Shown piece by piece: positions 1-64,000 of a stretch of DNA of 64,000 nt. The stretch lies in assembly GCA_026414165.1 (NCBI GenBank), contig JAOAJN010000004.1, forward strand, positions 1 to 64,000, given 5' to 3'. Source of the DNA: Candidatus Methanomethylicaceae archaeon. GTDB taxonomy: Archaea; Thermoproteota; Methanomethylicia; Methanomethylicales; Methanomethylicaceae. Both the position numbers and the translations under genes were made by a program. Position 1 is the stretch's first letter. Each line of letters starts with the position of its first letter. The notes beneath the pieces are model-generated. The model had not been told where the DNA came from. It worked only from the letters and a program-made list of their open reading frames with translations, and ran no database searches.

Positions 1-12
1 TCGCCTTGAGCG

Positions 13-17
13 AAAAA
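13..17 (-). terminator. oligo-T terminator of tRNA-Arg
   Basis: On the minus strand a run of five T lies 8 nt after the encoded CCA of the tRNA. This fits the T-rich termination signal typical of archaeal RNA polymerase. There is no stem upstream other than the tRNA itself. Confidence 0.4.
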
Positions 18-24
18 GGTTCCA

Positions 25-146
25 TGGCGGGCCCGCTTGGATTCGAACCCAGGACCTCAGGCTCCGCAGGCATACGCGACTTTTCGTTTATCTTAACTTT
101 TTTCATCCAAGTCTCTGCGTCCTGATCCAAGCTAGACGACGGGCCC
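25..146 (-). tRNA. tRNA-Arg(GCG) with an intron in the anticodon stem
   Basis: The acceptor stem is GGGCCCG paired with CGGGCCC, followed by discriminator G and an encoded CCA (27-25). The D-stem is GTCT/GGAC with an 11-nt loop containing GG and an A at the usual position 20, an arginine identity element. After removing 43 nt (114-72) the anticodon stem is CAGGC/GCCTG with loop CTGCGGA, giving anticodon GCG (67-65) that reads CGC. The mature length is 76 nt. The T-arm has a proper TTCGAAT loop but one G-A mismatch in the stem (positions 51/63). The intron lies between nucleotides 29 and 30, not at the common 37/38 site. A T5 run follows the gene and a TATA-like block lies about 30 bp upstream. 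Confidence 0.92.
72..114 (-). other. 43-nt BHB tRNA intron at position 29/30
   Basis: The junctions form a textbook bulge-helix-bulge. The outer helix is CAGG (124-121) with CCTG (70-67). The 4-bp central helix is ACGC (120-117) with GCGT (77-74). The first 3-nt bulge is AGA (116-114) and the second is ATG (73-71). The inner helix is GACTT (113-109) with AAGTC (82-78). Cutting after the second base of each bulge removes 114-72 and restores a perfect anticodon stem. Non-37/38 introns are known mainly in TACK archaea, whose broad-specificity heterotetrameric splicing endonuclease accepts them. Confidence 0.9.
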
Positions 147-169
147 ACTCCGCATAAAGGTTAATTTGC

Positions 170-184
170 GCCTATAAATATAGT
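170..184. promoter_or_regulatory. shared, near-palindromic TATA box
   Basis: The block CTATAAATATAG reads almost the same on both strands. It is centred about 26 bp before the GTG of the small zinc protein at 202, which would make that mRNA leaderless. It is also about 30 bp before the 5' end of the tRNA on the other strand. One TATA region may therefore serve both genes. Confidence 0.5.
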
Positions 185-201
185 ATGCTCTGGGGATAAT
201 A

Positions 202-417
202 GTGGGGCGCGTCAAGAAAGGGCAGACATGCTCAGTGAAAAGTTGCAGCGAACCAGCCGTTAGGTCTTTATCACCATCATATTCCAGTTTTTTGGTGAGA
301 GCAGGCATGGATGTTGCGGAATCCAGCCGGCTCTACCTCTGCGAGAATCACTACAAGAAACTGAAAAAGCTAAGGTCTGAGGAGGAGAAACTCGAGAGGT
401 GGCGCCTCACAGGGTAA
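202..417 (+). CDS. small putative zinc-binding protein
   Basis: A 71-aa basic protein of unknown function. Four potential metal ligands are visible: a C-x4-C pair near the N-terminus (C10, C15), then a C-x2-H pair (CENH, about residues 47-50). The C-terminus is rich in Lys, Glu and Arg and probably helical. The GTG start at 202 sits one turn past a strong TATA box, suggesting a leaderless transcript. The PolB gene begins 28 bp downstream on the same strand, so co-transcription with the replicative polymerase is likely. The zinc role is inferred from residue spacing only. Confidence 0.7.
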   Translation: MGRVKKGQTCSVKSCSEPAVRSLSPSYSSFLVRAGMDVAESSRLYLCENHYKKLKKLRSEEEKLERWRLTG

Positions 418-445
418 GGCACGCCACCGAGGTTGGGTCCTCATA

Positions 446-3166
446 ATGGTAAGCCTTGACAGGTTCATAGTTAAAGAAAAGAAAACGGATAAAGAGGAGC
501 CGCCTCCCCCTCGCCCAAAGGAGGAACGCCCCCCTCCTGAGAGAGCTGAGGAGGAACCAGAAGAGGAAGAAGTCCTTGAGGCTGAGGAGACAGAATTGGA
601 AGCAGAGGCGGAGGGTCCTGCAGAAGAGGAGATCGTCGAGAAGACAATATTCGAAGCAGAAACTCCTCAGAACACTGGCACGCTCTACCTGCTATCTGTG
701 ACCTACAGCGGAGCTAAAAACAAGGCTCTCCTAAAGCTCTATGATGTCGAGAGGGGCAAGATTGTCTTTTGGTACGATAACACTGGACACAGACCGTACC
801 TCCTTACGGATCTTCCACTCTCAGAACTACTGTCCGACCTTAGGATCACCTCACACCCCGGATTCGACGGAACGCTAACCGCCGAGGTTGAAAAATACGA
901 TCTCCTGCACGATAGAAAAGCTAGGATGACAAAGGTCGTCGCGAAGGATCCCCTCTCTATTGGCGGTCGTGGCAGTAGCCTCCGTGAGATCCTTGAGAAC
1001 TCATGGGAGGATAACATCCGCTACTACGAGTGCTACACCTACGACCTCGGACTGATCCCTGGCTACACCTACCGCATCAAGGACGGTCAACTTGTGAGGG
1101 AGGATCGCCCACTCCAGTTAGACGACCTAAAAGCCATTTTCAAGGACCTCTCCCCCGAACATATGAAGTCCCTCATGGACTGGTTCCCGCTCTTCGTCGT
1201 TCCCGTACCAGACTACAGGAGAGTGGCTCTAGACATCGAGGTCGCCACCGAGGCCGTAGATCGAATACCTGACCCCTCCGTTGCCAAGAACCAGGTAATC
1301 TGTGCCTCCTTGGTCGCCTCGGATGGACTAAATATAGTCCTCCTCCTGAAAAGGTCCGGGACCGAAGAGGGTCTGAGACCTCCCGATCTCCCGAACAACG
1401 TGAACCTTGTATACTTCGATGAGGAGCTCTCACTCATCAAGGAGATCTTCAAGTACCTTCTGGACTACCCAATTGTCCTCACCTTCAACGGCGACAACTT
1501 CGATCTTCACTACCTGTGGAGGCGCGCCCAAGTCCTTGGCATGAAGAAGGAGGAGATCCCCGTACAGATGGGCAGGGAGATCGCCCTCCTACCCACGGGA
1601 GTCCACATAGACCTCTACAAGTTTCTCCACAACCACGCCATTCAGGTCTATGCCTTCGGCAACTCCTACAGGGAGGTCACGCTTGACTCTGTGGCGGGTG
1701 TCCTCCTCGACATAAAGAAGATCCCCATAGAGAAGACCGTAACCGAGCTGGACTATCTTGCTTTGGCGTCATACTGCTACAGGGATGCCCTGATAGTCCT
1801 AAGGCTATCGTCCGAGAACTCAAGCCTTATCATGAACCTCATCACGATGATCATGAGGATCTCCCGAATGTCCATGGAGGACGTCACGCGCCAGGGTATA
1901 TCTCGGTGGATCAGGAGTCTCTTCTTCTACGAGCATAGAGCGAGGAACTACCTCATCCCTCGCCAGAGCGACATCGAGGCTATGAAGGGTGAGGCCTCCA
2001 CCACTGCCATAATTAAGGGCAAGAAGTACCTCGGCGCCATAGTCATTAAGCCAGAGTCAAACGTCTACTTTGATGTTGTGGTCCTTGACTTTGCAAGCCT
2101 GTACCCTAGCATAATCTCCAGGTGGAATCTATCCTACGAGACTGTGAGGTGTGTCCACGAATCATGCAAATCCAACCTCGTCCCTGACACTAAGCACTGG
2201 GTCTGCACGAAGAGGGTTGGGCTGATGTCTTTAGTGATCGGGTTGCTAAAGGATGTAAGGGTAAAATGGTTCAAACAAAAGTCAAAGGATCCTTCGCTCT
2301 CGCCTGAGGAGCGCAACTGGTACAAGGTAGTCCAACAGGCTTTGAAGGTGTTTTTAAATGCTTCCTACGGAGTCTTTGGAGCCGAGATCTTCCCGCTCTA
2401 CTGCCTCCCGCTTGCGGACAGCACCACCGCAATCGGTCGCCACATAATAAAAGAGACCATAAACAAGGCAAAGGAGTTGGGCGTCCCAGTAATATACGCC
2501 GACACAGACTCCCTGTTCCTTTACAAGCCAACAAAAGATCAGATCTCGCAGATTCAGGCTTGGGCAGAGTCAAGGTTCGGAATAGATCTTGAAGTGGACA
2601 AGCGATACACCTTCGTAACCTTCTCCGGAAGGAAGAAGAACTACTTGGGAGTGATGGACACCGGTGTGGTGGACATAAAGGGTCTCATGGGCAAAAAGCG
2701 CAACACCCCCGTATTCATAAAGTTGGCATTCAACGAGATGACGCAGGTCCTAAAGGACGTCAAGTCTCCTCAGGACTTCGACAGGGCAAAAGCCAAGATC
2801 AAGGAGATAGTCCAGAACTGCTACGCCAACCTCAAGAGCCGTCGATACACCCTCGACGAGCTGGCATTCAGGGTTATGCTATCCCGCCCGGTGGAACGGT
2901 ACCAGAAGACCACACCTCAGCACGTTAAGGCTGCCAAGCAGCTAAAGGAGAAGGGAAAGGAGGTCAAGCCCGGCGACATAATCTCATATGTGAAGGTTCA
3001 GGGTCCGATTGGAGTTAAGCCCATACAGCTTGCAAGGGTGGATGAGGTCGATGCCGACAAATACGTCGGTCATATCGAGACCACGTTCGGGCAGGTCTTG
3101 GACGCCCTAGGAATAGAGTTTGACGAGATAGTTGGAATAAAGAAGCTGGAGTTCTTCACCCGTTAA
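446..3166 (+). CDS. polB: family B DNA polymerase
   Basis: A 906-aa replicative or repair DNA polymerase with 3'-5' exonuclease. The first ~75 residues are a low-complexity acidic, Pro/Glu-rich tail not typical of the family. The exonuclease motifs are intact: Exo I DIE (D263, E265), Exo II FNGDNFD (347-353), Exo III Y443-x3-D447. Polymerase motif A is DFASLYPSII (from D548), motif B has KVFLNASYG, and motif C is YADTDS (D686, D688). All catalytic acids are present, so this should be an active enzyme and not one of the inactivated archaeal PolB paralogues. The ATG at 446 lies downstream of the small zinc gene, with no separate TATA box evident. Confidence 0.96.
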   Translation: MVSLDRFIVKEKKTDKEEPPPPRPKEERPPPERAEEEPEEEEVLEAEETELEAEAEGPAEEEIVEKTIFEAETPQNTGTLYLLSVTYSGAKNKALLKLYDVERGKIVFWYDNTGHRPYLLTDLPLSELLSDLRITSHPGFDGTLTAEVEKYDLLHDRKARMTKVVAKDPLSIGGRGSSLREILENSWEDNIRYYECYTYDLGLIPGYTYRIKDGQLVREDRPLQLDDLKAIFKDLSPEHMKSLMDWFPLFVVPVPDYRRVALDIEVATEAVDRIPDPSVAKNQVICASLVASDGLNIVLLLKRSGTEEGLRPPDLPNNVNLVYFDEELSLIKEIFKYLLDYPIVLTFNGDNFDLHYLWRRAQVLGMKKEEIPVQMGREIALLPTGVHIDLYKFLHNHAIQVYAFGNSYREVTLDSVAGVLLDIKKIPIEKTVTELDYLALASYCYRDALIVLRLSSENSSLIMNLITMIMRISRMSMEDVTRQGISRWIRSLFFYEHRARNYLIPRQSDIEAMKGEASTTAIIKGKKYLGAIVIKPESNVYFDVVVLDFASLYPSIISRWNLSYETVRCVHESCKSNLVPDTKHWVCTKRVGLMSLVIGLLKDVRVKWFKQKSKDPSLSPEERNWYKVVQQALKVFLNASYGVFGAEIFPLYCLPLADSTTAIGRHIIKETINKAKELGVPVIYADTDSLFLYKPTKDQISQIQAWAESRFGIDLEVDKRYTFVTFSGRKKNYLGVMDTGVVDIKGLMGKKRNTPVFIKLAFNEMTQVLKDVKSPQDFDRAKAKIKEIVQNCYANLKSRRYTLDELAFRVMLSRPVERYQKTTPQHVKAAKQLKEKGKEVKPGDIISYVKVQGPIGVKPIQLARVDEVDADKYVGHIETTFGQVLDALGIEFDEIVGIKKLEFFTR

Positions 3167-3192
3167 TCCCTGCAAGGCAAACAACAAACAAC

Positions 3193-3486
3193 TCAGACTA
3201 GGGTTTTTGGCATCAGATATGAGAGTACAAAAGCCAAGGCTACGATTCCCAATATGAAGAACGAAACTACCGTTTTAAATACCATTGGAAGAACCGAACC
3301 GCTCATTAAATACCCAGCTGCTATTACGACAAAGCTCAATATCAAACATAATACCTCTAGGAGGTGCTTCGTTGAGTCATTCGACTTGACTTTGACAGGG
3401 ACATCGAGGCTGCGACCAATTGAATGACTGCGCCAAGATTGTTCTAGCGATGCCTCCCTCTCGCGCATGCTATTAGATAAATTCAT
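3193..3486 (-). CDS. hypothetical two-helix membrane protein
   Basis: A 97-aa protein, unrecognised. Residues 1-40 are polar and charged and probably cytoplasmic. They are followed by two hydrophobic segments at about 43-62 and 68-91, then a short tail. It converges on polB with 26 bp between stop codons. No motif is recognisable, and the start has no strong Shine-Dalgarno signal. Codon usage looks coding-like, but an error cannot be excluded. Confidence 0.5.
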   Translation of the reverse strand: MNLSNSMREREASLEQSWRSHSIGRSLDVPVKVKSNDSTKHLLEVLCLILSFVVIAAGYLMSGSVLPMVFKTVVSFFILGIVALAFVLSYLMPKTLV

Positions 3487-3657
3487 ATAGAATTCCCAAA
3501 AAAATTTGAAATTACCAACAGGTGCTGCCGGCGCCCCTACGTCTCGGAACCCTTATCCAAAAAGTTCTGAATAGGTTGTAAGATGCAATATGTAATATAC
3601 AAAAAATGTAATATACAAAATGTAAAGTTTATGCCCTTTCGGACTCACGGGCTATGC

Positions 3658-3801
3658 TTAACTCGCCATTCCCGCCTTGTTGTACTTCAAAAGTCCAAAG
3701 AACTTCAAATGCTGGAGGGCCTCCCTATATTCAGCCTTTATCTCATACTTCATCCTCAGCATGTCTATCCTTGTATTGTTATACTTCTTACAGCCCTCCA
3801 T
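3658..3801 (-). CDS. hypothetical 47-aa protein
   Basis: A short ORF with plausible coding character: charged and amphipathic (motifs MKYEIKAEY, HLKFFGLLKY). The ATG is preceded by a GAGGGG purine tract about 8 nt upstream. It starts 14 nt after the stop of the 52-aa ORF on the same strand, so the two may form a mini-operon divergent from thrS. The function is unknown. It could also be the decayed end of a larger gene. Confidence 0.35.
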   Translation of the reverse strand: MEGCKKYNNTRIDMLRMKYEIKAEYREALQHLKFFGLLKYNKAGMAS

Positions 3802-3815
3802 CCTTATCCCCTCAA

Positions 3816-3974
3816 CTAATTTATAACTCCCCGCTCGGTAATAATTTTTGGTTTGCCCTTTTTAAGGTTGAGGTCGTGATTTATAAGTTTTGGGGATTTA
3901 GAAACTTCGTTTATGTGGGCACCCACAATCAAGTTAGCTTCGAAAAGCTTGGCTGGAGGATGGAAGAGCCTCAA
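3816..3974 (-). CDS. hypothetical 52-aa protein or gene remnant
   Basis: A TTG-initiated ORF of 52 aa with protein-like composition (contains NLIVGAHINEVSKSP and ends KIITERGVIN). An AGGG tract lies 8 nt upstream. A second open frame starting at GTG 4011 overlaps its first 40 nt and reads VRAWIVEGKDIEAL before a stop at 3934-3936. One frameshift would therefore join them into a single ~65-aa protein. It is either two overlapping small genes or one broken gene. A TATA-like block at 4023-4033 lies upstream. Confidence 0.35.
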   Translation of the reverse strand: MRLFHPPAKLFEANLIVGAHINEVSKSPKLINHDLNLKKGKPKIITERGVIN

Positions 3975-4021
3975 TGTCCTTGCCCTCTACAATCCATGCT
4001 CTAACGTTCACACGATCCTAT

Positions 4022-4033
4022 CCATTTATATAT
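4022..4033 (+). promoter_or_regulatory. TATA box of thrS
   Basis: ATTTATATATT lies about 45 bp before the thrS ATG at 4075, giving room for a ~20-nt leader carrying a GGTGAG ribosome binding site (4063-4068). The block also reads as a TATA box on the other strand and could serve the small minus-strand ORFs. Confidence 0.45.
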
Positions 4034-4074
4034 TCCGCACATAGACAGATCATCCATCGTATCTGGTGAGTCCA

Positions 4075-5955
4075 ATGCGGCTCCTACTAATTCACGCCGA
4101 CTATATCGAGTATGCCGCGATTAAACCCGCAGTCAAGGAACCTGAGCCCATAGATAATTTAGGCAAGACCGAAAGGGTCGAGGAGTGCCTCGTCGCCTTC
4201 TGCTCAGCCGAGAAGGTGGACGAGTCCGCCCCCCAAGAGGTTGCCCGAATGGCATCTGAGGCAATTCTTGATCATGCAAAGATGGTAAAGGCTGCCAGGG
4301 CCGTAATATACCCATACGCCCACCTCTCCTCCGAGCTAGCCTCCCCTAGGGTTGCCCTCTCCATACTCAAAGCCCTTGAAGAAGCCCTTAAGGGATCAAT
4401 TGAGGTTAAGAGATCTCCGTTCGGCTGGTATAAGTCCTTCACACTCAGGTGCAAGGGTCATCCACTCAGCGAACTCTCTAGGAGCATAACCGTCTCTGAA
4501 GTTGCCGCCCCCGCCGCGGAAAAAGCTGAGGCGGCTGAAAAGGTCGAGACGGTCTCAGCCCCCAGCACATTTCTAGTTCTCACCCCCAGCGGAGAGGAGT
4601 TCCTCATAGACCTCTCCAAGCCCGAAACCTTCCTCAACTTGAAGATAGAGGCCCCTCTCCTTCAACTTATAAAGAACGAGGCTGGGATTAAGGGTGAGAG
4701 GGGCGCCCCTGCCCACATCAAGCTGATGAAGCGGCTCGAATTGGTGGACTACGAACCGGCCTCGGATGTCGGGCACTTCAGGTTCTACCCCAAAGGCACG
4801 GTGATCAAGGACAGCCTCGAGGAGTTCGCATACGACATAGCCATCAGGGACCTTAAGGCATTCAAGATAGAGACCCCGTTCCTCTACAGGCTGGAAGAGC
4901 CAGATATAGCCGAGCAGGCTTCAAAGTTCCGAGAGCGAGACTATCGCCTCGAGGTGGATAAGAAACCCTTCACCCTCAGGTTCGCTGGTGACTTCGGGCT
5001 ATTCCGGATGATGAAAGACGTAACAATGAGCTACAGACAGTTGCCCGTCAGGGTCTACGAACTATCCCCCTCCTTCAGACTGGAGCAGAGCGGCGAGTGC
5101 GTAGGTCTGAAGCGCCTCAGAAGCTTCACCATGCCCGACATCCACTGCTTCTGCGCAAACTTGGAACAAGGTCTTTCCGAGTACAGGGAGCTCTTCGATA
5201 AGTACACAAAGCTCACAAACTCCATGGAGATAGAGTACGCCGTGGCCTTCAGGATAGTCAAGGATTTCTATATGAACAACAAGGACTGGCTGGTTTCCCT
5301 ACTAAAGATCGTCAACAAGCCCGCTCTAATAGAACTCCTCCCCGAGATGAAGCACTATTGGATCCTTAAGCACGAGTATCAAGCCATAGACTCAGTCGGC
5401 GGCAACGTCCAGCTGGTAACGGTCCAGCTTGACGTGGAGGACGCTGCGCGCTACGGCATATTCTACACCGACGAAAACGGACAAAAGAGAGGATGTATAA
5501 TCTTGCACAGCTCCCTCGGTTCCATAGAGCGCTGGATGGGCGCTATACTCGAGCAGGCAGCGAAGGACCAGATGGCAGGAAAACCTCCAAAACTGCCCGT
5601 ATGGCTCAGCCCAATTCAGGTGAGGGTGATACCAGTAAACTCAAACTTTGTAAATTTCGCGGTTGACATCGCACAAAAGCTCTCCGAGCACTCCATCCGA
5701 GTCGATGTCGACGATAGGGACGAGTCCGTTGCCAAGAAGATAAGGGAGGCCGAGATGGAGTGGACCCCATACATTGTAGTTGTGGGCGAGAAAGAAGCAA
5801 CTTCAGGCGAACTCCCCGTGAGGGTGCGGGGCGGGGGGATGGTGAATACAAAGGTCGACTCCCTAATTACCATGGTTATGGAGAAGATCGGATCCAAGCC
5901 GAAACTTCCCTCATACACCCCCATGTTGCTCTCCCTAAAGCCACGCTTCGCATAA
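4075..5955 (+). CDS. thrS: threonyl-tRNA synthetase, archaeal type
   Basis: A 626-aa class II synthetase charging tRNA-Thr. The start at 4075 gives MRLLLIHADYIEY, the standard archaeal N-terminus, with GGTGAG 5-6 nt upstream. An in-frame GTG at 4066 is less likely. Residues 1 to ~145 form the archaeal D-aminoacyl-tRNA-deacylase-like editing domain. An Ala/Glu-rich linker follows, then the class II catalytic core with motif 2 (around RLEQSGECVGLKRLRSF) and motif 3 (SIERWMGAILEQ), then the anticodon-binding domain from about residue 510. It heads a unit with two small hypothetical genes. Confidence 0.95.
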   Translation: MRLLLIHADYIEYAAIKPAVKEPEPIDNLGKTERVEECLVAFCSAEKVDESAPQEVARMASEAILDHAKMVKAARAVIYPYAHLSSELASPRVALSILKALEEALKGSIEVKRSPFGWYKSFTLRCKGHPLSELSRSITVSEVAAPAAEKAEAAEKVETVSAPSTFLVLTPSGEEFLIDLSKPETFLNLKIEAPLLQLIKNEAGIKGERGAPAHIKLMKRLELVDYEPASDVGHFRFYPKGTVIKDSLEEFAYDIAIRDLKAFKIETPFLYRLEEPDIAEQASKFRERDYRLEVDKKPFTLRFAGDFGLFRMMKDVTMSYRQLPVRVYELSPSFRLEQSGECVGLKRLRSFTMPDIHCFCANLEQGLSEYRELFDKYTKLTNSMEIEYAVAFRIVKDFYMNNKDWLVSLLKIVNKPALIELLPEMKHYWILKHEYQAIDSVGGNVQLVTVQLDVEDAARYGIFYTDENGQKRGCIILHSSLGSIERWMGAILEQAAKDQMAGKPPKLPVWLSPIQVRVIPVNSNFVNFAVDIAQKLSEHSIRVDVDDRDESVAKKIREAEMEWTPYIVVVGEKEATSGELPVRVRGGGMVNTKVDSLITMVMEKIGSKPKLPSYTPMLLSLKPRFA

Positions 5956-6004
5956 GCGATGAGTATTTAACGAGGTATTTCTCAAAAATCCAGAGGTGCA
6001 TAAT

Positions 6005-6319
6005 ATGAAGGTCGAGGGAATCATTGCAGTTACAGCCGACTGGGAGAAGCGTAGCCAGTATGCTCTTCAAGTCTGCGAGGCCGTCTCCAAAGCCACAAAC
6101 ATCCCCTTGGAGGTCAGGAAGGAGGACTATGACCTTTTGATAAGTTACGGTGAGAAGGACGAGTTTGGGGGTGTGGACATACCCCAGATATTCCTCAAGC
6201 TTGAGGGCGGAGTCATCAAGCACGTCATGACCAAGATACCCGACAATGAGAAGGGCATGCCAGACATTGAGAAGGGCATAAAGGTGCTGACTGAAAGCAT
6301 CTCGAGTCTGAGGGGTTAG
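6005..6319 (+). CDS. hypothetical small protein, thioredoxin-fold-like
   Basis: A 104-aa protein. ATG 6005 is preceded by GAGGTG at 5-nt spacing and is preferred over an upstream GTG at 5996. The pattern of an N-terminal beta strand (VEGIIAVTADW), a helix, then a strand with a Pro before a beta segment (VDIPQIFLKLEGG) resembles a thioredoxin or glutaredoxin fold. There is no CxxC redox pair. The fold assignment is inference. It lies 49 bp after thrS and 2 bp before the next gene, so it is probably co-transcribed. Confidence 0.65.
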   Translation: MKVEGIIAVTADWEKRSQYALQVCEAVSKATNIPLEVRKEDYDLLISYGEKDEFGGVDIPQIFLKLEGGVIKHVMTKIPDNEKGMPDIEKGIKVLTESISSLRG

Positions 6320-6321
6320 AA

Positions 6322-6765
6322 TTGTCCGCCAAGGAAGTTTTAATCGTAAGGTCGAAGGAAGGGTCTCTCATTTCAAAATCGAGGGTGCCTGGCGATCTTA
6401 AGGAGACAGTTAAGAAGCAAGTTTTAGACGCCCTTTCACTCTGGGACGCCGAAAGAGCCGACTTCACGGTAATAAGGGACCCCCAGTACCCGGTCTCGGT
6501 CAAGCTCCCCATAACTAAGGAGCAATACGAATTGTACTCAAAGTTCGATATGTCGAGGACATCCGACGGTAGCGTGGTCTTCCACATCCCTGTCTACATA
6601 ATATCCTTCGACAACGAGTACAAAGACGACAACTACCTTGACAAAGAGGTCTTTGTTGTTGCACCTGCCCTTGATCAAAAGGTTGAAGATGCGATAGTAG
6701 AGCTGGCCATCGAGTCAACAAAACCCGAGCCCGAAGAAGAGGAAGGGGATGAGGATCTAGAGTAA
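6322..6765 (+). CDS. conserved-looking hypothetical protein
   Basis: A 147-aa protein starting at TTG two bases after the preceding stop. It appears to be a single alpha/beta domain with a strongly acidic tail (last ~15 residues almost all Glu/Asp). No domain is recognised. Its tight packing behind thrS and the small thioredoxin-like gene suggests one transcript. TTG is the only start that keeps the first strand (KEVLIVRSKEG). Confidence 0.65.
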   Translation: MSAKEVLIVRSKEGSLISKSRVPGDLKETVKKQVLDALSLWDAERADFTVIRDPQYPVSVKLPITKEQYELYSKFDMSRTSDGSVVFHIPVYIISFDNEYKDDNYLDKEVFVVAPALDQKVEDAIVELAIESTKPEPEEEEGDEDLE

Positions 6766-6848
6766 TTTTCCACTCTTTCGAATTCAAAACAACGACTTGA
6801 AACAATGAACACTAACAGAGCATTACGTATTTTTATCTTAACTTAGGC

Positions 6849-6909
6849 GGGCTCACATTTGTAGCGGCGTCTTCACTATTCCGAGCTTTGTCCCCCGATC
6901 ATCGCCCAT
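6849..6909 (-). ncRNA. box C/D-like sRNA candidate, copy B
   Basis: A 61-nt element on the minus strand with the same ends as copy A. It has GGGC followed by a C-box-like GATGAT near the 5' end, an internal CGGAA at 27-31, an AGTGAAGA C'-like box, and a 3' TGA followed by GCCC. The terminal GGGC and GCCC can pair. Box spacing (about 15 and 17 nt) suits archaeal C/D guides, but the D boxes are GTGA and CGGA instead of CTGA. An AT-rich TATA-like stretch lies about 28 nt upstream. An 18-codon ORF starting MGDD also fits inside. Confidence 0.35.
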
Positions 6910-6950
6910 ATCTTCTCGGTAAAAACAAGATATTATTGCTTTCGCTAAGG

Positions 6951-7011
6951 GGGCTCAACTAGCCCGGTTCTTCATCTGTTTTCCGGACCCGAATTCCCAA
7001 TCATCGCCCAT
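6951..7011 (-). ncRNA. box C/D-like sRNA candidate, copy A
   Basis: A 61-nt minus-strand element, 102 nt from copy B and equal in length. It begins ATGGGCGATGAT and ends TTGAGCCC. The internal CGGAA (27-31) and GATGAAGA (36-43) match copy B in position or nearly so, while the intervening bases differ. This is the pattern expected of guide RNAs with constant boxes and variable guides. The terminal GGGC/GCCC can pair. TTTATTTTT lies about 27 nt upstream as a possible TATA box. Confidence 0.38.
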
Positions 7012-7233
7012 TTTTGTCTATTTTTATTTCAAAAATAAACATTGCGTAATACAAGGAAATCAGAGCACTTAACTTAATATTACCCGATAAACGGCCACCC
7101 AAAACTTTACATACAGAATTTCAATTCAAATTTTGGTTCGTCAACGCTTTGCACTAGTTTATAACACATTAAAGGGAACTTCAATACAGTCAAACTTTTC
7201 AGGATATTGATATCCTTTAGATAATGACTCAAA

Positions 7234-7707
7234 ATGAAAGGATCATACGCAATCATACTCAGACTAAACCGACATTCAAAACTGGAGATCGGCAAAAACC
7301 AATTCAACCTCAACCCAGGGGTCTACATCTATGCAGGCTCTGCCTTCGGTCCAGGAGGGATAGTTGCCAGACTGCGCAGGCACTTAAAAACCTTCACAAC
7401 TGGTACTACAAAAAAGCACTGGCACATAGACTCCTTTCTTAGACTTTCCACAGCTTTTATTAGTGTATATGCCAGCTCCCCCCAAAAAATGGAGTGTGGA
7501 ATTGTGCGGTCTCTGAAAGAAATGGGCTTTAAAACGGTTCGAGGCTTTGGGAATACTGACTGTAGGTCAGGGTGTGGCGGTCACCTCGTTTTCATGGGCG
7601 ATCTGGACCTGCAATCTGCGACTCAAAGAGTTATAGCAGCTTTTGAGAAAATTGGGCTTGAGGCAACTTTGGAAACTCGAGCCTTCAAAGATTATAATTA
7701 TAAATGA
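7234..7707 (+). CDS. GIY-YIG domain protein, DUF123 family
   Basis: A 157-aa single-domain protein. It shows the DUF123 version of the GIY-YIG nuclease fold: VYIYAGSA (about residues 30-37), the conserved Arg in ARLRRHL, KKHWHIDSFL in the middle, and a Cys-rich C-terminal segment (TDCRSGCGGHLVF). DUF123 domains occur alone or fused to endonuclease III in archaea, and DNA processing is presumed but unproven. It is monocistronic. ATG 7234 fits the family N-terminus. Confidence 0.9.
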   Translation: MKGSYAIILRLNRHSKLEIGKNQFNLNPGVYIYAGSAFGPGGIVARLRRHLKTFTTGTTKKHWHIDSFLRLSTAFISVYASSPQKMECGIVRSLKEMGFKTVRGFGNTDCRSGCGGHLVFMGDLDLQSATQRVIAAFEKIGLEATLETRAFKDYNYK

Positions 7708-7828
7708 TTATGGTTTGTGATTATAACTGATGTTCGCTCTATGGGACAAATCAGTCATGCTGTTTGAGGGATTCAGTAAAAAGCACTTTCAACGAAAGCC
7801 GAGCAAAACTATGACCTTTCCAAACTCC

Positions 7829-8656
7829 CTACCAAAAAGCGAGGACTATCCTGAATACAAAATCCCCAGCAAGGAAATAAAGCACAAATCCCGCAAAGAG
7901 AAAAACTATCATCGGTATAGCTGGCGTAACCCAAACATATCCCTCGCGCATGGTAGCCTCTCTTCCCTTATTCTCCTCACCGAGCAAGTTTGAAGACCTC
8001 TCTGCTGAATTCCCTTCTACATCTTTCTCCCCTACTGCAGCACCCTCTGCCAAGTCATCAACCTTATGAATAAACCTGAAACCTATTGTGCCGTCTTTCC
8101 TCGTTTTCTCCATCGGGTTAAAATGAACAGACTCTGCTGTTGAGACTTTCACCCTTATTCCTATCAATACCGCCACCAGCTTTTCCCACCATCTCGCAGC
8201 AATTCCTGAGAAGAGCGCCCCTCCCCTCAAGTAAAACAAAAAATTCCATAGTAGGCACGCTGGTATCAGCAAGAGAGAGAGAATTATCCCATTGCCCAAC
8301 ACCGTGAGCGGGAAGAAGGGCGATGCTCCGATGAAACCATAATGTGGCAGCGGAAAGGCGGCGGCTATCATCGCTAGCGCTTTGGCGTCCGCTCCTCCGT
8401 ACAGGCCTGCGTAATATATGCCGAACGCCAGTGCACAGGAGAATATCCCGCTCAAGAGCGCCAGCATGTACGGGTAGCCTGGCGTCATGAACGCCTCTAT
8501 GATCGTCAGTACAAGTCCAAGTGGTATAGAGATGCCCCAGATCTTGTCGCTCACCTCCCTACTCCTGACGTCTTGGATCGATGCCAAGAGTAGCGCCCCA
8601 CTAACAACCATTATTTTTATCGCAAAAAGTGCATCGAAAATCCACAATGAGATCAT
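7829..8656 (-). CDS. A24-family prepilin/preflagellin peptidase
   Basis: A 275-aa polytopic membrane protease that would cleave class III signal peptides of archaellin- or pilin-like proteins. The two catalytic aspartates are seen: D29 in SIQDVRSR and D90 in the GxGD-like motif YGGADAKAL. About six to seven hydrophobic segments are visible, plus a long polar loop at about residues 165-235 before the last pair. That loop is longer than in FlaK or PibD. A TTTTAAAT box lies about 30 bp upstream of the ATG. No pilin genes are present nearby. Confidence 0.88.
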   Translation of the reverse strand: MISLWIFDALFAIKIMVVSGALLLASIQDVRSREVSDKIWGISIPLGLVLTIIEAFMTPGYPYMLALLSGIFSCALAFGIYYAGLYGGADAKALAMIAAAFPLPHYGFIGASPFFPLTVLGNGIILSLLLIPACLLWNFLFYLRGGALFSGIAARWWEKLVAVLIGIRVKVSTAESVHFNPMEKTRKDGTIGFRFIHKVDDLAEGAAVGEKDVEGNSAERSSNLLGEENKGREATMREGYVWVTPAIPMIVFLFAGFVLYFLAGDFVFRIVLAFW

Positions 8657-8764
8657 CCCAATTACTTAATGGGGTTTTTATTTAAACTGATTTAAAAGAT
8701 TAAGCCTCTTACCCAAATTCTGCTACCAACAAAACCCGCCTATATTCTCAAACCGCACTGCACT

Positions 8765-9325
8765 TCACTTACACATATTCACGAAGTTCTTCAGAATATC
8801 TTTACCCTTCGGCGTCTCCGCCACCTCTACGTGGAACTGTACACCGTATATCTGCTTTCTCTCGTGTCTAAGCGCCTCAACATCACAGTAGTCGCTCTTT
8901 GCGAGGACTCTGAACTTGCCTCCGTCCACCTTAACCTCGTCGTTATGCGAAGCCCATGCCACAAACTCGCTCCCCACCCCTTGGAAGATCTCATCAGCCT
9001 CGATAACCCTTATCAATGTCCTCCCATACTCTGGTCTCTTCCCTTTCACAACCCTCCCTCCCAGCAGCAACCCTATGAGTTGGTGGGATAGGCATATCCC
9101 AAGCATGGGGAAAGCCCCTCTATCTACTATCTGGGGCAGGTTCCCAAACCTTTCCATACCGTCGTTCACGCTGTGGGGTCCTCCGCCCATCACGAGACCG
9201 TCAACATCAAGCTCTTCCAGTCTTACCTTAGGCGTCACCATCCAGCTCTCTACCCCGATCTCCTTCAGGGCCCTAACTATCAGGTGGTTGTACTGCCCTC
9301 CCAAAAACACAACAGGGATCCGCAT
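8765..9325 (-). CDS. guaAA: GMP synthase, glutamine amidotransferase subunit
   Basis: A 186-aa class I amidotransferase that releases ammonia from glutamine for XMP to GMP conversion. The nucleophile is C78 in GICLSHQ, and the rest of the triad is H165 and E167 in GVQFHVE. In archaea this subunit is separate from the PP-loop subunit, and here that subunit lies directly upstream with 12 bp between genes. The length matches the family. Confidence 0.95.
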   Translation of the reverse strand: MRIPVVFLGGQYNHLIVRALKEIGVESWMVTPKVRLEELDVDGLVMGGGPHSVNDGMERFGNLPQIVDRGAFPMLGICLSHQLIGLLLGGRVVKGKRPEYGRTLIRVIEADEIFQGVGSEFVAWASHNDEVKVDGGKFRVLAKSDYCDVEALRHERKQIYGVQFHVEVAETPKGKDILKNFVNMCK

Positions 9326-9337
9326 AAAGACCCTCTT

Positions 9338-10561
9338 CTACTCATACTCCACTGTCGCAGGTGGCTTTGAGGTTATGTCGTAGAAGACCGAGGAGACTCC
9401 ACAGATCTTCAGCAACTCTTGGCAGAGCCTCTTCAGAACTTCCATTGGAACACGGTACGGTTTCGCCGTCATAAAATCTCTAGTCTCCACAGCCCTTACA
9501 AGAACTGCGTACCTTTCACGCCTAACGCCGCCCGATCCGATTACTCCTACAGTACTCTCTCCCAACTTGTATACCGCCCTGACGACCTCTCCGTCTTCAT
9601 GTATTATTCTCTCTGGTAAAGTGAAAAGTCTCTCCGTCTCTACCTCCCCTCCGCTCACAACGGCTATTTTGCCATAGGCTCTATTGTCCCCCTTTACACC
9701 GGTCGCCCTACATTTGAAGTATTCAACCTTCCCTCCCGGCAAGATCTCCTGAACCGCCCTCTCAACCGCTGGGCTGGCAACCACTCTCTCGTCCTCCACC
9801 ACCGCCGCGAAGTACTGGTTGGGTGTTGGTTTAAGACTACCGAGAGCCCTCTCCACCGCTAGGGTTGCTCCCCTCAGGACCTTCAGCTTATCCTCCCTAA
9901 CCTCCCCTATACACCTGACCAACAGCCCTGGTCCCGGAAAAGGCTGCCTCTCAGAAGCCTCAAACCTCACGCCAAGATATCTAGCAACCTCCCTAACCTG
10001 ATCCTTGTAGAGTTCCAGCAGCGGCTCAAGCAGCCTAAATCCGTACCTCTTCACAGTGTCGAAACCCAACTGCTCCAGAACGTTATGCTGCGTCTTTATT
10101 CCGCCTGAGGTTTCTATCCAATCGGGTGCTATCGTCCCTTGGATCAGCACTTCGCACCCTTCCTTTCTCGCTTCTTTGCTCAGTACCTTGTAGAAGGTTT
10201 CCCTGAAGGCGATCCGCTTCTCCTCAGCGTCCTTCTTCCCCTTCAGCGCCTCCATAAACCTGTCCTTTACGGAGAGTACCCTGAGAGGTAGCCCAAGGGA
10301 TCGGAGCATCTCGCTCACCTCTTGAACCTCGCCCTCCCTCATGAACCCCGTGTCCATAAAGAAGCAGATCAGCCTCCCTCCCAGAGCCCTGTGCGCCAAA
10401 ACGGCACACGTGGTGCTGTCTACGCCGCCCGAAGTTGCTATTGCTGCCTTGGAGCTTCCAACGAACTCTCTTATCTCCCTGACCTTCTCCTCAACAAAAA
10501 CTGGCGGACTGAACGTACCTGAGGTTATATTATAGCCCCCCGGAGAGATACTCTTCAGCAA
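9338..10561 (-). CDS. guaAB: GMP synthase, PP-loop ATPase subunit
   Basis: About 407 aa. It adenylates XMP and transfers ammonia from the amidotransferase subunit. The PP-loop SGGVDST follows the conserved start region FVEEKVREIREFVG. The C-terminus ends VYDITSKPPATVEYE-like, as in the family. The domain is longer than the ~310 aa common in archaea. The start is uncertain: no ATG, GTG or TTG lies between TTG 10561 and the conserved domain, yet the likely TATA box (TTTAAAAT, about 10568-10575) predicts transcription from about 10546. TTG 10561 is given as the nearest canonical start. Confidence 0.9.
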   Translation of the reverse strand: MLKSISPGGYNITSGTFSPPVFVEEKVREIREFVGSSKAAIATSGGVDSTTCAVLAHRALGGRLICFFMDTGFMREGEVQEVSEMLRSLGLPLRVLSVKDRFMEALKGKKDAEEKRIAFRETFYKVLSKEARKEGCEVLIQGTIAPDWIETSGGIKTQHNVLEQLGFDTVKRYGFRLLEPLLELYKDQVREVARYLGVRFEASERQPFPGPGLLVRCIGEVREDKLKVLRGATLAVERALGSLKPTPNQYFAAVVEDERVVASPAVERAVQEILPGGKVEYFKCRATGVKGDNRAYGKIAVVSGGEVETERLFTLPERIIHEDGEVVRAVYKLGESTVGVIGSGGVRRERYAVLVRAVETRDFMTAKPYRVPMEVLKRLCQELLKICGVSSVFYDITSKPPATVEYE

Positions 10562-10565
10562 ACTT

Positions 10566-10582
10566 AATTTTAAACATAACCA
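10566..10582. promoter_or_regulatory. divergent promoter, guaAB / phosphatidyltransferase
   Basis: The AT-rich block around AATTTTAAACATA carries TATA-like sequence on both strands. It lies 25-30 bp before the AIP synthase ATG at 10607 and just upstream of guaAB. Confidence 0.4.
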
Positions 10583-10606
10583 TAGATACCACTGAAAGGT
10601 GGAACT

Positions 10607-11173
10607 ATGCTCAACAAAGTGAAGGCTAGCGTCTCGGCTGCCATAAAGCCCGTGGCAACTTCCATGGCGGCTCTGGGTCTCTCCCCGAACCATGTCACCC
10701 TAATCGGCTTTGTGGTCTCTATGGCATCTGCTTACACTTTCTTCGCTTCTAATGCTTTATTGGGAGGTCTTCTACTATTGCTAGCAGGTCTCTTCGACGT
10801 TCTTGATGGCGCCGTCGCCAGGGTCTCGGGAAGGGTGACCAAATGGGGCGGAGTCTTGGACTCGACACTCGACAGGTACTCTGACATTATAATCATCTCT
10901 GGAATCATCCTAGGAGGTCTTTGCGACACCTTCTGGGGTCTTCTTTCCATAATGGGCTCGGTTATGGTGAGTTATGTCCGCGCCAGAGGAGAAGTCGAGG
11001 GCGTAAAGCTCTCCTCAGTCGGACTGATGGAGAGAGCCGAACGGATGGCTCTCATATCCATTTCGGCCATCATTGGCTACACATGGGCGGGTATTATTTT
11101 ATTGGCGATCCTAACAAACATCACGGTCTGCCAGCGCCTAATCCACGTCAGGTCATCCCTCCGTGGGCTCTAA
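10607..11173 (+). CDS. CDP-alcohol phosphatidyltransferase (archaetidylinositol phosphate synthase type)
   Basis: A 188-aa integral membrane enzyme that joins CDP-archaeol with a polar head group, probably inositol-1-phosphate. The family signature is complete: D64-x2-D67-G-x2-A71-R72-x8-G-x3-D85-x3-D89. About five to six hydrophobic segments are seen. ATG 10607 is preceded by AGGTGG. The 3' end overlaps the convergent PadR gene by 21 nt. The substrate assignment is from family resemblance only. Confidence 0.88.
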   Translation: MLNKVKASVSAAIKPVATSMAALGLSPNHVTLIGFVVSMASAYTFFASNALLGGLLLLLAGLFDVLDGAVARVSGRVTKWGGVLDSTLDRYSDIIIISGIILGGLCDTFWGLLSIMGSVMVSYVRARGEVEGVKLSSVGLMERAERMALISISAIIGYTWAGIILLAILTNITVCQRLIHVRSSLRGL

Positions 11174-11482
11174 CATCTTAATTATCTTCTTAAGAAATTC
11201 CCTTCCTGCCTCCATCGTCTGGAGCCCCTTCTCAGTTATCCTGTAGTACCTCCTGACCACGTTGTCCGAAGCGCCCTTCTCCTGCCTAGACTCGACCAGG
11301 CCCTCCCTCTCCAGCCTGTACAAGACCACATATGCCGTTATTGTCGCCGGCTCAAAGCCGAACCTCTCCCTTATCCTCTCTTTTATCTCGTAGGCATAAA
11401 GCGGCCTCTCCCTGAGCAGGCTGAGTATGTAGATCCACAGGTTCTCCTTAGTGACCTTCTCCTCGAGTCGCCTGAGCGCCAC
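11153..11482 (-). CDS. PadR-family transcriptional regulator
   Basis: A 109-aa winged-helix protein. The PadR features are the N-terminal helix then LSLLRERPLYAYEIKERI, a recognition helix region (TITAYVVLYRLEREGLV), the wing with RRYYRITEKG, and a C-terminal dimerisation helix. It is last in the rps26e-trmY-padR operon, 3 bp after trmY. Its ligand is unknown. Confidence 0.88.
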   Translation of the reverse strand: MALRRLEEKVTKENLWIYILSLLRERPLYAYEIKERIRERFGFEPATITAYVVLYRLEREGLVESRQEKGASDNVVRRYYRITEKGLQTMEAGREFLKKIIKMLEPTEG

Positions 11483-11485
11483 GCT

Positions 11486-12061
11486 TTAATCCCCGATACT
11501 CATTTGGTCCAACTCATTATTTATAATCACTATGCAATGGCTGGCTAAGTATGAGAAAGGACCAAGGCTCAGCCTCTTTGCACCTACCTCATCGAGCAAT
11601 TTTTCCCCCTTTTCGTCTATACCTTTCTGGTCCCCTAGAATAAATATGGGATTTTTTCCGATTATCGATCTGTCGAGGTCTTCGCCCTCCTCATGAAGGT
11701 AGTACAAATTCTCTCTTGGCAGTTCGCGGATCAACTTCTCAAAACTCTTCCTCTCCACTCTCACCCCTTTCGTGGTTCTGCCTGCGAGCGCCTCGCGTAG
11801 GACCTCCGCGGCTCCGACCTCTCCGATCACCTTTCTCTCAAACTCTCTCCCATCTATAGTAAAGGTTATGGGTGGGTTAGGTGGCCCTTCTAGTACTATT
11901 GATAGTATGGCGTCCTTTCTAATACCGCGTGGGGTGGCAAAGGTCGCTATAATGCACCTAGCGATTAGGTCCATCCTTCCCCCGCTTCCAGCAAGGGACT
12001 TTAGAGAAAAGTCAGGGGCGGTGCGCCCCTCCGAGGACTTTAAAATAAAAGTCCTTACCAA
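11486..12061 (-). CDS. trmY: tRNA (pseudouridine54-N1)-methyltransferase
   Basis: A 191-aa SPOUT methyltransferase of the archaeal TrmY family (formerly DUF358), which makes m1-pseudouridine at tRNA position 54. The characteristic N-terminus is visible (RTFILKSSEGRTAPDFSLKSL, in part) with SGGRMDL and EGPPNPP. The SAM-binding knot region comes later (IFILGDQKGID, LSLGPFSYLASHCIV). It follows rps26e by 12 bp in an operon of translation genes. Confidence 0.93.
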   Translation of the reverse strand: MVRTFILKSSEGRTAPDFSLKSLAGSGGRMDLIARCIIATFATPRGIRKDAILSIVLEGPPNPPITFTIDGREFERKVIGEVGAAEVLREALAGRTTKGVRVERKSFEKLIRELPRENLYYLHEEGEDLDRSIIGKNPIFILGDQKGIDEKGEKLLDEVGAKRLSLGPFSYLASHCIVIINNELDQMSIGD

Positions 12062-12073
12062 AATTTTCTACCT

Positions 12074-12361
12074 TTACTTTATGGGCTTGCTTACCTTCCT
12101 CTCTTCCTTAGCCCTTACCTTGACCACCCGCTGGAATATCGCACATGATACGCAGTAGTACTTGGTGACTACCCTCCTGTAGATCTGCGCTCCCTGCTTG
12201 GCAAGCTCCTTTGCCAACTGGGGGTCAATTATAGAGACGGGCTTCGTAACCTTTATGACCTTATCTCTGGGCACCCATGCCCCACAACCATCACACTGAA
12301 TCCTCGAGGACTTTCCTTTGTCCCCCTTACTCCTGCCTCTGCTCTTCCTCTTTTTTGGCAT
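12074..12361 (-). CDS. rps26e: 30S ribosomal protein S26e
   Basis: A 95-aa ribosomal protein. The start at 12361 gives MPKKRKSRGRSKG, a typical S26e N-terminus. A longer frame up to 12397 would add an atypical leader. Zinc ligands are seen in CDGCGAW and the CVSC pair (YYCVSCAIF). S26e is found in TACK and Asgard archaea and eukaryotes but not usually in Euryarchaeota, which makes it a useful taxonomic marker. It is first gene of an operon with trmY and padR. Confidence 0.95.
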   Translation of the reverse strand: MPKKRKSRGRSKGDKGKSSRIQCDGCGAWVPRDKVIKVTKPVSIIDPQLAKELAKQGAQIYRRVVTKYYCVSCAIFQRVVKVRAKEERKVSKPIK

Positions 12362-12397
12362 CTTTTTGATCCTCCATCGTATCAAGTGGTTAGACAA

Positions 12398-12681
12398 ATT
12401 GCTTATTAAAGTTATTTATGCCAAAATTTAGCTTTTCTCATCTAAAGGTGCATTTTAGAACAAGTTTCTATTCAATCTTTACATCATTCCGACCAGACTC
12501 ATAAATCTTTAGGCGAGTTTTTGACTTCATATATTTCATAAATAATTATGTGATAATGGAGCGTCAAGATTTTTTTTAAATTAAAGCCATTCCAAAACCT
12601 CTGGAATTTTGTACTCGATTCTAGGGCTATTGTGCCCTAGGGCTATGCGCCTCTATGGTCCAAGGTTATAGGATTAAGGTT
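12398..12681. other. AT-rich spacer with two hairpins
   Basis: Between rps26e and the UspA gene. Two perfect inverted repeats are close together: ATTCCA/TGGAAT (12589-12607) and CTAGGGC/GCCCTAG (12621-12640). They lie just downstream of the UspA stop on the minus strand. They may be 3' structures of that mRNA, but there is no T-run after them on that strand. Confidence 0.4.
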
Positions 12682-13083
12682 CTAAAAGATCGTCTTCCTT
12701 CTCTTTACAATTAATACGTCACAAGGTGCATTTCTGACCACATATTCCGCCGCACTTACGACCAGGCGCCTCTTTATCCCCTCTTCCCCTAGGCTCCCCA
12801 TGACTATGAGATCTGCATTCAGCCTGACTGCCGCTTTCACAATTGCACTGCCAGGATCGTCCTCCACGATCCTGGAGTCGAACTCCAGTCCCGCGGATTT
12901 AACTATCTCCTCAGCCCTCTTTATGAGCCTCTGCCCCTCATTTATCAGTATATTGTCATGGCGTGGAACTGGATGTATGCAGGTGATCTTTGAGTTGTAG
13001 ATCTTTGCAATATTTGTTGCTTCGAGAAGCGCCTGCTCACTTATAGGCGAAGAATCAAGCAGAACCAAGATGGCCTGTATCAA
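12682..13083 (-). CDS. UspA-family universal stress protein
   Basis: A 133-aa single-domain protein of the ATP-binding UspA group. It starts with a strand (ILVLLDSSPISEQAL) and ends with the nucleotide-binding segment VMGSLGEEGIKRRLVVSAAEYV, where G-x2-G is present. The usual G-S after nine residues is V-S. The C-terminal strand is CDVLIVK. It is transcribed divergently from an ion transporter, 90 bp away. Universal stress proteins are often paired with transporters. Confidence 0.9.
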   Translation of the reverse strand: MIQAILVLLDSSPISEQALLEATNIAKIYNSKITCIHPVPRHDNILINEGQRLIKRAEEIVKSAGLEFDSRIVEDDPGSAIVKAAVRLNADLIVMGSLGEEGIKRRLVVSAAEYVVRNAPCDVLIVKRRKTIF

Positions 13084-13172
13084 CGACCCGCACCTTTATT
13101 TAATAGTTAAATTTGGAGTACTTAATACTAACCTCTGCCAAACCTCAAAGCCTGCCACAGGGGTCTGCAAAG

Positions 13173-14417
13173 ATGAGCCCTCTCCAACTTCAGGTCCTCC
13201 TGATATTCCTTCTGGTCTACACCCTCATAGTTGTCAGGAGGGTGGGGAGGATGAAGTTCGAGGTTTGGACAGCCATGCTAATTGGGGCGATGGCACTCCT
13301 CGGAACTGGAGCAATAACTCTTGAGGGCGCCTTTCGCGCCATAAACATGGATGTTATTCTTTTCCTCTTTGGAATGTTCTTGCTCACTGAGGTCATGGCT
13401 CAGGTAGGTCTTCTCCAATACATAACGGTGCGTCTAATAAGACTGGCAGGAACCCCGTCCAGATTACTCTTCATAGTCATATTCTTCGTTGGCATCGCAT
13501 CGGCATTTTTCGTAAACGACGCCGTAGTCCTGTTCACCACACCTATAGTTCTGGCCGCGTGCTCAATCGCGAAGGTTCGCAAGACCCCTTACCTGCTAGG
13601 GGTGGCTCTTTCATCGAATATTGGCAGCGCCCTCACTCCCATAGGGAACCCTCAGAACGTACTGATAAAGGTGGAGTCTGGAATTAGTTTCCTCTTCTTC
13701 TTTGAGAGGATGGCAATCCCTGTCATTTTTGGACTGATCTCGGAGTATTTTGTATTAAAAACCCTTTACAGGAAAGACCTTAAGATGTTCGCAGGGGACA
13801 TCCAGGAGGTCCGCTCAGAGATGCCTAGTAAGCAAACATCTTACATTGTTGGCGCGATCGCCTCTGCAACACTTCTTTGTTTCATATTATCTGATCTCCT
13901 AGGCTGGTCGATCTCACTTGTTGCGGGCGTAGGTGCGACGGCAGCTTTGCTGATAAGCCCTGACAGGAGGGATGCTCTGAGGAGGGTTGACTGGGGCAGT
14001 CTGATTTTCTTCTCATCCATGTTCATAGTCATGGAATCTGTTAGTAAGAGTGGTCTGCTGGATTCGTTCATTCAGCCCTTCCAGAGCACCCTCCTTTCTT
14101 CAAACAAAACCTCGCTGCTTTCCATATTCTCGATCAGTTTGATTATGAGTCAGATAACTTCGAATGTACCATTCGTCGCTCTGATGCTCCCAATCTTCAA
14201 AGGAGGGGGAGCATCGCAGGCGGAGTGGCTCGCTCTGGCGGCTGGTAGCACTTTAGCAGGGAACCTAACATTACTCGGAGCCGCGTCCAACATTATTGTC
14301 TTGGAGGCTGCTGAGCGCAGAGGTGAGACTTTTTCATTCTTAGAATTTGCGCGGTCGGGCATCCCAACCACTTTGATTACGTCGGGCATCTGTATTGTCT
14401 TCCTCTCACTCTTTTAA
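13173..14417 (+). CDS. ArsB/NhaD-type transporter (IT superfamily)
   Basis: A 414-aa polytopic membrane protein with about 11 hydrophobic segments. It shows the two-fold layout of the ArsB/NhaD/SLC13 group: a re-entrant region near FFVNDAVVLFTTPIVL and SALTPIGNPQNVL in the first half, and SNVPFVALMLP plus LTLLGAASNIIVLEAAE in the second. The substrate (arsenite, Na+/H+ or an organic anion) cannot be told from sequence. ATG 13173 is preceded by GGGGT, and an upstream in-frame TTG at 13113 would add a leader that is not membrane-like. Confidence 0.85.
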   Translation: MSPLQLQVLLIFLLVYTLIVVRRVGRMKFEVWTAMLIGAMALLGTGAITLEGAFRAINMDVILFLFGMFLLTEVMAQVGLLQYITVRLIRLAGTPSRLLFIVIFFVGIASAFFVNDAVVLFTTPIVLAACSIAKVRKTPYLLGVALSSNIGSALTPIGNPQNVLIKVESGISFLFFFERMAIPVIFGLISEYFVLKTLYRKDLKMFAGDIQEVRSEMPSKQTSYIVGAIASATLLCFILSDLLGWSISLVAGVGATAALLISPDRRDALRRVDWGSLIFFSSMFIVMESVSKSGLLDSFIQPFQSTLLSSNKTSLLSIFSISLIMSQITSNVPFVALMLPIFKGGGASQAEWLALAAGSTLAGNLTLLGAASNIIVLEAAERRGETFSFLEFARSGIPTTLITSGICIVFLSLF

Positions 14418-14691
14418 GAAGGCTATTTTTAGAAAGCGAGTCAAAAAGTACTGTCTGTTATTTATATCCTCTTTGTTACTCTTTTAACCTTATTTAGAAA
14501 CATTTACCAACAAAAAGATCATTTCTTAAAGTGCCTTTATGTATTCTATTTCGATCAAGAATTTAATACTTACATATATCTGCTCTTCTTAATCAAGGAG
14601 ACCTGCTGTCTTTTCGCATCCACTTATTTTATCCCTTTATTATAAATCGTTTTGAATTCATAGCTTGAATTCATATTTTGACTTTTGGAAA
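14418..14691. other. AT-rich spacer
   Basis: Between the convergent transporter and ATPase genes. It is very AT-rich. An 11-bp direct repeat TTGAATTCATA occurs twice in tandem near 14650-14675. No gene or structured RNA is visible. Confidence 0.5.
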
Positions 14692-17421
14692 TCACTTTAA
14701 TTTACTCATGATAAATTTTCTTAGCTCATCTGCGAAAAACACCGAGCTAGAAACTAGGAACACCTTTGCCCAATCCCAAAAAGAGAGGGCAATTGTGCCT
14801 AAGGCAATTTGTAGTGGATGCAAAAAGGTTGCTAGAATCTGTAATGAAACAGATGTTATAATGCCTATAAGCAAATACTTGTTTGTGATAAAACCTAGCT
14901 TAAATATGGATGTTGTTCTTGACCTGCAGTTTATTGCGTTGAAGACTTGAAACATCGCAATAGTGGTGAACCCCAATGTCTGTGCTTTTTGTAGGTCTCC
15001 GTCAATCCAAGCACTATTAAAAATCCATAAGGTTCCAACAGCCATAAATAGGCTTACATAAGCTATGTTTACTGCAATATCTCGGTTGATTATTTTTTCA
15101 TCAGGTTTTCTCGGTGGCTGTTCCATAACATCTTTTTCCTTAGGCTCCATTGCCAGAAATTTGTCAAGCAAACCATCAGTTACCAAGTTAACCCATAATA
15201 TCTGAACCGGAGTAAAAATTAATGGAAAACCAGGTAAAAATAGCAAAGCTCCAATGATTGTGATTATCTCGCCCAAATTTGTAGAAACTAAGTATTTTAC
15301 AACCTTACGGATGTTTTCAAAAACCACTCGCCCCTCTTCAATTGCGTTTACAATACTTGAAAAATTGTCGTCCACTAAAACCATGTCGGCGGTCTCTTTT
15401 GTAACATCCGTGCCAGTAATGCCCATGGCAATTCCTATTTCTGCCGCCTTCAAAGCTGGAGCATCATTCACACCGTCGCCTGTCATGGCTACTATGTGGC
15501 CTTTACGCCTAAGAGACTCGACTATTCTGTGCTTGTGAAGTGGGGATACGCGGGCAAAAACCGAAGTTCTTTCTATTATTGTGTCCAACTCCTCGTCACT
15601 CATGTTGTCCATTTCTGCCCCAGTTAAAATTCCAAAACCCGTCTCTAGAATTCCGATCTCTTTTGCTATCGCTTCGGCAGTTAACTTATGGTCTCCCGTA
15701 GCCATTATAACTTTTATCCCTGCTTTTTTACAAAGTCCAACCGAATTCTTCGCCTCAGGCCTCGGAGGATCAATCATTCCAAAAAGTCCGATAAAAACTA
15801 GCTTGACTTCTTTATGCTTAATTCCTTCTTTAAAAGTTTCTAAAGCGTCTTTCTCTATTGTTTGGTATGCTACTGCAAGAACCCTTAATGCTTCCTTAGC
15901 CATTTCAATATTGACCTTTAGTATTTCCTCCTTTTTTTCGTTGGATAGTTTATTTATTTGACCGTCCTCTAAAAAACTTGAACAGAAATCCAGAACCGTT
16001 TCCGGAGCCCCTTTCATACAAACTAACAAATTATCTTCAGCGGTTTTATGAAATGTAACCATATACCTTCTTTCCGGGTCAAATGGAATTTCATCAACAC
16101 GAGGATGCCTTTCATCTAAATCTTCTTTTTGAAAACCAGCTTTTGCCGCCGCAACAACTATAGCGCCTTCAGTCGGATCTCCATGAATCTCCCATCTGCT
16201 TTCACCATCAAGCTTGTACTCCCTAAGCCTAGCATTATTACAAAGAGTGCCTACCTGAAGCGCCAAAGTAAGTGCATACTTATCTTTTGCTTCTATCGCT
16301 ATTCCGTCCATTTCAAATTTACCTTCGGGATTAAAACCAACTCCAGTAACATTGACTGATTTACCATCAACGAAAATTTTTTTGACCGTCATTTGGTTCG
16401 TTGTGAGCGTGCCCGTTTTGTCAGTACATATTACGGTGGCTGAGCCTAGAGTGTCTACTGCTTGCAAGTTTCTAATTATGGCATTTCTTTTGACCATTCG
16501 ACGCACTCCAATCGCTAAGGTAATAGTAATGACTACTGGAAGCCCTTCAGGGATGGCGGAAACCGCCATGGCTAAAACGAAAAGAAACCCCTCAAAAAAT
16601 TCAAATCCTCTAAGAAAGCTAATAGAAAATACAACAGCGCTTGCCAAAACAGCAAGCAGTCCTAGTTTTTTACTCAGGTCTGAGGTTCTCTTTTGAATTG
16701 GAGTCTCAGCCTTCTCTGTTTCTTTGATTATTGATGCTATCTTTCCTATTTCTGTTTTCATTCCTGTTGCTACAACAACCGCTTTTCCTCGACCCTGCGT
16801 CACTATCGTTCCTGAAAAAGCCATATTTCGTCTATCAGCGATGGGTAAGTCCTTATCTAAGGGCTCAGTGACTTTCCTAACAGGAGCGGACTCACCAGTT
16901 AGCATAGATTCGTTTATTTCAAGATTTATTGATTCGAAAATACGTGCGTCGGCTGGAACTTTGTCTCCTGCATCTAAAAAAATTATGTCCCCTGGAACAA
17001 CCTCTCTTGCCTTAACCCGCCTTTCAATACAAACTCCCTTTTCTGGACAATTTCGAAAGACTTTAGCCTCAGGCGCTGCCAGAGACTTTAAAGCCTGAAG
17101 TGCTGCCTCAGCCTTATATTCCTGAATAAAACCAATTGACGTATTAATAGCTATTACAACAGCGATAACTATAGCATCAATTATTTTTTCTACGAGAGAA
17201 GAAATTAATGCTGCCGCAAGAAGCACTCCAACTAGGGGATTTTTAAGCTGATTAACCAGCAAAGTCAGCTTTGTTATTCTCTTTTCTTCTTCTAACTCGT
17301 TTGGTCCATATTGGCTTAGTCTTTTCCTTGCTTCCGCTTCTGTTAATCCCCTTGCATTAGTTTCCAGTTTCTCAAATACCTCTTCAATAGAAATGGCATG
17401 CCAAATGCTTTCTTGTGACAC
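14692..17421 (-). CDS. P-type Ca2+-transporting ATPase (P2-type)
   Basis: A 909-aa cation pump. Domains in order: N-terminal cation ATPase domain; M1-M2; actuator with LTGES (175-178); M3-M4 with PEGLP (291-295); phosphorylation motif ICTDKTGTLT (D334); KGAPE in the nucleotide-binding domain; TGD near MATGDHKLTAEAI; the hinge MTGDGVNDAPALK; and C-terminal M5-M10 with NLVTDGLLD. PEGLP and the general plan fit SERCA/PMCA-like pumps. Its base composition is visibly more AT-rich than its neighbours, and it is flanked by AT-rich spacers of 274 and 882 bp, suggesting horizontal acquisition. Confidence 0.93.
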   Translation of the reverse strand: MSQESIWHAISIEEVFEKLETNARGLTEAEARKRLSQYGPNELEEEKRITKLTLLVNQLKNPLVGVLLAAALISSLVEKIIDAIVIAVVIAINTSIGFIQEYKAEAALQALKSLAAPEAKVFRNCPEKGVCIERRVKAREVVPGDIIFLDAGDKVPADARIFESINLEINESMLTGESAPVRKVTEPLDKDLPIADRRNMAFSGTIVTQGRGKAVVVATGMKTEIGKIASIIKETEKAETPIQKRTSDLSKKLGLLAVLASAVVFSISFLRGFEFFEGFLFVLAMAVSAIPEGLPVVITITLAIGVRRMVKRNAIIRNLQAVDTLGSATVICTDKTGTLTTNQMTVKKIFVDGKSVNVTGVGFNPEGKFEMDGIAIEAKDKYALTLALQVGTLCNNARLREYKLDGESRWEIHGDPTEGAIVVAAAKAGFQKEDLDERHPRVDEIPFDPERRYMVTFHKTAEDNLLVCMKGAPETVLDFCSSFLEDGQINKLSNEKKEEILKVNIEMAKEALRVLAVAYQTIEKDALETFKEGIKHKEVKLVFIGLFGMIDPPRPEAKNSVGLCKKAGIKVIMATGDHKLTAEAIAKEIGILETGFGILTGAEMDNMSDEELDTIIERTSVFARVSPLHKHRIVESLRRKGHIVAMTGDGVNDAPALKAAEIGIAMGITGTDVTKETADMVLVDDNFSSIVNAIEEGRVVFENIRKVVKYLVSTNLGEIITIIGALLFLPGFPLIFTPVQILWVNLVTDGLLDKFLAMEPKEKDVMEQPPRKPDEKIINRDIAVNIAYVSLFMAVGTLWIFNSAWIDGDLQKAQTLGFTTIAMFQVFNAINCRSRTTSIFKLGFITNKYLLIGIITSVSLQILATFLHPLQIALGTIALSFWDWAKVFLVSSSVFFADELRKFIMSKLK

Positions 17422-18303
17422 TTCGACCCTCTCAATATTAATTAAAATTTATGTAATAACTGCCTTTTAAAACTAAAGCAACTGTCTCGACTTAAGCTCT
17501 CTATGATGTCTCTAATATTTTATATTGCTTTACCTTCCGAAATTTTCGATTAAATGAAGCATCTCATTAACCAGAATGGTTTTATTTTAGATTCTTTGTT
17601 TATTAAACTAATAAAAATATAATAAATAAAATTTTAGTAAGATTTAAATCTTTATTCTTTAAAAATTAGAAAAACTTAATCATAAGACAAAATTCCGCCT
17701 AATTCCACTCAATGTGTTACTTATTGCCTGAACTCGCTTTAAACTATTTATTCTAATAATGCCCCTATGCAAATTTTTTATTAGATTGGATTAGACTTGC
17801 TTAATTTATTTCCTCTTGACAATAGGCTAATTCTACGGACTGTAATTTAAAGCTGCAAAAGTAACTTTTACAAGTGACCAGAATTGCCAAGATGATTAGC
17901 ATTTCTTTTCATATGTGCCTGTTTTTCTTTATTTAATATTCAACACATTTTCATAGAGTATAATGACTTGCTCTAGTTGAATGTTTTTTAAGAATCGAAC
18001 AGAATCAATCTACAGATAAAACTGTAAGCAAAACACTAACACTATGGCTCTTTATATTATGACCAAAACTTCGTAAAGTTGATTCCGACGCATAAAAAAG
18101 ATGTCGCGGAGCAGTTTAATAAATGAATCCGATAGAGATTTAAACACTTCCCTAAAAATAGCCCATGGGGTATCGGACTTTGAGAATAATTGCGCCCGTC
18201 CCCTTCATATTTATGGAGTTCGCCCACACAACATCAACCTCAGGGGATTTTTTGGGTCTCTTTAGGAGATATATTCGCAATTCAAAATTCAGGAGGTTTG
18301 GTT
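17422..18303. other. 882-bp AT-rich intergenic region
   Basis: I see no convincing coding frame, tRNA or repeat here. Several TATA-like blocks occur (for example GAGATTTAAACA near 18130). The last part (18190-18303) is open in the gatD frame, but the ribosome binding site at 18291 places the gatD start at its end. Confidence 0.55.
18291..18296 (+). promoter_or_regulatory. strong ribosome binding site of gatD
   Basis: AGGAGG lies 7 nt before TTG 18304. It decides the start against an in-frame extension of up to 38 residues that lacks family similarity. Confidence 0.7.
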
Positions 18304-19620
18304 TTGGTATCAACATACGGTTATAAGGGTCGAGCCTTGGATCTCATCACAAAGTACGGGATTAAGATTGGGGATCGAATACTCGTAAGGAATGAAGAGT
18401 CTTCCTTTGTCGGGATACTGATGCCTAGATCAGAGCTCGATGATGACGAACACATCGTATTAAAGCTTGATGACGGATACAATCTTGGAATATCGGTCGA
18501 CTCCCTACGAATAGAGAAGATCCCTCAGGAGGACGTCTACCCTCCACCTCCTAAGTTGCCCTCTTCAAAACCGGGGCTTCCTAGGGTTTCAATTATAAGC
18601 ACTGGTGGAACTATCGCCAGCAGGGTTGACTACAGGACTGGCGCCGTGAGCCCAGCCCTCTCCGCTGAGGACTTGTACCAGTCAGTTCCCGAACTAGGCG
18701 ACTTGGCAGAAATCAAGACTGAGATCCTCTTCAGCCTGCTGAGCGAGAACCTAATCCCGGAAAACTGGACGGCTATGGCAAAGAGCATTACTAGGCACAT
18801 CAAAGACGGAGCTCAGGGAGTGGTCGTGACACATGGCACCGACACCATGGGCTACACCGCGGCCGCCCTCTCCTTCGCCCTGAGAAACCTCCCGGTTCCT
18901 GTGATACTTGTAGGGTCCCAGAGGTCCTCCGACAGACCTTCCTCCGATGCATACCTCAACCTTAAGGGAGCGGTGCTCGCCGCTGCAAAGGCGCCTTTTG
19001 CGGAGGTGGGCGTCCTTATGCACTCTACCTCGTCGGACGGTGAGTTGGTCATACATAGAGGGACCAGGGTCAGAAAGATGCACACGAGCCGGCGGGATGC
19101 ATTTGTTTCAATTAACTCCCCGCCGCTCGCCAAGGTCTCAGATGGAAAGATCGAGACATTCGGGAATTATAAGGAGAGGGGCGGAAACCTTGAGCTCAAG
19201 GCTGACTTCGATGAGGACGTCGTCTTGATAAAGTCCTTCCCTGGCATCCCCAATGACATCTTCGATCCAATTATCCATAGGGGTTTCCACGGCATTGTCC
19301 TCGAGGGCACCGGGCTAGGTCATGTTCCTGAGAGGATCTTTCCTGCGATAAAGAGGGCGATACAGAGCGGAATAGCTGTTGTGATGACCTCCCAGTGCCT
19401 TTACGGGCGGGTCAACATGAACGTATATAGCACTGGCAGGGAGTTGCTTTCCATGGGAGTTATACCTGGCGGCGATATGTTGCCGGAGACCGCTCTGGTT
19501 AAGCTTATGTGGGTTCTGGCGCAGACTAGGGACCCAGATGAGGTCCGCCGCCTTTTCCTGACCAATGTGGCAGGCGAGCTGTCCAAGAGGAGCGAGTACG
19601 CGGAGGTGTGGCATCCATGA
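18304..19620 (+). CDS. gatD: Glu-tRNA(Gln) amidotransferase subunit D
   Basis: A 438-aa asparaginase-like subunit that releases ammonia from an amide donor for conversion of Glu-tRNA(Gln) to Gln-tRNA(Gln). GatDE is found only in archaea. The N-terminal beta-barrel domain (YKGRALDLITKYGIKIGDRILVR) is followed by an L-asparaginase fold with the two threonine motifs ISTGGTIASR and VVTHGTDTMGYTA. The TTG start is chosen from the AGGAGG at 18291. The last 4 nt overlap gatE (ATGA). Confidence 0.95.
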   Translation: MVSTYGYKGRALDLITKYGIKIGDRILVRNEESSFVGILMPRSELDDDEHIVLKLDDGYNLGISVDSLRIEKIPQEDVYPPPPKLPSSKPGLPRVSIISTGGTIASRVDYRTGAVSPALSAEDLYQSVPELGDLAEIKTEILFSLLSENLIPENWTAMAKSITRHIKDGAQGVVVTHGTDTMGYTAAALSFALRNLPVPVILVGSQRSSDRPSSDAYLNLKGAVLAAAKAPFAEVGVLMHSTSSDGELVIHRGTRVRKMHTSRRDAFVSINSPPLAKVSDGKIETFGNYKERGGNLELKADFDEDVVLIKSFPGIPNDIFDPIIHRGFHGIVLEGTGLGHVPERIFPAIKRAIQSGIAVVMTSQCLYGRVNMNVYSTGRELLSMGVIPGGDMLPETALVKLMWVLAQTRDPDEVRRLFLTNVAGELSKRSEYAEVWHP

Positions 19621-21509
19621 ACAGCAACACCGGAGTGAGGGTGGGCATAGAGATCCACCAGCAGCTCGATACCTCCGATAAGCTCTTCTGTGGCTGCCCC
19701 ACACTCCTGAGGGACGAGGAGCCACACTTCACGGTTGTTAGGCGCCTGAAGCCCACCACCAGCGAGCTAGGCGAGGTTGACAGGGCAGCCCTCTTCGAGT
19801 CCGAGAAGGGGAAGGTCTTTCACTACCAAGGATACAAAGACTCCACATGCTTGGTAGAGTTAGATGAGGAGCCCCCACACGAGCTCAATAGAGAGGCTGT
19901 GTCGGTAGCACTCACTGTGGCACTGCTCCTGAACATGAAGCCAGTCGACGAGATTCATGTAATGAGGAAGATCGTTATTGACGGCTCAAATACCACAGGC
20001 TTTCAGAGGACCGCCAAGATCGCCCTCGACGGCTGGTTGGATGACGACGGTCAGAGGATCTCCATACAGTCCCTCTGCCTTGAGGAGGACGCCGCTAGGA
20101 AGATCTCAGAGACCTCAGACCGCGTGGTATACAGGCTTGACAGGCTCGGCATTCCGCTCGTGGAGATCTCTACAGGTCCAGACATACGCAGTGGTGAGCA
20201 GGCCCGTCGGGTTGCCCTGAGGATCGGCAGGATCTTGAAGGCTACGGGGAGGATAAAGAGGGGTCTGGGCACCATAAGGCAAGACCTCAACGTATCCATC
20301 GAGGGCGGCGCTAGGGTTGAGATAAAAGGAGTCCAAGAACTGGGCTTGATCCCCACAGTCGTGGACTATGAGGTCATGCGCCAGAAGCGCCTCTTGGAGA
20401 TAAGGGATGAGCTAAAAAAGAGAGGTACGCTCCAACCAAGGCCAGAGATCTCAGATATAACAGAAATATTTGCCTCCACTGAGAGCAAGGTAATAAAGAG
20501 AGCGATCCAGTCTGGTGGCAAAGTTTTAGCAGTCTTGCTCAGTGACTTTGGTGGGATTTTGAAGGAAGAGATCCAGCCAGGGAGGAGGTTCGGCACAGAA
20601 CTATCCGACCACGCCAAGGTATACGGCGGCGTGGGCGGTATCTTCCACACAGATGAACTCCCAGCCTTCGGAATAACTGATTTTGAGGTGAGATCCGTTA
20701 GGGAAAGACTTGGCGCCGCCGATAATGACTGCATCGTTATGGTCGCTGGCGAGGAGCAATCATGCAAGAGCGCCCTCGTCGCAGTGGTCAGGAGGGCAGA
20801 GATGGCGCTCAAGGGCGTCCCTCCTGAGGTGAGGGCTGCCAACCCTGATGGCACTACACACTTCATGAGACCAATGCCAGGCTCCGCTAGGATGTACCCC
20901 GAGACGGACGTCCCGTCCATCGTGGTCACAAAGGCGACCCTTGAGAAAATCAGGTCAAACCTGCCAGAGCTCTTGGAGAAGAAGATTGAGCGCTACACCC
21001 GAGAGTTCAGTCTCAGCCAAGACCTGGCGTCTCTCATAGTCGACTCCCCATACTCTGCTACATTCGAGGATCTCGTCATAAACCATGGGCTTACCCCTTC
21101 ATTCGTTGCAGCAACCTTCGAGTACACATTCAAGATGCTAAGGCGCGAGGGTGTCGATGTTGACCTACTTGACAGGAATGCTATCCGAGAGGTTCTCATC
21201 AGGGTCCATCGTGGCGAGTTCGCCAAGGAGGCGGTGCCCGAAATCTTCCGTTGGCTAGCACTCAATAAGGGCAAGAGTGTGAGCGATGCTGTTTCGGCAC
21301 TATCGCTATCCGCGGTCGGCATCGAATCGGTCAGGAGGTCCGTAAGCGAGATCGTAGAGAAGAACATAGAGATTGTCAAGAGGGAGGGAGAGCGTGCGGT
21401 GAGCCGCCTCATGGGAGACCTCATGAAGCTCTACAGGGGAAAGGTCGACGGCAAGGTCATACATGACCTTCTTTTAGAAGAGGTCAGAAAAGCCTTGCAG
21501 GATAGATGA
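19617..21509 (+). CDS. gatE: Glu-tRNA(Gln) amidotransferase subunit E
   Basis: A 630-aa tRNA-binding and kinase subunit of the archaeal amidotransferase. The N-terminal GatB-like cradle begins GVRVGIEIHQQLDT and contains the GQRISIQSLCLEEDAAR region. An inserted AspRS-like domain lies in the middle, followed by a helical and YqeY-like tail. The ATG at 19617 overlaps the gatD stop and has GAGGTG 8 nt upstream. The two subunits are thus translationally coupled. Confidence 0.95.
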   Translation: MNSNTGVRVGIEIHQQLDTSDKLFCGCPTLLRDEEPHFTVVRRLKPTTSELGEVDRAALFESEKGKVFHYQGYKDSTCLVELDEEPPHELNREAVSVALTVALLLNMKPVDEIHVMRKIVIDGSNTTGFQRTAKIALDGWLDDDGQRISIQSLCLEEDAARKISETSDRVVYRLDRLGIPLVEISTGPDIRSGEQARRVALRIGRILKATGRIKRGLGTIRQDLNVSIEGGARVEIKGVQELGLIPTVVDYEVMRQKRLLEIRDELKKRGTLQPRPEISDITEIFASTESKVIKRAIQSGGKVLAVLLSDFGGILKEEIQPGRRFGTELSDHAKVYGGVGGIFHTDELPAFGITDFEVRSVRERLGAADNDCIVMVAGEEQSCKSALVAVVRRAEMALKGVPPEVRAANPDGTTHFMRPMPGSARMYPETDVPSIVVTKATLEKIRSNLPELLEKKIERYTREFSLSQDLASLIVDSPYSATFEDLVINHGLTPSFVAATFEYTFKMLRREGVDVDLLDRNAIREVLIRVHRGEFAKEAVPEIFRWLALNKGKSVSDAVSALSLSAVGIESVRRSVSEIVEKNIEIVKREGERAVSRLMGDLMKLYRGKVDGKVIHDLLLEEVRKALQDR

Positions 21510-21687
21510 ACTTCCTTTACGCCCACACAGAACAAACTGCCCCCTTCTCTTTTTCCTCTGCGCCCCCCTAAATCGCTGCCGAGCCTCAAACAGTTTGGAA
21601 TACCAGTTCGACTTCCTGCCCATACACATCAAAGAGGATAACTTTTTTTACACCACATTGCAAAATAATTTCTGTCTGGTGTTATTA
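21510..21687. other. spacer gatE-glmS
   Basis: This 178-bp spacer holds pyrimidine-rich tracts. It is partly open in the glmS frame but without family similarity. No ribozyme-like fold was recognised. Confidence 0.4.
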
Positions 21688-23484
21688 TTGTGCGGGATCT
21701 TCGGCTGCCTTTGTGAGGGCGCTCCAAAAGTACTGCTCGAGGGTCTTAAAAGGCTCGAGTATAGAGGCTATGACTCCGTAGGCATAGCACTTATAAATGG
21801 TGACGAGCTTTTTGTCGAAAAAAATAAAGGAAAGATCGACGAATTTATATTAGGTCTAGATGAGGCTAGACTGAAAGGGGAGATTGGGGTAGGCCATACA
21901 AGGTGGGCAACTCATGGAGCTCCTTCTAAAGAGAACGCCCACCCTCATCTAGACTGTTCTAAGAGAATCGCAGTCGTCCACAACGGAGTTCTTGAGAACT
22001 TCCTCCAGATCAAGGAAGAGCTCTTGAAGAAAGGGCACATCTTCTCATCAAGGACTGACAGCGAAGTAATCCCGCACCTCGTTGAGGAGTATTTGAATGA
22101 AGGGCTCACCCTGAAGGAAGCCTTAGTCAAATCGATGGAGAGGGTGAAGGGCTCTGCGGCGATCGCCATGATTAGCACCGTGGAGCCTGAAAGGATATAC
22201 TGCTACAGGAGAGAGAGCCCCCTAATTGTGGGCATAAGCGAGAGGGGAGTCTTCTGCGCGTCTGACATCCCTGCAATTATGCCTTACACCCGCAGGGTTA
22301 TGGTGGTTCCTGACGACAGGCTGGTTGTATTGGAGAGGGGCTCAATCCAAATTGAGGACCTAAGGGGCGTCATGTACAAGACAGAGTTCACCGAGGTTAC
22401 TTGGGATCTCGAACTTGCCGAGAAGGGCGGATATCCCCACTTCATGATCAAGGAGATCTTCGAGCAGCCTAGAGCAATAAGGGACACGCTAAAGATACCG
22501 ACTATATTCCTGGACAAAGCTGCGAGGCTCTTGACCGGGCGCATTTACCTTACTGGCTCTGGCACATCCTACCATGCTTGCCTCTCCACATCTTACACTG
22601 CTTCAGATCTCGTCGGAATAGAGATGCGGCCCATGATATCCTCGGAGTTTGCCGACGCCCTACTCTCGCTGGAGAGCTCAACGGTTATTGCAGTCTCCCA
22701 GTCCGGCGAGACTGCCGACACATTAAATGCCGTGAAGCACGCAAAGTCCAAAGGTGCAAAGATATTGGGCATCACCAACACGCTGGGATCCTCGATAACG
22801 ACCCTCTCGGACGCCTACATATGCACGCAGAGCGGACCCGAGATCGGAGTCGCAGCCACAAAGACTTTCCTGACGCAGCTCGTGGCCCTCGACCTCCTCT
22901 TGCTGCGCTTAGGTTTAATCTCAGGAAGACTAAGCGAATCTGCGCACCGCTCAATAACCCATGAACTTGAGGCTCTTCCTGGCATGGTTGAGCAGATACT
23001 CAGACGCGCAGACAAGATAAGAGATCTTGCCCTCAAATACTCCAAAAAGGAGAACGCCTTCTTCCTAGGGAGGGGCGCCAACGTTGCGACAGCACTGGAG
23101 GGGGCACTCAAACTAAAGGAGATAAGCTACATCCACGCCGAGGGCTATCCCGCCGGGGAGTCTAAGCATGGACCCATATCCTTAATTGAACCAAACTTCC
23201 TTTGTGTCTTCATAGCACCCCGCGACAGGACTAGGGAGAGGATTATAGGCAATATAATGGAAATGAAGGCGAGGGGCGCCGAGGTATTCTCGGTTATAAC
23301 TGAAGGTGATGATGAACTCAAAGAGATATCCGACGAGTACTTCGAGGTACCCCGGGCAAACGAGATCCTCTACCCCATAATATGCACAGTGCCTCTCCAA
23401 CTTCTTGCTTACTATGCTGCTACCTTTAGGGGCTTCGACCCAGACAGACCTAGAAACTTGGCAAAATCCGTAACAGTCCTATGA
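21688..23484 (+). CDS. glmS: glutamine-fructose-6-phosphate aminotransferase (isomerizing)
   Basis: A 598-aa enzyme making glucosamine-6-phosphate. The start is fixed by chemistry: the N-terminal nucleophile cysteine must follow the initiator, and TTG 21688 is directly followed by CGIFGC. An upstream in-frame extension is therefore wrong. The glutaminase domain spans ~1-220 (RLEYRGYDSVG, HTRWATHG). Two SIS domains follow (TGSGTSYHACL, SQSGETADT, LGRGANVATALEGALKLKE). The C-terminal tail ends DRPRNLAKSVTV, typical of the family. A hypothetical gene follows 12 bp later. Confidence 0.96.
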   Translation: MCGIFGCLCEGAPKVLLEGLKRLEYRGYDSVGIALINGDELFVEKNKGKIDEFILGLDEARLKGEIGVGHTRWATHGAPSKENAHPHLDCSKRIAVVHNGVLENFLQIKEELLKKGHIFSSRTDSEVIPHLVEEYLNEGLTLKEALVKSMERVKGSAAIAMISTVEPERIYCYRRESPLIVGISERGVFCASDIPAIMPYTRRVMVVPDDRLVVLERGSIQIEDLRGVMYKTEFTEVTWDLELAEKGGYPHFMIKEIFEQPRAIRDTLKIPTIFLDKAARLLTGRIYLTGSGTSYHACLSTSYTASDLVGIEMRPMISSEFADALLSLESSTVIAVSQSGETADTLNAVKHAKSKGAKILGITNTLGSSITTLSDAYICTQSGPEIGVAATKTFLTQLVALDLLLLRLGLISGRLSESAHRSITHELEALPGMVEQILRRADKIRDLALKYSKKENAFFLGRGANVATALEGALKLKEISYIHAEGYPAGESKHGPISLIEPNFLCVFIAPRDRTRERIIGNIMEMKARGAEVFSVITEGDDELKEISDEYFEVPRANEILYPIICTVPLQLLAYYAATFRGFDPDRPRNLAKSVTVL

Positions 23485-23496
23485 GGCTATAATTCC

Positions 23497-23865
23497 ATGA
23501 TTGATCAAGGAGAAAAAATCGAATCTTCCATAAGACATGCTCTTAAACTTCTGGAGGAACTCTCCAGTCTCTCGGAGGACCAATGGGACGTCACCGCATA
23601 CAAGAAAGCACTCCTCTGCAGGATGGAGATCCAGTACTCCATGGCGGTCATGAAACTTAATACTAAGACCGACGACCCACCAAGAGCCGTCGGTAGGTCC
23701 AAGATCGATGTAAGCACGGCGATTAGGCTACTCAAATCCTTAACCCAAGCCCCACCATCAGAGAAAATACTGGAGGACCTGCAACAGGTCGATCTCTTCA
23801 TGGGCAGAACAATTTTGGCTATGCGGCGGAGGCTTAAAGCGAACCTTAGCCGTAAACATATGTAA
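23497..23865 (+). CDS. hypothetical helical protein
   Basis: A 122-aa protein, unrecognised. The sequence is predicted helical throughout, with a basic C-terminus (MRRRLKANLSRKHM). It is 12 bp after glmS and probably co-transcribed. It converges on purA with 5 bp between stops. No motif, membrane segment or metal site is visible. Confidence 0.6.
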   Translation: MIDQGEKIESSIRHALKLLEELSSLSEDQWDVTAYKKALLCRMEIQYSMAVMKLNTKTDDPPRAVGRSKIDVSTAIRLLKSLTQAPPSEKILEDLQQVDLFMGRTILAMRRRLKANLSRKHM

Positions 23866-23870
23866 ATCCG

Positions 23871-24908
23871 CTACTTGCTCCCCCTCCTGTCTATCACGTC
23901 TAAAGTTGATGGTCCGGTTCCGATTATCGTTACTGGGATTCTTAGCCTATCTTCTATATCCTCAACAAATCTCTTTGCGCTCTCTGGGAGCCTATCGTAA
24001 TCCCTCAGACCCTTGCACTCTGGATAAACCGCATCCAGCTTTGTCAACGCGATCTGTGTCGCCGAGTTGATCTTTATAGCCCTCTCAGCCAGCTTGTAGT
24101 TGAATGGCGCGGCCCTCCTCTTCCTCCCCGTCACCGAGGCAATCTCCAGCCACCCGCGCCTTGCAGCCTCCTCCTCTGACAACTCCCCCTCGAGGGGTCC
24201 CCCTCCCACCCTTGTCACATAAGACTTGAAAACAACTATTACATCATCCACGTCTTTTGGTCCAACACCCACCTCGCTACAAACGCCCGATGCCGAGACA
24301 TCCCTGCTTGTCACAAAAGGGTAAGTCCCGTGGTAGAGCGAGAGGTAAATTCCCTGCGTTCCCTCCACGAGGACCCTTCCTCCACTTTCAATGCAATCAT
24401 GCACCTCCGCACAGACATCGGTCACGAAACCCTTGAGTTCTTCGTAATCCTTCGCGAGCTTAAGTAGACGAAGCGTCCTGTCGACCATGGCTGCCCCCAC
24501 CCCGGATCCTGTTGAGCCAACAACCTTCATCAAAAATTCATCACTCCTCTCCTTTTGGATGTGCTCTGGTCTTATTATTCCACTATTCTCATCGACACCT
24601 ATCCTGCCCAAGGTCTTTGTCATCTCCACCTCCCTCATGAACGTCTCAATGCTATAGAGGGCTCCCGCACCCACAAGTAGCCTCGTCTTAGGGTTAACGA
24701 ACGCGCAGGGCACGATCCTCAGCTTCAGCTCCTTCCCTTCGTGAACAAGAGTGTGCCCAGCGTTTATCGATCCTGTTCTAACTGCTATGTCATAATTGCC
24801 AGAATAACCCAAGTAGGCGGCTATCTTGCCTCTGGGGGGCGCCCGCTAAAGCGGTTCGCCTTTCCCCTCGTCTCCGAAGAAGCCGCCGACTAATACGGTC
24901 ACTCCCAT
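23871..24908 (-). CDS. purA: adenylosuccinate synthetase, split by a 30-nt candidate mRNA intron
   Basis: Makes adenylosuccinate from IMP, aspartate and GTP. Exon 1 (24908-24862) encodes MGVTVLVGGFFGDEGK up to the second base of the Lys codon. Exon 2 (24831-23871) resumes with A-GGC-AAG, giving GDEGKGKIAAYLGYSG, the catalytic loop of the family. Unspliced, the frame reads into a TAG after EPL. The spliced product is 335 aa, normal for archaeal PurA, and later motifs are intact (AGHT, GSTGSGVGAAMVDR, EGTQG, TSRD). ATG 24908 has GGTGAT just upstream. Alternatives are an inactivating insertion, readthrough, or an assembly error. The rest of the gene shows no decay. Confidence 0.9.
24832..24861 (-). 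other. candidate BHB-type mRNA intron in purA
   Basis: A 30-nt insert with an in-frame TAG. The fold is: helix H GGGG (24867-24864) with CCCC (24837-24834); bulge AAA (24863-24861) on the 5' side; bulge AGA (24833-24831) on the 3' side; inner helix GGCG (24860-24857) with CGCC (24841-24838); then CCGC/GCGG closing a UUUA loop. Cutting after the second base of each 3-nt bulge excises exactly 24861-24832. The outer helix normally flanking H is absent next to the bulge, so the motif is the relaxed HBh' type. Further out, GGCGGCT (24887-24881) and AGCCGCC (24822-24816) in the exons can pair. Confidence 0.72.
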
Positions 24909-24929
24909 AAAATCACCCTGAAGAGAGGT

Positions 24930-24952
24930 GAGTTTAAATATACAATATAAAC
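24930..24952. promoter_or_regulatory. divergent promoter of purA and cofE
   Basis: GTTTAAATATACAATATAAA contains TATA-like boxes on both strands. The distances are about 30-40 bp to the purA ATG (24908) and about 60 bp to the cofE TTG (25003). Confidence 0.5.
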
Positions 24953-25002
24953 CTTCTTTTCTGCTACAAGCCGATCCTCCAAAAGCAGGAGTAGAGATCC
25001 TC

Positions 25003-25764
25003 TTGCAAATATTCGGAATAAAGTTCCCCATCGTAAAGCCAGGTGACGACCTAGTATCCCTCACCATAGAGGGCTCCAAGAGATCGGGCGTCCCCATCCT
25101 CAATAAAGACATTCTGGTATTTTCCGCTAAGGTCATCGGCGTCTCTCAAGGGCGCCTTATTGAACTCTCGAGGGTCTCTCCTTCTGAGAAGGCGAGGGAG
25201 CTTGCTACCCTTTACAATCTCGATCCCTCCTTTGTGGAGGTGGTGCTGCGGGAGTCCGATGCAGTTCTGGGTGGAGTTGAGTACGCACTGCTCACCATCA
25301 AGAAGAACGTGGTAATCGCCAACGGCGGCGTTGACCAATCAAATGCCCCTCCAGGCTATGTAGCTCTTTGGCCTGAAGATCCACAAAGGTCCGCCGAAGA
25401 CCTCCGAAGGCGCTTCGGGGAGAAGGGGCTAGATGTCGGAGTACTAATAACGGACAGTAGGACACTGCCCATGAGAATGGGGAATAGCTCAGTGGCGCTG
25501 GGGGTGTCAGGCTTCAGACCCATAGAAGACCTAAGGGGTCGGAAGGACCTTTATGGACGCACTATGAGGGTCAAGCGTCTCGCTGTGGCCGACAACATTG
25601 CCTCCGCCGCCCAACTTGTCATGGGTGAGACTTCTGAGCAGACCCCGGTTGCGGTCGTGAGAGGCGCCCCTGTCCAGTACGGTGAGGGCTTCAAGATCGA
25701 AGAGGCGATTATTCCAATGGAAGAATGCCTTATAATGCACGTTCTCGGAAAGAGACCCGTCTAA
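25003..25764 (+). CDS. cofE: coenzyme F420-0:L-glutamate ligase
   Basis: A 253-aa enzyme adding glutamates to F420-0. Family features include PIVKPGDDL near the N-terminus, DILVFSAKVIGVSQGR, NGGVDQSNAPPG, LITDSRTLPMR and the C-terminal VVRGAPVQYGEG. TTG 25003 gives the usual length. An AGGAG lies 11 nt upstream, slightly far. It implies that the organism makes F420, although no F420-dependent enzyme is seen in this window. It is divergent from purA. Confidence 0.92.
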   Translation: MQIFGIKFPIVKPGDDLVSLTIEGSKRSGVPILNKDILVFSAKVIGVSQGRLIELSRVSPSEKARELATLYNLDPSFVEVVLRESDAVLGGVEYALLTIKKNVVIANGGVDQSNAPPGYVALWPEDPQRSAEDLRRRFGEKGLDVGVLITDSRTLPMRMGNSSVALGVSGFRPIEDLRGRKDLYGRTMRVKRLAVADNIASAAQLVMGETSEQTPVAVVRGAPVQYGEGFKIEEAIIPMEECLIMHVLGKRPV

Positions 25765-25856
25765 AAATTAAACCTATTTACTGGCTTTCACATCATTTTA
25801 CAGAAACATTTAATTATACTGTTTAAACATTAAAGATAATATAAGGGGGCTTAAAT

Positions 25857-26309
25857 TTGTCCTACGACCTTGACGAATTGGACAGGATGATCCTGAATCA
25901 GCTCCAGACAAACGCCAGGACCCCATTCTCCAAGATTGCTAAGGAGGCTGGCGTCAGTGAAGCGACGGTCTTTCTCAGAGTTAGGCGCCTCCAGCAGACC
26001 GGAGTCATAAAGGGTTTTAGGGCAATAGTATCCCCGCCGCACGTGGGAAGGAGCCTTTCAGCATTCATTCTTGTAAAGGCCGATCCCCGGAAGTACTCCG
26101 AAGTCCTAAATGTCGTAAAGAACCTTAATGAGGTAACAGAGGCATACGACGTCACGGGACCGTACTACCTGATCTTGAGGGTCGATGTGGCAGATAAGGA
26201 GTCATTGGCAAAGGTTATTGACCTTATAGGATCTGTTGAGGGAGTATCCAGCACCGAGACTGCCATCGTCCTCAAAGAAGTCAAAGAGAATGTAGGACTC
26301 AAAGTATAA
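25857..26309 (+). CDS. Lrp/AsnC-family transcriptional regulator
   Basis: A 150-aa protein. The N-terminal winged HTH (ELDRMILNQLQTNARTPFSKIAKEAGVSEATVFLRVRRL) is followed by an RAM/AsnC ligand-binding domain at ~70-145 (FILVKADPRKYSEVL, EAYDVTGPYYLILRV). The TTG start is preceded by AAGGGGG. The gene is monocistronic with its own AT-rich promoter. The regulated target and ligand are unknown. Confidence 0.92.
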   Translation: MSYDLDELDRMILNQLQTNARTPFSKIAKEAGVSEATVFLRVRRLQQTGVIKGFRAIVSPPHVGRSLSAFILVKADPRKYSEVLNVVKNLNEVTEAYDVTGPYYLILRVDVADKESLAKVIDLIGSVEGVSSTETAIVLKEVKENVGLKV

Positions 26310-26385
26310 TCAGCGTTCATATTTCTCAGTTGAATTAGTTCAATAGTCGACAAAAATAAAACACCCTCCTTACAAACTTTAAACT

Positions 26386-26607
26386 ATGGCAAGCGACGTC
26401 ATCCCCTTCATACTTTTTGGCACTTTCCTTATAATTGCAGGTCTCATGCTGATCACCCTCAGAAAAAAGGAGAAGGTAGAGGGCGGCGCCTTGATTATGA
26501 TCGGTCCAATACCCATAGTCATTGGCAGCAGTGCGCGAATCGTAAAAGTCCTGATTATCCTCGGCATCGCCCTATTCCTGATAATGCTCTTTACGATGGT
26601 GATCTGA
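26386..26607 (+). CDS. DUF131 (TIGR00304) membrane protein, copy 1
   Basis: A 73-aa protein with two membrane segments (about 7-25 and 48-70) separated by the family signature region GGALIMIGPIPIVIGSS. Function unknown. It is followed after 1 bp by a paralogue, so this is a tandem duplication transcribed as a pair. Confidence 0.85.
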   Translation: MASDVIPFILFGTFLIIAGLMLITLRKKEKVEGGALIMIGPIPIVIGSSARIVKVLIILGIALFLIMLFTMVI

Positions 26608-26608
26608 T

Positions 26609-26866
26609 ATGAATCTCTCCGACAAGTTTGCCCTCCTCCTAATAATAGCGGGCATCTCTATAATCATACTCGGGATCGCCATAACAATCCCTGAGCTCCA
26701 ACCAACATCCGTAACTGGAGGTGCTATAATATTCATTGGACCTATTCCAATCTTCCTAGGCTGGGGGACTCCTACAGAGATCACGATTCTACTAATGCTG
26801 CTTATGCTGATACTGACTGTGCTGGGCTTAATTTTATTCAGGTCTGCCAAAAGATCATACTCCTAA
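26609..26866 (+). CDS. DUF131 (TIGR00304) membrane protein, copy 2
   Basis: An 85-aa protein with N- and C-terminal hydrophobic segments and the same GGAIIFIGPIPIFLGWG signature as the gene just upstream. Three hydrophobic stretches are likely. Role unknown. It starts 1 bp after the copy 1 stop. Confidence 0.85.
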   Translation: MNLSDKFALLLIIAGISIIILGIAITIPELQPTSVTGGAIIFIGPIPIFLGWGTPTEITILLMLLMLILTVLGLILFRSAKRSYS

Positions 26867-26936
26867 TCATAATACTCTTGGCTCAATACGCCATCTAGAG
26901 AGTTTTCTGTAAAGGGTATTGGCTATCCACAATCAA

Positions 26937-27086
26937 CTACGCCTTGAACTCCTTTCCACACTTAGGGCACTTTGCGTATCCACAATCCCCAAAGGTTGCC
27001 TGCCCGCAACCTGAGCATGCAAACGCCCTTGAGTATGTCAGACTAAACCTGCTGCCGCAGTAAGGGCAAATTAATATCCTGCTCAT
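26937..27086 (-). CDS. small double zinc-ribbon protein
   Basis: A 49-aa protein, easy to overlook. It carries three CxxC-type knuckles: CPYC (residues 7-10), CSGC (about 24-27) and CPKC (about 41-44), plus a further Cys in GDCGYAKC. It ends KCGKEFKA. It is transcribed divergently from hypB, whose true start must therefore lie downstream of the overlapping ATG at 27085. HypB usually acts with the zinc protein HypA. A functional link is only suggested by position. Confidence 0.75.
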   Translation of the reverse strand: MSRILICPYCGSRFSLTYSRAFACSGCGQATFGDCGYAKCPKCGKEFKA

Positions 27087-27112
27087 GGTTACCCCTGAGA
27101 TTATCCGACGGA

Positions 27113-27124
27113 GAGGTTATAAAT
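27113..27124 (+). promoter_or_regulatory. TATA box of hypB
   Basis: GGTTATAAATC lies about 27 bp upstream of TTG 27145 / GTG 27148. This places transcription start at or next to the start codon, as in leaderless archaeal mRNAs, and argues against a start at 27085. Confidence 0.5.
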
Positions 27125-27147
27125 CTGTCTGTGATCCATCAGGATTG

Positions 27148-27840
27148 GTGCTCATATTGGAGAAATCCGTTCCCATAGTCCTGAAAGCTGACGAGGACGA
27201 AGTTCTTGACATAGAGTTGGAAGAGGATTTTATAAAGGCCAATGAAAGGATGGCCGAACTTAACAGAAAGACCTTCGACCACTACGGGGTGACGGTTATT
27301 GACTTCATGGGATCTATCGGTTCTGGGAAGACCTCAATTATAGAGCGACTTGTCCAGTCTTTGAAGGACAAATACCGGATCGGCGTGATCGCGGGAGACA
27401 CGTCTACATCAATTGATGCCGAAAGGGTGGGACGGCACGGCGTTCCTTCAATACAGGTGAACACTGGAAGGGAGTGCCACTTAGACGCACCGTTGGTTAG
27501 AAAGGCTTCAAAGAAACTAATCCGACAAGGCGTAAAACTCATCCTGATCGAGAATGTTGGCAATCTGATATGCCCGGCTGATTTTCCTCTAGGTGCCCAT
27601 AAGCGGGTCGTCGTGGTAAGCGTCACCGAGGGTGAGTACATGATAAAAAAGAAGCAGGATATATTCAGGGTTGCCGATGTAGGGGTGATCAATAAAAAAG
27701 ATATGGCTCCCTACATGGGGATCGATGTTCAAGAGCTCGTTAAGGACGCGCTAAATGCCAACCCGAGGATTAAGGTCGTAGTTACAAGTGCCAGGACTGG
27801 AGAAGGTATAGGGGAGCTTGCGTCTGCATTAGGTCTATGA
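27148..27840 (+). CDS. hypB: hydrogenase maturation GTPase HypB (nickel insertion)
   Basis: A 230-aa SIMIBI-class GTPase that helps load nickel into [NiFe] hydrogenase. The P-loop is GSIGSGKTS. Other signatures are AGDTSTSIDAER, the metal-site segment TGRECHLDA (Cys-His), and IENVGNLICPADFPLG. The guanine specificity motif is NKKD. The GTG 27148 start is chosen from the TATA spacing and the divergent zinc-ribbon gene. No hydrogenase subunit or other hyp gene is nearby, so it may serve an enzyme encoded elsewhere. Confidence 0.9.
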   Translation: MLILEKSVPIVLKADEDEVLDIELEEDFIKANERMAELNRKTFDHYGVTVIDFMGSIGSGKTSIIERLVQSLKDKYRIGVIAGDTSTSIDAERVGRHGVPSIQVNTGRECHLDAPLVRKASKKLIRQGVKLILIENVGNLICPADFPLGAHKRVVVVSVTEGEYMIKKKQDIFRVADVGVINKKDMAPYMGIDVQELVKDALNANPRIKVVVTSARTGEGIGELASALGL

Positions 27841-27902
27841 CGGAAATTATTTCTCAAGTCTATCAATGGAAATTTTTCCAATTTTAGAATACTCCTTTCT
27901 AC

Positions 27903-27921
27903 CCTCGCGCGAGGCATTTTT
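27903..27921 (+). terminator. hairpin with T-run after hypB
   Basis: The 12-nt perfect palindrome CCTCGCGCGAGG (27903-27914) is followed by a T5 run. It lies 62 bp past the hypB stop and is a plausible terminator. A second inverted repeat (TGGAAATTTTTCCA) lies just before it. Confidence 0.4.
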
Positions 27922-27984
27922 GACTTTGCGCCCCTCTAAAAATTCGAATATTGTGTTGCATTCTCAAAGTTTAAGGTGCATTAA

Positions 27985-28047
27985 AAATCAGAAATCAGAA
28001 ATCAGAAATCAGAAATCAGAAATCAGAAATCAGAAATCAGAAATCAG
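27985..28047 (+). repeat. heptamer tandem repeat (AAATCAG)x9
   Basis: Nine perfect copies of a 7-nt unit, 63 nt in total, with no interruption. It lies in the spacer between hypB and the carboxylase operon, upstream of a C/D-like element. Confidence 0.97.
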
Positions 28048-28055
28048 AAGATAAG

Positions 28056-28066
28056 AATTTTAAGCC
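28056..28066 (+). promoter_or_regulatory. TATA-like box before sRNA candidate
   Basis: GAATTTTAAG is centred 26 bp upstream of 28086, the first base of the C/D-like element. That is the standard archaeal TATA-to-start distance. Confidence 0.35.
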
Positions 28067-28085
28067 TCATATTTACTTCTAATTA

Positions 28086-28155
28086 TGGCGGATGAAGTAA
28101 CGATGGTCTCTTGAGCTTAAAGGGCTGTGAGAGTCTGATGGGCGGACTGACGCCA
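28086..28155 (+). ncRNA. box C/D-like sRNA candidate
   Basis: This 70-nt element is bounded by TGGCG and CGCCA, which can pair as a terminal stem. The C-box-like GGATGA (28090-28095) directly follows the 5' stem strand. A perfect D box CTGA (28147-28150) directly precedes the 3' strand. Internal D'-like TTGA (28111-28114) and C'-like GTGAGAG (28127-28133) give guide spacings near 15 and 13 nt. A TATA-like box sits 26 bp upstream. No coding frame is apparent. The C box deviates from RTGATGA, so this is a candidate only. Confidence 0.4.
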
Positions 28156-28297
28156 AATAATAAATTAAAAATATAAATAAATAATAAAAAATAACGAATC
28201 CGATTAACCAACCCGCAAATTCTGTAGATGTCGAAATCTTTTAGATAAAGATATATACTGCCCTTAGTTTTACGCAAGTTGAAAGGGAGGACCTACA

Positions 28298-29890
28298 TTG
28301 CTTAAGAAAGTACTTGTTGCGAATAGAGGCGAAATTGCCCTTAGAGTTATAAGGGCATGCAAAGAGCTTGGCGTAAAGACGGTGGCAGTATATTCCGAGG
28401 CCGATGCTAACGCAAAATTCGTCTATTATGCAGACGAGGCTCACCTTCTCGGTCCCGGACCTGCCGCCCAAAGTTACCTTAAAATGGAGAAAATAATTGA
28501 GATCGCTAAGAAGACTGGTGCCGAGGGGATACACCCAGGCTATGGATTCTTGGCACAGAATGCAAAATTTGTGAGGATGTGCGAGGAAGCCGGAATAGAG
28601 TTCATCGGTCCGAAGGCAAAGGCGCAGGAACTTCTGGGCGACAAACTTGGTGCAAGGCGGACAATGAAGAAGGCCGGAATCCCTATTGTACCAGGTGCGC
28701 TTGATGCCGTGCAAGACGACAAAGACGCCCTTCAGGTGGCTGAGGAGGCTGGATACCCAGTAATGGTCAAGCCCGCGGGAGGCGGTGGCGGCATTGGCAT
28801 GCAAGTCTGCAGGAGCAAAGAGGAACTCATTGAGGCTATCAAGAAGGCGCAGAGGCTCGCAGCCTCCGCTTTCTCAAGACCAGAGGTCTACATAGAGAAG
28901 TACGTTGAAAAGCCAAGGCACATCGAGATCCAGATACTTGCCGACAAGAAGGGGAACGTGATATACCTAGGCGAGAGGGAGTGTTCCATCCAGAGAAGAC
29001 ACCAGAAGCTCATTGAGGAGGCACCATCACCAGTGATGTACGAAGATCCCGACCTGAGGAGAAGGATGGGTGAGACTGCGGTTAAGGTTGCACAAGTTGC
29101 AGGATACGAGAACGCTGGAACTGTCGAATTCCTTTATTCTGACAAGGATCACGCCTTCTACTTCTTGGAGGTCAACAGCAGGCTCCAAGTCGAGCATCCG
29201 GTCACAGAGCTCGTCACTGGCATTGACATTGTTAAGGAGCAGCTCAAGATCGCCTCAGGCGAGCCGCTTTCCATAAAACAAGAGGATGTTCACATACGCG
29301 GACATGCAATGGAGTGCCGTATAAACGCCGAAGATCCGCTCAACAACTTCGTACCTTCAATCGGGCTAATCACCAACTACATAGAGCCAGGCGGTCCAGG
29401 CGTGAGGGTAGACAGTGGCGTATATGCTGGCTACACGATCCCTCCATTCTACGACTCTTTAGTTGTCAAACTACTAACATGGGGTAACGACCGGAATGAG
29501 TGCATCGCAAGGATGAAACGCGCCTTAGATGAGTTCGTCATAGAGGGTATTCAGACCGTTATACCGTTCCACAAAGTCGTCATGAATGATGAGGAGTTCA
29601 TAAAGGGCAGGATAAACACCGAGTTCATACAGGACAGGAACATACTGGATAAGGTCAAGCTACAATATGAGCAGGATGAGGCTTGGAGAAAGAGCAAAGC
29701 AAACGTACTCAGCAAGATCCAGCCCCAAAAGACGGAAGAGGCGCCCCAACCGCAGACTGGTGCTGCAGTCACTGATAAGAAGACCGTAGCACTCGCAGCC
29801 GCCATAGCCTCGTACATTCAGAGCAAACCTGTGAGACAACCCGTCTCAAGCGGATGGGTTCTGTCCGGCAGACTAAGAAGTGCAAGGTGA
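28298..29890 (+). CDS. accC: biotin carboxylase subunit of acetyl/propionyl-CoA carboxylase
   Basis: A 530-aa ATP-grasp enzyme that carboxylates biotin on the carrier protein using bicarbonate and ATP. The N-domain is [23 protein letters not shown], the ATP-grasp glycine loop is [11 protein letters not shown], and the carboxylase motif is [20 protein letters not shown]. Catalytic residues appear in [16 protein letters not shown]. The C-terminus (from ~450) is a variable linker. The TTG start has GGGAGG 8 nt upstream. First gene of a three-gene operon with the carrier and carboxyltransferase. Confidence 0.95.
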
Positions 29891-29895
29891 TATTA

Positions 29896-30321
29896 ATGTC
29901 CAAGATCAGCAAGTTCCAGCTCAACATAGGCAACGTAAAGTACGATGTCAATATCGAGGAGAAGGCATACGGCCTCTACGATGTTAAGGTGAACGATGAG
30001 ACCTTCAAGATTAGCATAGCGGATCTCCTTTCACCAACCCTGCAGGCAACAGCCGCCACAGGCGCCGCTGGAGCCGTGGCTGGAATACCCGGGGCAACAG
30101 CCGCCGTTGGAGGCACAATAAAGGCCGCAATGCCCGGCACAGTCATGACTTTGAAGGTCAAAGTCGGCGACACGGTCAAGGAGGGTGACGTAATCCTCAC
30201 ACTCGAGACCATGAAGATGGAGAACCCGATCAAGTCAAATAGGGCTGGCACAGTAAAGGAGATCAAGGTCCAACCAGGTAAGTTTGTAAATGTCGGAGAT
30301 CCGCTGGTAGTGATAGAATAA
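29896..30321 (+). CDS. biotin carboxyl carrier protein
   Basis: A 141-aa carrier. An N-terminal ~45-residue beta domain is followed by an Ala/Gly/Pro-rich flexible linker (about 50-75) and the C-terminal biotinyl domain with LETMKMEN, where K107 is the biotinylated lysine. ATG 29896 follows AAGGTGAT and lies 5 bp after the accC stop. A start at 29854 would overlap accC and lacks a binding site. Confidence 0.95.
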   Translation: MSKISKFQLNIGNVKYDVNIEEKAYGLYDVKVNDETFKISIADLLSPTLQATAATGAAGAVAGIPGATAAVGGTIKAAMPGTVMTLKVKVGDTVKEGDVILTLETMKMENPIKSNRAGTVKEIKVQPGKFVNVGDPLVVIE

Positions 30322-30331
30322 AGATTGAGAT

Positions 30332-30361
30332 GGATATGGATATGGATATGGATATGGATAT
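30332..30361 (+). repeat. hexamer tandem repeat (GGATAT)x5
   Basis: Five perfect copies of GGATAT, with degenerate copies on both sides. They lie in the 83-bp gap between the carrier and carboxyltransferase genes, an unusual place for a simple repeat inside an operon. Confidence 0.95.
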
Positions 30362-30404
30362 GGAGATAGAATAGAAAAAGATCAAGATCAGAGGATGAGA
30401 TATT

Positions 30405-31976
30405 ATGGCCACATCATTGGTTGATAAATTCAAAGAATTGAACGAACTTAAAGAGAAGGCAAAGCTTGGTGGTGGGACCGAAGCCATAGAGAAGCAACAC
30501 AAGGCTGGGAAACTAACCGCTAGGGAGAGAATTGAGAAGCTCCTAGATCCGGGCAGCTTCGTCGAGGTCGACCAGTTCGTGGTCCACAGGTGCTATGACT
30601 TCGACATGGACAAGAAACGCGTCCTCGGAGACGCCGTTGTGACGGGTTACGGCACGATAAACGGCAGGACCGTTTTCGTATACTCGCAGGACTTCACATT
30701 CGTAGGAGGCTCGCTGAGCGAGATGCATGCCAAAAAGATCTCGAAGATCCAAGACATGGCACTGAAGGCGGGCGCTCCCCTCATAGGTCTCAACGACTCT
30801 GGAGGTGCAAGGATACAAGAAGGCATAAACTCATTGGCGGGCTATGGTGAGATCTTCTACAGGAACGTCATGGCTTCTGGTGTTATCCCGCAAATTATAG
30901 CTATCATGGGTCCTTGCGCAGGAGGCGCAGTCTACTCTCCAGCACTGGCTGACTTCATATTCATGGTCAGAAAGACGAGCTACATGTTCATAACTGGTCC
31001 GAAGGTCGTTAAGGCTGCTATAGGCGAGGACGTAACCTTTGAGACCTTGGGTGGCGCTGATGCACACGCAAAACTCAGCGGAGTGGCTCACTTTGCTACT
31101 GACAACGACGAAGAGTGCATAAAGCTGATAAAGCAGCTACTCAGCTATCTGCCATCAAACAACATGGACGATCCTCCGATCCTAGAGTGCGCCGATCCTC
31201 CGGACAGGATGGATGAGGAGCTGAACGATGTCGTCCCCGCCGATCCAAAGAAACCCTACGACGTACACGATGTAATTAATCATGTCTTCGATAAGGGATC
31301 ATTCTTCGAGGTCCACGCCCAGTTCGCTCCAAACGCGGTAGTAGGATTTGCCAGGCTTAATGGCAGATCCGTCGGAGTGGTGGCGAACCAGCCTTTGGTA
31401 TACGCTGGATGCCTTGATATAGACTCTTCCGACAAAATAGCGAGGTTTGTGAGGACATGCGATGTCTTTAACATACCGCTAGTGACATTCGTCGACGTCC
31501 CCGGATACCTTCCTGGCACAAAGCAGGAGCACGGCGGAGTAATCAGGCACGGCGCAAAGGTGATATATGCATACTCAGAGGCGACAGTTCCAAAGCTCAC
31601 TGTGATCATGAGAAAGGCTTATGGCGGTGGTTACATTGCTATGTGCAGCAGACACCTTGGTGCGGATGTTGTCTTCGCATGGCCTACCGCAGAGATCGCA
31701 GTAATGGGTCCCGAGGGCGCCGTCGAGATCATCCACAGGAACGAACTAATGAAAGCCAAGACGCCAGAGGAAGTCAAAGAGATAACAAATAGACTCGTCG
31801 CCGAATACAGGAATAAGTTCGCTAACCCATACATAGCTGCCAACATGGGATACGTAGACGCCGTAATTATGCCTAAGGAGACTCGACCGATGCTGATCAA
31901 GGCACTTGACGCTCTGATAACCAAGCGCGAGATACAGCCGAGACCTCCGAAGCGCCACGGAAACATACCTGCATAA
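30405..31976 (+). CDS. pccB: acyl-CoA carboxyltransferase (propionyl/acetyl-CoA carboxylase beta)
   Basis: A 523-aa carboxyltransferase carrying both crotonase-like halves. It moves CO2 from carboxybiotin to acetyl- or propionyl-CoA. Family motifs are [22 protein letters not shown], the oxyanion loops GGARIQEG and [11 protein letters not shown] in the N-domain, and [22 protein letters not shown] and RKAYGGGY in the C-domain. ATG 30405 follows GAGGATGAG. With the upstream genes it makes a complete carboxylase. In archaea it could also serve methylmalonyl-CoA interconversion. Confidence 0.95.
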
Positions 31977-32165
31977 TCTACTTTTTCCTTTTTTATAATC
32001 AAAAGAATTTTTTCTTTAACCGTAACCATTAAACCTTTTTAAATTTATGAAAAATGCTTTCCTTATTATATGTGTTTTTAATCCTCGATTAAGCAACTAT
32101 AATGATTTTTCTTAACTTTTTTATATATCTGCTTTATAAAATATATCCCGTTGGGGTAAATCCTC
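31977..32165. other. AT-rich promoter region of acyP
   Basis: This spacer is 189 bp and very AT-rich. TTTATAAAATATAT (about 32134-32147) is a likely TATA box for the acylphosphatase gene. Confidence 0.4.
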
Positions 32166-32441
32166 TTGCTCGCCCGTGCTCGAATAATGATTTACGGCAT
32201 AGTACAAGGGGTGGGCTTTAGGTATTTCACTCTCAGAATAGCGAGGAAATTGGGCCTAGTTGGATACGTCCAAAACCTTAACAACGGAAGCGTCGAGATT
32301 ATGGCAGAGGGCGAAAAGCAGACCATAATGAAGCTCATAGAGGAGGTACGGATAGGTCCTCCTGGCGCATCTGTCGACAATCTTAAAATAATATGGGAGG
32401 CGCCAAAGGGAGATTACAGGGATTTCATAATACTCAGGTAG
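32166..32441 (+). CDS. acyP: acylphosphatase
   Basis: A 91-aa enzyme hydrolysing acyl phosphates. Conserved GIVQGVGFRYFTLRIARKLGLVGYVQN carries the catalytic Arg (in GFRYF), and the catalytic Asn sits in VQNLNNGSVEI. TTG is the only start that keeps the first strand, with GGGGT 8 nt upstream. Confidence 0.95.
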   Translation: MLARARIMIYGIVQGVGFRYFTLRIARKLGLVGYVQNLNNGSVEIMAEGEKQTIMKLIEEVRIGPPGASVDNLKIIWEAPKGDYRDFIILR

Positions 32442-32631
32442 ATTTGATTGCAGTATTGCAAACATGCCCCTTTTTTCCACCATGATTTTATTGTTAAATT
32501 CTTTTGCCACAATATACCTTATGAGGGTCGGAAAAAGCCCGTCTTTTCGATTAATGCATTATAAATCATTATGGATACACCAAAATTATTTTATAACATT
32601 AAAAGTATTCCTACATTGTCTGGTGTTGCAA

Positions 32632-35010
32632 ATGGCATCGTCAAAATACGTCATTCCGTTCGAATCTCTTAGGAAAACTGATGTTGGTGTTGTGGGTGGT
32701 AAGAATGCAAATCTCGGGGAGTTGATCTCCATTGGTATACCTGTACCACCGGGCTTTGCCATAACCGCCGAAGCTTACAAGTTGCACATCGAGGAGAACA
32801 AACTGGCGCCAAAGATCTTCGAACTACTCTCCAAAGTCGACGTTCTTGATAGTGCGTCTTTGGAGTCTACGTCATCTAAAATCCGAGAGACGATCGAGGC
32901 TGCAGAGCTACCAGACATTCTGAAATCGGACATAATTCGCGCCTACAAGGAGCTTGGAGAGAGGCTTGGAAGGAAGAACCCTGTGGTTGCCGTCAGAAGC
33001 AGTGCCACTGCAGAGGACCTTCCAAATGCCAGCTTTGCAGGACAGCAAGACACTTTCCTCTTTGTAGAGGGCGAGGCTGCCCTGCTCAAATACGTAAAGA
33101 AATGCTTCTCTTCACTTTATACGCCTAGGGCTATAGCATACCGTAAAGCTAAAGGCTTTGAAGATAGCAAGGTCTACCTTAGCGTCGGCGTACAGAAGAT
33201 GGTGAATAGTAAGGCCGCCGGGGTTATCTTCACCTTGGATCCTGCCACTGGGAACAGAGACCTAATTTTCATCGAAGGTACTTTTGGTGTTGGAGAGACC
33301 ATTGTGCAAGGAAGGGTCCGCCCGGATCAGTTCACTGTTGACAAAAAGAATCTCACCATCCTTAAGGAATCAATCTCGGAAAAATCACGAATGTCTGTTA
33401 GGTCGCCCGCCGAGGGAGGGGGCGGCTTTATCAAGGAGATCCCTGTCCCAGAGAACATGCGAGAGTCTCCTTGTATAAATAGGGATCAGGTGATCCTACT
33501 GGCGAGGTACGCGATAGAAATCGAGAAACACTACGGCATCCCCATGGACATCGAGTGGGCGCTTGATGAGGATGACAACCGCCTCTACATCGTTCAGGCT
33601 AGACCTGAGACGGTTTGGTCACAAAAAGAGAAGGCCAAGGAAGAGGGTCCATCCATTAAGGGAGAGAAGAAGCGCCTCCTCCGAGGGTTACCGGCTGCAC
33701 CTGGTATAGTTTCGGGCAAAGCTAGAGTGATCGTGGATGTTAAGGATATTGGGCAGTTTCAGACTGGAGAGATTTTAGTCACCCACATGACCTCCCCGGA
33801 TTGGGCTCCCGCCATGAGGAAGGCGAGGGCGATCGTGACAAACAGTGGCGGCATAACTTGCCACGCCGCAATCGTGAGCCGCGAGCTGGGCATTCCGTGT
33901 ATAGTTGGCACAGTAAACGCCACATCCGTTATAAAGACAGGGCAGGTCATAACAGTCGACGCCACTCACGGCATAGTTTACGACGGGGATCTATTGGCAG
34001 CGGAGGAGAAGAAGGAGGCAGCCCCTATTGCAATAAACATGACTGGAATTTACCCTCCAACAGGAACGAAGATATACATGAACTTGGGAGAGCCTGCGAT
34101 GATAGACAAGTACAAAGACCTCCCGTTCGACGGCATTGGTCTGATGAGAATAGAATTCATAATCGCCGATATAATTGGCGAGCACCCGCTCTACCTAATT
34201 GAGAAGCACGAGGAAGAGCGTTTCATAGACAAGCTCGCCAGCGGGATCGCATGGGTAGCACGGAACATTTACCCCCGACCTGTCGTCGTCAGGTTCAGCG
34301 ACTTCAAGACGAACGAGTACAGGCAGCTTAAGGGTGGCGACAAATACGAGCCTGAAGAGCACAACCCAATGATAGGCTGGCGCGGCGTCAGCAGGTACAT
34401 CTCGCCCATGTATGAACCAGGCTTCAGGCTAGAGTGCAGGGCTATTAAACGCGTCAGAGACGAGTGGGGACTTAAGAATGTTTATGTCATGCTGCCCTTC
34501 GTCAGAACCACTTGGGAGGTCGAGAAGTGCCTCTCCATCATGAAGGAGGAAGGTCTGGAGCGGAGCAGGGACTTCAAGGTCTGGCTGATGGCAGAGATAC
34601 CCTCGATAATATTCATGGCTGATGAATTCTCCAAGCTTTGCGACGGGTTCAGCGTCGGCAGTAATGACCTCACTCAACTAATTCTAGGCGTGGACAGAGA
34701 TTCCCCAATATTACCGGCACAGGACTCGCGATACTTCGACGAGAGGGACCCCGCAGTTCTTAGGGCGATATCCCACCTGATAAAGGTCGCTCACAAGAAC
34801 GGGGTGACAGTTAGCATATGTGGGCAGGGTCCGAGCGTCTACCCAGAGCTCTCAGAGTTCTTGGTCAGGCAAGGGATTGATAGCTTGAGCGTTAACCCCG
34901 ATGTGGTCGTGTGGACTAGAAAGATCGTAGCAGGTATAGAGCGTAGGGTAATACTCGAGGAGGTTTTGAAGATGCGAAAGGAGGATGAGTGGCGACTAGA
35001 ATCGCCATAA
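32632..35010 (+). CDS. ppsA: phosphoenolpyruvate synthase
   Basis: A 792-aa gluconeogenic enzyme converting pyruvate plus ATP to PEP. The N-terminal ATP-grasp domain (VGGKNANLGELISIGIPVPPGFAIT; RSSATAEDLPNASFAGQQDT) is followed by the phosphohistidine domain, GGITCHAAIVSRELG with H411, and the TIM-barrel PEP-binding domain ending CGQGPS. ATG 32632 gives the standard N-terminus. The 56-residue in-frame upstream extension has no similarity. A TTATAACATTAAAAG box lies about 30-40 bp upstream. Confidence 0.96.
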   Translation: MASSKYVIPFESLRKTDVGVVGGKNANLGELISIGIPVPPGFAITAEAYKLHIEENKLAPKIFELLSKVDVLDSASLESTSSKIRETIEAAELPDILKSDIIRAYKELGERLGRKNPVVAVRSSATAEDLPNASFAGQQDTFLFVEGEAALLKYVKKCFSSLYTPRAIAYRKAKGFEDSKVYLSVGVQKMVNSKAAGVIFTLDPATGNRDLIFIEGTFGVGETIVQGRVRPDQFTVDKKNLTILKESISEKSRMSVRSPAEGGGGFIKEIPVPENMRESPCINRDQVILLARYAIEIEKHYGIPMDIEWALDEDDNRLYIVQARPETVWSQKEKAKEEGPSIKGEKKRLLRGLPAAPGIVSGKARVIVDVKDIGQFQTGEILVTHMTSPDWAPAMRKARAIVTNSGGITCHAAIVSRELGIPCIVGTVNATSVIKTGQVITVDATHGIVYDGDLLAAEEKKEAAPIAINMTGIYPPTGTKIYMNLGEPAMIDKYKDLPFDGIGLMRIEFIIADIIGEHPLYLIEKHEEERFIDKLASGIAWVARNIYPRPVVVRFSDFKTNEYRQLKGGDKYEPEEHNPMIGWRGVSRYISPMYEPGFRLECRAIKRVRDEWGLKNVYVMLPFVRTTWEVEKCLSIMKEEGLERSRDFKVWLMAEIPSIIFMADEFSKLCDGFSVGSNDLTQLILGVDRDSPILPAQDSRYFDERDPAVLRAISHLIKVAHKNGVTVSICGQGPSVYPELSEFLVRQGIDSLSVNPDVVVWTRKIVAGIERRVILEEVLKMRKEDEWRLESP

Positions 35011-35012
35011 AC

Positions 35013-35981
35013 TCAATCCTCCCCCTCATCTTCTGCATCCTCGACGCCTCCTTCTGTTAGCATAACATAGACATTGCCCCTTGCGTGTTTTGGTGAGTCT
35101 ATACAGGTTATTCTCGTCATGCCTTTCGCCCTCTCGAGCCAAAGCCTGAAAGTGCTACCATGTGCGACTATGTTGCCGCCTACTGGTCTCGCGGGCCTCG
35201 CACCAGGTATGACCTCTGGGACGTCCAATACTTGATTAGTAACGACCACCATTAAATCGTAAAGGGCGACGAACCTCTGAAGCGCATGCATGAAACTGTT
35301 TAGTCTTTGTTGCCTTAAAACCAGATTCTCCCTGCCTGGGTATTCGCTCCTGAAATGGGATGTGAGCGAGTCCACTATCAGCAGCTTTACAGATTTTTCT
35401 TTAATATATCTTGCAGCCTCCTTGAGCCCCTCAAACTGGTGGTCTGAGTTTATAGCCCTGAAACAGTAAACCCCGTCCAGCACCTGGTCGTCCTCAAGAC
35501 CAAACCTCTTCGCTATTTGCAGAAGCCTTTCGGGCTTAAAGGTATCCTCCGTGTCAATGTAAAACGCTGCGCTATTGAGCCCTCCTCTATTATTTGTGAG
35601 CTGAACCGTTACGCAGAGCTGTAGGCAAATTTGTGTCTTTCCAGTCCCATATGCGCCTATCAACTCGGTTATCCCAGGCTCGAGCCCTCCCTCAAGCAAT
35701 CTGTCAATATTTTTTGAACCGGTGCTCAACCTTGGCATATTCTTCCTCCTCTCCAAAAATTCCCTTGCGCTTAAAACCTTTGGAAGTACTAAATCCCTGG
35801 CACCCTTCGTCGCCTCTTCGGCTTTTACTTCTCCCAACTCGCTTCTCTCTAGAAGTTCTCTGACCGATATGGCTGCAAGCTCCTTAACTGAATTAATGCC
35901 TGCCCTCCTCAACTTCTCAGCGGTCGAGGACCCTATTCCTGCTAAGTCCTCTAGGTCTAATTCTTCATCAATGCCGTTCAT
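35013..35981 (-). CDS. radA: DNA repair and recombination protein RadA
   Basis: A 322-aa archaeal RecA/Rad51 homologue catalysing strand exchange. The N-terminal helix-hairpin-helix domain (LAGIGSSTAEKLRRAGINSVKELA) is followed by the ATPase with Walker A GAYGTGKT (109-116, where GEFGSGKT is common), Walker B LLIVDSLTSHFR and loop region NSFMHALQRF. ATG 35981 has AGGTGAT 3 nt upstream and is preferred to 36002. It is the last gene of a four-gene operon whose other members are of unknown function. It converges on ppsA with 2 bp between stops. Confidence 0.96.
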   Translation of the reverse strand: MNGIDEELDLEDLAGIGSSTAEKLRRAGINSVKELAAISVRELLERSELGEVKAEEATKGARDLVLPKVLSAREFLERRKNMPRLSTGSKNIDRLLEGGLEPGITELIGAYGTGKTQICLQLCVTVQLTNNRGGLNSAAFYIDTEDTFKPERLLQIAKRFGLEDDQVLDGVYCFRAINSDHQFEGLKEAARYIKEKSVKLLIVDSLTSHFRSEYPGRENLVLRQQRLNSFMHALQRFVALYDLMVVVTNQVLDVPEVIPGARPARPVGGNIVAHGSTFRLWLERAKGMTRITCIDSPKHARGNVYVMLTEGGVEDAEDEGED

Positions 35982-36008
35982 GAAATCACCTGATCGCCTC
36001 ACAACCTC

Positions 36009-36314
36009 TCATAACCTCTCGTAAGCCCTCCTGAGCAACTCTATCGCCTCCACTATCAACGTCATAGGATCACGATCCGCAACCTCGGCAGAGGAGATCA
36101 ATGCAGATTCGGATCGGATAATCCCTTGGTACTCGTCGACGGAGTATCTCTCCGTAAAGACTGTCCTTTCCCTGCCGTACTTGCCCCTGGCGACTATCCT
36201 CCTTAAGACTTTGCCCTCTTCTTCCAGGCTTACCTCGACCCCCATTATCTCTTCTGCCTCCCCCCTTCCAAGAGTCCAGAATATCGTCCTGTCAGTAACA
36301 TGCCTTACCCTCAT
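36009..36314 (-). CDS. hypothetical protein in radA operon
   Basis: A 101-aa protein, unrecognised. It is beta-rich in the first half (TIFWTLGRGEAEEIMGVEVSLEEEG), then basic (RGKYGRERTVFTERYSVDEY), and ends in a helix (LIVEAIELLRRAYERL). It overlaps the upstream ATPase-like gene by 4 nt (ATGA) and ends 27 bp before the radA start. Translational coupling suggests a shared function. Confidence 0.7.
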   Translation of the reverse strand: MRVRHVTDRTIFWTLGRGEAEEIMGVEVSLEEEGKVLRRIVARGKYGRERTVFTERYSVDEYQGIIRSESALISSAEVADRDPMTLIVEAIELLRRAYERL

Positions 36315-37642
36315 TCCTCCCTGCCCTCCATCTCTCGTAGTGCGTTCTCCCCTGCTCTGGTTAGCCTATACCACTTATTTCCAGAACAGTCCATGTATTC
36401 AACCACCATAAAGTAGCGCTTCAAGAGTCTGACCGCATTTCTTAGCATCGCATTCCTCTGCGTCCTCACCGCCTCCACAGGAACTCTGCCCTCGCCGACT
36501 AGCCTCAAGAACTCCTTAGCGTAGAATAGGGATGCTCTGTCTCTAAACAACCTCTCCAACACCCTCGTACTCTTTTCATCAGCAGAATTCACACACGCAA
36601 CCTCCTCCCCCAGCGCCCTCATATGCGCCTCGATCTCACTATCATCAATAAACCTGGACTCTGAATTTCTGTACCTCAGGTAGAATGGTGCCCTCTTCCA
36701 AGTCAATACAAGGCCGGTACCGTCCTCTAAATATCTGAAACACTCCAAAGCCGCTCCATCTGCCAGGCCTTTAATCCACTGCCCCTCTTCACACCAAATA
36801 GGTCCACAGAAGACGTACGCGGTACCTAAGACCGGGGCATGCCGCAGATCATCAGCTCCAATATAGACGGATACTCCTTCACAGCTCAAATCCTCAATCC
36901 TTTCCTTAAAGACCGTCTTTAATCCTCCCAAGCCAGAGATCATGGCCCAGTCCATCCCGTCAATGACCAGGAATGTTGCTCTGCATCTCCTGACCCTCGC
37001 CAGAGAAGACATCATCATCAGAACTCTCTCCCTCGGCATTAAGGCGCCCAAGTCAAGTATCAAAGGCGCAATCACATCCCTCTCTCCCCCTTTAAAAATT
37101 GCACCCGATGGTTCTACCTCCAGCTCCGAGAGTACGTTTTTGAGACACTCGATCTTGTAACACTCCTTTGGTTGTACCTCTGCCTCCAATTGAAGGAGCC
37201 TTTCAAAGACTCCTTCCAATCTTGGATTAAGATCCCCCTCCCTGTATAATCCCTCAAGCGCTTTTGCAAGGTAGATGCGCTCATCACGACTCAGTCCGTA
37301 CAAATCACCAAAGATCATGACGAATTCCTTAGAATATCCTGAGAAAATCTCCTTTAGCGGGCTGAATGTTAAGTGCTTCCCAGCTCTGTATACCTTCATA
37401 GAGGCTATATAATCTATTAGCCCGGCATACCTGCCCTTCATATCGATGACTAAAGGGGTCTCGCCTCCCTCAAAACCCCTCATCACAAGCTCCATAATCA
37501 TCTTAACCCTCGTCTGGACGTCTCCGATGACAAGTGTCTTCGAAAATTCTGCCCTCTCTATCCCTTCCAAACCAAAACGCACGGTCGTCCTCATCTTGCA
37601 ATTCTTGGACTGGATCTCAGCCCTTAGCACCTGTCCCTTCAC
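36311..37642 (-). CDS. HerA/VirB4-like P-loop protein with degenerate ATP site
   Basis: A 443-aa protein. The order of elements matches HerA-type ATPases: strand plus loop LVIGDVQTRVK (37-47) at the Walker A position, LVIDMKGRYAGLI (64-76) where HerA has D-x-x-GEY, LTFSPLKE where it has NPL, and a Walker B-like FLVIDGMDWAMI (224-235). The Walker A lacks G-K-T/S and the Walker B lacks the catalytic Glu, so ATP hydrolysis is unlikely. The last ~60 residues look like a winged helix (NAVRLLKRYFMVVEY, WYRLTRAGENAL). It is in an operon with radA. The family assignment is inference from pattern and needs a profile search. Confidence 0.55.
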   Translation of the reverse strand: MKGQVLRAEIQSKNCKMRTTVRFGLEGIERAEFSKTLVIGDVQTRVKMIMELVMRGFEGGETPLVIDMKGRYAGLIDYIASMKVYRAGKHLTFSPLKEIFSGYSKEFVMIFGDLYGLSRDERIYLAKALEGLYREGDLNPRLEGVFERLLQLEAEVQPKECYKIECLKNVLSELEVEPSGAIFKGGERDVIAPLILDLGALMPRERVLMMMSSLARVRRCRATFLVIDGMDWAMISGLGGLKTVFKERIEDLSCEGVSVYIGADDLRHAPVLGTAYVFCGPIWCEEGQWIKGLADGAALECFRYLEDGTGLVLTWKRAPFYLRYRNSESRFIDDSEIEAHMRALGEEVACVNSADEKSTRVLERLFRDRASLFYAKEFLRLVGEGRVPVEAVRTQRNAMLRNAVRLLKRYFMVVEYMDCSGNKWYRLTRAGENALREMEGREE

Positions 37643-38202
37643 TCAACCACCTCCAAAGGCAACCCTTCTATGACAGCCTTGCCCCTACATAGGGCAACCT
37701 TTACCGTTGGTGATTTCGGCCTCAACGCATCAGCAATCCTCAAAGAAGCATCAAAAGCCTCCATACTTGCGTCCTTCTCAATTCGGGGAAGAACTCTCGA
37801 AACAGAATAAACACGAACCTTCTCAATTAGGTCACCAATCGTCAACAAGATCAGGGTCTGTCCGCCCAAGTTATTTATGGCTGCCCTAATCACCTCCTCA
37901 ATGTTTTTCGTCAACCTCTCCGGGAGATCGCGTACCTCTATCGCATAAACATACCGCACTCCTAAAATCCTCGGTATTACCGCATAGCAGCCGTCATGAG
38001 CAGGCTTATAGTACTTAAATGCTAAGGCCTCTTCAATCAACTCGCCTCCACAATGCACTCTCTTGATAGGCACTGAGAACTTTTTCATCAACCGCCCAAT
38101 TACTCCCCGCCTCCAAGCGTAGTAGAAAGCCAATGGCAGCAATGCCCAAGGGAAGAATATTGTCAAGAGTATGAGCATGATGTTTTTAAGGCGCATACAC
38201 AT
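37639..38202 (-). CDS. membrane-anchored hypothetical protein heading the radA operon
   Basis: A 187-aa protein. An N-terminal hydrophobic hairpin or single anchor (about 7-29) is followed by basic residues (WRRGVIGRLMKKF) and a soluble domain of ~140 residues with no recognised motif. ATG 38202 lies 27 bp past TTATAA (38227-38232), so the transcript is probably leaderless and this is the first gene of the operon. It overlaps the HerA-like gene by 4 nt. A membrane protein beside a HerA/VirB4-like protein recalls DNA translocation systems, but that is only analogy. Confidence 0.7.
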   Translation of the reverse strand: MCMRLKNIMLILLTIFFPWALLPLAFYYAWRRGVIGRLMKKFSVPIKRVHCGGELIEEALAFKYYKPAHDGCYAVIPRILGVRYVYAIEVRDLPERLTKNIEEVIRAAINNLGGQTLILLTIGDLIEKVRVYSVSRVLPRIEKDASMEAFDASLRIADALRPKSPTVKVALCRGKAVIEGLPLEVVE

Positions 38203-38320
38203 CTGAAAAAGCTCGTTCTATAGAGATTATAAGCTCTCTTTAGACGGAGGTCGATTCGACCTTTCTAGAAAGACCGAAATATAAAAACAGTCTTAAATGT
38301 GGCTCTCCAAAAAATATGAC

Positions 38321-38956
38321 ATGGAAGGGGAAGAACTGAGAGAGATCCTCGACGCCCTGAGCGAAAGGACTAGATACGCCATACTGGAGTCTCTCTCCAA
38401 AAGACCAATGACAGGGGATGAGATCGCAGAAAGCGTAAATAGATCAAGGAGCACGATAGAATCTCACCTCTCCCTTCTCTTAAGGCTAGGCCTCATCTCG
38501 AGAAGAAGGGATGATAAGAGGTACCTATACGAGATAACCCCAAAGGCTGAGGCGTGGCTCAACCAAGATATGCCTAAAACAAGTCTTAAGGTCGATAAAA
38601 AGCACCTCAAATTCGTTCGACAATCCTACTTATTTTATTTACCATCGACTCTGGTTATAACTCTACTGTATTTCTTTGCTAACAGTTTTATCATTCCTGT
38701 TCCTCTCTGGCTCTTCGCTTTATTATTTGGAGCTCTCTCTGCCCTTCTTTGCTCAAGTTTGCGCCAGCTTTCATTCTCAATTTTTGCTTCTTCACTCGTC
38801 CTCTCTATTCTGCCATTTTTGTTTGTTTTCCAGTCCAATTCCTTATTGGATCTTCCTCTATCATTCCTAGTATCTATGGCCGTGCTCGCCGTAGTCTCAT
38901 TTCCGTTGTGGTGCGCATCAAGGTTCGCACTGAACCGTGTAGGGATCCGCCTCTAG
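38321..38956 (+). CDS. membrane-bound ArsR-like HTH regulator
   Basis: A 211-aa protein. The N-terminal winged HTH (EILDALSERTRYAILESLSKRPMTGDEIAESVNRSRSTIESHLSLL, in part) is followed after residue ~100 by four hydrophobic segments. The layout suggests a membrane-tethered transcription factor. A TATA box (AATATAAAAA, about 38277-38286) lies about 40 bp before ATG 38321. An earlier ATG at 38297 is also possible. Target unknown. Confidence 0.82.
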   Translation: MEGEELREILDALSERTRYAILESLSKRPMTGDEIAESVNRSRSTIESHLSLLLRLGLISRRRDDKRYLYEITPKAEAWLNQDMPKTSLKVDKKHLKFVRQSYLFYLPSTLVITLLYFFANSFIIPVPLWLFALLFGALSALLCSSLRQLSFSIFASSLVLSILPFLFVFQSNSLLDLPLSFLVSMAVLAVVSFPLWCASRFALNRVGIRL

Positions 38957-39180
38957 ACTGTTGAAACGCTCAATGATATTTTCAGCATTCCATTGGTCAC
39001 ACTATAAAAAAGATCTAAAATTTCATTTATCAGAGTCAGCCGAATGCTCCTTTTTTTGAGACTCGGAACTCTAAGAAATCAAGGGCCCTCAGACATCAAT
39101 TTTTAGATCTTTTCGTTCTAACAAATAGAACATCTGCTATGGTTATAAGCTTGATTTTTAATATTGCCTTAGTGATCGAT

Positions 39181-39936
39181 ATGAATAGGAAATTGAAATT
39201 TAAATTGAAATATCTCGCATTCCTTGGTCTTGCGTTGACGTTGTTTATGCTGGGGAGCGTCCTTTATTCTCCACAACAGGTACAGGCTGCAGATCTAGAT
39301 GGCGGTCAAAACCTTGGCACCCTGTCAGTGGTTGGCAATGCCGTTCTCTACGAACAGCCCGACACCGTAAAGGTGATTATAGGAACCAGCGTCCTAGATC
39401 CTGATGTCCAAAAAGCCACCGCATCTGCAGCCAACAACATAAATCGTGCACTGAGCGCATTGAAAGGTTTGGGCATACCTGAGTCCTCAATCCAGACGCT
39501 GAGTTATACTATAGGTCCTGAGTACCGGTACATAAATAATGAACAGGTGCTCATTGGATACAGGGTCGTCCATACGATACAGGTCACATACAGTGGTCCA
39601 GATCTCGGAAGGATGGCAGGGAATATAATCGACGCATGTGTCGACAGCGGTCTGAACCAAGTTAACGGTGTATACTTTGCAGTCTCGGACGCCAAGCTAT
39701 CGGTCCTCAGAACGACAGCTCTTGAAACTGCCGTAAAGGATGCCCGAGCGAAGGCTGATACAATCTCGAAGATCTTGGGCGTTAAGGTTGTAGGGGTCCA
39801 AAGCGTCTCCGAGTCCTACTCCTCTCCAGTTCCAATATACCGTAGCTACGACCTAGCAGTGACATCTTCCACAACAATTCTGCCAGGCGCGGTTAGTATT
39901 TCCGCAAGCATCTCAATAACGTTCTACATCCAGTAA
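39181..39936 (+). CDS. SIMPL (DUF541) domain protein, exported
   Basis: A 251-aa protein. Residues 1-36 form a signal peptide or anchor: basic MNRKLKFKLKY, a hydrophobic core, and a likely cleavage after VQA. The rest is one SIMPL domain (GTLSVVGNAVLYEQPDTVKVIIGTSV in pieces; AKADTISKILGVKVVGVQSVSE). SIMPL proteins are periplasmic or surface proteins of unclear role. ATG 39181 is preferred over 39139 because it begins the signal peptide. Confidence 0.88.
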   Translation: MNRKLKFKLKYLAFLGLALTLFMLGSVLYSPQQVQAADLDGGQNLGTLSVVGNAVLYEQPDTVKVIIGTSVLDPDVQKATASAANNINRALSALKGLGIPESSIQTLSYTIGPEYRYINNEQVLIGYRVVHTIQVTYSGPDLGRMAGNIIDACVDSGLNQVNGVYFAVSDAKLSVLRTTALETAVKDARAKADTISKILGVKVVGVQSVSESYSSPVPIYRSYDLAVTSSTTILPGAVSISASISITFYIQ

Positions 39937-40027
39937 TTTTTTCCTTTCTTTCTCCTCATCCCTTTCTTCCTCTTCCGTTCAATTTATTTTATATTAAGCC
40001 AAATGGGAAGGTGCTGGAATTTTTCCT

Positions 40028-42247
40028 TCACCGCCCTCTTAACTTATACAAAAAGGATCTTCCAACTTCTAATGCCTTCTTTCTGAATATAACGACTAAT
40101 ACTGCTGCCACTACTAGAACTCCCAATAATGCCCATATATCAACCCTGCTTGGCTCATTGATCATCAGATTCTTAGTTGAAGTCTCCGACATGCCCCTTC
40201 CATCTTGGCTCCATGAGATCTCTACATCAACTGGCAACTCTCCTGGACTGACCTTGCTGTCTACATCTACCTCCATAACTATCACCTTTCTGCTCCCGCT
40301 CGCCATACTGCCCAAGAGCGATGTTGTGGATCCCGTGATATACCCTGATATGACCGAAACTCTGACCTCTTCCGCCGTCACATTTCCTATGTTCAGAGTC
40401 TCAATAAACAGCTTCACATTCCTAGCCCCTGGAACGACCTCCCTGTCAAAATATATCTTGTCCACAAGGATCTTGGCCTTCTCCGAAACTGTGAGGGGGA
40501 TTGCTGTTGATATGTTCTCTGTACTTGTGGATATTTCTACGGGTATCTCGTAATATCCGGGCTTTGCGTTCTCATCAATATCTAGCAAGAATTGAACACT
40601 CAGGCTCCCTCCGACTGTGAGAAACGGTATCTTTACCCTGTCGGACCCAGGATAGGATGGTTTTACCACTCCGCTTATCTTACCTAGAACTATGCTAACA
40701 TCCTGCGCCGTATAGTTGCCGTGGTTGACTATGACGCAATTTGCCCGAACTACTCTGTTCCCTGGGAAAACCGGAGACGGGTTATATATCACCGAAGATA
40801 TCGCTACAGAAGGGACACCTTTAACCTCAAACCCTATAGCCGATGTGTAAGAGTATCTGTTCTGCAAATCGTCCTTATACTGGATCTGTACGTATAGAGG
40901 CACCGCTCCATAAACGTTCGGCTGTACGAATACCTCCTTCTCAACCTCCCAGACGTCCTTCGGTTCCAAGAGGTCTCTGTGTGCCACTCCGCTTCCGACG
41001 ACCACTGCAACTTCTGGTGATTGCGAGAAGAGGTTGATTCTGAGATCTTTGGCAGCCCTATCCCCTCTATTCTCGAGTATTATGATTATGGAGTTTATGG
41101 CATTTGGTTGAAGCCGAACGCCCCTTGCGGTCACTTCCACCTTGGGCTCGGGCTCCTCCTCGCTCAAGAACCCGATTGACAGCGAGTCTTGATAAGTGCT
41201 ATTCCTCTCATCTTTATAATCGATTACCACATAGAGTGGAAGGCTTCCGTAGGTCTGCGGCTCCAAGTACAGAGATAATGGAATGTTCAGAACTTCTCCC
41301 ACACTCAAATCTTGAACTGAAAAGGTGTTGTTGCCAACCAAAGTCAGCTGGTTTGAGGCGGGGGCGAGCCTGACCGTTAAATCAACTGCCTTCTTACCCC
41401 CGTCATTCACTATTGAAAAAAGTACTCCGTTTGTGACACCTGGTCGTATTCTTGTTGTATTTGTGCTCACGACCATGCTGGGCCTCTCAGGATCTTCTAC
41501 CTTTAGACCGATGGTTGTTGTCTTGGTATACCCCACCTCACTTTGGTCTTCGTACCTTACATTCACAGCAATGCTGGTGCCGTCCCTTATGCTCAACTGA
41601 GCGAATGCGTTAACGACTATTGACCATTCTTCATTGGGCATCAGAAAATCCCTGCTGAACTCATTTGAGCCAATTGTCGTTAGATAAACGTCTTGGCTTT
41701 GCACAGTTACGGTGACCTTTCTTGCCACACCATCCCCGAGATTTTTTATTATGATAGGAAGTCCGTTAATGTGGCCCCTCAAAATTACCTCGCAACTACT
41801 ACCAATAGAGATATCGGGATCTCCATTGAGCGTCAACACTAAATCAAAAGCCTCCCAAAAGATCTTCCCGTCGGTCATGTAGTTGACTCTCAGTGGGACC
41901 TTGTACCAGCCTGCTTTAGAGGAGGAAGAAACATCAAAAACAAACTCCAAATAAACAACCCCTCCGCTCTCGAGTGTGCCCGAATACTCGTCCGAGACCT
42001 CCGTGTAGTTCTCGCTCAACTTAGAGACATCTAGAGTGCCCCTCAGATAGGAGCACGGCTCGCTTCCATAATACCTCAGCGAAACAACGCATGTGCTATT
42101 GCCCACACCTATGTTCAGGTTCCTCCAAATCACATCTTCAACCTTGAAATTTACCTCTCCACAACCGATGATCGGAGAGGCTGCGCTAAGAGCGACGATT
42201 ATTAATGGAATTAAAATAATAATTCCTGCATTTTTCATACCAAACAT
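40028..42247 (-). CDS. surface protein with repeated CARDB/S-layer-like domains
   Basis: A 739-aa protein with an N-terminal signal peptide (GIIILIPLIIVALSAAS) and a long extracellular region of about five Ig-like beta repeats (recurrent patterns such as PLYVVIDYKDE and PLYVQIQYKDD). It ends in a transmembrane segment (WALLGVLVVAAVLVVIF) and a basic tail. This matches COG1361-type proteins found with ABC-2 exporters. GGAGAG lies 8 nt before ATG 42247. Upstream starts at 42271 or 42277 are possible. It is the third gene of an operon with the ABC permease and ATPase. Confidence 0.82.
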   Translation of the reverse strand: MFGMKNAGIIILIPLIIVALSAASPIIGCGEVNFKVEDVIWRNLNIGVGNSTCVVSLRYYGSEPCSYLRGTLDVSKLSENYTEVSDEYSGTLESGGVVYLEFVFDVSSSSKAGWYKVPLRVNYMTDGKIFWEAFDLVLTLNGDPDISIGSSCEVILRGHINGLPIIIKNLGDGVARKVTVTVQSQDVYLTTIGSNEFSRDFLMPNEEWSIVVNAFAQLSIRDGTSIAVNVRYEDQSEVGYTKTTTIGLKVEDPERPSMVVSTNTTRIRPGVTNGVLFSIVNDGGKKAVDLTVRLAPASNQLTLVGNNTFSVQDLSVGEVLNIPLSLYLEPQTYGSLPLYVVIDYKDERNSTYQDSLSIGFLSEEEPEPKVEVTARGVRLQPNAINSIIIILENRGDRAAKDLRINLFSQSPEVAVVVGSGVAHRDLLEPKDVWEVEKEVFVQPNVYGAVPLYVQIQYKDDLQNRYSYTSAIGFEVKGVPSVAISSVIYNPSPVFPGNRVVRANCVIVNHGNYTAQDVSIVLGKISGVVKPSYPGSDRVKIPFLTVGGSLSVQFLLDIDENAKPGYYEIPVEISTSTENISTAIPLTVSEKAKILVDKIYFDREVVPGARNVKLFIETLNIGNVTAEEVRVSVISGYITGSTTSLLGSMASGSRKVIVMEVDVDSKVSPGELPVDVEISWSQDGRGMSETSTKNLMINEPSRVDIWALLGVLVVAAVLVVIFRKKALEVGRSFLYKLRGR

Positions 42248-42273
42248 AATAAATTCTCTCCACACAACCATAA

Positions 42274-43386
42274 TCAATCAACCCTTAACCTCAACACCAA
42301 TGGCGCACTCACCATCATTAGCATCATGTAAACGGAGAGTGCAAATAACTGCCATGTTATCTGCCATAGCCCGAACCCTTTTATCATGATGTCTCTGAAG
42401 GCCGAAACAAAGTAGTACATTGGAGTGAGGTTTGCCAAGATCCTTGCGCTGGGCGATAGCATGTCTATGGGCATCAAGGCGCCACTGAAAAGCAAGGCCG
42501 GTATAAATATGAATATGGCGGCTTGATTAGCCTGAAGTTGGTTTCTCGAGAGGACCGATATTAGCATCCCCAGTCCCAATGATCCAAGCAGGAATAGAGT
42601 AGAAACCACCATTGCATCTATTAAAGGTCCCCTCATAGAGACGTCGAAGATCCACACGGCAACCATCAAGGTGATCAGCATATCTGCTATAGTTGCGATG
42701 AAGAAAGCTAGCAACTTCCCAAATATTATGTCGAACCTGCTGATTGGAGACATTATCAACTGCTCAAACGTCCCCCTTTCCTTCTCTTTGCAGATGGCTA
42801 TTGATATAAGACTTGTCGGAACGAGTTGGAGCACTATGCCGATGACGAGCGGGGTGAAAGCCTCGAGGTTCGTGACTTTTGGACCGTAAACCGAGCTGTA
42901 TATGAGCTCCACCGATGATCCCTGAACGCTCCTGACTAGCTCCTGCTGGAATTTGTAGGTTACCGCCAGCATCGCGTTCCTTATGGTGCTGGATATGGTT
43001 GTAATGCTCTCGTCCACTATAACCAGGACCTGCGTCGACGCCCCCCTCATCAACTCCTCAGTGAACCCCTCGGGGATGACGACTGCAGCAGAGACAATGC
43101 CCTCCTTTACGAGCTCCCTTCCCTCTTCAATACTGTTGGCATAAGCCTTTACATACACGCTGGGGGTTTTCATTATGGAGTCTAGTACTGTCCAACTTAA
43201 ACTTCCCTTATCTAGGTTCACTACGGCTATGCTGATCTTCCCCATGCCTCCTCCATATCCGACACCGAAGAGCAGCATGACTATCAACGGAATCATCGCT
43301 ATCATGACAAGTGACCTAGGATCCCTCCTCAACTGAATGAGCTCCTTAACTACGACGGCCATCAGCCTCAAAGGAATTCGCCTCAA
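42274..43386 (-). CDS. ABC-2 type transporter permease
   Basis: A 370-aa membrane protein. One N-terminal membrane segment is followed by a ~150-residue extracytoplasmic domain and then five segments near the C-terminus, the classic ABC-2 exporter plan. FEQLIMSPISRFDIIFGKLLAFF carries the conserved coupling region. It overlaps the upstream ATPase gene by 4 nt. It probably exports a lipid, drug or polysaccharide, and the substrate is unknown. Confidence 0.9.
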   Translation of the reverse strand: MRRIPLRLMAVVVKELIQLRRDPRSLVMIAMIPLIVMLLFGVGYGGGMGKISIAVVNLDKGSLSWTVLDSIMKTPSVYVKAYANSIEEGRELVKEGIVSAAVVIPEGFTEELMRGASTQVLVIVDESITTISSTIRNAMLAVTYKFQQELVRSVQGSSVELIYSSVYGPKVTNLEAFTPLVIGIVLQLVPTSLISIAICKEKERGTFEQLIMSPISRFDIIFGKLLAFFIATIADMLITLMVAVWIFDVSMRGPLIDAMVVSTLFLLGSLGLGMLISVLSRNQLQANQAAIFIFIPALLFSGALMPIDMLSPSARILANLTPMYYFVSAFRDIMIKGFGLWQITWQLFALSVYMMLMMVSAPLVLRLRVD

Positions 43387-44327
43387 ACCGCTGCCTTTTC
43401 CACCCTCCCCGTTACCAACTCTATGAAGACCTCTTCGAGAGTGACGTTAATCGGCTCTGCGGATAAAACCCTTAATCCTATGTCGTCTAGCCTCCTCAGA
43501 AGTGCTGGGAGTTCCTTGGAAGCATCCTTCAAAACCAGCCTTAATACGGTATCTCCATCTCTGTAAGTTAACTCCTTCAAACTCGCAGTCTCATTGAGTG
43601 CTCCCTCTTGAACATAACCTTGCAAAACGATCTCAACAATGTCGCCCCCGAAGACCATCTTCTTTAGTTCCCTTGGAGTTCCCTCGGCAATGAGCCTTCC
43701 CCTGTTCATTAGACCGATCCTGTCGCAGTTCTCAGCCTCATCCATGTAATGCGTGGTCACCAAGATTGTGGTCCCCTCCTTATTCAGACCCCTAAGATAC
43801 TCCCAAAAAGCTCTTCTTATGGGAGGATCAACACCTGCTGTGGGCTCGTCTAACACCAGTAGCTTTGGTCTATGGATCAGTGCAACTCCCAGTGCAAGCC
43901 GCTGTTTCATACCTCCGCTGAGCCTACCCGCCAGCCTGTTCTTGACATCCTTAAGGTCAAGGAACTCGAGTAGTTCGATTATCCTATTTTCCAAGTTTTT
44001 TCCGTTAAGCCCATAGAGTTTACCGAAGAACTCCATATTCTCATAAACGCTCAGATCCTCGTAAAGGCTAAAACGTTGAGCCATATACCCTGTGATCTTG
44101 ATGAGCTCGCTCCTCTCTTCAGGAATGCTATATCCGTAGATCTTTATGGTCCCTTTGGTTTGTCTCATCAGACCGCACATCATCCTGATGGTGGTAGTCT
44201 TTCCTGCCCCATTTGGTCCAAGAAACCCGAAGATCTCCCCTACCTTTACCCGCAGATCAAGCCTATCCACTGCCACGAAGTCTCCAAACTTCTTAGTAAG
44301 CCCCGAGATCTCGATGGCATATTCCAT
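43383..44327 (-). CDS. ABC-2 transporter ATP-binding protein
   Basis: A 314-aa ATPase. Walker A is GPNGAGKTT, the signature is LSGGMKQRL, Walker B is LLVLDEPTAGVDPP, and the switch His is in VTTHYMDEAE. A C-terminal ~80-residue regulatory domain of the DrrA/CcmA kind follows. ATG 44327 gives MEYAIEISGLTKKFG. A GTG at 44351 would add eight residues. It heads the exporter operon and is divergent from a TrmB regulator, 64 bp away. Confidence 0.93.
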   Translation of the reverse strand: MEYAIEISGLTKKFGDFVAVDRLDLRVKVGEIFGFLGPNGAGKTTTIRMMCGLMRQTKGTIKIYGYSIPEERSELIKITGYMAQRFSLYEDLSVYENMEFFGKLYGLNGKNLENRIIELLEFLDLKDVKNRLAGRLSGGMKQRLALGVALIHRPKLLVLDEPTAGVDPPIRRAFWEYLRGLNKEGTTILVTTHYMDEAENCDRIGLMNRGRLIAEGTPRELKKMVFGGDIVEIVLQGYVQEGALNETASLKELTYRDGDTVLRLVLKDASKELPALLRRLDDIGLRVLSAEPINVTLEEVFIELVTGRVEKAAV

Positions 44328-44391
44328 AAGTCTTGTTATCACCAAAACCAATATTAATTTTATTCACTATGAGTAGTTAATAGGTGTGGGA

Positions 44392-45165
44392 ATGTCAACA
44401 AGGTCTCTAAAGTCCATGAGTGCCTTCGAGCGTCTGAAGGAGGCAGGTCTGACTGACTATGAGGCACTCGTCTATCTTAAGCTCGTTTTGGACGGTCCGT
44501 CCAGTGCCAAAGAGATAAGCGAATCCTCAGGCGTGCCTCACACCCGGGTTTATGACGTCCTTGAAGCTCTTGAGCTGAAGGGGTGGATTGAAATAGGTCA
44601 GGGTCGCCCCATGAGGTTCAAGGCAAAGCCCCCCTCAGAGGTCATAAACGTCATAAAACTTGAATACCAAAACCGACTCAACAGGATAGAAGAGGTTTTG
44701 CTGAATGACCTGCAGTCCATATACGATGCCCGCTCTGTAGAGGGCTCTGAGATATGGTTCGTCAGATCTGTGGCTGGCATAACTAACCGCATCCAGACAC
44801 TGGCACAGTCATTCAAAAAGGAGCTGAGTATTGTAATGGGCAACTTAGATATGGTCATCTACTCTGGTCTTCTGAACATGCTCTCTAACCTTGATCAAAA
44901 GAAATCCGTAAAAATTCTGGCAAGTCAAGACTCATTTAACGCTCTGAAGCATCTATCTTCTAATAATGTGATGATAAAGATTGGGATGAATGTAATTCCC
45001 TTCAATGTAATACTCTCCGATAAGGGAGAGGTAGTCTTTCACCTAGTTGTTGGCCTAGATCAACCCGCAGAAAAAAGGAAGAATTTAGCGGTCTATATAT
45101 CAGACAAATCCCTCTCCAAGGTGATATATGACTATATCGACCTACTGTGGAAGGTAGGGCTGTAA
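44392..45165 (+). CDS. TrmB-family transcriptional regulator
   Basis: A 257-aa protein. The N-terminal TrmB HTH (LKEAGLTDYEALVYLKLVLDGPSSAKEISESSGVPHTRVYDVLEALELKGWIE, in part) is followed by a coiled linker and a C-terminal sensor domain of the TrmB middle type. It is transcribed divergently from the ABC exporter operon and is its likely local regulator. Start ATG 44392, with GTG 44386 as an alternative. Confidence 0.9.
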   Translation: MSTRSLKSMSAFERLKEAGLTDYEALVYLKLVLDGPSSAKEISESSGVPHTRVYDVLEALELKGWIEIGQGRPMRFKAKPPSEVINVIKLEYQNRLNRIEEVLLNDLQSIYDARSVEGSEIWFVRSVAGITNRIQTLAQSFKKELSIVMGNLDMVIYSGLLNMLSNLDQKKSVKILASQDSFNALKHLSSNNVMIKIGMNVIPFNVILSDKGEVVFHLVVGLDQPAEKRKNLAVYISDKSLSKVIYDYIDLLWKVGL

Positions 45166-45211
45166 AATTAGGGCAGTAACCGTATTATAACACAAGAAAT
45201 TATCTTAAATC

Positions 45212-45718
45212 ATGAACAAAGTTCTCAACTCACTCACTAGGGAGGAGTTATTGGAGCTTGTCGAAGTGATGTCCAAGAACCTTCTGACACTTGACGGTTA
45301 CTGGTTCCTCTCTGTCGAGAACAGGTACGGACAAAGCATCGCGGTGGAGATCGACAGGGAGGCTTGGGAGCAGTTCGGCACGTCGGAGGCTAGGCGGATT
45401 AAGAAGTTCCTTAAGATAAGTGAGGGGACCTTGGAAGAGCTTGCAAAGGCACTCCACTTCACTTCAATCGCCCCAGTTTCCGCGGTCTGCGTAGAAAATA
45501 AAGGCAACAGTGTAGTTTTGAGCATAAAGAACTGCAGACCACAGACTGCAAGAATGAAGAGTGGAAGAGGGCTTTTCCCTTGTAAGCCTGTTGGTTTGGC
45601 TCATCTCTCAGCTTTTGCCAAGGTTATAAACCCTAAGTTTAGGGTCAAATGCCTTATTTGCCCTCCCGATGAACGTCCAAAGGATCTTTGGTGCTCTTGG
45701 GAATTCTATTTGGAGTAA
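45212..45718 (+). CDS. DUF6125-like protein
   Basis: A 168-aa protein resembling the DUF6125 group: LDGYWFLSVENRYGQSIAVEIDREAWEQFG near the start, a central CRPQTARMKSGRGLFPCKPVG, and a C-terminal CLICPPDERPKDLWCSWEF. Cysteines in CRPQ, FPCK, CLIC and WCSW may bind a metal or cofactor. Function unknown. Its 3' end overlaps the convergent radical SAM gene by 65 nt, a large overlap. Confidence 0.75.
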   Translation: MNKVLNSLTREELLELVEVMSKNLLTLDGYWFLSVENRYGQSIAVEIDREAWEQFGTSEARRIKKFLKISEGTLEELAKALHFTSIAPVSAVCVENKGNSVVLSIKNCRPQTARMKSGRGLFPCKPVGLAHLSAFAKVINPKFRVKCLICPPDERPKDLWCSWEFYLE

Positions 45719-46514
45719 ATACGCAGCACCACTCAACCTCTTTGACTTGCACCCCCGCAGACTCCGCGTACCTCAAAGTACTGTTTAGCGGGTTTGCGAT
45801 CCCGTCGAAACCTAAATCAACCGCAACCTCCTCTATCTCCTGACGATCTTTACCCCTGGTACGCATGCATCCCAAGGTCAGGTGTCCTCTGAACCTATCC
45901 CTGGCATAACCCATCACCCTTACAAGTTCGTCAAGCTCAGGCGACTTGGCGTCCATGGGCGTGAGTATTGAGAGTGCATCCACATTCGCCTCTGCTATCA
46001 TGTCTACCGCCTTAAACTCTCCAATTATTTTTCCTTCTTTGACTCCAACCAAGATGTGGGCTGCCACCAGTGGGATATGCCTTTTACCCTCTCGCAACAC
46101 ATCCGCGTAATCTACAGTTGACCATGCCCCTCCGAGGTATTCGTCTATAGTTTCCTGATCTCCTATAACATCTAGGAGTAAAGCATCCACCCCCGAGTCC
46201 CTCAGTTTATTTGCCTCCTTGATTAACCCTGAGTGCATCTCAACAACCAGTCCAGTCCTGATTTTGCCTTGCCTTATTGCGCCCATAAAGTCCATAACTG
46301 GCAGCCTGCCTCGTTTGTCAAAACCTCCGCTTATTAAGATGCTTTTTGCACCTTTCTCCTTCGCCCTTAGAAAAGCCTCAAGTAGACTTTCTGGATCTTC
46401 CACCGGCTCCATACCTAAGAGGTATTTCCCTTGACAATGTCTGCAACCCAACTCACACCGGTGACCAGTAATCGAGACGCTATACACCGATGGCTTTGGT
46501 CTGTAGCTAAACAC
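45654..46514 (-). CDS. radical SAM protein, LipS-type lipoyl synthase component
   Basis: A 286-aa radical SAM enzyme with the cluster motif C-x3-C-x2-C in HRCELGCRHCQGKYL. C-terminal cysteines (GCMRTRG, EWCCVF) could bind an auxiliary cluster. It is the last gene of a cluster with lplA, its small partner and a second radical SAM gene. That gene set matches the archaeal two-protein lipoyl synthase LipS1/LipS2. Which of the two this one is, I cannot say. The GTG start overlaps the preceding gene by 8 nt. Confidence 0.8.
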   Translation of the reverse strand: MFSYRPKPSVYSVSITGHRCELGCRHCQGKYLLGMEPVEDPESLLEAFLRAKEKGAKSILISGGFDKRGRLPVMDFMGAIRQGKIRTGLVVEMHSGLIKEANKLRDSGVDALLLDVIGDQETIDEYLGGAWSTVDYADVLREGKRHIPLVAAHILVGVKEGKIIGEFKAVDMIAEANVDALSILTPMDAKSPELDELVRVMGYARDRFRGHLTLGCMRTRGKDRQEIEEVAVDLGFDGIANPLNSTLRYAESAGVQVKEVEWCCVFTPNRIPKSTKDPLDVHREGK

Positions 46515-46785
46515 TATCGCTTCGCTCCTCTATGATTTCTGCAATATCTTCAAGAGCAAAACCCACAGTTCTGACTGCCTTCCTCATGGCAAAATCCCTT
46601 AGAGCTTCCCTTACCCTACTTAAATTTACTCCTTTCAAGCACCCTTCAATCTCATCAATCGCCTCCTCCGGGTGGACAAAAAAATCTCCGGAGATCTTCA
46701 CCTCCTTTATAATCCCGCCCTCCTCAACGAACCTTACCTTGATGAGCTTGCCCCCCTTCACCTTCTTGACCCCGATCCTCTCCAC
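46507..46785 (-). CDS. lplB: lipoate-protein ligase small (C-terminal domain) subunit
   Basis: A 92-aa protein corresponding to the C-terminal accessory domain of lipoate-protein ligase A, encoded separately as in Thermoplasma. KGGKLIKVRFVEEGGIIKEVKISGDFFVHPEEAIDEIE is typical of that domain. It lies 4 bp after lplA and overlaps the radical SAM gene. The start is GTG. It probably forms a complex with LplA needed for lipoate activation. Confidence 0.85.
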   Translation of the reverse strand: MERIGVKKVKGGKLIKVRFVEEGGIIKEVKISGDFFVHPEEAIDEIEGCLKGVNLSRVREALRDFAMRKAVRTVGFALEDIAEIIEERSDSV

Positions 46786-46789
46786 TAGA

Positions 46790-47548
46790 TTACCTCCTGA
46801 AGATCCATTCCTTTGACATGTACTTCCGTACTAACTCCCTCGCAAGCTCCCTCTCCTTATTGGTGATCTTTCCATAGCTCAACTCGAGCTGAAACGACTT
46901 ACCGAACTCCTCTGCCAAAATTTCTGCCACCGTTTTCCTTTCTGGCTCAAACTTGAGGACCTCCTTCAGCGTTGTGACCCTCCCACCGACCTCAGAAATC
47001 CCCTTATCCCTTAACTTTTCAGCCCTCGGTCTTAGTGCGCCAAGCAACGAATAATCAATGGAAAGAAGCAAGGTTCCGTGCTGTAGGACCGCCCCGAACC
47101 TCCTAGTTTGGGCATTTCCTGAAATCTTCTTGCCTGCAACCTCAATATCATTTATCGGTTTGAATACAGCATCGCCACCAAGCCTCCTGACGCATGCCAC
47201 TATTGGCGCACATATTCTCCTGTAACTCTCTTCAATATCCTCAGGTACGTAAGAACCATCATTATTCACCGCGAAGCTGTAGGTCAGCTCCCCCTCTGTG
47301 TGAAGCACTGCTCCCCCGCCAGTTATCCTTCTCACCACCTCTATTCCCCTCTCCCTACAAAAACCCAAATCGACCTCCTCCATGACCTCTTGAAAATAAC
47401 CCAAGGATACTGCCATCGGTGCCCATCCATAGAGCCTAAGGGTTGGTGGACTGCTTCCCTCCCCCACAGAGCGCGCAATGGCCTCGTCCAACGCCATATT
47501 ATAAAACGGATCATGTACCTCAAACCTTAAGACCCTCAAAACCTCCAA
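46790..47548 (-). CDS. lplA: lipoate-protein ligase A, large subunit
   Basis: A 252-aa ligase attaching lipoate or octanoate to E2/GcvH proteins. Family motifs are DPFYNMALDEAIA, LRLYGWAPMAVSLGYFQ, RRITGGGAVLHTEGELTYS (the RRxxGGG lipoate loop) and the catalytic lysine region DIEVAGKKISGNAQ. TTG 47548 has AGGAGGG 6 nt upstream and overlaps the preceding gene by 29 nt. A start at 47572 has no such signal. Confidence 0.92.
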   Translation of the reverse strand: MEVLRVLRFEVHDPFYNMALDEAIARSVGEGSSPPTLRLYGWAPMAVSLGYFQEVMEEVDLGFCRERGIEVVRRITGGGAVLHTEGELTYSFAVNNDGSYVPEDIEESYRRICAPIVACVRRLGGDAVFKPINDIEVAGKKISGNAQTRRFGAVLQHGTLLLSIDYSLLGALRPRAEKLRDKGISEVGGRVTTLKEVLKFEPERKTVAEILAEEFGKSFQLELSYGKITNKERELARELVRKYMSKEWIFRR

Positions 47549-48476
47549 ATAATTCCCTCCTGATCTCTTCAACCTCTTTACTCTCCAGTTTGCGAGGATA
47601 ATTGTAGATTGGTCCGGTGACCTTCTCGTTGAAGTACGGTCTGTTGCAGCTTGGGCACCCTCTGGTCATAAAGGCTTCCCCCTCCTCTATTACATCCTCC
47701 ACCTCGTCTCTGCAAATATTTATGCTAACTATTCTACCAAGACTGTCATATGTGAAATCCCTCTCGGTTGCCCTCCCACTAATTATTAGTTCCCTTGCCA
47801 GTTGCAGCCTTCTGTAGGATCTCAAATCTGGTTGAGGTCTCCCCCAAAGGGGCGTCCCCATTATAGGAGTGAAGGCGAAGAGCGAAGACATGATCCCAAT
47901 ACGGTGGCATTTTGAAACCAAGTTTACAATATCTCTCTCTGTCTCCCCAAGTCCTGCTATAATATGCGTTCCGACATTGTTCGGACCAAAGATCTCCAGT
48001 GCCTTTTCTAGAGCCCGCCAGTGGCTACCCCAGTCCCTTCCCTTAACTCTGCGGAACAATTCTTCATCAGCACAATCCAATGGTATTGTCAGCACGTCGA
48101 TCCCTGCTACCTTTAGCACGCGCAAGTCTTCATGGGGAGCAGGAGGCATAGAGATCGAAATTGGGATGTCAGTCTTATCCCTCAAACTCTCTACAAAGCA
48201 TGGAAGCCAATTCATCAACCCCTCTTCGTCGGCGCACTGCAAACAGATCCTTCTAAATCTCCGATTTTTCCTCAAACCTTTCAAGACTTCTTCTACAGGA
48301 AATTCGGGCCAGCTCACCCTTGAAATATTCTTTGATATGCCTATCGACTGAGGACAAAAGGCACACTTGCCTCTGCAACCATTATTGATTAAGAACAAAT
48401 ATGCCGTGGTGGGCGCATCCTTCTGAAGACAATCGATCAAACCTAGCTCGATGGCTGTACCAAAGGAGACTCTCAC
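47520..48476 (-). CDS. radical SAM protein, LipS-type lipoyl synthase component
   Basis: A 318-aa radical SAM enzyme with C-x3-C-x2-C in NGCRGKCAFCPQS. Further cysteines lie at LQCADEEG, LDCADEE and a C-terminal RGCPSCNRPYFNE that may hold a second cluster for sulphur donation. GTG 48476, 5 bp after the regulator stop, gives a family-like N-terminus (VSFGTAIELGL). A longer frame to 48665 overlaps the regulator and is rejected. Together with the other radical SAM gene of this cluster it probably inserts sulphur into protein-bound octanoate. Confidence 0.8.
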   Translation of the reverse strand: MRVSFGTAIELGLIDCLQKDAPTTAYLFLINNGCRGKCAFCPQSIGISKNISRVSWPEFPVEEVLKGLRKNRRFRRICLQCADEEGLMNWLPCFVESLRDKTDIPISISMPPAPHEDLRVLKVAGIDVLTIPLDCADEELFRRVKGRDWGSHWRALEKALEIFGPNNVGTHIIAGLGETERDIVNLVSKCHRIGIMSSLFAFTPIMGTPLWGRPQPDLRSYRRLQLARELIISGRATERDFTYDSLGRIVSINICRDEVEDVIEEGEAFMTRGCPSCNRPYFNEKVTGPIYNYPRKLESKEVEEIRRELFGGFEGLKV

Positions 48477-48481
48477 ACCCT

Positions 48482-49261
48482 TCAGAGGGGTAGCGCCTTG
48501 TCCCAAAGGTACTCGAAGGAGTCCGAGAAAACGCTCACCATGCCCGGGTTCTTTGTGTAGCCGGGTCTGTAGAAAACCCTGTTCTCCCCGCTCTTCTTTG
48601 CCCAAATTAGGAATGTCGCCTCTCTCCTGTCCACCAGAGTAAACCTCATACTCCTCCAGTCGCATCTTGCCAACCTCACCTCGATCTTGTTCTTCTTTAG
48701 GTCCTCGACCCTGCCCTCTGTTTCCTCATCGAGCGCCAACAAAAGCACTCTTACCCTAACTTTCCTATCTAGAGCCGAAAGCAACTCCTCTCTGACCTTT
48801 GGGTAGTAGCTGAACCGTTCTGCCAATATGGAGATATCTGAATTCGCACGAGATATCATCCTTATGGTCTCCATCTCCATGCTGGATAGCCCGTCTATCG
48901 TCTGCCAGAGATCTTCCAACCTGACGCCATACTTACTCTCGCTGTATATCGGCTCCAATACCATTTGGAGTTCGTTCACCGCTTTTCTCAGCTCAGCTAG
49001 CTGAAGATCCACCTCCACCTCCTTGAGCCTTAAGTACTTTTGAAGGAACGACCTCGGAGGCGAAGGAGAGACGAGATCGTCAACAAACTCTATGGCACCT
49101 AAAGAAGACATCTTTGAGAGGCACTCATTCAAGTCATTCTCATTTAGTCCTAAAACTCTCACCAATTCCTCTTTCTTGCAACTTCCCTTCTTGATTAAAT
49201 ATTCGTACAATTTGATCTCCAAATCAGAGAATCCAACAACCTTGAGTTTGTTGAAGGACAT
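48482..49261 (-). CDS. TrmB-like HTH regulator of the lipoate operon
   Basis: A 259-aa protein. An N-terminal winged HTH (FSDLEIKLYEYLIKKGSCKKEELVRVLGLNENDLNECLSKM, in part), a coiled-coil linker (about 80-105) and a C-terminal PLD/TrmB-like effector domain (RMISRANSDISILAERF, KVRVRVLLLAL) are visible. It is the first gene of the lipoate cluster, so it probably autoregulates the operon. The ligand may be lipoate-related, which is inference. Confidence 0.82.
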   Translation of the reverse strand: MSFNKLKVVGFSDLEIKLYEYLIKKGSCKKEELVRVLGLNENDLNECLSKMSSLGAIEFVDDLVSPSPPRSFLQKYLRLKEVEVDLQLAELRKAVNELQMVLEPIYSESKYGVRLEDLWQTIDGLSSMEMETIRMISRANSDISILAERFSYYPKVREELLSALDRKVRVRVLLLALDEETEGRVEDLKKNKIEVRLARCDWRSMRFTLVDRREATFLIWAKKSGENRVFYRPGYTKNPGMVSVFSDSFEYLWDKALPL

Positions 49262-49455
49262 CTTAGTATCCTCTTAAGGAATAGTGCAGTCTCAACATAT
49301 TAATCTTATCTGTTCACACTATAGGTTATTCGTTATCCATAGTCAATGTTGCCACCGTTGTAATATTGGAATTGTCCTTATTTCAAATAAATGGCTATAA
49401 CAGTCAAATGCCCTATACCTATTAAAGAGATACGAATATAAACGATCAAATACTG

Positions 49456-50127
49456 GTGAAGCCCTTGAAAATTCTGGTATTGGGTTGCGAACACAAGGGT
49501 AGACCGCTAGAGAACCTGTGCAGACTAGACCAAGACCTCAGGAGAATTCCTGACACGTGCCCTTTCGACGACCTCCATAAATCCGCAAAATGGTGCGACA
49601 TACTCTTCATAGGCTCTGAGAGAAACAAAGCCTACATGATAGCCGACGAGATCTGGCATCTTCTAAGGGGGAAACCCCTCATCTCTCTTACCGATGGTCT
49701 TCCCATAAAGGAACTAAGGGATCTATACCCTCTCTCCAAAGTATCGCGGTGCTTTGTATATCCTGACATGCGGACCGAAAAAGCTCTCTTTCTTATTGCC
49801 CTAGACAACACATTCTCACACGCAGAAGCGGCAACCCTAAAAGCACTATTGCAAAGCCTCGGCGAATCCCTTTTAGTCAGGGAGGATCTCCTCGAATCAC
49901 TCCATTCATGCATATCGAAGTCCCAAGAAGCGATAAACGAACTACTCCACATTCTTGCCGACTCTCTGGGACAAGATCGAGATCTGTTTGAGTATGTGAT
50001 CGCTTGGGTACTCTACGGCACAGGACTCGCGGCAATAAAGGGCGAGGAGCTACCATCACAAGATCTGAAACACGTCTCACCAGAGATCAGAGAGGGATTA
50101 AGGCAATTCCTGAAATGCATTCTATGA
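49456..50127 (+). CDS. hypothetical, distant ProC-like protein
   Basis: A 223-aa protein. The first 90 residues resemble a short Rossmann-like domain (ILVLGCEHKGRPLENL). The helical C-terminal half (AATLKALLQSLGESLLVREDLLESLHSCIS...) faintly recalls the dimerisation domain of pyrroline-5-carboxylate reductase. A clean GxGxxG is missing, so NAD(P) binding is doubtful. Start GTG 49456. It is followed by endonuclease IV after 56 bp. Low-confidence family guess. Confidence 0.6.
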   Translation: MKPLKILVLGCEHKGRPLENLCRLDQDLRRIPDTCPFDDLHKSAKWCDILFIGSERNKAYMIADEIWHLLRGKPLISLTDGLPIKELRDLYPLSKVSRCFVYPDMRTEKALFLIALDNTFSHAEAATLKALLQSLGESLLVREDLLESLHSCISKSQEAINELLHILADSLGQDRDLFEYVIAWVLYGTGLAAIKGEELPSQDLKHVSPEIREGLRQFLKCIL

Positions 50128-50183
50128 TCAACAATGCTTTGATCCCACATAAAGCCTTAAACGACTCCGAAGGATAATTAAAC

Positions 50184-51041
50184 TTGGTGTGCAATTTGCG
50201 CGTTGGTGTTCACATCTCCATAGCAGGATCCATAGACCGATCGGTTGAGAGGGCAATGAAAATAGGATGCAACACCTTCCAGCTATTTACTAGGAATCCC
50301 CGAGGGTGGTCTTTCTCCGAAATACCAGAGGAGGTCCTGAGATCATTTAAAGATCGCCTGAGCAAAGTCGACATATACCCAGTAGTAGACCATATGCCCT
50401 ACCTTCCAAATCTGGCAACTCCAAATGACGAAGTATACATGAAATCCGTGGAGACTTTGAAAGCCGAACTGAAGAGGTGCTCTGCGCTCGGAATCCCATA
50501 CCTCGTCACACATCTTGGAAGCCATCTAGGTAGCGGCGAGGAAAAGGGCTGCGAAAGGCTTGTATCTGCAATCAATAGCGCCCTTGAGGCTGGTTCTAAT
50601 TGCATGATTCTCTTGGAGAACACATCCGGTCAGAAGAATAGTATGGGCACGACATTTGAAGATATACGTGCCATAATGGATAAATTAGAGGACGCTGAGA
50701 AGGTTGGCTTCTGCTTCGATACTTGCCATGCCTTCGCCGGTGGCTACAATGTAAAGACAAAAATAGGTGAAGTTCTCGACGAGCTGGAAAGTATTATCGG
50801 TCTTGAGAAGTTGAAGGTGGTACACCTCAACGATTCCAAGGGCGATTTGGGATCCCACTTGGATAGACACGAGCACATCGGTCTTGGAAAGATCGGCGAG
50901 GACGGATTCCGATCCATTCTTTCAGATAAAAGGATCCGTTCTCTTCCCCTAATAATGGAGACTCCTGTGGATTCGCGCCGCGACGACAGGGGCAACATAA
51001 TAAAGGTTTACGAGCTGGCAGGTCTCCCCGTCCCCCAGTGA
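50184..51041 (+). CDS. nfo: endonuclease IV (AP endonuclease)
   Basis: A 285-aa TIM-barrel nuclease cutting at abasic sites. The trinuclear zinc ligands are all visible: HISIAGS, HLGSHLGSG, LENTSG, DTCHAFAGGY, HLNDSKG and DRHEHIGLG. The start is TTG 50184 or GTG 50187. The length is normal for the family. Confidence 0.95.
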   Translation: MVCNLRVGVHISIAGSIDRSVERAMKIGCNTFQLFTRNPRGWSFSEIPEEVLRSFKDRLSKVDIYPVVDHMPYLPNLATPNDEVYMKSVETLKAELKRCSALGIPYLVTHLGSHLGSGEEKGCERLVSAINSALEAGSNCMILLENTSGQKNSMGTTFEDIRAIMDKLEDAEKVGFCFDTCHAFAGGYNVKTKIGEVLDELESIIGLEKLKVVHLNDSKGDLGSHLDRHEHIGLGKIGEDGFRSILSDKRIRSLPLIMETPVDSRRDDRGNIIKVYELAGLPVPQ

Positions 51042-51130
51042 CGAGTCTTTAACTAATCAAATTAATGAGGCTGCCGAAGGCGTCTCAAGAGTTCCAAGGC
51101 AAAAACTTTGAATAGGATTTCCTTGTGCTG

Positions 51131-51355
51131 TCAGAGCTCCACTAGAGTCTCTGTCTTCAACACTCCTTCAAGCGCTGCTATCTTTCTCACTAGGTCTCTG
51201 ACACTCTCCCTGCTGCCGACGTTACAGAACGCCACCACGTCAAACCTTCCAAAGGTTGGGAAAACGCTTAGAACCTCTGGCATCTTCTCCAGCTTCCCGA
51301 CAACGTCAAGGACTGAAACTTTCTCTGCATTTATTAACACAAGAACCTGAACCAA
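51131..51355 (-). CDS. stand-alone Lrp/AsnC ligand-binding (RAM) domain protein
   Basis: A 74-aa protein made of the AsnC effector domain only (VQVLVLINAEKVSVLDVVGKLEKMPEVLSVF; FDVVAFCNV). There is no HTH. TTG 51355 has GAGGTGA 5 nt upstream. Such domains bind amino acids and can pair with full-length Lrp proteins. Second of a tandem pair downstream of the methyl-transfer genes. Confidence 0.82.
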   Translation of the reverse strand: MVQVLVLINAEKVSVLDVVGKLEKMPEVLSVFPTFGRFDVVAFCNVGSRESVRDLVRKIAALEGVLKTETLVEL

Positions 51356-51372
51356 AAATTTCACCTCGCACC

Positions 51373-51603
51373 TCACAATAGCGTCTCTATTAGAGTCTCG
51401 GTCGAGACCACACCTGGGATCTTTGCTATCTCATATACCGTTATCCCTAGCTTCTCAAGGCTCTGAAACTCATATTCCACGACAACATCATATCCTCCGA
51501 GAGTCTCAAAGGCCCTCCTCACACCTTTTATCTCCTTTATCCTGTTCAGGACATCTGTTGCAGTTCCCGGCTTACAGTGTATAAGGACGCATGCCAGAAC
51601 CAA
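51373..51603 (-). CDS. stand-alone Lrp/AsnC ligand-binding (RAM) domain protein
   Basis: A 76-aa AsnC effector domain without HTH (VLACVLIHCKPGTATDVLNRIKEIKGV; GGYDVVVEYE). TTG 51603 follows GGGGGT. It ends just before its paralogue and starts 17 bp after the MtrH-like gene, so it may be co-transcribed with it. Possible role: sensing an amino acid such as methionine for this cluster (inference). Confidence 0.82.
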   Translation of the reverse strand: MVLACVLIHCKPGTATDVLNRIKEIKGVRRAFETLGGYDVVVEYEFQSLEKLGITVYEIAKIPGVVSTETLIETLL

Positions 51604-51619
51604 AATGACCCCCCACATA

Positions 51620-52489
51620 TCAGAGTTTCGCTAGGAACTTATAAAGTGGGTGGCTCTTCTCAACCGCCCTGCCCCTTAACCTTTCTCCGTATGCCTTTAT
51701 GCCCTCAACGGTGGCCACCGCCTCAAATATGTAGCCTGCCGCCTTAAGCGGTCCGTATAGTATGAAATCCGCTCCCGCGACCTGTATCATGGTGTTGAGC
51801 GCCACATTCATTGATCTCGCGACTCTCTTGCTCACCTTCTTCTTCAACAGCGGCTGATATGCAACATTGGAGGGCGCACAACCTGCTGGCAGTCCCAGCT
51901 CATTCTTAACTGCCTTAATTGACTCAGCCGCCAGCCAGACGCTGGTGAAGTCTATTATGCCGACATCAACAGCCACATCGGTGATACCGGCCTCCCTACA
52001 TCTGTCAAGGAGGCCCCCCTTTAACACCTGAAGCTTCTCTTCTGGGTATACCGCAGCAGGGTCAAGTGTCTGGACTATTGCGAATCTAATCTTGCTATCC
52101 TTTATAAATTCTAACTCCTTTTCACTGGTGTTGGGCGACACCGAGTTGATTCCACACCTGCCTGCTAGACCCAACTCACATGCCTTTCTGTAACCCGCTA
52201 TCCTAGTCTCTTCGTTGAGACCTCCGATTAGTAACGGGTCATCTGTTAACTCGGCAACTGTGGCTAAGTACTTTTCCATCGCCTCAGGGGTCTCTGCAAT
52301 TATGTCTAGGGCATGAAGTAGCCCTGTCTTCTCCTTTAGCTTTGAAACGCTCTTCAGCTCCTTGATGAGCGCGGGTCTATTCACATCGCCTCTTTTATGG
52401 TCTATGACCTTCTTGTCAGATTTGTAGAAAAGGCTGCCAATCATTATTGGCACATCGCCAAATTTAACGTTCCCTAACCGAACTTCCAT
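51620..52489 (-). CDS. mtrH: MtrH-like methyltetrahydropterin:corrinoid methyltransferase
   Basis: A 289-aa TIM-barrel protein of the MtrH family. MtrH moves the methyl of methyl-tetrahydromethanopterin to a corrinoid protein. Typical stretches are VPIMIGSLFYKSDKKVI, DPLLIGGLNEETRIAGY, GINSVSPNTSEKE and DVAVDVGIIDF. No other Mtr subunits (A-G) are nearby, so it is not the membrane Mtr complex. It starts inside the stop of the core-MetE gene (TGATG), showing tight coupling to it. Confidence 0.88.
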   Translation of the reverse strand: MEVRLGNVKFGDVPIMIGSLFYKSDKKVIDHKRGDVNRPALIKELKSVSKLKEKTGLLHALDIIAETPEAMEKYLATVAELTDDPLLIGGLNEETRIAGYRKACELGLAGRCGINSVSPNTSEKELEFIKDSKIRFAIVQTLDPAAVYPEEKLQVLKGGLLDRCREAGITDVAVDVGIIDFTSVWLAAESIKAVKNELGLPAGCAPSNVAYQPLLKKKVSKRVARSMNVALNTMIQVAGADFILYGPLKAAGYIFEAVATVEGIKAYGERLRGRAVEKSHPLYKFLAKL

Positions 52490-53376
52490 CAGCTCTTCAG
52501 CTCCCTTACCGCCATCACCATATTCTTGAGCTTCATAAAAGCCTCATCCCTTCTGAAGGACCTCAGCCCGCAATCGGGGTGGATCCACTCAATATTTTCA
52601 GATCCATACAACTCCAGCGCCCTAGTCAGCACCCTCTTAATAGAGTCCACATCTTCTACCTCTGGGCTCATCGTACTGACACATCCTACGCCCAGCCTCT
52701 TTGAGTAATCCTCCAAAAGTTTTTTCTCAACACTGTCAAAGTTGCTGACGTTGTCCTTGAATGAGAAGCTCAGAATATCTAGTCCTTCTATCTTAACAAT
52801 CTCCATAAATACCCTCCTAAGGTTCCCGCAAACATGAAGTGCCTTTGTCCCCTTCAAGTCTGAAACAATGCCTTCAAGAACCTTTCTCCCAATGTTCATG
52901 GGTGCCCCTATGGAAAAGCTGGGCTCGTCTATCTGTATCTTTGTAAAGCCCGCCTTCTGCATGATCTCGGCCTCCACAGCCAAGGCCGCACTCACGTCCT
53001 CGTATAGTTTCTCGTCCCTGAACCCAGCATAGGGCGCCTCCGGGGTCAGCTCTGAAAAGAAAACCATTGTGACCGGACCCGTAATTATAGCCTTCACCTC
53101 GGCTCTCTCTCCTGCCAACTTCCTTGCAAATATAAGGTCTTCCAATACTGGGGTCTCTTCTGGAGGTCTTACCTTCCCTACAATCTTTGCCTTTTCATCC
53201 TCAACCTTGAACCCCGTTATATGGTCTGCAAAGTAACATACCATGTCCTTTCTTGTCTGACCATCACTGATTATCTCGATCCCTGCATCCAGCTGATCCT
53301 TCACCGCGGTCTTTATAGCCTCCAGACCCTCACCAACTACTGGGTAGCTCCCGATGACAGTCGTCCTCATTCTCAT
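52489..53376 (-). CDS. core-MetE type cobalamin-dependent methionine synthase-like protein
   Basis: A 295-aa protein corresponding to the C-terminal catalytic half of MetE. The zinc/homocysteine site is visible as ALHVCGN (His and Cys) and HPDCGLRS (Cys), with IDEPSF between them. The N-terminal substrate-binding half of full MetE is absent. Core-MetE proteins are known to take methyl groups from corrinoids. The start overlaps the corrinoid protein stop (TAATG) and the end overlaps MtrH, forming a three-gene methyl relay. Confidence 0.85.
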   Translation of the reverse strand: MRMRTTVIGSYPVVGEGLEAIKTAVKDQLDAGIEIISDGQTRKDMVCYFADHITGFKVEDEKAKIVGKVRPPEETPVLEDLIFARKLAGERAEVKAIITGPVTMVFFSELTPEAPYAGFRDEKLYEDVSAALAVEAEIMQKAGFTKIQIDEPSFSIGAPMNIGRKVLEGIVSDLKGTKALHVCGNLRRVFMEIVKIEGLDILSFSFKDNVSNFDSVEKKLLEDYSKRLGVGCVSTMSPEVEDVDSIKRVLTRALELYGSENIEWIHPDCGLRSFRRDEAFMKLKNMVMAVRELKS

Positions 53377-54014
53377 TACTTCTCTTTCCTCCCAACAATC
53401 TCCCTTGCTATCTTTACAGCCTCGTTCGCGTCCCTACCATACGCATCTGCTCTTATTTTTCTTGCAATCTCTTGGCTCATGGCTGCGCCACCCACCATCA
53501 CCTTGAGATCTCTTGAGACCTTCCTTGCCCTCTCGATCACGTTGGCACCCTTATCTATGTCAGAAGTCAGCAGAATGGAGAGAGCGAGTATATCCACTTT
53601 ATTATTTCTTAGAAAATCCTCCACAACACTCGGCGTCACATTGATGCCCATGTCCAGCACCTTGAAACCATCTGCGATCAGCATCGACGAGACTATGGTC
53701 TTTCCTATATCATGCGGTCCCAGCGATCCTATTGCGATCACTCCCTGCCCCTCACTAACCTTCTCCTTAATCATCATCGGCAGCACAACGCCCAAAGATG
53801 CCTTGGCTGCATTGGCAGCCCTCATAACCTCAGGCAGAAAGAGCTCTCCCTTCTCAAACAAATCTCCCACTAACTTTAGACCATCCGCTATCACATCAAT
53901 TATATCCTTTGGTTGCGCCCCGCCCCGCAAAAATTCTTCGGCGAGATCTTTAGCTTTTCTTTGGTTCTGCTCGAGCAGAGCCTCCTTGAGTGCCTCAAGT
54001 TTAACCTTGCTCAA
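53376..54014 (-). CDS. corrinoid (B12-binding) methyl carrier protein
   Basis: A 212-aa MtaC/MtbC-like protein. The N-terminal helical cap (B12-binding 2 domain, about 1-85) is followed by a Rossmann-like cobalamin domain. The base-off motif is GPHDIG with H101 as cobalt ligand. The Asp that normally lies two residues before the His (DxHxxG) is Gly here. Later motifs are intact (LALSILLTS, MVGGAAMS). TTG 54014 follows GAGGGA at 6 nt. A longer frame to 54098 would overlap the divergent ACT gene promoter. It is the first gene of the methyl-transfer operon. Confidence 0.85.
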   Translation of the reverse strand: MSKVKLEALKEALLEQNQRKAKDLAEEFLRGGAQPKDIIDVIADGLKLVGDLFEKGELFLPEVMRAANAAKASLGVVLPMMIKEKVSEGQGVIAIGSLGPHDIGKTIVSSMLIADGFKVLDMGINVTPSVVEDFLRNNKVDILALSILLTSDIDKGANVIERARKVSRDLKVMVGGAAMSQEIARKIRADAYGRDANEAVKIAREIVGRKEK

Positions 54015-54101
54015 CCATAGTCCCTCGCGATGTTTCCAATATCCATACGAAAACTTAATTAGATTTTCTGTACGATCTTCGATGGTCACTCGGTGCAATA
54101 T

Positions 54102-54359
54102 ATGCCTGATAGATACATGGTAATTACCGCCGTGGGGCCAGATCGCCCCGGCCTAATCGCCGAGATCTCTTCAGTGATATCCGAGTTCGGTTGCAATATT
54201 GAAGACATGGATCAGGTAGTCATGAAGGGGATCTTCATACTCTCAATGCTCATCAAGCTCGCTCCAGCTTTGGATCTCAATACCTTCCGTAAGAAGCTGG
54301 AGTACTTGTGCCATGAGCTTGGGCTAGAGGTGTCTTTCTATTATGCAGGCGGACGATAG
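54102..54359 (+). CDS. ACT domain protein
   Basis: An 85-aa protein consisting of one ACT domain of the GcvR/UPF0237 type (MVITAVGPDRPGLIAEISSVISEFGCNIEDMDQVV). It overlaps the following serB by 17 nt. That gene also starts with an ACT domain, so the two probably form a regulatory pair. Start ATG 54102. Confidence 0.9.
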   Translation: MPDRYMVITAVGPDRPGLIAEISSVISEFGCNIEDMDQVVMKGIFILSMLIKLAPALDLNTFRKKLEYLCHELGLEVSFYYAGGR

Positions 54360-55275
54360 GTTAGTCATCACAGTCCTGGGTAAAGACCGTCCGGGCATCG
54401 TTGCCACGGTGGCTGGGGTCCTTGCCAGATTTCATGCAAACATTGTAAAGACAAGGGCTTCGACAATCTTTAACGACCTCTTTCTAATGATTATGGTAGT
54501 GGACACCAAGACCTCAATTATTAGGAGAGATGTCCTATTGAACATCCTAAAGAATAGCTGTGACGATGTAGGTTTGGCACTGGCCGCAGAGTCCTGCCAG
54601 AGCTACAAGTGCGGAAAGAAGATTATTGTCTTTGACTTGGATGGTACCTTAATAGAGCAAGAGGTAATTGAGGAGTTGGCAAAGGCTGCTGGTGTCGGAG
54701 AAGAGGTCAAGAAGATCACAAAGCTTGCGATGGAGGGGAAGTTGAACTTCCTTGAGGCTCTGAAAGCGAGAGTCAAGCTATTGGAGGGTCTTCCGGTTGA
54801 GGTTATGGACAGAATAAAATCATCAATAAAAATTAACCCTGGCGTAAGAGAGTTGATCGCCAAACTCAAGGAGCTCGGCTTCATAATAGGGATAGTGACT
54901 GGAAGCTTTGATTTTGCCGCCGAGCATGTCGGTAGAATGATAGGCGCTGACTATGTCTTCTCAAACAGATTGATCGTAAAAGATGGACGTCTTACAGGCG
55001 AGGTTGAGGGCGACATGACCGGCCCTGAAGCAAAGCTCAGAGCAATAAAAACCATCGCTGCGAAGATCGGTGTGGGCTTAGAGGCATGTGTGGCCGTCGG
55101 AGACGGGGCAAACGACCTTTTCATGATAGAAAATGTTGGTCTTGGTATCGGATACAAACCAAAGCTCGTGGTCAGAGAGAGGGCTCATGGAGTTGTGAAC
55201 ACAGAGGATGCAAGAGTTCTCTTAGCCCTTATAGGCTGCGTCGACCTGAGGAAAGACATAGTATGCCGGCTATAA
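54343..55275 (+). CDS. serB: phosphoserine phosphatase with N-terminal ACT domain
   Basis: A 310-aa protein. An N-terminal ACT domain (LVITVLGKDRPGIVATVAGVLARF) spans residues 1-85. A HAD phosphatase follows with the nucleophile motif FDLDGTLIE, then SFDFAAEHVG and GDGANDLFM. It is the last step of serine synthesis, with probable feedback by an amino acid through ACT. The 17-nt overlap with the ACT gene suggests coupled translation. Confidence 0.93.
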   Translation: MQADDRLVITVLGKDRPGIVATVAGVLARFHANIVKTRASTIFNDLFLMIMVVDTKTSIIRRDVLLNILKNSCDDVGLALAAESCQSYKCGKKIIVFDLDGTLIEQEVIEELAKAAGVGEEVKKITKLAMEGKLNFLEALKARVKLLEGLPVEVMDRIKSSIKINPGVRELIAKLKELGFIIGIVTGSFDFAAEHVGRMIGADYVFSNRLIVKDGRLTGEVEGDMTGPEAKLRAIKTIAAKIGVGLEACVAVGDGANDLFMIENVGLGIGYKPKLVVRERAHGVVNTEDARVLLALIGCVDLRKDIVCRL

Positions 55276-55376
55276 TCTGCAGATTTTTAGTCCGCTTTAC
55301 CGTCCAAATATTTTCATAAGCTCGACCATGGGCAAACGATTTTAAAGAATTCCGCGACTATAAATTGTTGACCTCA

Positions 55377-56585
55377 ATGTTGAAAAGATCTGACTTTGCC
55401 CCTCAGATCATCCCAGAACCAATCCTCCACGCACTCGTCCCTACAAAAAAGAGCGTGGTCCATGGTTGGTATTTCCCCTACAAGTCAGGACGGAGGGAGT
55501 GCAGCTCCGAGCGAATTCTTGTCAACCCATACAACGGCTGCACAATTAACTGTCCAATGTGTTATGCCCGTGCATACAAGGGCCATTTCGAGGAATGGAA
55601 TAGAACTGGCATCGTCACAGTATTCAAAGACATAGACAAAAAATTAAACGAAGAGCTGCGCAGGCTCTACTACGCCTCATGCGGATACTTCTCACCTGTA
55701 ACGGATCCCTTTCAGTCCCCCTTAGAGGAAATCTATCACCTCTCCGAGCTTTGCATGGAAGCCTTTCTCAAGTTGGACCTTCCGGTGGAGTTTGTGACGA
55801 AGAACGGCTCTAAAGTGCCTGATCGCCTACTGAAGCGCATGTCTGAACAACCCTTTAATCATTGTTTTTGCCAGTACACCCTCCTTTCCCTTAATGAAGA
55901 GATACGCAAAACCTTCTCACCTGGAGGCTCAACCGTCGAGGAGCAGCTTAAGGCAGTTCAGAAATCGAAGGATCGCGGTCTTTATGTGGCTGTTAGGATC
56001 GATCCAATCCTCCCAGGCATAAACGACTCTCTCCGAGATCTTTCTGACTTACTGGATACTGTCAAAGAAAGGGGCGCCGACCATATCATAGCAAGCGTCT
56101 GCGATGTTAATCCATCATACATGGATAGGCTCCTCACAGTAGTCAGGTCATTCGGCGATGAGATCATAAAACTCTGGCGTTCGCTCTATACTGAGCGGAT
56201 AGGTCTAAGCTATCAGGCATCAGAAGCCTATCGCAGTAGAATATTTCGAATTCTGAGAGACCTGTCCACCAAAAAAGGACTAACATTCGCCCTCTGCATG
56301 GAGTTCCGAAGGGTAGGGCGAGGCTACATGGGCATGAACTCGGAGTTTATGACCTCCAAGGTCTGTGAGGGCAAGATCGTTCCTGTGTACTTCAGGTCAA
56401 ACCTGAAAGAAAACTTCAGACCGATATCGGGCTGCGATGGGGACTGCCTATCTTGTGCCAAGGGCGTTCAGGAGCCAGTTTGCAACAAACGTTTCTTAAT
56501 GGAAGCCGATGCTATGACTCTCTCAAAGTATCTCCGCCTCAAACCCGATGTGCCACTTTTTAACATGATTAAAAAGAAAAAGTAA
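55377..56585 (+). CDS. SplB-like radical SAM protein
   Basis: A 402-aa radical SAM protein of the spore-photolyase-like/Rv2578c type. The cluster motif is NGCTINCPMCYARAYKG (C-x5-C-x2-C spacing around PYNGCTINCPMC). The TIM-barrel core continues with FVTKNGSKVPDRLL and VAVRIDPILPGIND. A C-terminal Cys group (GCDGDCLSCAKGVQEPVC) could hold a second iron-sulphur cluster. ATG 55377 is preferred over TTG 55365. It need not be a true photolyase. Confidence 0.85.
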   Translation: MLKRSDFAPQIIPEPILHALVPTKKSVVHGWYFPYKSGRRECSSERILVNPYNGCTINCPMCYARAYKGHFEEWNRTGIVTVFKDIDKKLNEELRRLYYASCGYFSPVTDPFQSPLEEIYHLSELCMEAFLKLDLPVEFVTKNGSKVPDRLLKRMSEQPFNHCFCQYTLLSLNEEIRKTFSPGGSTVEEQLKAVQKSKDRGLYVAVRIDPILPGINDSLRDLSDLLDTVKERGADHIIASVCDVNPSYMDRLLTVVRSFGDEIIKLWRSLYTERIGLSYQASEAYRSRIFRILRDLSTKKGLTFALCMEFRRVGRGYMGMNSEFMTSKVCEGKIVPVYFRSNLKENFRPISGCDGDCLSCAKGVQEPVCNKRFLMEADAMTLSKYLRLKPDVPLFNMIKKKK

Positions 56586-56619
56586 ATATGCCTCGACTTT
56601 AAAAAAAGCCTGAAAACCT

Positions 56620-57039
56620 ATGTCCGAGAGTTTTGATGATGAGCTTGAAAGGATAAAAGCCAGAAAACTCTCAGAGATAATGACAAAGAAATACACCGGT
56701 GGTGAGAAAAAAATGAGCCATGGTTATATAGAACTTAACGATCAAACATTCGACTCTTTCGTATCCACAGCCGATAAATTGGTAGTCATTGACTTTTGGG
56801 CATCATGGTGCGGACCTTGCATGATAATGGCGCCCATATTTGAGCAACTCGCCAAAAAATACGAAGGGAAGGCACTTATGGCAAAAATGAATGTCGATGA
56901 GAATCCAGAGGTTCCCCAGAGGCTTGGGATCTACGGGATCCCCACATTCATATTCTTCAAGAACGGTAAAGAAGTAGGGCGCCTCGTGGGTGCTGTAGGG
57001 GCGAGTGGTCTCGAAGCTGAGATTAAGAAGCACCTTTAA
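56620..57039 (+). CDS. trxA: thioredoxin with N-terminal extension
   Basis: A 139-aa protein. The active site WCGPC (C64, C67) and cis-Pro (GIPTFIFF) are intact. Residues 1-32 are an extra charged helix (DDELERIKARKLSEIM) like the start of PDCD5-family nucleic-acid-binding proteins. An internal ATG at 56713 (MSHGYIELNDQTF) would give a normal ~108-aa thioredoxin, so two products are possible. Confidence 0.93.
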   Translation: MSESFDDELERIKARKLSEIMTKKYTGGEKKMSHGYIELNDQTFDSFVSTADKLVVIDFWASWCGPCMIMAPIFEQLAKKYEGKALMAKMNVDENPEVPQRLGIYGIPTFIFFKNGKEVGRLVGAVGASGLEAEIKKHL

Positions 57040-57135
57040 ATTCGAAAGTAACAATTAAAAATCAAACACTCTGATCTAAAAATTTAAAAACCAAAACCTC
57101 AAAACTAATTTTTTCTCTTATGGAGGGTAATCCTG

Positions 57136-57903
57136 TTGAGGTTCATTGACTCCCATACCCACACCTACCTTAGGGGCCCAGAAGACCTTGAGCTTATGTC
57201 TGTTGCTGGTGTGGAGGGCGTCATCATCTGCTCCTTTTTCCCACTTCAGCCATCGGGTTTTTCAACGATGCGCGATCTGTTCCGTTGGGTCATGGAAGTA
57301 GAGCCGATGAGACTCAGCTCGTATGGAATAAGCTCAAGGGTTGCTGTGGGAATTCACCCGAGGTCCATTCCCGAGGAGGACCTCAAGGTGGTATTGGATC
57401 ATATACTTGCCCTATTCGACAACGAAAAAGCCTCCGCACTCGGCGAAGTTGGTCTAGAGACTGGTAGTCAAGAAGAGGAGTATGTGTTAATCCAACAGAT
57501 TAGGATCGCAAACGAGTATCCCGTCCCGATGATCATGCACACTCCAAGGAACAATAAAGAGAAGATCGTGGAACGCCTTCTCTCAATTATCGAGTCCGAG
57601 AATGTAGACCCTGCAAGGGTCATAATCGATCACCTGACTCCCGACCTAGTGGCTAAGGTGAGATCTATAGGTGCAAACGTAGGTCTGACCGTCCAGCCTG
57701 GCAAACTCACGCCCAAAGACATCCACGAAGTCATAATGAAGAACGGTCCAGAAGGCATCATCGTCAACAGCGACATCGGAAATAAACCTTCAGATCCACT
57801 CTCTATCCCACGAGTCGCCCACTATCTTGACCGTGCTGGAGTCGGTGGCAGGGACATACAAATGATCACATACTCTAACATAAGGGCGCTCATTCCGCTC
57901 TGA
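57136..57903 (+). CDS. TatD-family metal-dependent hydrolase
   Basis: A 255-aa TIM-barrel hydrolase. Metal ligands appear as FIDSHTHTY, LGEVGLE, PMIMHTPR and IDHL, with a final IIVNSDIG. TatD enzymes are nucleases or amidohydrolases, and the substrate here is unknown. TTG 57136 follows GGAGGGTAA by 5 nt. Confidence 0.88.
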   Translation: MRFIDSHTHTYLRGPEDLELMSVAGVEGVIICSFFPLQPSGFSTMRDLFRWVMEVEPMRLSSYGISSRVAVGIHPRSIPEEDLKVVLDHILALFDNEKASALGEVGLETGSQEEEYVLIQQIRIANEYPVPMIMHTPRNNKEKIVERLLSIIESENVDPARVIIDHLTPDLVAKVRSIGANVGLTVQPGKLTPKDIHEVIMKNGPEGIIVNSDIGNKPSDPLSIPRVAHYLDRAGVGGRDIQMITYSNIRALIPL

Positions 57904-58029
57904 AAAGCGGCGACAAATCACAGAAAATAGACAACATGACTAAAATAAACATCAAAAATGACAATTTCTCATTCTTATTGCCAACACTTATTTAAGCCTT
58001 GGAAACCCAAATACATCAAGGTGTTTTAA

Positions 58030-58374
58030 ATGACGAAGCGTGTTATAGACCCTAAAGAAGCACGCACATTCGTGCCCCCACTACACTATGGCTGCATCAC
58101 CAGAGTCTTGCTGGAGGAGGCAAATGTTGGATGCAAGAACCTCTCCATGTTCAGATCCGAGTTCGAGGTTGGCGGAAGGGCGGATCCTCACACCCATCCC
58201 TTCGAACAGGCTTACTACATACTGAAGGGGAGAGCACTTGTCACAATAGGAAACGAGGAGTATAAGGTGAAGGCAGGAAATGCGCTCGTTTTCCCTCCAA
58301 ATGTCCCGCACTCCATAAAGAACATCGGGAAGACCCCCCTCTGGCTCATCGCCGTTAACGCGCCTCCCAAATGA
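58030..58374 (+). CDS. cupin domain protein
   Basis: A 114-aa single cupin. Motif 1 is G-x5-HTHPFEQAYYILKG and motif 2 is FPPNVPHSIKN, giving three His and one Glu for a metal. Function unknown. It lies 59 bp upstream of the aminotransferase on the same strand and may be part of the same pyrimidine/amino acid unit. Confidence 0.9.
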   Translation: MTKRVIDPKEARTFVPPLHYGCITRVLLEEANVGCKNLSMFRSEFEVGGRADPHTHPFEQAYYILKGRALVTIGNEEYKVKAGNALVFPPNVPHSIKNIGKTPLWLIAVNAPPK

Positions 58375-58433
58375 GCCCCCTAAATTCCATAATTTATAAA
58401 AATCAAAGTACATTTTTATTTTAGAGTGGTTTT

Positions 58434-59729
58434 ATGAAATCCTCTAAAGAAATCATAGACCTTTCGGAACGCTATCTTTCTCGCATGTACAAGCACTACT
58501 ACCCATTCGTACCAGACAGAGCTATTGATGACACTGTATACTCCATCGACGGGGATGCCTACATAGACCTATACGCCGGCGTCTCAATAGTCAACGTTGG
58601 CTGGTCTAACCAAAGGGTGATCCGGGCAGTGGAGGCGCAGATGCACAAACTCTTCCACACATCCTCGCTCTATTACTTGGAGTACACTGCAAAACTTGCA
58701 AAAAAGCTATCTGAACTTTCGCCGGGTGGCGCCCTCACCAAGACCTTCTTTACGAACAGTGGCTCAGAAGCTAATGAGACCGCAATCTCTCTCGTGAAGC
58801 GCGTCAAGAAGAGACCATATATAATGGCCCTCCACAGGTCCTTTCACGGAAGGACGTTTTACGCCATGAGCGCATTAGGTCAATCAAACTGGAAGGTTGG
58901 ACTCGGTCCGTTCGCACCAGTCGTCTTCGCACCTGATCCCTATTGCTACAGGTGCCCACTCGGACACAAGAGCTGCCCGGAATGCGGATTTGCCTGCGTA
59001 AAATACATGGAAGACGTGATAAAATGCGAGGTTGGTGGAGACTCGATTTCAGCATTACTGGCAGAGCCTATGTTAGCCAACGGCGGTATGATTGTTCCTC
59101 CTTTCGATTATTTTAAGGAGGTCAAGCAAGTTCTAGACAAATACTCCATTCTTTTCATTGCAGACGAGGTCCAGTCTGGGAATGGTCGGACTGGCAAGCT
59201 TTGGGGTATTGAGCACTACGGCGTTATACCTGACGTTATGACCACCTCGAAAGCAATCGCAAATGGACTCCCCCTCGGTGTGACCATCTACCGGGAGGAG
59301 CTAGACTCCACTCTAAGACCAGGTGAGCACTACTCTACCTTGGGAGGAAACGCCTTGGCATGCGCTGCCGCAGAGGCCGTTCTGGAAGAGCTTACGAGCG
59401 GTCTGATGGATAAGGTCAAGGAGAACGGCTCATACTTTAAGCGCAGGCTGGAATCACTAAAGGATAAATATGAGATAATCGGCGACGTCAGAGGCATAGG
59501 GCTCTTTTTAGGGATCGAGCTGGTGAAAGAAAGGTCCGCGAAGTTGCCTGCAAAGGAGGAAGCCGTCCGCTTCTTACAAGAAGCGTGGAAGAAAAAGATC
59601 TTGGTTGGTCTTGGAGGGTTAGAGGGCAATGTCATAAGGATAGAGCCTCCCTTGGTCCTGACCCGTGAGCACATTGATATTGCTGCAGATAGATTCGATG
59701 AGATATTAAAAAACATCACTGCCCAGTAG
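58434..59729 (+). CDS. class III PLP aminotransferase (possible beta-alanine/GABA type)
   Basis: A 431-aa aminotransferase. FFTNSGSEANETAISLVK binds the PLP phosphate, ADEVQSGNGRTGKLW is the conserved Asp segment, and TSKAIANGLPLG carries the PLP lysine. A cysteine cluster at CYRCPLGHKSCPECGFAC (insert near 165-185) is also present. Its neighbours PreT, PreA and dihydropyrimidinase suggest a role in transamination of beta-alanine from pyrimidine breakdown. GABA or alanine-glyoxylate activity is also possible. Confidence 0.88.
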   Translation: MKSSKEIIDLSERYLSRMYKHYYPFVPDRAIDDTVYSIDGDAYIDLYAGVSIVNVGWSNQRVIRAVEAQMHKLFHTSSLYYLEYTAKLAKKLSELSPGGALTKTFFTNSGSEANETAISLVKRVKKRPYIMALHRSFHGRTFYAMSALGQSNWKVGLGPFAPVVFAPDPYCYRCPLGHKSCPECGFACVKYMEDVIKCEVGGDSISALLAEPMLANGGMIVPPFDYFKEVKQVLDKYSILFIADEVQSGNGRTGKLWGIEHYGVIPDVMTTSKAIANGLPLGVTIYREELDSTLRPGEHYSTLGGNALACAAAEAVLEELTSGLMDKVKENGSYFKRRLESLKDKYEIIGDVRGIGLFLGIELVKERSAKLPAKEEAVRFLQEAWKKKILVGLGGLEGNVIRIEPPLVLTREHIDIAADRFDEILKNITAQ

Positions 59730-60405
59730 CTATCAGAGCATTTCGCTCCAATATTTCAGGAAGGTCCGATACATCCTTAATCAAAAAGTCTGGTCTCTCG
59801 GCTAAGATCTTCTCCAAAGGTGTTACGCCAGTCATGACCGCTACGGTCAATGCGCCAGCCTCTCTTCCTGCCTTGATGTCGATGTCGGTGTCTCCCACAA
59901 CGATCAATTCAGAGGTCCGAAGACCCAGCCCCTCGGCTGCCCTCTTCATAGGCTCTATTGAGGGCTTGTGCTCTCTAACGTCCTCGAACCCTATTACCAA
60001 ATCAAAGAAGCTTCTTATTCCGAAAAATGATAGTATCTTCTCGGCGTTTTCCCTACTCTTCGTTGTAACAACTGCCATCTTTAGCCTTCGCGATCTCAGC
60101 ATCAGAAGAGCCTCGCTAACCTTAGGGATCATCCTAGTATGTTCTATGAAATCCATGTAAACCCTCCTGTAATCCTCGAACAGCTTCTGCTGCTCCTGTT
60201 TATTCAGCCCAGGCTCAACGCTCAAAAATAAGTCAAATATGGTCTTACCCATTACTTCTACAACGTCTTTACGTTCCAGTCCGCGGTAACCGTTAATTCT
60301 AAGCACGTAGTCAGCTGCCTTCCAGATAGAATCGGTGGAGTCAACTAATGTACCATCCAAATCGAATATTATGCCCTTTACAACCTTTGCTCCTGAGAGA
60401 TCCAT
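59716..60405 (-). CDS. HAD-family phosphatase (phosphoglycolate phosphatase-like)
   Basis: A 229-aa HAD hydrolase with a helical cap. Motif I is FDLDGTLVDS, motif II VVTTKS, motif III around EHKPSIEPMKRA, and motif IV VGDTDIDIKAG. It overlaps the convergent aminotransferase by 14 nt. Substrate unknown. Confidence 0.9.
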   Translation of the reverse strand: MDLSGAKVVKGIIFDLDGTLVDSTDSIWKAADYVLRINGYRGLERKDVVEVMGKTIFDLFLSVEPGLNKQEQQKLFEDYRRVYMDFIEHTRMIPKVSEALLMLRSRRLKMAVVTTKSRENAEKILSFFGIRSFFDLVIGFEDVREHKPSIEPMKRAAEGLGLRTSELIVVGDTDIDIKAGREAGALTVAVMTGVTPLEKILAERPDFLIKDVSDLPEILERNALIATGQ

Positions 60406-60471
60406 AATTCTATCACGAAAGCCTTAATTAAAACCCCTTATTAACCATTAATCCTCTCAGGAGCGAATTCT

Positions 60472-61833
60472 ATGTCAGGTAGAGTCCATACTAAAACCAT
60501 TCCTCCGCATGAGAGGATTTCTAGTTTCGCTCCATACGTGTCAAATCTCGACGACAGGCTTGCAGTATACGAAGCCTCAAGGTGCCTAATGTGTTTCGAC
60601 GCTCCATGCATCTCGGCTTGCCCGGCTGGTATCAATATCCCTGAGTTCATATACAGGATAAAGACTGGAAATTTCTACGGTGCGGCTAAAGTGATACGCG
60701 AAAGCAATATCTTAGGAGGCGAGTGTGGCTACGTCTGTCCAGTTGAACGCCTCTGCGAGTCAAAATGTGTAAGGAGGAACCTCAACGAGGAGCCCGTGGC
60801 AATCTCGATGCTCCAGAGGTTCGCCTATGAGAAAGAGAAGCTCAAAGGTCTCGTCAAGTTCCCGAAGTCGCGCCCCAAGAACAAGAAGGTTGCAGTTGTT
60901 GGCGCTGGTCCGGCTGGATTATCGGCCGCATACGAACTGGCGCGCATGGGCTACAGCGTCACGGTCTTTGACTCGAATCCCAGGCCTGGCGGTCTGCTAT
61001 TTTACGGCATCCTTCCTTGGAAGGCACCGTGGTCCGTTCCCGAGTCTGAGATAGGTCTCATAAAGGAGTATGGCATTAACTTCGTCACAAACAAGAAAAT
61101 CGCCGACCTAAAATCTCTCCTAAAGGATTATGATGCGGTATTCGTTGGTGTGGGCGCCACAAAGTCCCAAAAGCTTGGTATACCCGGCGAGGACCTCAAT
61201 GGCGTTTACCCAGCACAGGAGTTCCTTTATTCCGTGGCAAAATGGCTGATGGGGGAGGGAAAGGCGCCTGACCTCAAGGGCAAGCGAGTTGCCGTGATCG
61301 GCGGCGGAGACACCGCCATAGACGCAGCCTGTGCCTCTGTGAGGCTTGGTGCAGAGAGGGTTTACATAGTCTATAGAAGGTCGCTCGCAGAGATGCCCGC
61401 AGTACCTTACGGCAGAAATCAGGCTAGGGAAGAGGGCGTTGAGTTCCTTTTGCTCACGGCCCCGGTCCGGATATTAGGCGACAAGCGAGTGAAAGCAATT
61501 GAGTGCGTAAAGATGGAACTCACCGAGCCCGACTCGTCTGGTAGGAGGGGCGTAAGGCCCATAAAGGGCTCAGAGTTCTGCCTTGATGTTGATTCCGTAA
61601 TAGTTGCGATCGGGCAGAAACCAGACGAAGACCTGCTGAAGTCTTATGGAGTCAAGACCGAGAAAGGGCTGATAGTCGTGGACGAGAACTTCTCAACCTC
61701 TATAAAGGGCATATTTGCTGGGGGCGATGCGGTAAACGGCGGTGAGACTGTGGTTGAGGCTGTGGCAGAGGGCAAGAAGGCAGCAGCTGCCATTGATAAA
61801 TTCCTCTCCGGAGGTAAGAATCCAAAGAAATAG
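60472..61833 (+). CDS. preT: NAD(P)H-dependent dihydropyrimidine dehydrogenase subunit PreT / GltD-like
   Basis: A 453-aa iron-sulphur flavoprotein that feeds electrons from NAD(P)H. The N-terminal cluster domain (CLMCFDAPCISACPAG; CGYVCPVERLCESKC) is followed by an FAD site (VVGAGPAGLSAAYELARMG), an NAD(P) site (VIGGGDTAIDAACASVRLG) and a final FAD motif (GIFAGGDAVNGGETVVEA). The GltD and PreT families are alike. The immediately following preA makes PreT the better call. Start ATG 60472. Confidence 0.9.
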   Translation: MSGRVHTKTIPPHERISSFAPYVSNLDDRLAVYEASRCLMCFDAPCISACPAGINIPEFIYRIKTGNFYGAAKVIRESNILGGECGYVCPVERLCESKCVRRNLNEEPVAISMLQRFAYEKEKLKGLVKFPKSRPKNKKVAVVGAGPAGLSAAYELARMGYSVTVFDSNPRPGGLLFYGILPWKAPWSVPESEIGLIKEYGINFVTNKKIADLKSLLKDYDAVFVGVGATKSQKLGIPGEDLNGVYPAQEFLYSVAKWLMGEGKAPDLKGKRVAVIGGGDTAIDAACASVRLGAERVYIVYRRSLAEMPAVPYGRNQAREEGVEFLLLTAPVRILGDKRVKAIECVKMELTEPDSSGRRGVRPIKGSEFCLDVDSVIVAIGQKPDEDLLKSYGVKTEKGLIVVDENFSTSIKGIFAGGDAVNGGETVVEAVAEGKKAAAAIDKFLSGGKNPKK

Positions 61834-61859
61834 GAGTAGGGTTATGGAAGTGAGAAAAA

Positions 61860-63080
61860 ATGGTTTCAAAACCGGATATATCTGTAAAATTCTGCAACCT
61901 TGAGCTGGAGAACCCATACCTGCTTTCATCAGCGCCTCCCACATGCACTGGCGAGATGATTATGAGGGCCTTTGAGGCTGGCTGGGCTGGCGCTGTCACT
62001 AAGACAATAAAGCCGGACAAGACCCCTGTATATGACCTAAAAAACAGGTTTGGCGTGATGGGCTTTGAGAATAAGCAGATGATAATCTTCGAAAACATCG
62101 AGGAGGTCTCAAAGAGACCGGTGGGCACGTGGGTGAACGAGATCAAGGAGATCAAGAAAAAATTCCCAGAAAAAGCACTCATAGGTAGTATAATGGCTGA
62201 ATGTAAAGAGGAGGACTGGGAAGAACTGGCTAGGGTCGTGAGCGAGGCCGGCGTTGACATGCTAGAGCTAAACTTCGGCTGTCCGCACGGAATGCCTGAG
62301 CGAGGCATGGGCGCATTCATAGGACAAAGGACAGAACTAATCCAAAAGCTAACAAAGGCGGCGAAGCGCGGCTCCTCTGTTCCCGTTATGGTGAAGCTCA
62401 CTCCGAACGTCACCGATATCGCTTACACCGCCAAGGCTGCGGAGGAGGCTGGTGCTGATGCCATATCTGCAATAAACACCGTGCTCGGACTCATAGGTAT
62501 CAACATTGACACCTTTGAGCCGATGCCCACAGTCGATGGGATGAGCACATTTGGAGGTCTTTCAGGACCCGGTGTCAAGCCCATAGGCCTCAGGTGTGTC
62601 GCCCAGATCGCGCAGGCAACAAACATCCCCGTCTCCGGAATAGGTGGAATAACGACTTGGAAAGATGCTGTGGAGTATCTCCTGGTGGGGGCTGGCAGCG
62701 TCCAAGTCTGCACCGCTGTGATGTGGAGGGGTTACAGGATAATCTCTGACTTCGTTGACGGACTCACCAATTATCTAGCGGACAAAGGATTCTCTTCCGT
62801 TAGAGACATCATAGGAAAGAGCCTTCCTAAACTGACTGCTTGGTCAAAGCTTAACAAGGACTACACAGTCGTGGCAAACATCAACAAGGACCTATGCATA
62901 AAGTGCGGTCTTTGTTATGTCGCATGCCTTGATGCTGGCTATCAAGCCATCAAATTCGAACAAGGAAAGTCTGCTGAAGTCGACGAAGAGAAGTGCGACG
63001 CCTGCTCCCTTTGTACACATCTCTGCCCTGTACCTGGATGCATAACATGGAAGAAGGTCGCAAAACAGGTAAGCGTTTAA
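61860..63080 (+). CDS. preA: dihydropyrimidine dehydrogenase subunit PreA
   Basis: A 406-aa protein. The FMN TIM barrel is related to dihydroorotate dehydrogenase (NPYLLSSAPPTCTGEMI; ELNFGCPHGMPERGMGAFIGQ; SGIGGITTWKDAVEYLLVGA). The C-terminal ferredoxin domain has two 4Fe-4S sites (CIKCGLCYVAC and CDACSLCTHLCPVPGC). It works with PreT to interconvert uracil or thymine and dihydropyrimidines. It lies 26 bp after preT and 39 bp before dihydropyrimidinase. Confidence 0.93.
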   Translation: MVSKPDISVKFCNLELENPYLLSSAPPTCTGEMIMRAFEAGWAGAVTKTIKPDKTPVYDLKNRFGVMGFENKQMIIFENIEEVSKRPVGTWVNEIKEIKKKFPEKALIGSIMAECKEEDWEELARVVSEAGVDMLELNFGCPHGMPERGMGAFIGQRTELIQKLTKAAKRGSSVPVMVKLTPNVTDIAYTAKAAEEAGADAISAINTVLGLIGINIDTFEPMPTVDGMSTFGGLSGPGVKPIGLRCVAQIAQATNIPVSGIGGITTWKDAVEYLLVGAGSVQVCTAVMWRGYRIISDFVDGLTNYLADKGFSSVRDIIGKSLPKLTAWSKLNKDYTVVANINKDLCIKCGLCYVACLDAGYQAIKFEQGKSAEVDEEKCDACSLCTHLCPVPGCITWKKVAKQVSV

Positions 63081-63119
63081 ACACTCCTTTTTCTATATTG
63101 AATATTGGAGGATTTATAA

Positions 63120-64000
63120 TGGACTTATTAATAAAGAACGGAACCATAGTCACGCCTAAGGACACATTCAAAGCAGACATAGGCGTTAAGAACGGCAAGA
63201 TCGCCGCTATCGCATCAAACATTACAGAAAAAGCAGAAGAGGTTGTGGACGCCTCGGGCAAATACGTCATGCCAGGTGGGATAGACGCCCACACCCATAT
63301 GGAGATGCCATTCATGGGCACCACCACAGTAGACGACTTTGAGTACGGAACTATAGCTGCTGCATTCGGCGGCGTTACTACAATCTTGGACTTCGCAATA
63401 CAGCCGAAGGACAAGACATTCTTGGAGACCATCTCTCTCTGGAGGGGCAAGGCAGATCCCAAAGTGGTCATAGACTACGGTATCCATGTGGCCGTGACAA
63501 ACCTAACTGAAGAACTTCTCAATGAGATCCCTAAGGTCCTAGAGGCTGGTGTCTCAAGCTTCAAGCTCTTCATGACATATCGAAAAGAGGGTCTGATGAG
63601 CGATGACGGCAGGATATACAAGATGCTTGAGGAGAGCCGAAAACTTGGTTTCTTGGTCCAACTCCATGCCGAGAACAACTCCATCCTTGAACTCCTAATA
63701 GATCGACACGTCTCATCGGGAAAACTATCCGCGGAGTATCACGCCAAGAGCAGACCCAACTTCGTGGAGAGTGAAGCTATCTACAGGGGTCTGGCACTAG
63801 CCGCAGCCGCTGGAGGGAACCTATACATAGTACACATGTCAACAAAAGAGGGCGTAGCTGAGCTCTCAAGGATGAAGAAGCTCTACCCGAACCTGTACGG
63901 GGAGACATGCCCCCACTATCTAATACTTACCGACGAGAAGTACCTCTCTCCAAAGGGAAGAAGGTACATAATGTCGCCACCTCTTAGGAGCAAGGCAGAC
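63120..64000 (+). CDS. dihydropyrimidinase, partial (cut by window end)
   Basis: The first 293 residues of a cyclic amidohydrolase opening the dihydropyrimidine ring. The metal site is DAHTH (H58, H60), the carboxylated lysine is K149 in SSFKLFMTY, and further ligands are H183 (QLHAEN) and H239 (IVHMS). ETCPHYL and SPPLR follow. The frame is open to the last base and no stop is seen. Hydantoinase activity is possible, but the preTA context favours dihydropyrimidinase. Confidence 0.93.

Follow-up and report, generated by a model that had tools for sequence, protein, structure and literature searches.

We suggest that the purA gene of a Candidatus Methanomethylicaceae archaeon is interrupted by a 30-nt archaeal bulge-helix-bulge (BHB) pre-mRNA intron, a reading to which we assign a probability of about 95%. 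What can be observed is the anatomy of the locus, a unique excision that restores the frame, covariation, the presence and clean absence of the insert in relatives, the single-copy state of purA, and an encoded endonuclease and ligase. Cleavage and ligation in the cell, and the roles of EndA and RtcB as their agents, are inferred, as there are no RNA data.

The adenylosuccinate synthetase gene lies on the minus strand (24908-23871) of the window, by which we mean the whole 64,000-nt stretch that was analysed. Read directly from the sequence, it is split by 30 nt, with exon 1 ending in ...GACGAGGGGAA, an insert of AGGCGAACCGCTTTAGCGGGCGCCCCCCAG and exon 2 opening with AGGCAAGATAGCC... (Table 1). 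The two cut points, 24862/24861 and 24832/24831, delimit exactly 30 nt, and the in-frame TAG within them (24848-24846) falls inside the codons of the GDEGKGK loop. Excision in silico gives GDEGKGKIAAYLGY and a PurA of 335 aa, in agreement with the sequence-only reading, which had described both the loop broken by 30 nt with an in-frame TAG and its repair by removal of 24861-24832. Exon 2 alone matches the NCBIfam adenylosuccinate synthetase model NF003295 with 468.6 bits (E 9e-141), and the window genome holds a single copy of purA, with the one TAG inside it.

Table 1. Features of the interrupted purA locus (positions in the window)
Feature	Position	Strand	Detail or basis
purA exon 1	24862..24908	-	47 nt; ATG at 24908-24906, ends GAC GAG GGG AA
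Intron, 30 nt, phase 2	24832..24861	-	TAG at 24848-24846; same-position inserts in at least 28 other genomes
purA exon 2 including stop codon	23871..24831	-	NF003295, E 9e-141
Central helix 5' strand GGGG, exon-encoded	24864..24867	-	RNA fold and motif fit
Central helix 3' strand CCCC, intron-encoded	24834..24837	-	RNA fold and motif fit
5' bulge AAA	24861..24863	-	Predicted cut after second base, 24862/24861
3' bulge AGA	24831..24833	-	Predicted cut after second base, 24832/24831
Intron stem 5' arm GGCG	24857..24860	-	RNA fold and motif fit; covaries with partner arm across lineages
Intron stem 3' arm CGCC	24838..24841	-	RNA fold and motif fit
Inner hairpin CCGC-TTTA-GCGG, overlaps TAG	24843..24854	-	Sequence and RNA fold

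The minimum-energy RNA fold at this locus (-43.1 kcal/mol, z -2.5) contains the GGGG/CCCC helix with its AAA and AGA bulges, as well as the inner helices GGCG/CGCC and CCGC/GCGG; all of these had been proposed from the letters alone, and folding recovers every one of them. The mean pairing probability of the central helix is 0.96. A loose scan of the window returned 517 BHB-like 3-4-3 motifs, of which 33 join open frames, and the case is therefore carried by conservation and frame restoration, not by shape alone. When the window was scanned for BHB introns beyond that of purA, the joins obtained were all such as chance would produce. The purA motif stands far above this chance level because its cut restores a conserved protein and because at least 28 other genomes have the same structure at this very site.

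Inserts at the purA site, shifted in position by no more than 1 nt, are present in at least 29 genomes from seven families. In every one of 29 carriers, with both phases allowed in the motif fit, there is a single excision that both restores GDEGKGK, with I, L or V as the next residue, and fits a 4-bp central helix, 3-nt bulges and an intron stem, the latter ranging from 2 to 9 bp. The 5' bulge is AAA and the 3' bulge AAA, AGA or ATA; that the cut falls behind the second base of the bulge is deduced from the restored frame in 29/29 carriers, all with a canonical 3-4-3 motif. Two forms occur, GAR GGG AA/A (phase 2) and GAG GGA A/A (phase 1), where the slash marks the cut, and the phase 1 form is shifted by one base, AGGG pairing with CCCU. 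After excision in silico a full-length PurA frame is obtained from every complete carrier sequence except that of genome G391.

The intron stems of the carriers sum to 125 bp, compared to 20 expected after shuffling. They include ten distinct arm pairs (GGC/GCC, GCC/GGC, ACC/GGU, GAC/GUC, GAU/AUC, GCU/AGC, GUA/UAC, GGG/UCC, GGU/ACC and GGU/GCC), in which 30 of 30 positions pair, compared to 18.8 expected with the arms dealt anew, and none of 20,000 such deals was as good. Covariation between stem arms of this sort is what a conserved RNA structure would be expected to show. With 40 nt on each side of the intron, the central helix is part of the RNAfold minimum-energy structure in 18 of the 29 carriers; for several of the shortest introns the BHB fold is not favoured by RNAfold energy, and an outer exon-exon helix with consistent conservation among the carriers could not be established.

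The same motif bears on the possibility that the RNA stays uncut and the ribosome skips the insert, as in the translational bypassing known from phage T4 gene 60. In the window, the GGC codon after AAA matches the post-insert Gly codon GGC, with a hairpin between the two, but matching take-off and landing codons of this type exist in only 7/29 carriers. Bypassing, furthermore, gives no reason to expect a 4-bp helix and 3-nt bulges precisely at the joint, where 29/29 carriers have them, and we regard it as very unlikely.

On the BHB reading, which we favour, the GGGG of the exon base-pairs with the CCCC of the intron in the folded purA transcript, and a 3-nt bulge flanks this helix on either side. 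Each bulge would be cleaved behind its second base by the archaeal splicing endonuclease, and the exons ligated by RtcB, to yield an mRNA for the 335-aa adenylosuccinate synthetase with its GDEGKGK loop intact. The window genome encodes both a catalytic-type EndA (TIGR00324, E 1.6e-30) and the tRNA ligase RtcB; the search for RtcB covered this genome only, while that for the splicing endonuclease covered the class. Most class genomes have two PF01974 paralogues (~105 and ~70 bits), which suggests, from their sequences, a hetero-oligomeric enzyme; it is to enzymes of this type that the splicing of cbf5 mRNA in Crenarchaeota has been linked (PMC2738675). Only the first EndA paralogue was found in the window genome, which is 86% complete. 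Its cbf5 is an uninterrupted open frame of 323 codons.

Of 398 genomes from the phylum, 28 were matched by a pattern derived from the motif and one by a reversed control pattern, and a looser pattern added G391, bringing the carriers to at least 29. Two other matches were rejected as chance: that in G003, to the looser pattern, falls in a helicase-like frame, and that in G210 is unrelated. Across 40 genomes of the class, a PF00709 search identified PurA in 31, one copy each, with the insert in 21 and none in 10. Named carriers include Candidatus Methanomethylicales MAG-3, Methanomethylicota WYZ-LMO10 and WYZ-LMO11, Methanomethylicus oleisabuli, Methanosuratincola subterraneus, Nezhaarchaeota WYZ-LMO8 and Bathyarchaeota ex4484_205. 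PurA relatives on viral contigs, checked quickly, lacked an insert of this kind. No PurA was found by PF00709 in class members G003 (92% complete, of the window's genus), G015, G016, G018, G019, G038 and G039 (94%), where the gene may be absent from the bins or replaced.

The insert thus recurs across lineages at lengths of 15 to 30 nt, and it is cleanly absent from one member of the window's own family, G006, where the site reads GAG GGG AAG GGA AAG with no remnant. The PurA tree places this genome within a group of carriers, and its site is best read as a clean loss of the intron. Intron-free orthologues are found in the same family (G006) and in sister groups, and elsewhere uninterrupted sites are the rule. 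Comparison of at least 29 genomes in this way makes the proposal that the purA pre-mRNA is spliced much stronger than it was from the sequence alone, although it remains an inference without RNA data; a literature search for culture transcriptomes brought up only unrelated papers. The carriers do not form one clade: a quick PurA tree needs seven changes, and forcing them together is rejected (p-AU 8e-99; 3e-54 without G391 and G209). G331 and G359, of the same genus as G391, lack the intron. In G391 itself (G391:C56:143600-145300), purA carries the intron and its frame breaks again after GTVTGRERT, to resume near YSNLPKEGRDFV; this second break looks like a missing stretch, be it an assembly gap, decay or something else.

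Whether the intron was gained once long ago and lost many times or gained repeatedly is open. The exon sequence of the carriers, RGGG adjoining AA, is also present at 29 of 78 uninterrupted sites, so that many intron-free purA genes already hold half of the motif. It is conceivable, although we would not favour it at present, that the GDEGKGK codons of purA are a recurrent site of BHB intron gain, with the purine-rich exon sequence GAG GGR AA providing half the motif and several gains across Thermoproteota. Were this true, introns would have entered archaeal mRNAs by a route as yet unknown, and AMP synthesis might be coupled to the capacity for splicing.

Every carrier has a stop codon or a frameshift in the catalytic loop, and G391 has a further frame break downstream, as would fit a purA pseudogene or inactive allele disabled by the insert. 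However, the frame of exon 2 is intact and, among family carriers, has 72-90% identity to that of the window, purA is present in a single copy per genome in the class, and inserts with compensatory changes are seen at this one site in seven families. The second intact purA that the sequence-only reading had named as a refutation of splicing was not found in the window genome, and we see very little room for loss of function as the explanation, even less than for bypassing. The named carriers are metagenome-assembled genomes, which might point to an assembly or sequencing artefact, but this is refuted by inserts of differing lengths with compensatory base changes, which recur in various species and in at least 29 genomes; two of these belong to the same genus and have an identical 30-nt layout, differing in the loop alone.

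The lengths of the inserts leave a remainder of 0, 1 or 2 on division by three in 9, 13 and 7 carriers, respectively, and 20/29 therefore shift the frame. All nine inserts with a length that is a multiple of three have an in-frame TAG, which would be compatible with a stop codon read as an amino acid and an insert kept as a protein loop; yet this does not help the 20 frameshifting inserts and would split the GDEGKGK loop, and we find it scarcely credible. That these nine, from several separate lineages, always have TAG and never TAA or TGA may reflect selection for termination on the unspliced message, or chance.

Other classes of intron were also considered. The 30-nt insert had no match in Rfam at E up to 1, including any catalytic intron family; a self-splicing group I or II intron was rejected on the lack of such a match and on its length of 30 nt, and a homing (mobile) intron on the absence of an endonuclease reading frame from inserts of 15-30 nt.

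A pre-mRNA intron in cbf5 of Crenarchaeota was reportedly described by Watanabe in 2002. The sequence-only reading had taken cbf5 as the established protein-coding case and had known of no purA intron. The literature searched concurs that cbf5 is the one archaeal coding gene with an established BHB intron (PMC7714728, PMC2738675), and our search of it, which left out subscription papers and bioRxiv preprints, likewise found no intron in archaeal purA or adenylosuccinate synthetase. Like the purA intron, the cbf5 intron (Yokobori 2009, PMC2738675) is a short BHB intron in a protein gene (16-44 nt) that interrupts a catalytic-residue codon, has been lost in some lineages and is too short for an endonuclease gene. 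Every purA motif is of the strict canonical 3-4-3 form, while the cbf5 motifs newly predicted in that study are mostly unconventional (PMC2738675); the genes and lineages differ, and of the two genes it is cbf5 alone for which spliced cDNA is known. Archaeal pre-tRNA introns share the BHB, the cut after the second bulge base and an overlapping size (11-175 nt, PMC2738675), but the purA intron lies in a coding mRNA without a tRNA body. The BHB intron of HVO_1309 in Haloferax volcanii likewise makes an mRNA a substrate of the splicing endonuclease, but sits in the 5' UTR, outside the coding sequence (PMC7714728). Archaeal rRNA introns are also excised through a BHB; unlike the 15-30 nt purA introns, which have no reading frame, they are often mobile and endonuclease-encoding. 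In a virus, 12-bp inserts have been reported and remain unproven (PMC2738675).

The purA intron is therefore likely to be new with respect to gene and lineages, with an inferred mechanism that is already known. It would make purA the second archaeal protein-coding gene with a BHB intron in its coding sequence, cbf5 being the only established one in the literature searched. The gene concerned encodes an essential central enzyme of purine biosynthesis that makes AMP, and the lineages include Methanomethylicota, Nezhaarchaeota and a Bathyarchaeota genome. Ordinary ORF prediction can be expected to cut the gene short in carriers. So variable a set of introns allows their gain and loss and a shift by one base to be traced, and makes it possible to test directly how the splicing endonuclease acts on an mRNA.

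Two minor observations concern the surroundings in the window. purA and cofE (coenzyme F420-0:L-glutamate ligase, ~24928-25764, plus strand) point away from each other across a very short interval (24908-24928), subject to the true start of cofE. On the plus strand at 27866-28054, a mechanically called ORF ends in KSEIRNQKSEIRNQKSEIRR, a sign of a short tandem repeat in the DNA downstream of hypB.

Follow-up and report, generated by a model that had tools for sequence, protein, structure and literature searches.

Which protein methylates the core methionine synthases of archaea where CoFeSP and Mtr are missing? The window analysed here, a stretch of 64,000 nucleotides within contig C37 of an archaeal genome of 1.19 Mb (a Ca. 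Methanomethylicota MAG, 86% complete), suggests a concrete and testable answer. It carries genes for a small corrinoid protein, a core-MetE and an MtrH-like protein, and this operon is probably a three-component, corrinoid-dependent methionine synthase.

The three genes lie on the minus strand and are transcribed in the order corrinoid protein, core-MetE, MtrH-like protein, each overlapping its neighbour by one base. The first (53376-54014; 212 aa; PF02607/PF02310) encodes a corrinoid (B12-binding) methyl carrier protein. The TTG at 54014 is the correct start: a longer ORF would run into the divergent ACT gene, and the extra upstream stretch is broken in a sister genome. The second (52489-53376; 295 aa; PF01717, PRK00957) encodes a MesA-like core-MetE, a proposed methylcorrinoid:homocysteine methyltransferase, and the third (51620-52489; 289 aa; PF02007) an MtrH-like TIM barrel, a proposed methyl-tetrahydropterin:corrinoid-protein methyltransferase. 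At the TAATG junction the final A of the corrinoid-gene TAA is the first base of the core-MetE ATG, and at the TGATG junction the core-MetE TGA overlaps the MtrH-like ATG. The sequence-only reading of this DNA had given the same order and single-base overlaps, and its coordinates and families agree with Pfam, NCBIfam and the junctions; the operon, however, extends beyond that trio into two minus-strand AsnC/Lrp genes downstream of mtrH (51131-51618). These (51373-51618 and 51131-51376) each encode a stand-alone ligand-binding (RAM) domain (PF01037) without a DNA-binding domain, and, as a guess, the pair could be an amino-acid sensor, for instance of methionine. A short divergent intergenic region (54015-54092) presumably holds, from the gene layout, the promoters of the operon and of its plus-strand neighbours (54093-55275), which Pfam identifies as an ACT-domain protein (54093-54359) and an ACT-HAD SerB-like phosphatase (54343-55275). 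Regarding RNA regulators, an Rfam search of the window gave no match. Elsewhere in the window, the archaeal lipoate set LipS1, LplB, LplA and LipS2 is encoded by adjoining genes (45654-48665).

The same layout is found in named genomes of the Methanomethylicaceae, a methane-producing family beyond the classical methanogens. A search of the 23 genomes of the order found core-MetE in 22, of which 21 are of the Methanomethylicaceae type, and at these 21 loci core-MetE is preceded by the corrinoid gene and followed by MtrH unless a contig ends there (the upstream portion is missing in L013, and MtrH is cut in L018 and L021). In the family member with no core-MetE match (G005), the contig starts inside MtrH. 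Conservation of the trio, which had been left as a point to check, is therefore seen in each sampled Methanomethylicaceae locus, contig ends apart, and with the same proviso the family also retains both AsnC genes and the divergent ACT/SerB neighbours. Gene order is held over core-MetE identities of 62-92%, from the nearest relatives (JZ-2_bin_200, WYZ-LMO10 and one Yellowstone MAG, 88-92% identical to the window's protein) to Methanomethylicus and Methanosuratincola (62-64%); the named relatives belong to Candidatus Methanomethylicota (Verstraetearchaeota). Between the window and sister genomes, the trio genes have dN of 0.04-0.09 and dS of 0.5-1.4, with dN/dS of about 0.03-0.12, and all three are therefore under purifying selection.

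The core-MetE matches Meth_synt_2 (E 3e-38) and scores 260.3 bits against the NCBIfam 'methionine synthase' equivalog PRK00957, a marginal result given the cut-off of 258. It is the catalytic MetE domain alone, and the genome has no separate PF08267 protein. Its AlphaFold model (pLDDT 95.7) has T. maritima MetE with zinc/homocysteine as its best PDB matches; the structure also lies near MtaA (4ay7, TM 0.74), and the URO-D/MtaA models match the protein weakly. The homocysteine residues S10, Q40 and D150 (Ser, Gln, Asp) are retained. As for zinc, the His-Cys and Cys ligands that had been reported from the letters alone are present in the residue alignment (H181, C183, C269), but the fourth ligand, the Glu of MetE, is Ser205 in the window and Ser or Ala in every family member. 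Many other archaeal core-MetEs have Ala or Gly at this position, and loss of the zinc Glu in some MesC proteins was deemed probably incompatible with zinc binding (PMC7857596). Asp208, three residues from the lost Glu, was considered as a substitute ligand and rejected, since an Asp follows the intact Glu in most Desulfurococcaceae proteins.

The MtrH-like protein matches PF02007 (E 9e-46) and scores 133.6 bits against TIGR01114, the equivalog for MtrH of the Mtr complex, below its cut-off of 271.4; no Mtr genes were found in the operon neighbourhood, either in the window or at the conserved loci. The best structural match of its AlphaFold model (pLDDT 88.8) is MtgA with methyl-THF. Five of the six residues of the MtgA pterin site (Ser32, Asp75, Asp102, Asn129, Asp194, Asn227) are kept and invariant, as S19, D62, N115, D175 and N208, and Asp102 is replaced by Gly89 in the Methanomethylicaceae. 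An Asp at this position is kept by 18 of 21 MtrHs from outside the Gly89 group, and the D102A mutant of MtgA lost its activity (PMC7154762). MtrH is single-copy in 22 of the 23 genomes of the order. The remaining genome, G017, has a second pair, mtrA-mtrH (L085 10536-12235), with a true-MtrH score, which adjoins phenylacetate-CoA-ligase-like, DUF169-like and CobW-like genes. In G001, from an outgroup family of the order (L086 133-996, L088 2671-3705), a Gly-type MtrH adjoins thioredoxin/TatD/cupin genes that are syntenic with window positions 56620-58374, with no core-MetE or corrinoid gene beside it; this genome has no MTHFR, and at another locus it encodes a different core-MetE with all four zinc ligands. 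Across the phylum, seven MtrH-like matches are each interrupted by a single in-frame stop (TGA, TAA or TAG; for instance G167:C32, G098:C13, G063:C244 and G231:C1) and are pseudogenes, assembly artefacts or cases of recoding.

The corrinoid protein has B12-binding and B12-binding_2 domains (E about 1e-16), and its PDB kin are MttC, MtmC and MetH. The axial His is retained (GPHDIGK), the Asp of the DxHxxG motif is absent, the B12 loop has two residues fewer than in any other lineage compared, and TSD stands where TPS or TTT is usual. The short loop, the missing Asp and the TSD are present in all 17 relatives checked. A different change was seen in corrinoid-like proteins paired with MtrH in family f39 (L181 460-1095, L183 3469-4131, L185 4523-5185, L188 200-844), which carry Gln instead of the axial His in the B12 motif (GNIQNLGK/GNIQGLGK).

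In order to identify other routes to methionine, the 23 genomes of the order were surveyed family by family with profile searches. The homocysteine domain of MetH (PF02574) gave no match over the cut-off in any of them, while controls were detected, and the model of the MetE N-terminal (folate) domain gave only sub-threshold matches, all inside core-MetE itself. PF01717 matches a single protein in the window's genome. Thus neither this genome, at 86% completeness, nor any of its 22 relatives showed a separate complete methionine synthase, which would have spoken against the earlier reading. Donors predicted for core synthases are CoFeSP for MesB and MesC, and MtrA for MesA (PMC7857596). CoFeSP was ruled out as donor by the absence of CdhD from the 23 genomes, save for a fragment in one genome that is 74% complete. 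MtrA was also set aside, judging from MtrH rather than from a search for MtrA, as the second MtrH of an mtrA-mtrH pair occurs only in G017. With no MetH, no MetE folate domain and no CoFeSP donor, no methionine synthase other than the trio is visible, and since the predicted donors are missing, the corrinoid protein encoded in the operon itself is the obvious carrier.

Regarding the source of the methyl group, a MetF-type MTHFR was found in 19 of the 23 genomes, including the window's own, where it adjoins a MetV-type partner. Of the four genomes that lack it, three are at 59-77% completeness; the last is G001, which belongs to the other family and also lacks a core-MetE of the window type. 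The F420-dependent Mer, considered as an alternative methyl source, gave no match over the cut-off in the genomes searched. The presence of MTHFR means that methyl-pterin can be made. FolD is also absent from the genomes searched, so that the route to methylene-pterin is incomplete among the families searched; serine is a natural guess for its origin, and the ACT/SerB neighbours of the operon form a possible link to serine as the C1 source. The donor had been named earlier as methyl-H4MPT, but with a MetF/MetV-type MTHFR and no F420-Mer, methyl-H4F is at least as possible.

Taken together, the most probable scheme would begin with methyl-tetrahydropterin, most likely supplied by the MetF/MetV-type methylene-tetrahydropterin reductase. 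The MtrH-like barrel would transfer its methyl group to the cob(I)amide of the small corrinoid protein, and the MesA-like core-MetE would pass it from there to zinc-activated homocysteine to give methionine. The three proteins would stand in for the modules of MetH, with a homocysteine barrel of the MetE rather than the MetH type. The data show directly the order of the genes and its conservation, their families, folds and selection, the independent cluster described below and, for nearly all these genomes, the lack of another methionine synthase or of CoFeSP as a donor; the catalytic activity, the direction of MtrH and the identity of the pterin are what we infer. The sequence-only reading had proposed such a relay, from pterin through corrinoid to homocysteine without MetH, and it remains the best reading given the lack of an alternative synthase, the conservation of the locus and an analogous cluster described below. 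Less secure are H4MPT as the donor, given the MetF/MetV-type MTHFR and the absence of F420-Mer, canonical catalysis, given the loss of three acidic residues, and the direction of MtrH. These invariant losses fall one in each protein: Asp102 to Gly in MtrH, the Asp of the corrinoid loop, and the zinc Glu to Ser or Ala in core-MetE. Judged from the aligned sequences, the three departures under strong constraint are the oddest part of the system and argue most strongly against a canonical mechanism.

A profile search of 398 genomes of the phylum showed that the majority of MtrH genes are not near core-MetE. It also revealed, in family f11, a single cluster of MetF-like, core-MetE-like, canonical corrinoid protein, RACo-type reactivase and MtrH genes. 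All five are present in G024, G061, G157, G163, G221 and G336, and G352 lacks the reactivase (L206 7287-12319 and L207 3925-8955; also L192, L199, L200, L202 and L208, the last without reactivase). The MetF-like proteins have weak or no match to MTHFR models. The core-MetEs of these genomes are of a different type, related to the window's protein by profile with 99.7% probability; nearly all have all four zinc ligands, and the active-site residues of the cluster are intact. The family was assigned to the Desulfurococcaceae, including Staphylothermus marinus and S. hellenicus, which are sulfur-dependent heterotrophs and not methanogens. This is apparently an undescribed, analogous methionine-synthase cluster, and its presence in non-methanogens supports the anabolic reading of the trio. 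In a further family, core-MetE and MtrH occur in tandem (G368). The MtrH tree places the Methanomethylicales, G368 and most f11 proteins on one side of a 99/95 branch, and M. mazei MtrH, MtgA and MtxA on the other. Every one of the 17 Methanomethylicaceae rows has a core-MetE near MtrH, as do 8 of the 11 other clade members, as opposed to none of 19 loci outside the clade, so the MtrH clade follows linkage to a methionine-synthase barrel and not methanogenesis. This points to a branch of MtrH for methionine synthesis, distinct from the methanogenic one. Among the loci examined from Brockarchaeota, Bathyarchaeia and Thermoplasmata, some core-MetEs lie near a canonical corrinoid gene but without MtrH. 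Tentatively, an archaeal class of modular methionine synthases, made of a dedicated MtrH clade, a corrinoid protein and an exchangeable core-MetE, might be the equivalent of MetH; in the Methanomethylicaceae it would have been chemically rebuilt, with the carboxylate lost at all three sites, and would still be the sole methionine synthase.

The members of the order are methyl-reducing methanogens, with McrA in all 23 genomes, which makes a methanogenic role conceivable, and methylotrophic methyltransferases and the absence of the Wood-Ljungdahl pathway have been reported for them (PMC10033731). MtrH could then work in reverse, with methylated methanogenic substrates loading the corrinoid protein, core-MetE drawing methionine from it, MtrH feeding C1 units to tetrahydropterin and MTHFR acting oxidatively; MtgA, the nearest solved relative, runs in this direction. 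We consider this arrangement unlikely, because neither the operon nor its conserved surroundings has a recognisable MttB, MtmB or MtaB substrate methyltransferase, and Staphylothermus-type genomes have the set beside a MetF-like protein with no methanogenesis. It is also countered by MetH and AcsE, in which such barrels work from methyl-pterin to corrinoid.

The joint and invariant loss of an acidic active-site residue from every protein could alternatively mean that the trio has diverged from canonical catalysis, towards regulation or an unrelated methyl transfer, with methionine taken up from outside. This is improbable, since the remaining catalytic and substrate residues do not vary, purifying selection acts on the genes, and the loss of the zinc Glu is common to many archaeal core-MetEs. 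Moreover, spectroscopy of MetE indicates that the homocysteine thiolate is able to replace an oxygen ligand on zinc. Finally, a catabolic role, in which the corrinoid protein and MtrH would serve methanogenesis on some unknown methylated compound, with coenzyme M methylated by the MetE-like protein, follows the published reading of such genes in the Methanomethylicia (PMC10033731) and the structural nearness to MtaA, but is very improbable, as the acceptor belongs to PF01717/PRK00957 with its weak URO-D/MtaA matches, its family, fold and substrate residues disfavour coenzyme M, a methionine synthase would otherwise be missing from these genomes, and non-methanogens have the analogous cluster.

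Earlier work has touched on parts of the three-component methionine synthase proposed here. Loh et al. (2021, PMC7886697) noted a metE beside the CoP-MtrH couple of Ca. Methanomethylicus mesodigestum and left its function open, and suggested that the Bathy-6 couple was possibly anabolic. The former is this very locus, described there from one genome of the same archaeal order. Lynes et al. took the proximity of mtrH to corrinoid genes in Methanomethylicia as a sign of methanogenesis on unknown substrates (PMC10033731), and Price et al. found MesA in methanogens only (PMC7857596). In the literature searched, from which subscription papers were mostly absent so that novelty is provisional, we found no description of the trio as a methionine synthase or of the Staphylothermus cluster. 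The present analysis adds the conservation of the locus, the absent alternatives, the MTHFR, the residues and the independent cluster. Genes published as methanogenic are more likely part of amino-acid synthesis, and moving mtrH and corrinoid genes from the one to the other in Methanomethylicota alters the predicted energy metabolism of these archaea. The cultured relatives Methanosuratincola and Staphylothermus make the proposal testable.

Among known systems, MesA (METE_METTM; Price et al. 2021, PMC7857596) is likewise a lone C-terminal MetE domain of about 300 aa that matches PRK00957; both have Gln in place of MetE Glu484 and both are expected to use a methylcorrinoid protein. MesA keeps the zinc Glu, whereas the Methanomethylicaceae have Ser or Ala, and the Methanomethylicaceae type has a corrinoid protein and an MtrH of its own in the operon, in genomes with no CoFeSP and mostly no Mtr. 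The core-MetE of the MesB/MesC systems is also thought to be corrinoid-fed, in that case by CoFeSP of the Wood-Ljungdahl pathway, while the genomes with the trio lack CODH/ACS and CoFeSP, the one CdhD fragment apart. MtgA-MtgC of Desulfitobacterium and other MtrH-corrinoid pairs combine, as here, an MtrH-family barrel with a small corrinoid protein of the MtbC/MtgC kind; the trio differs in having no MttB-type demethylase, a core-MetE as acceptor, Gly in place of Asp102 and a separate clade in the tree. MetH follows the same three-step logic, with a methyl-pterin barrel, a corrinoid module and a zinc homocysteine barrel, but in the trio these are separate proteins, the homocysteine barrel is PF01717 instead of PF02574, the pterin barrel is of the MtrH type, and the operon carries no reactivation domain.
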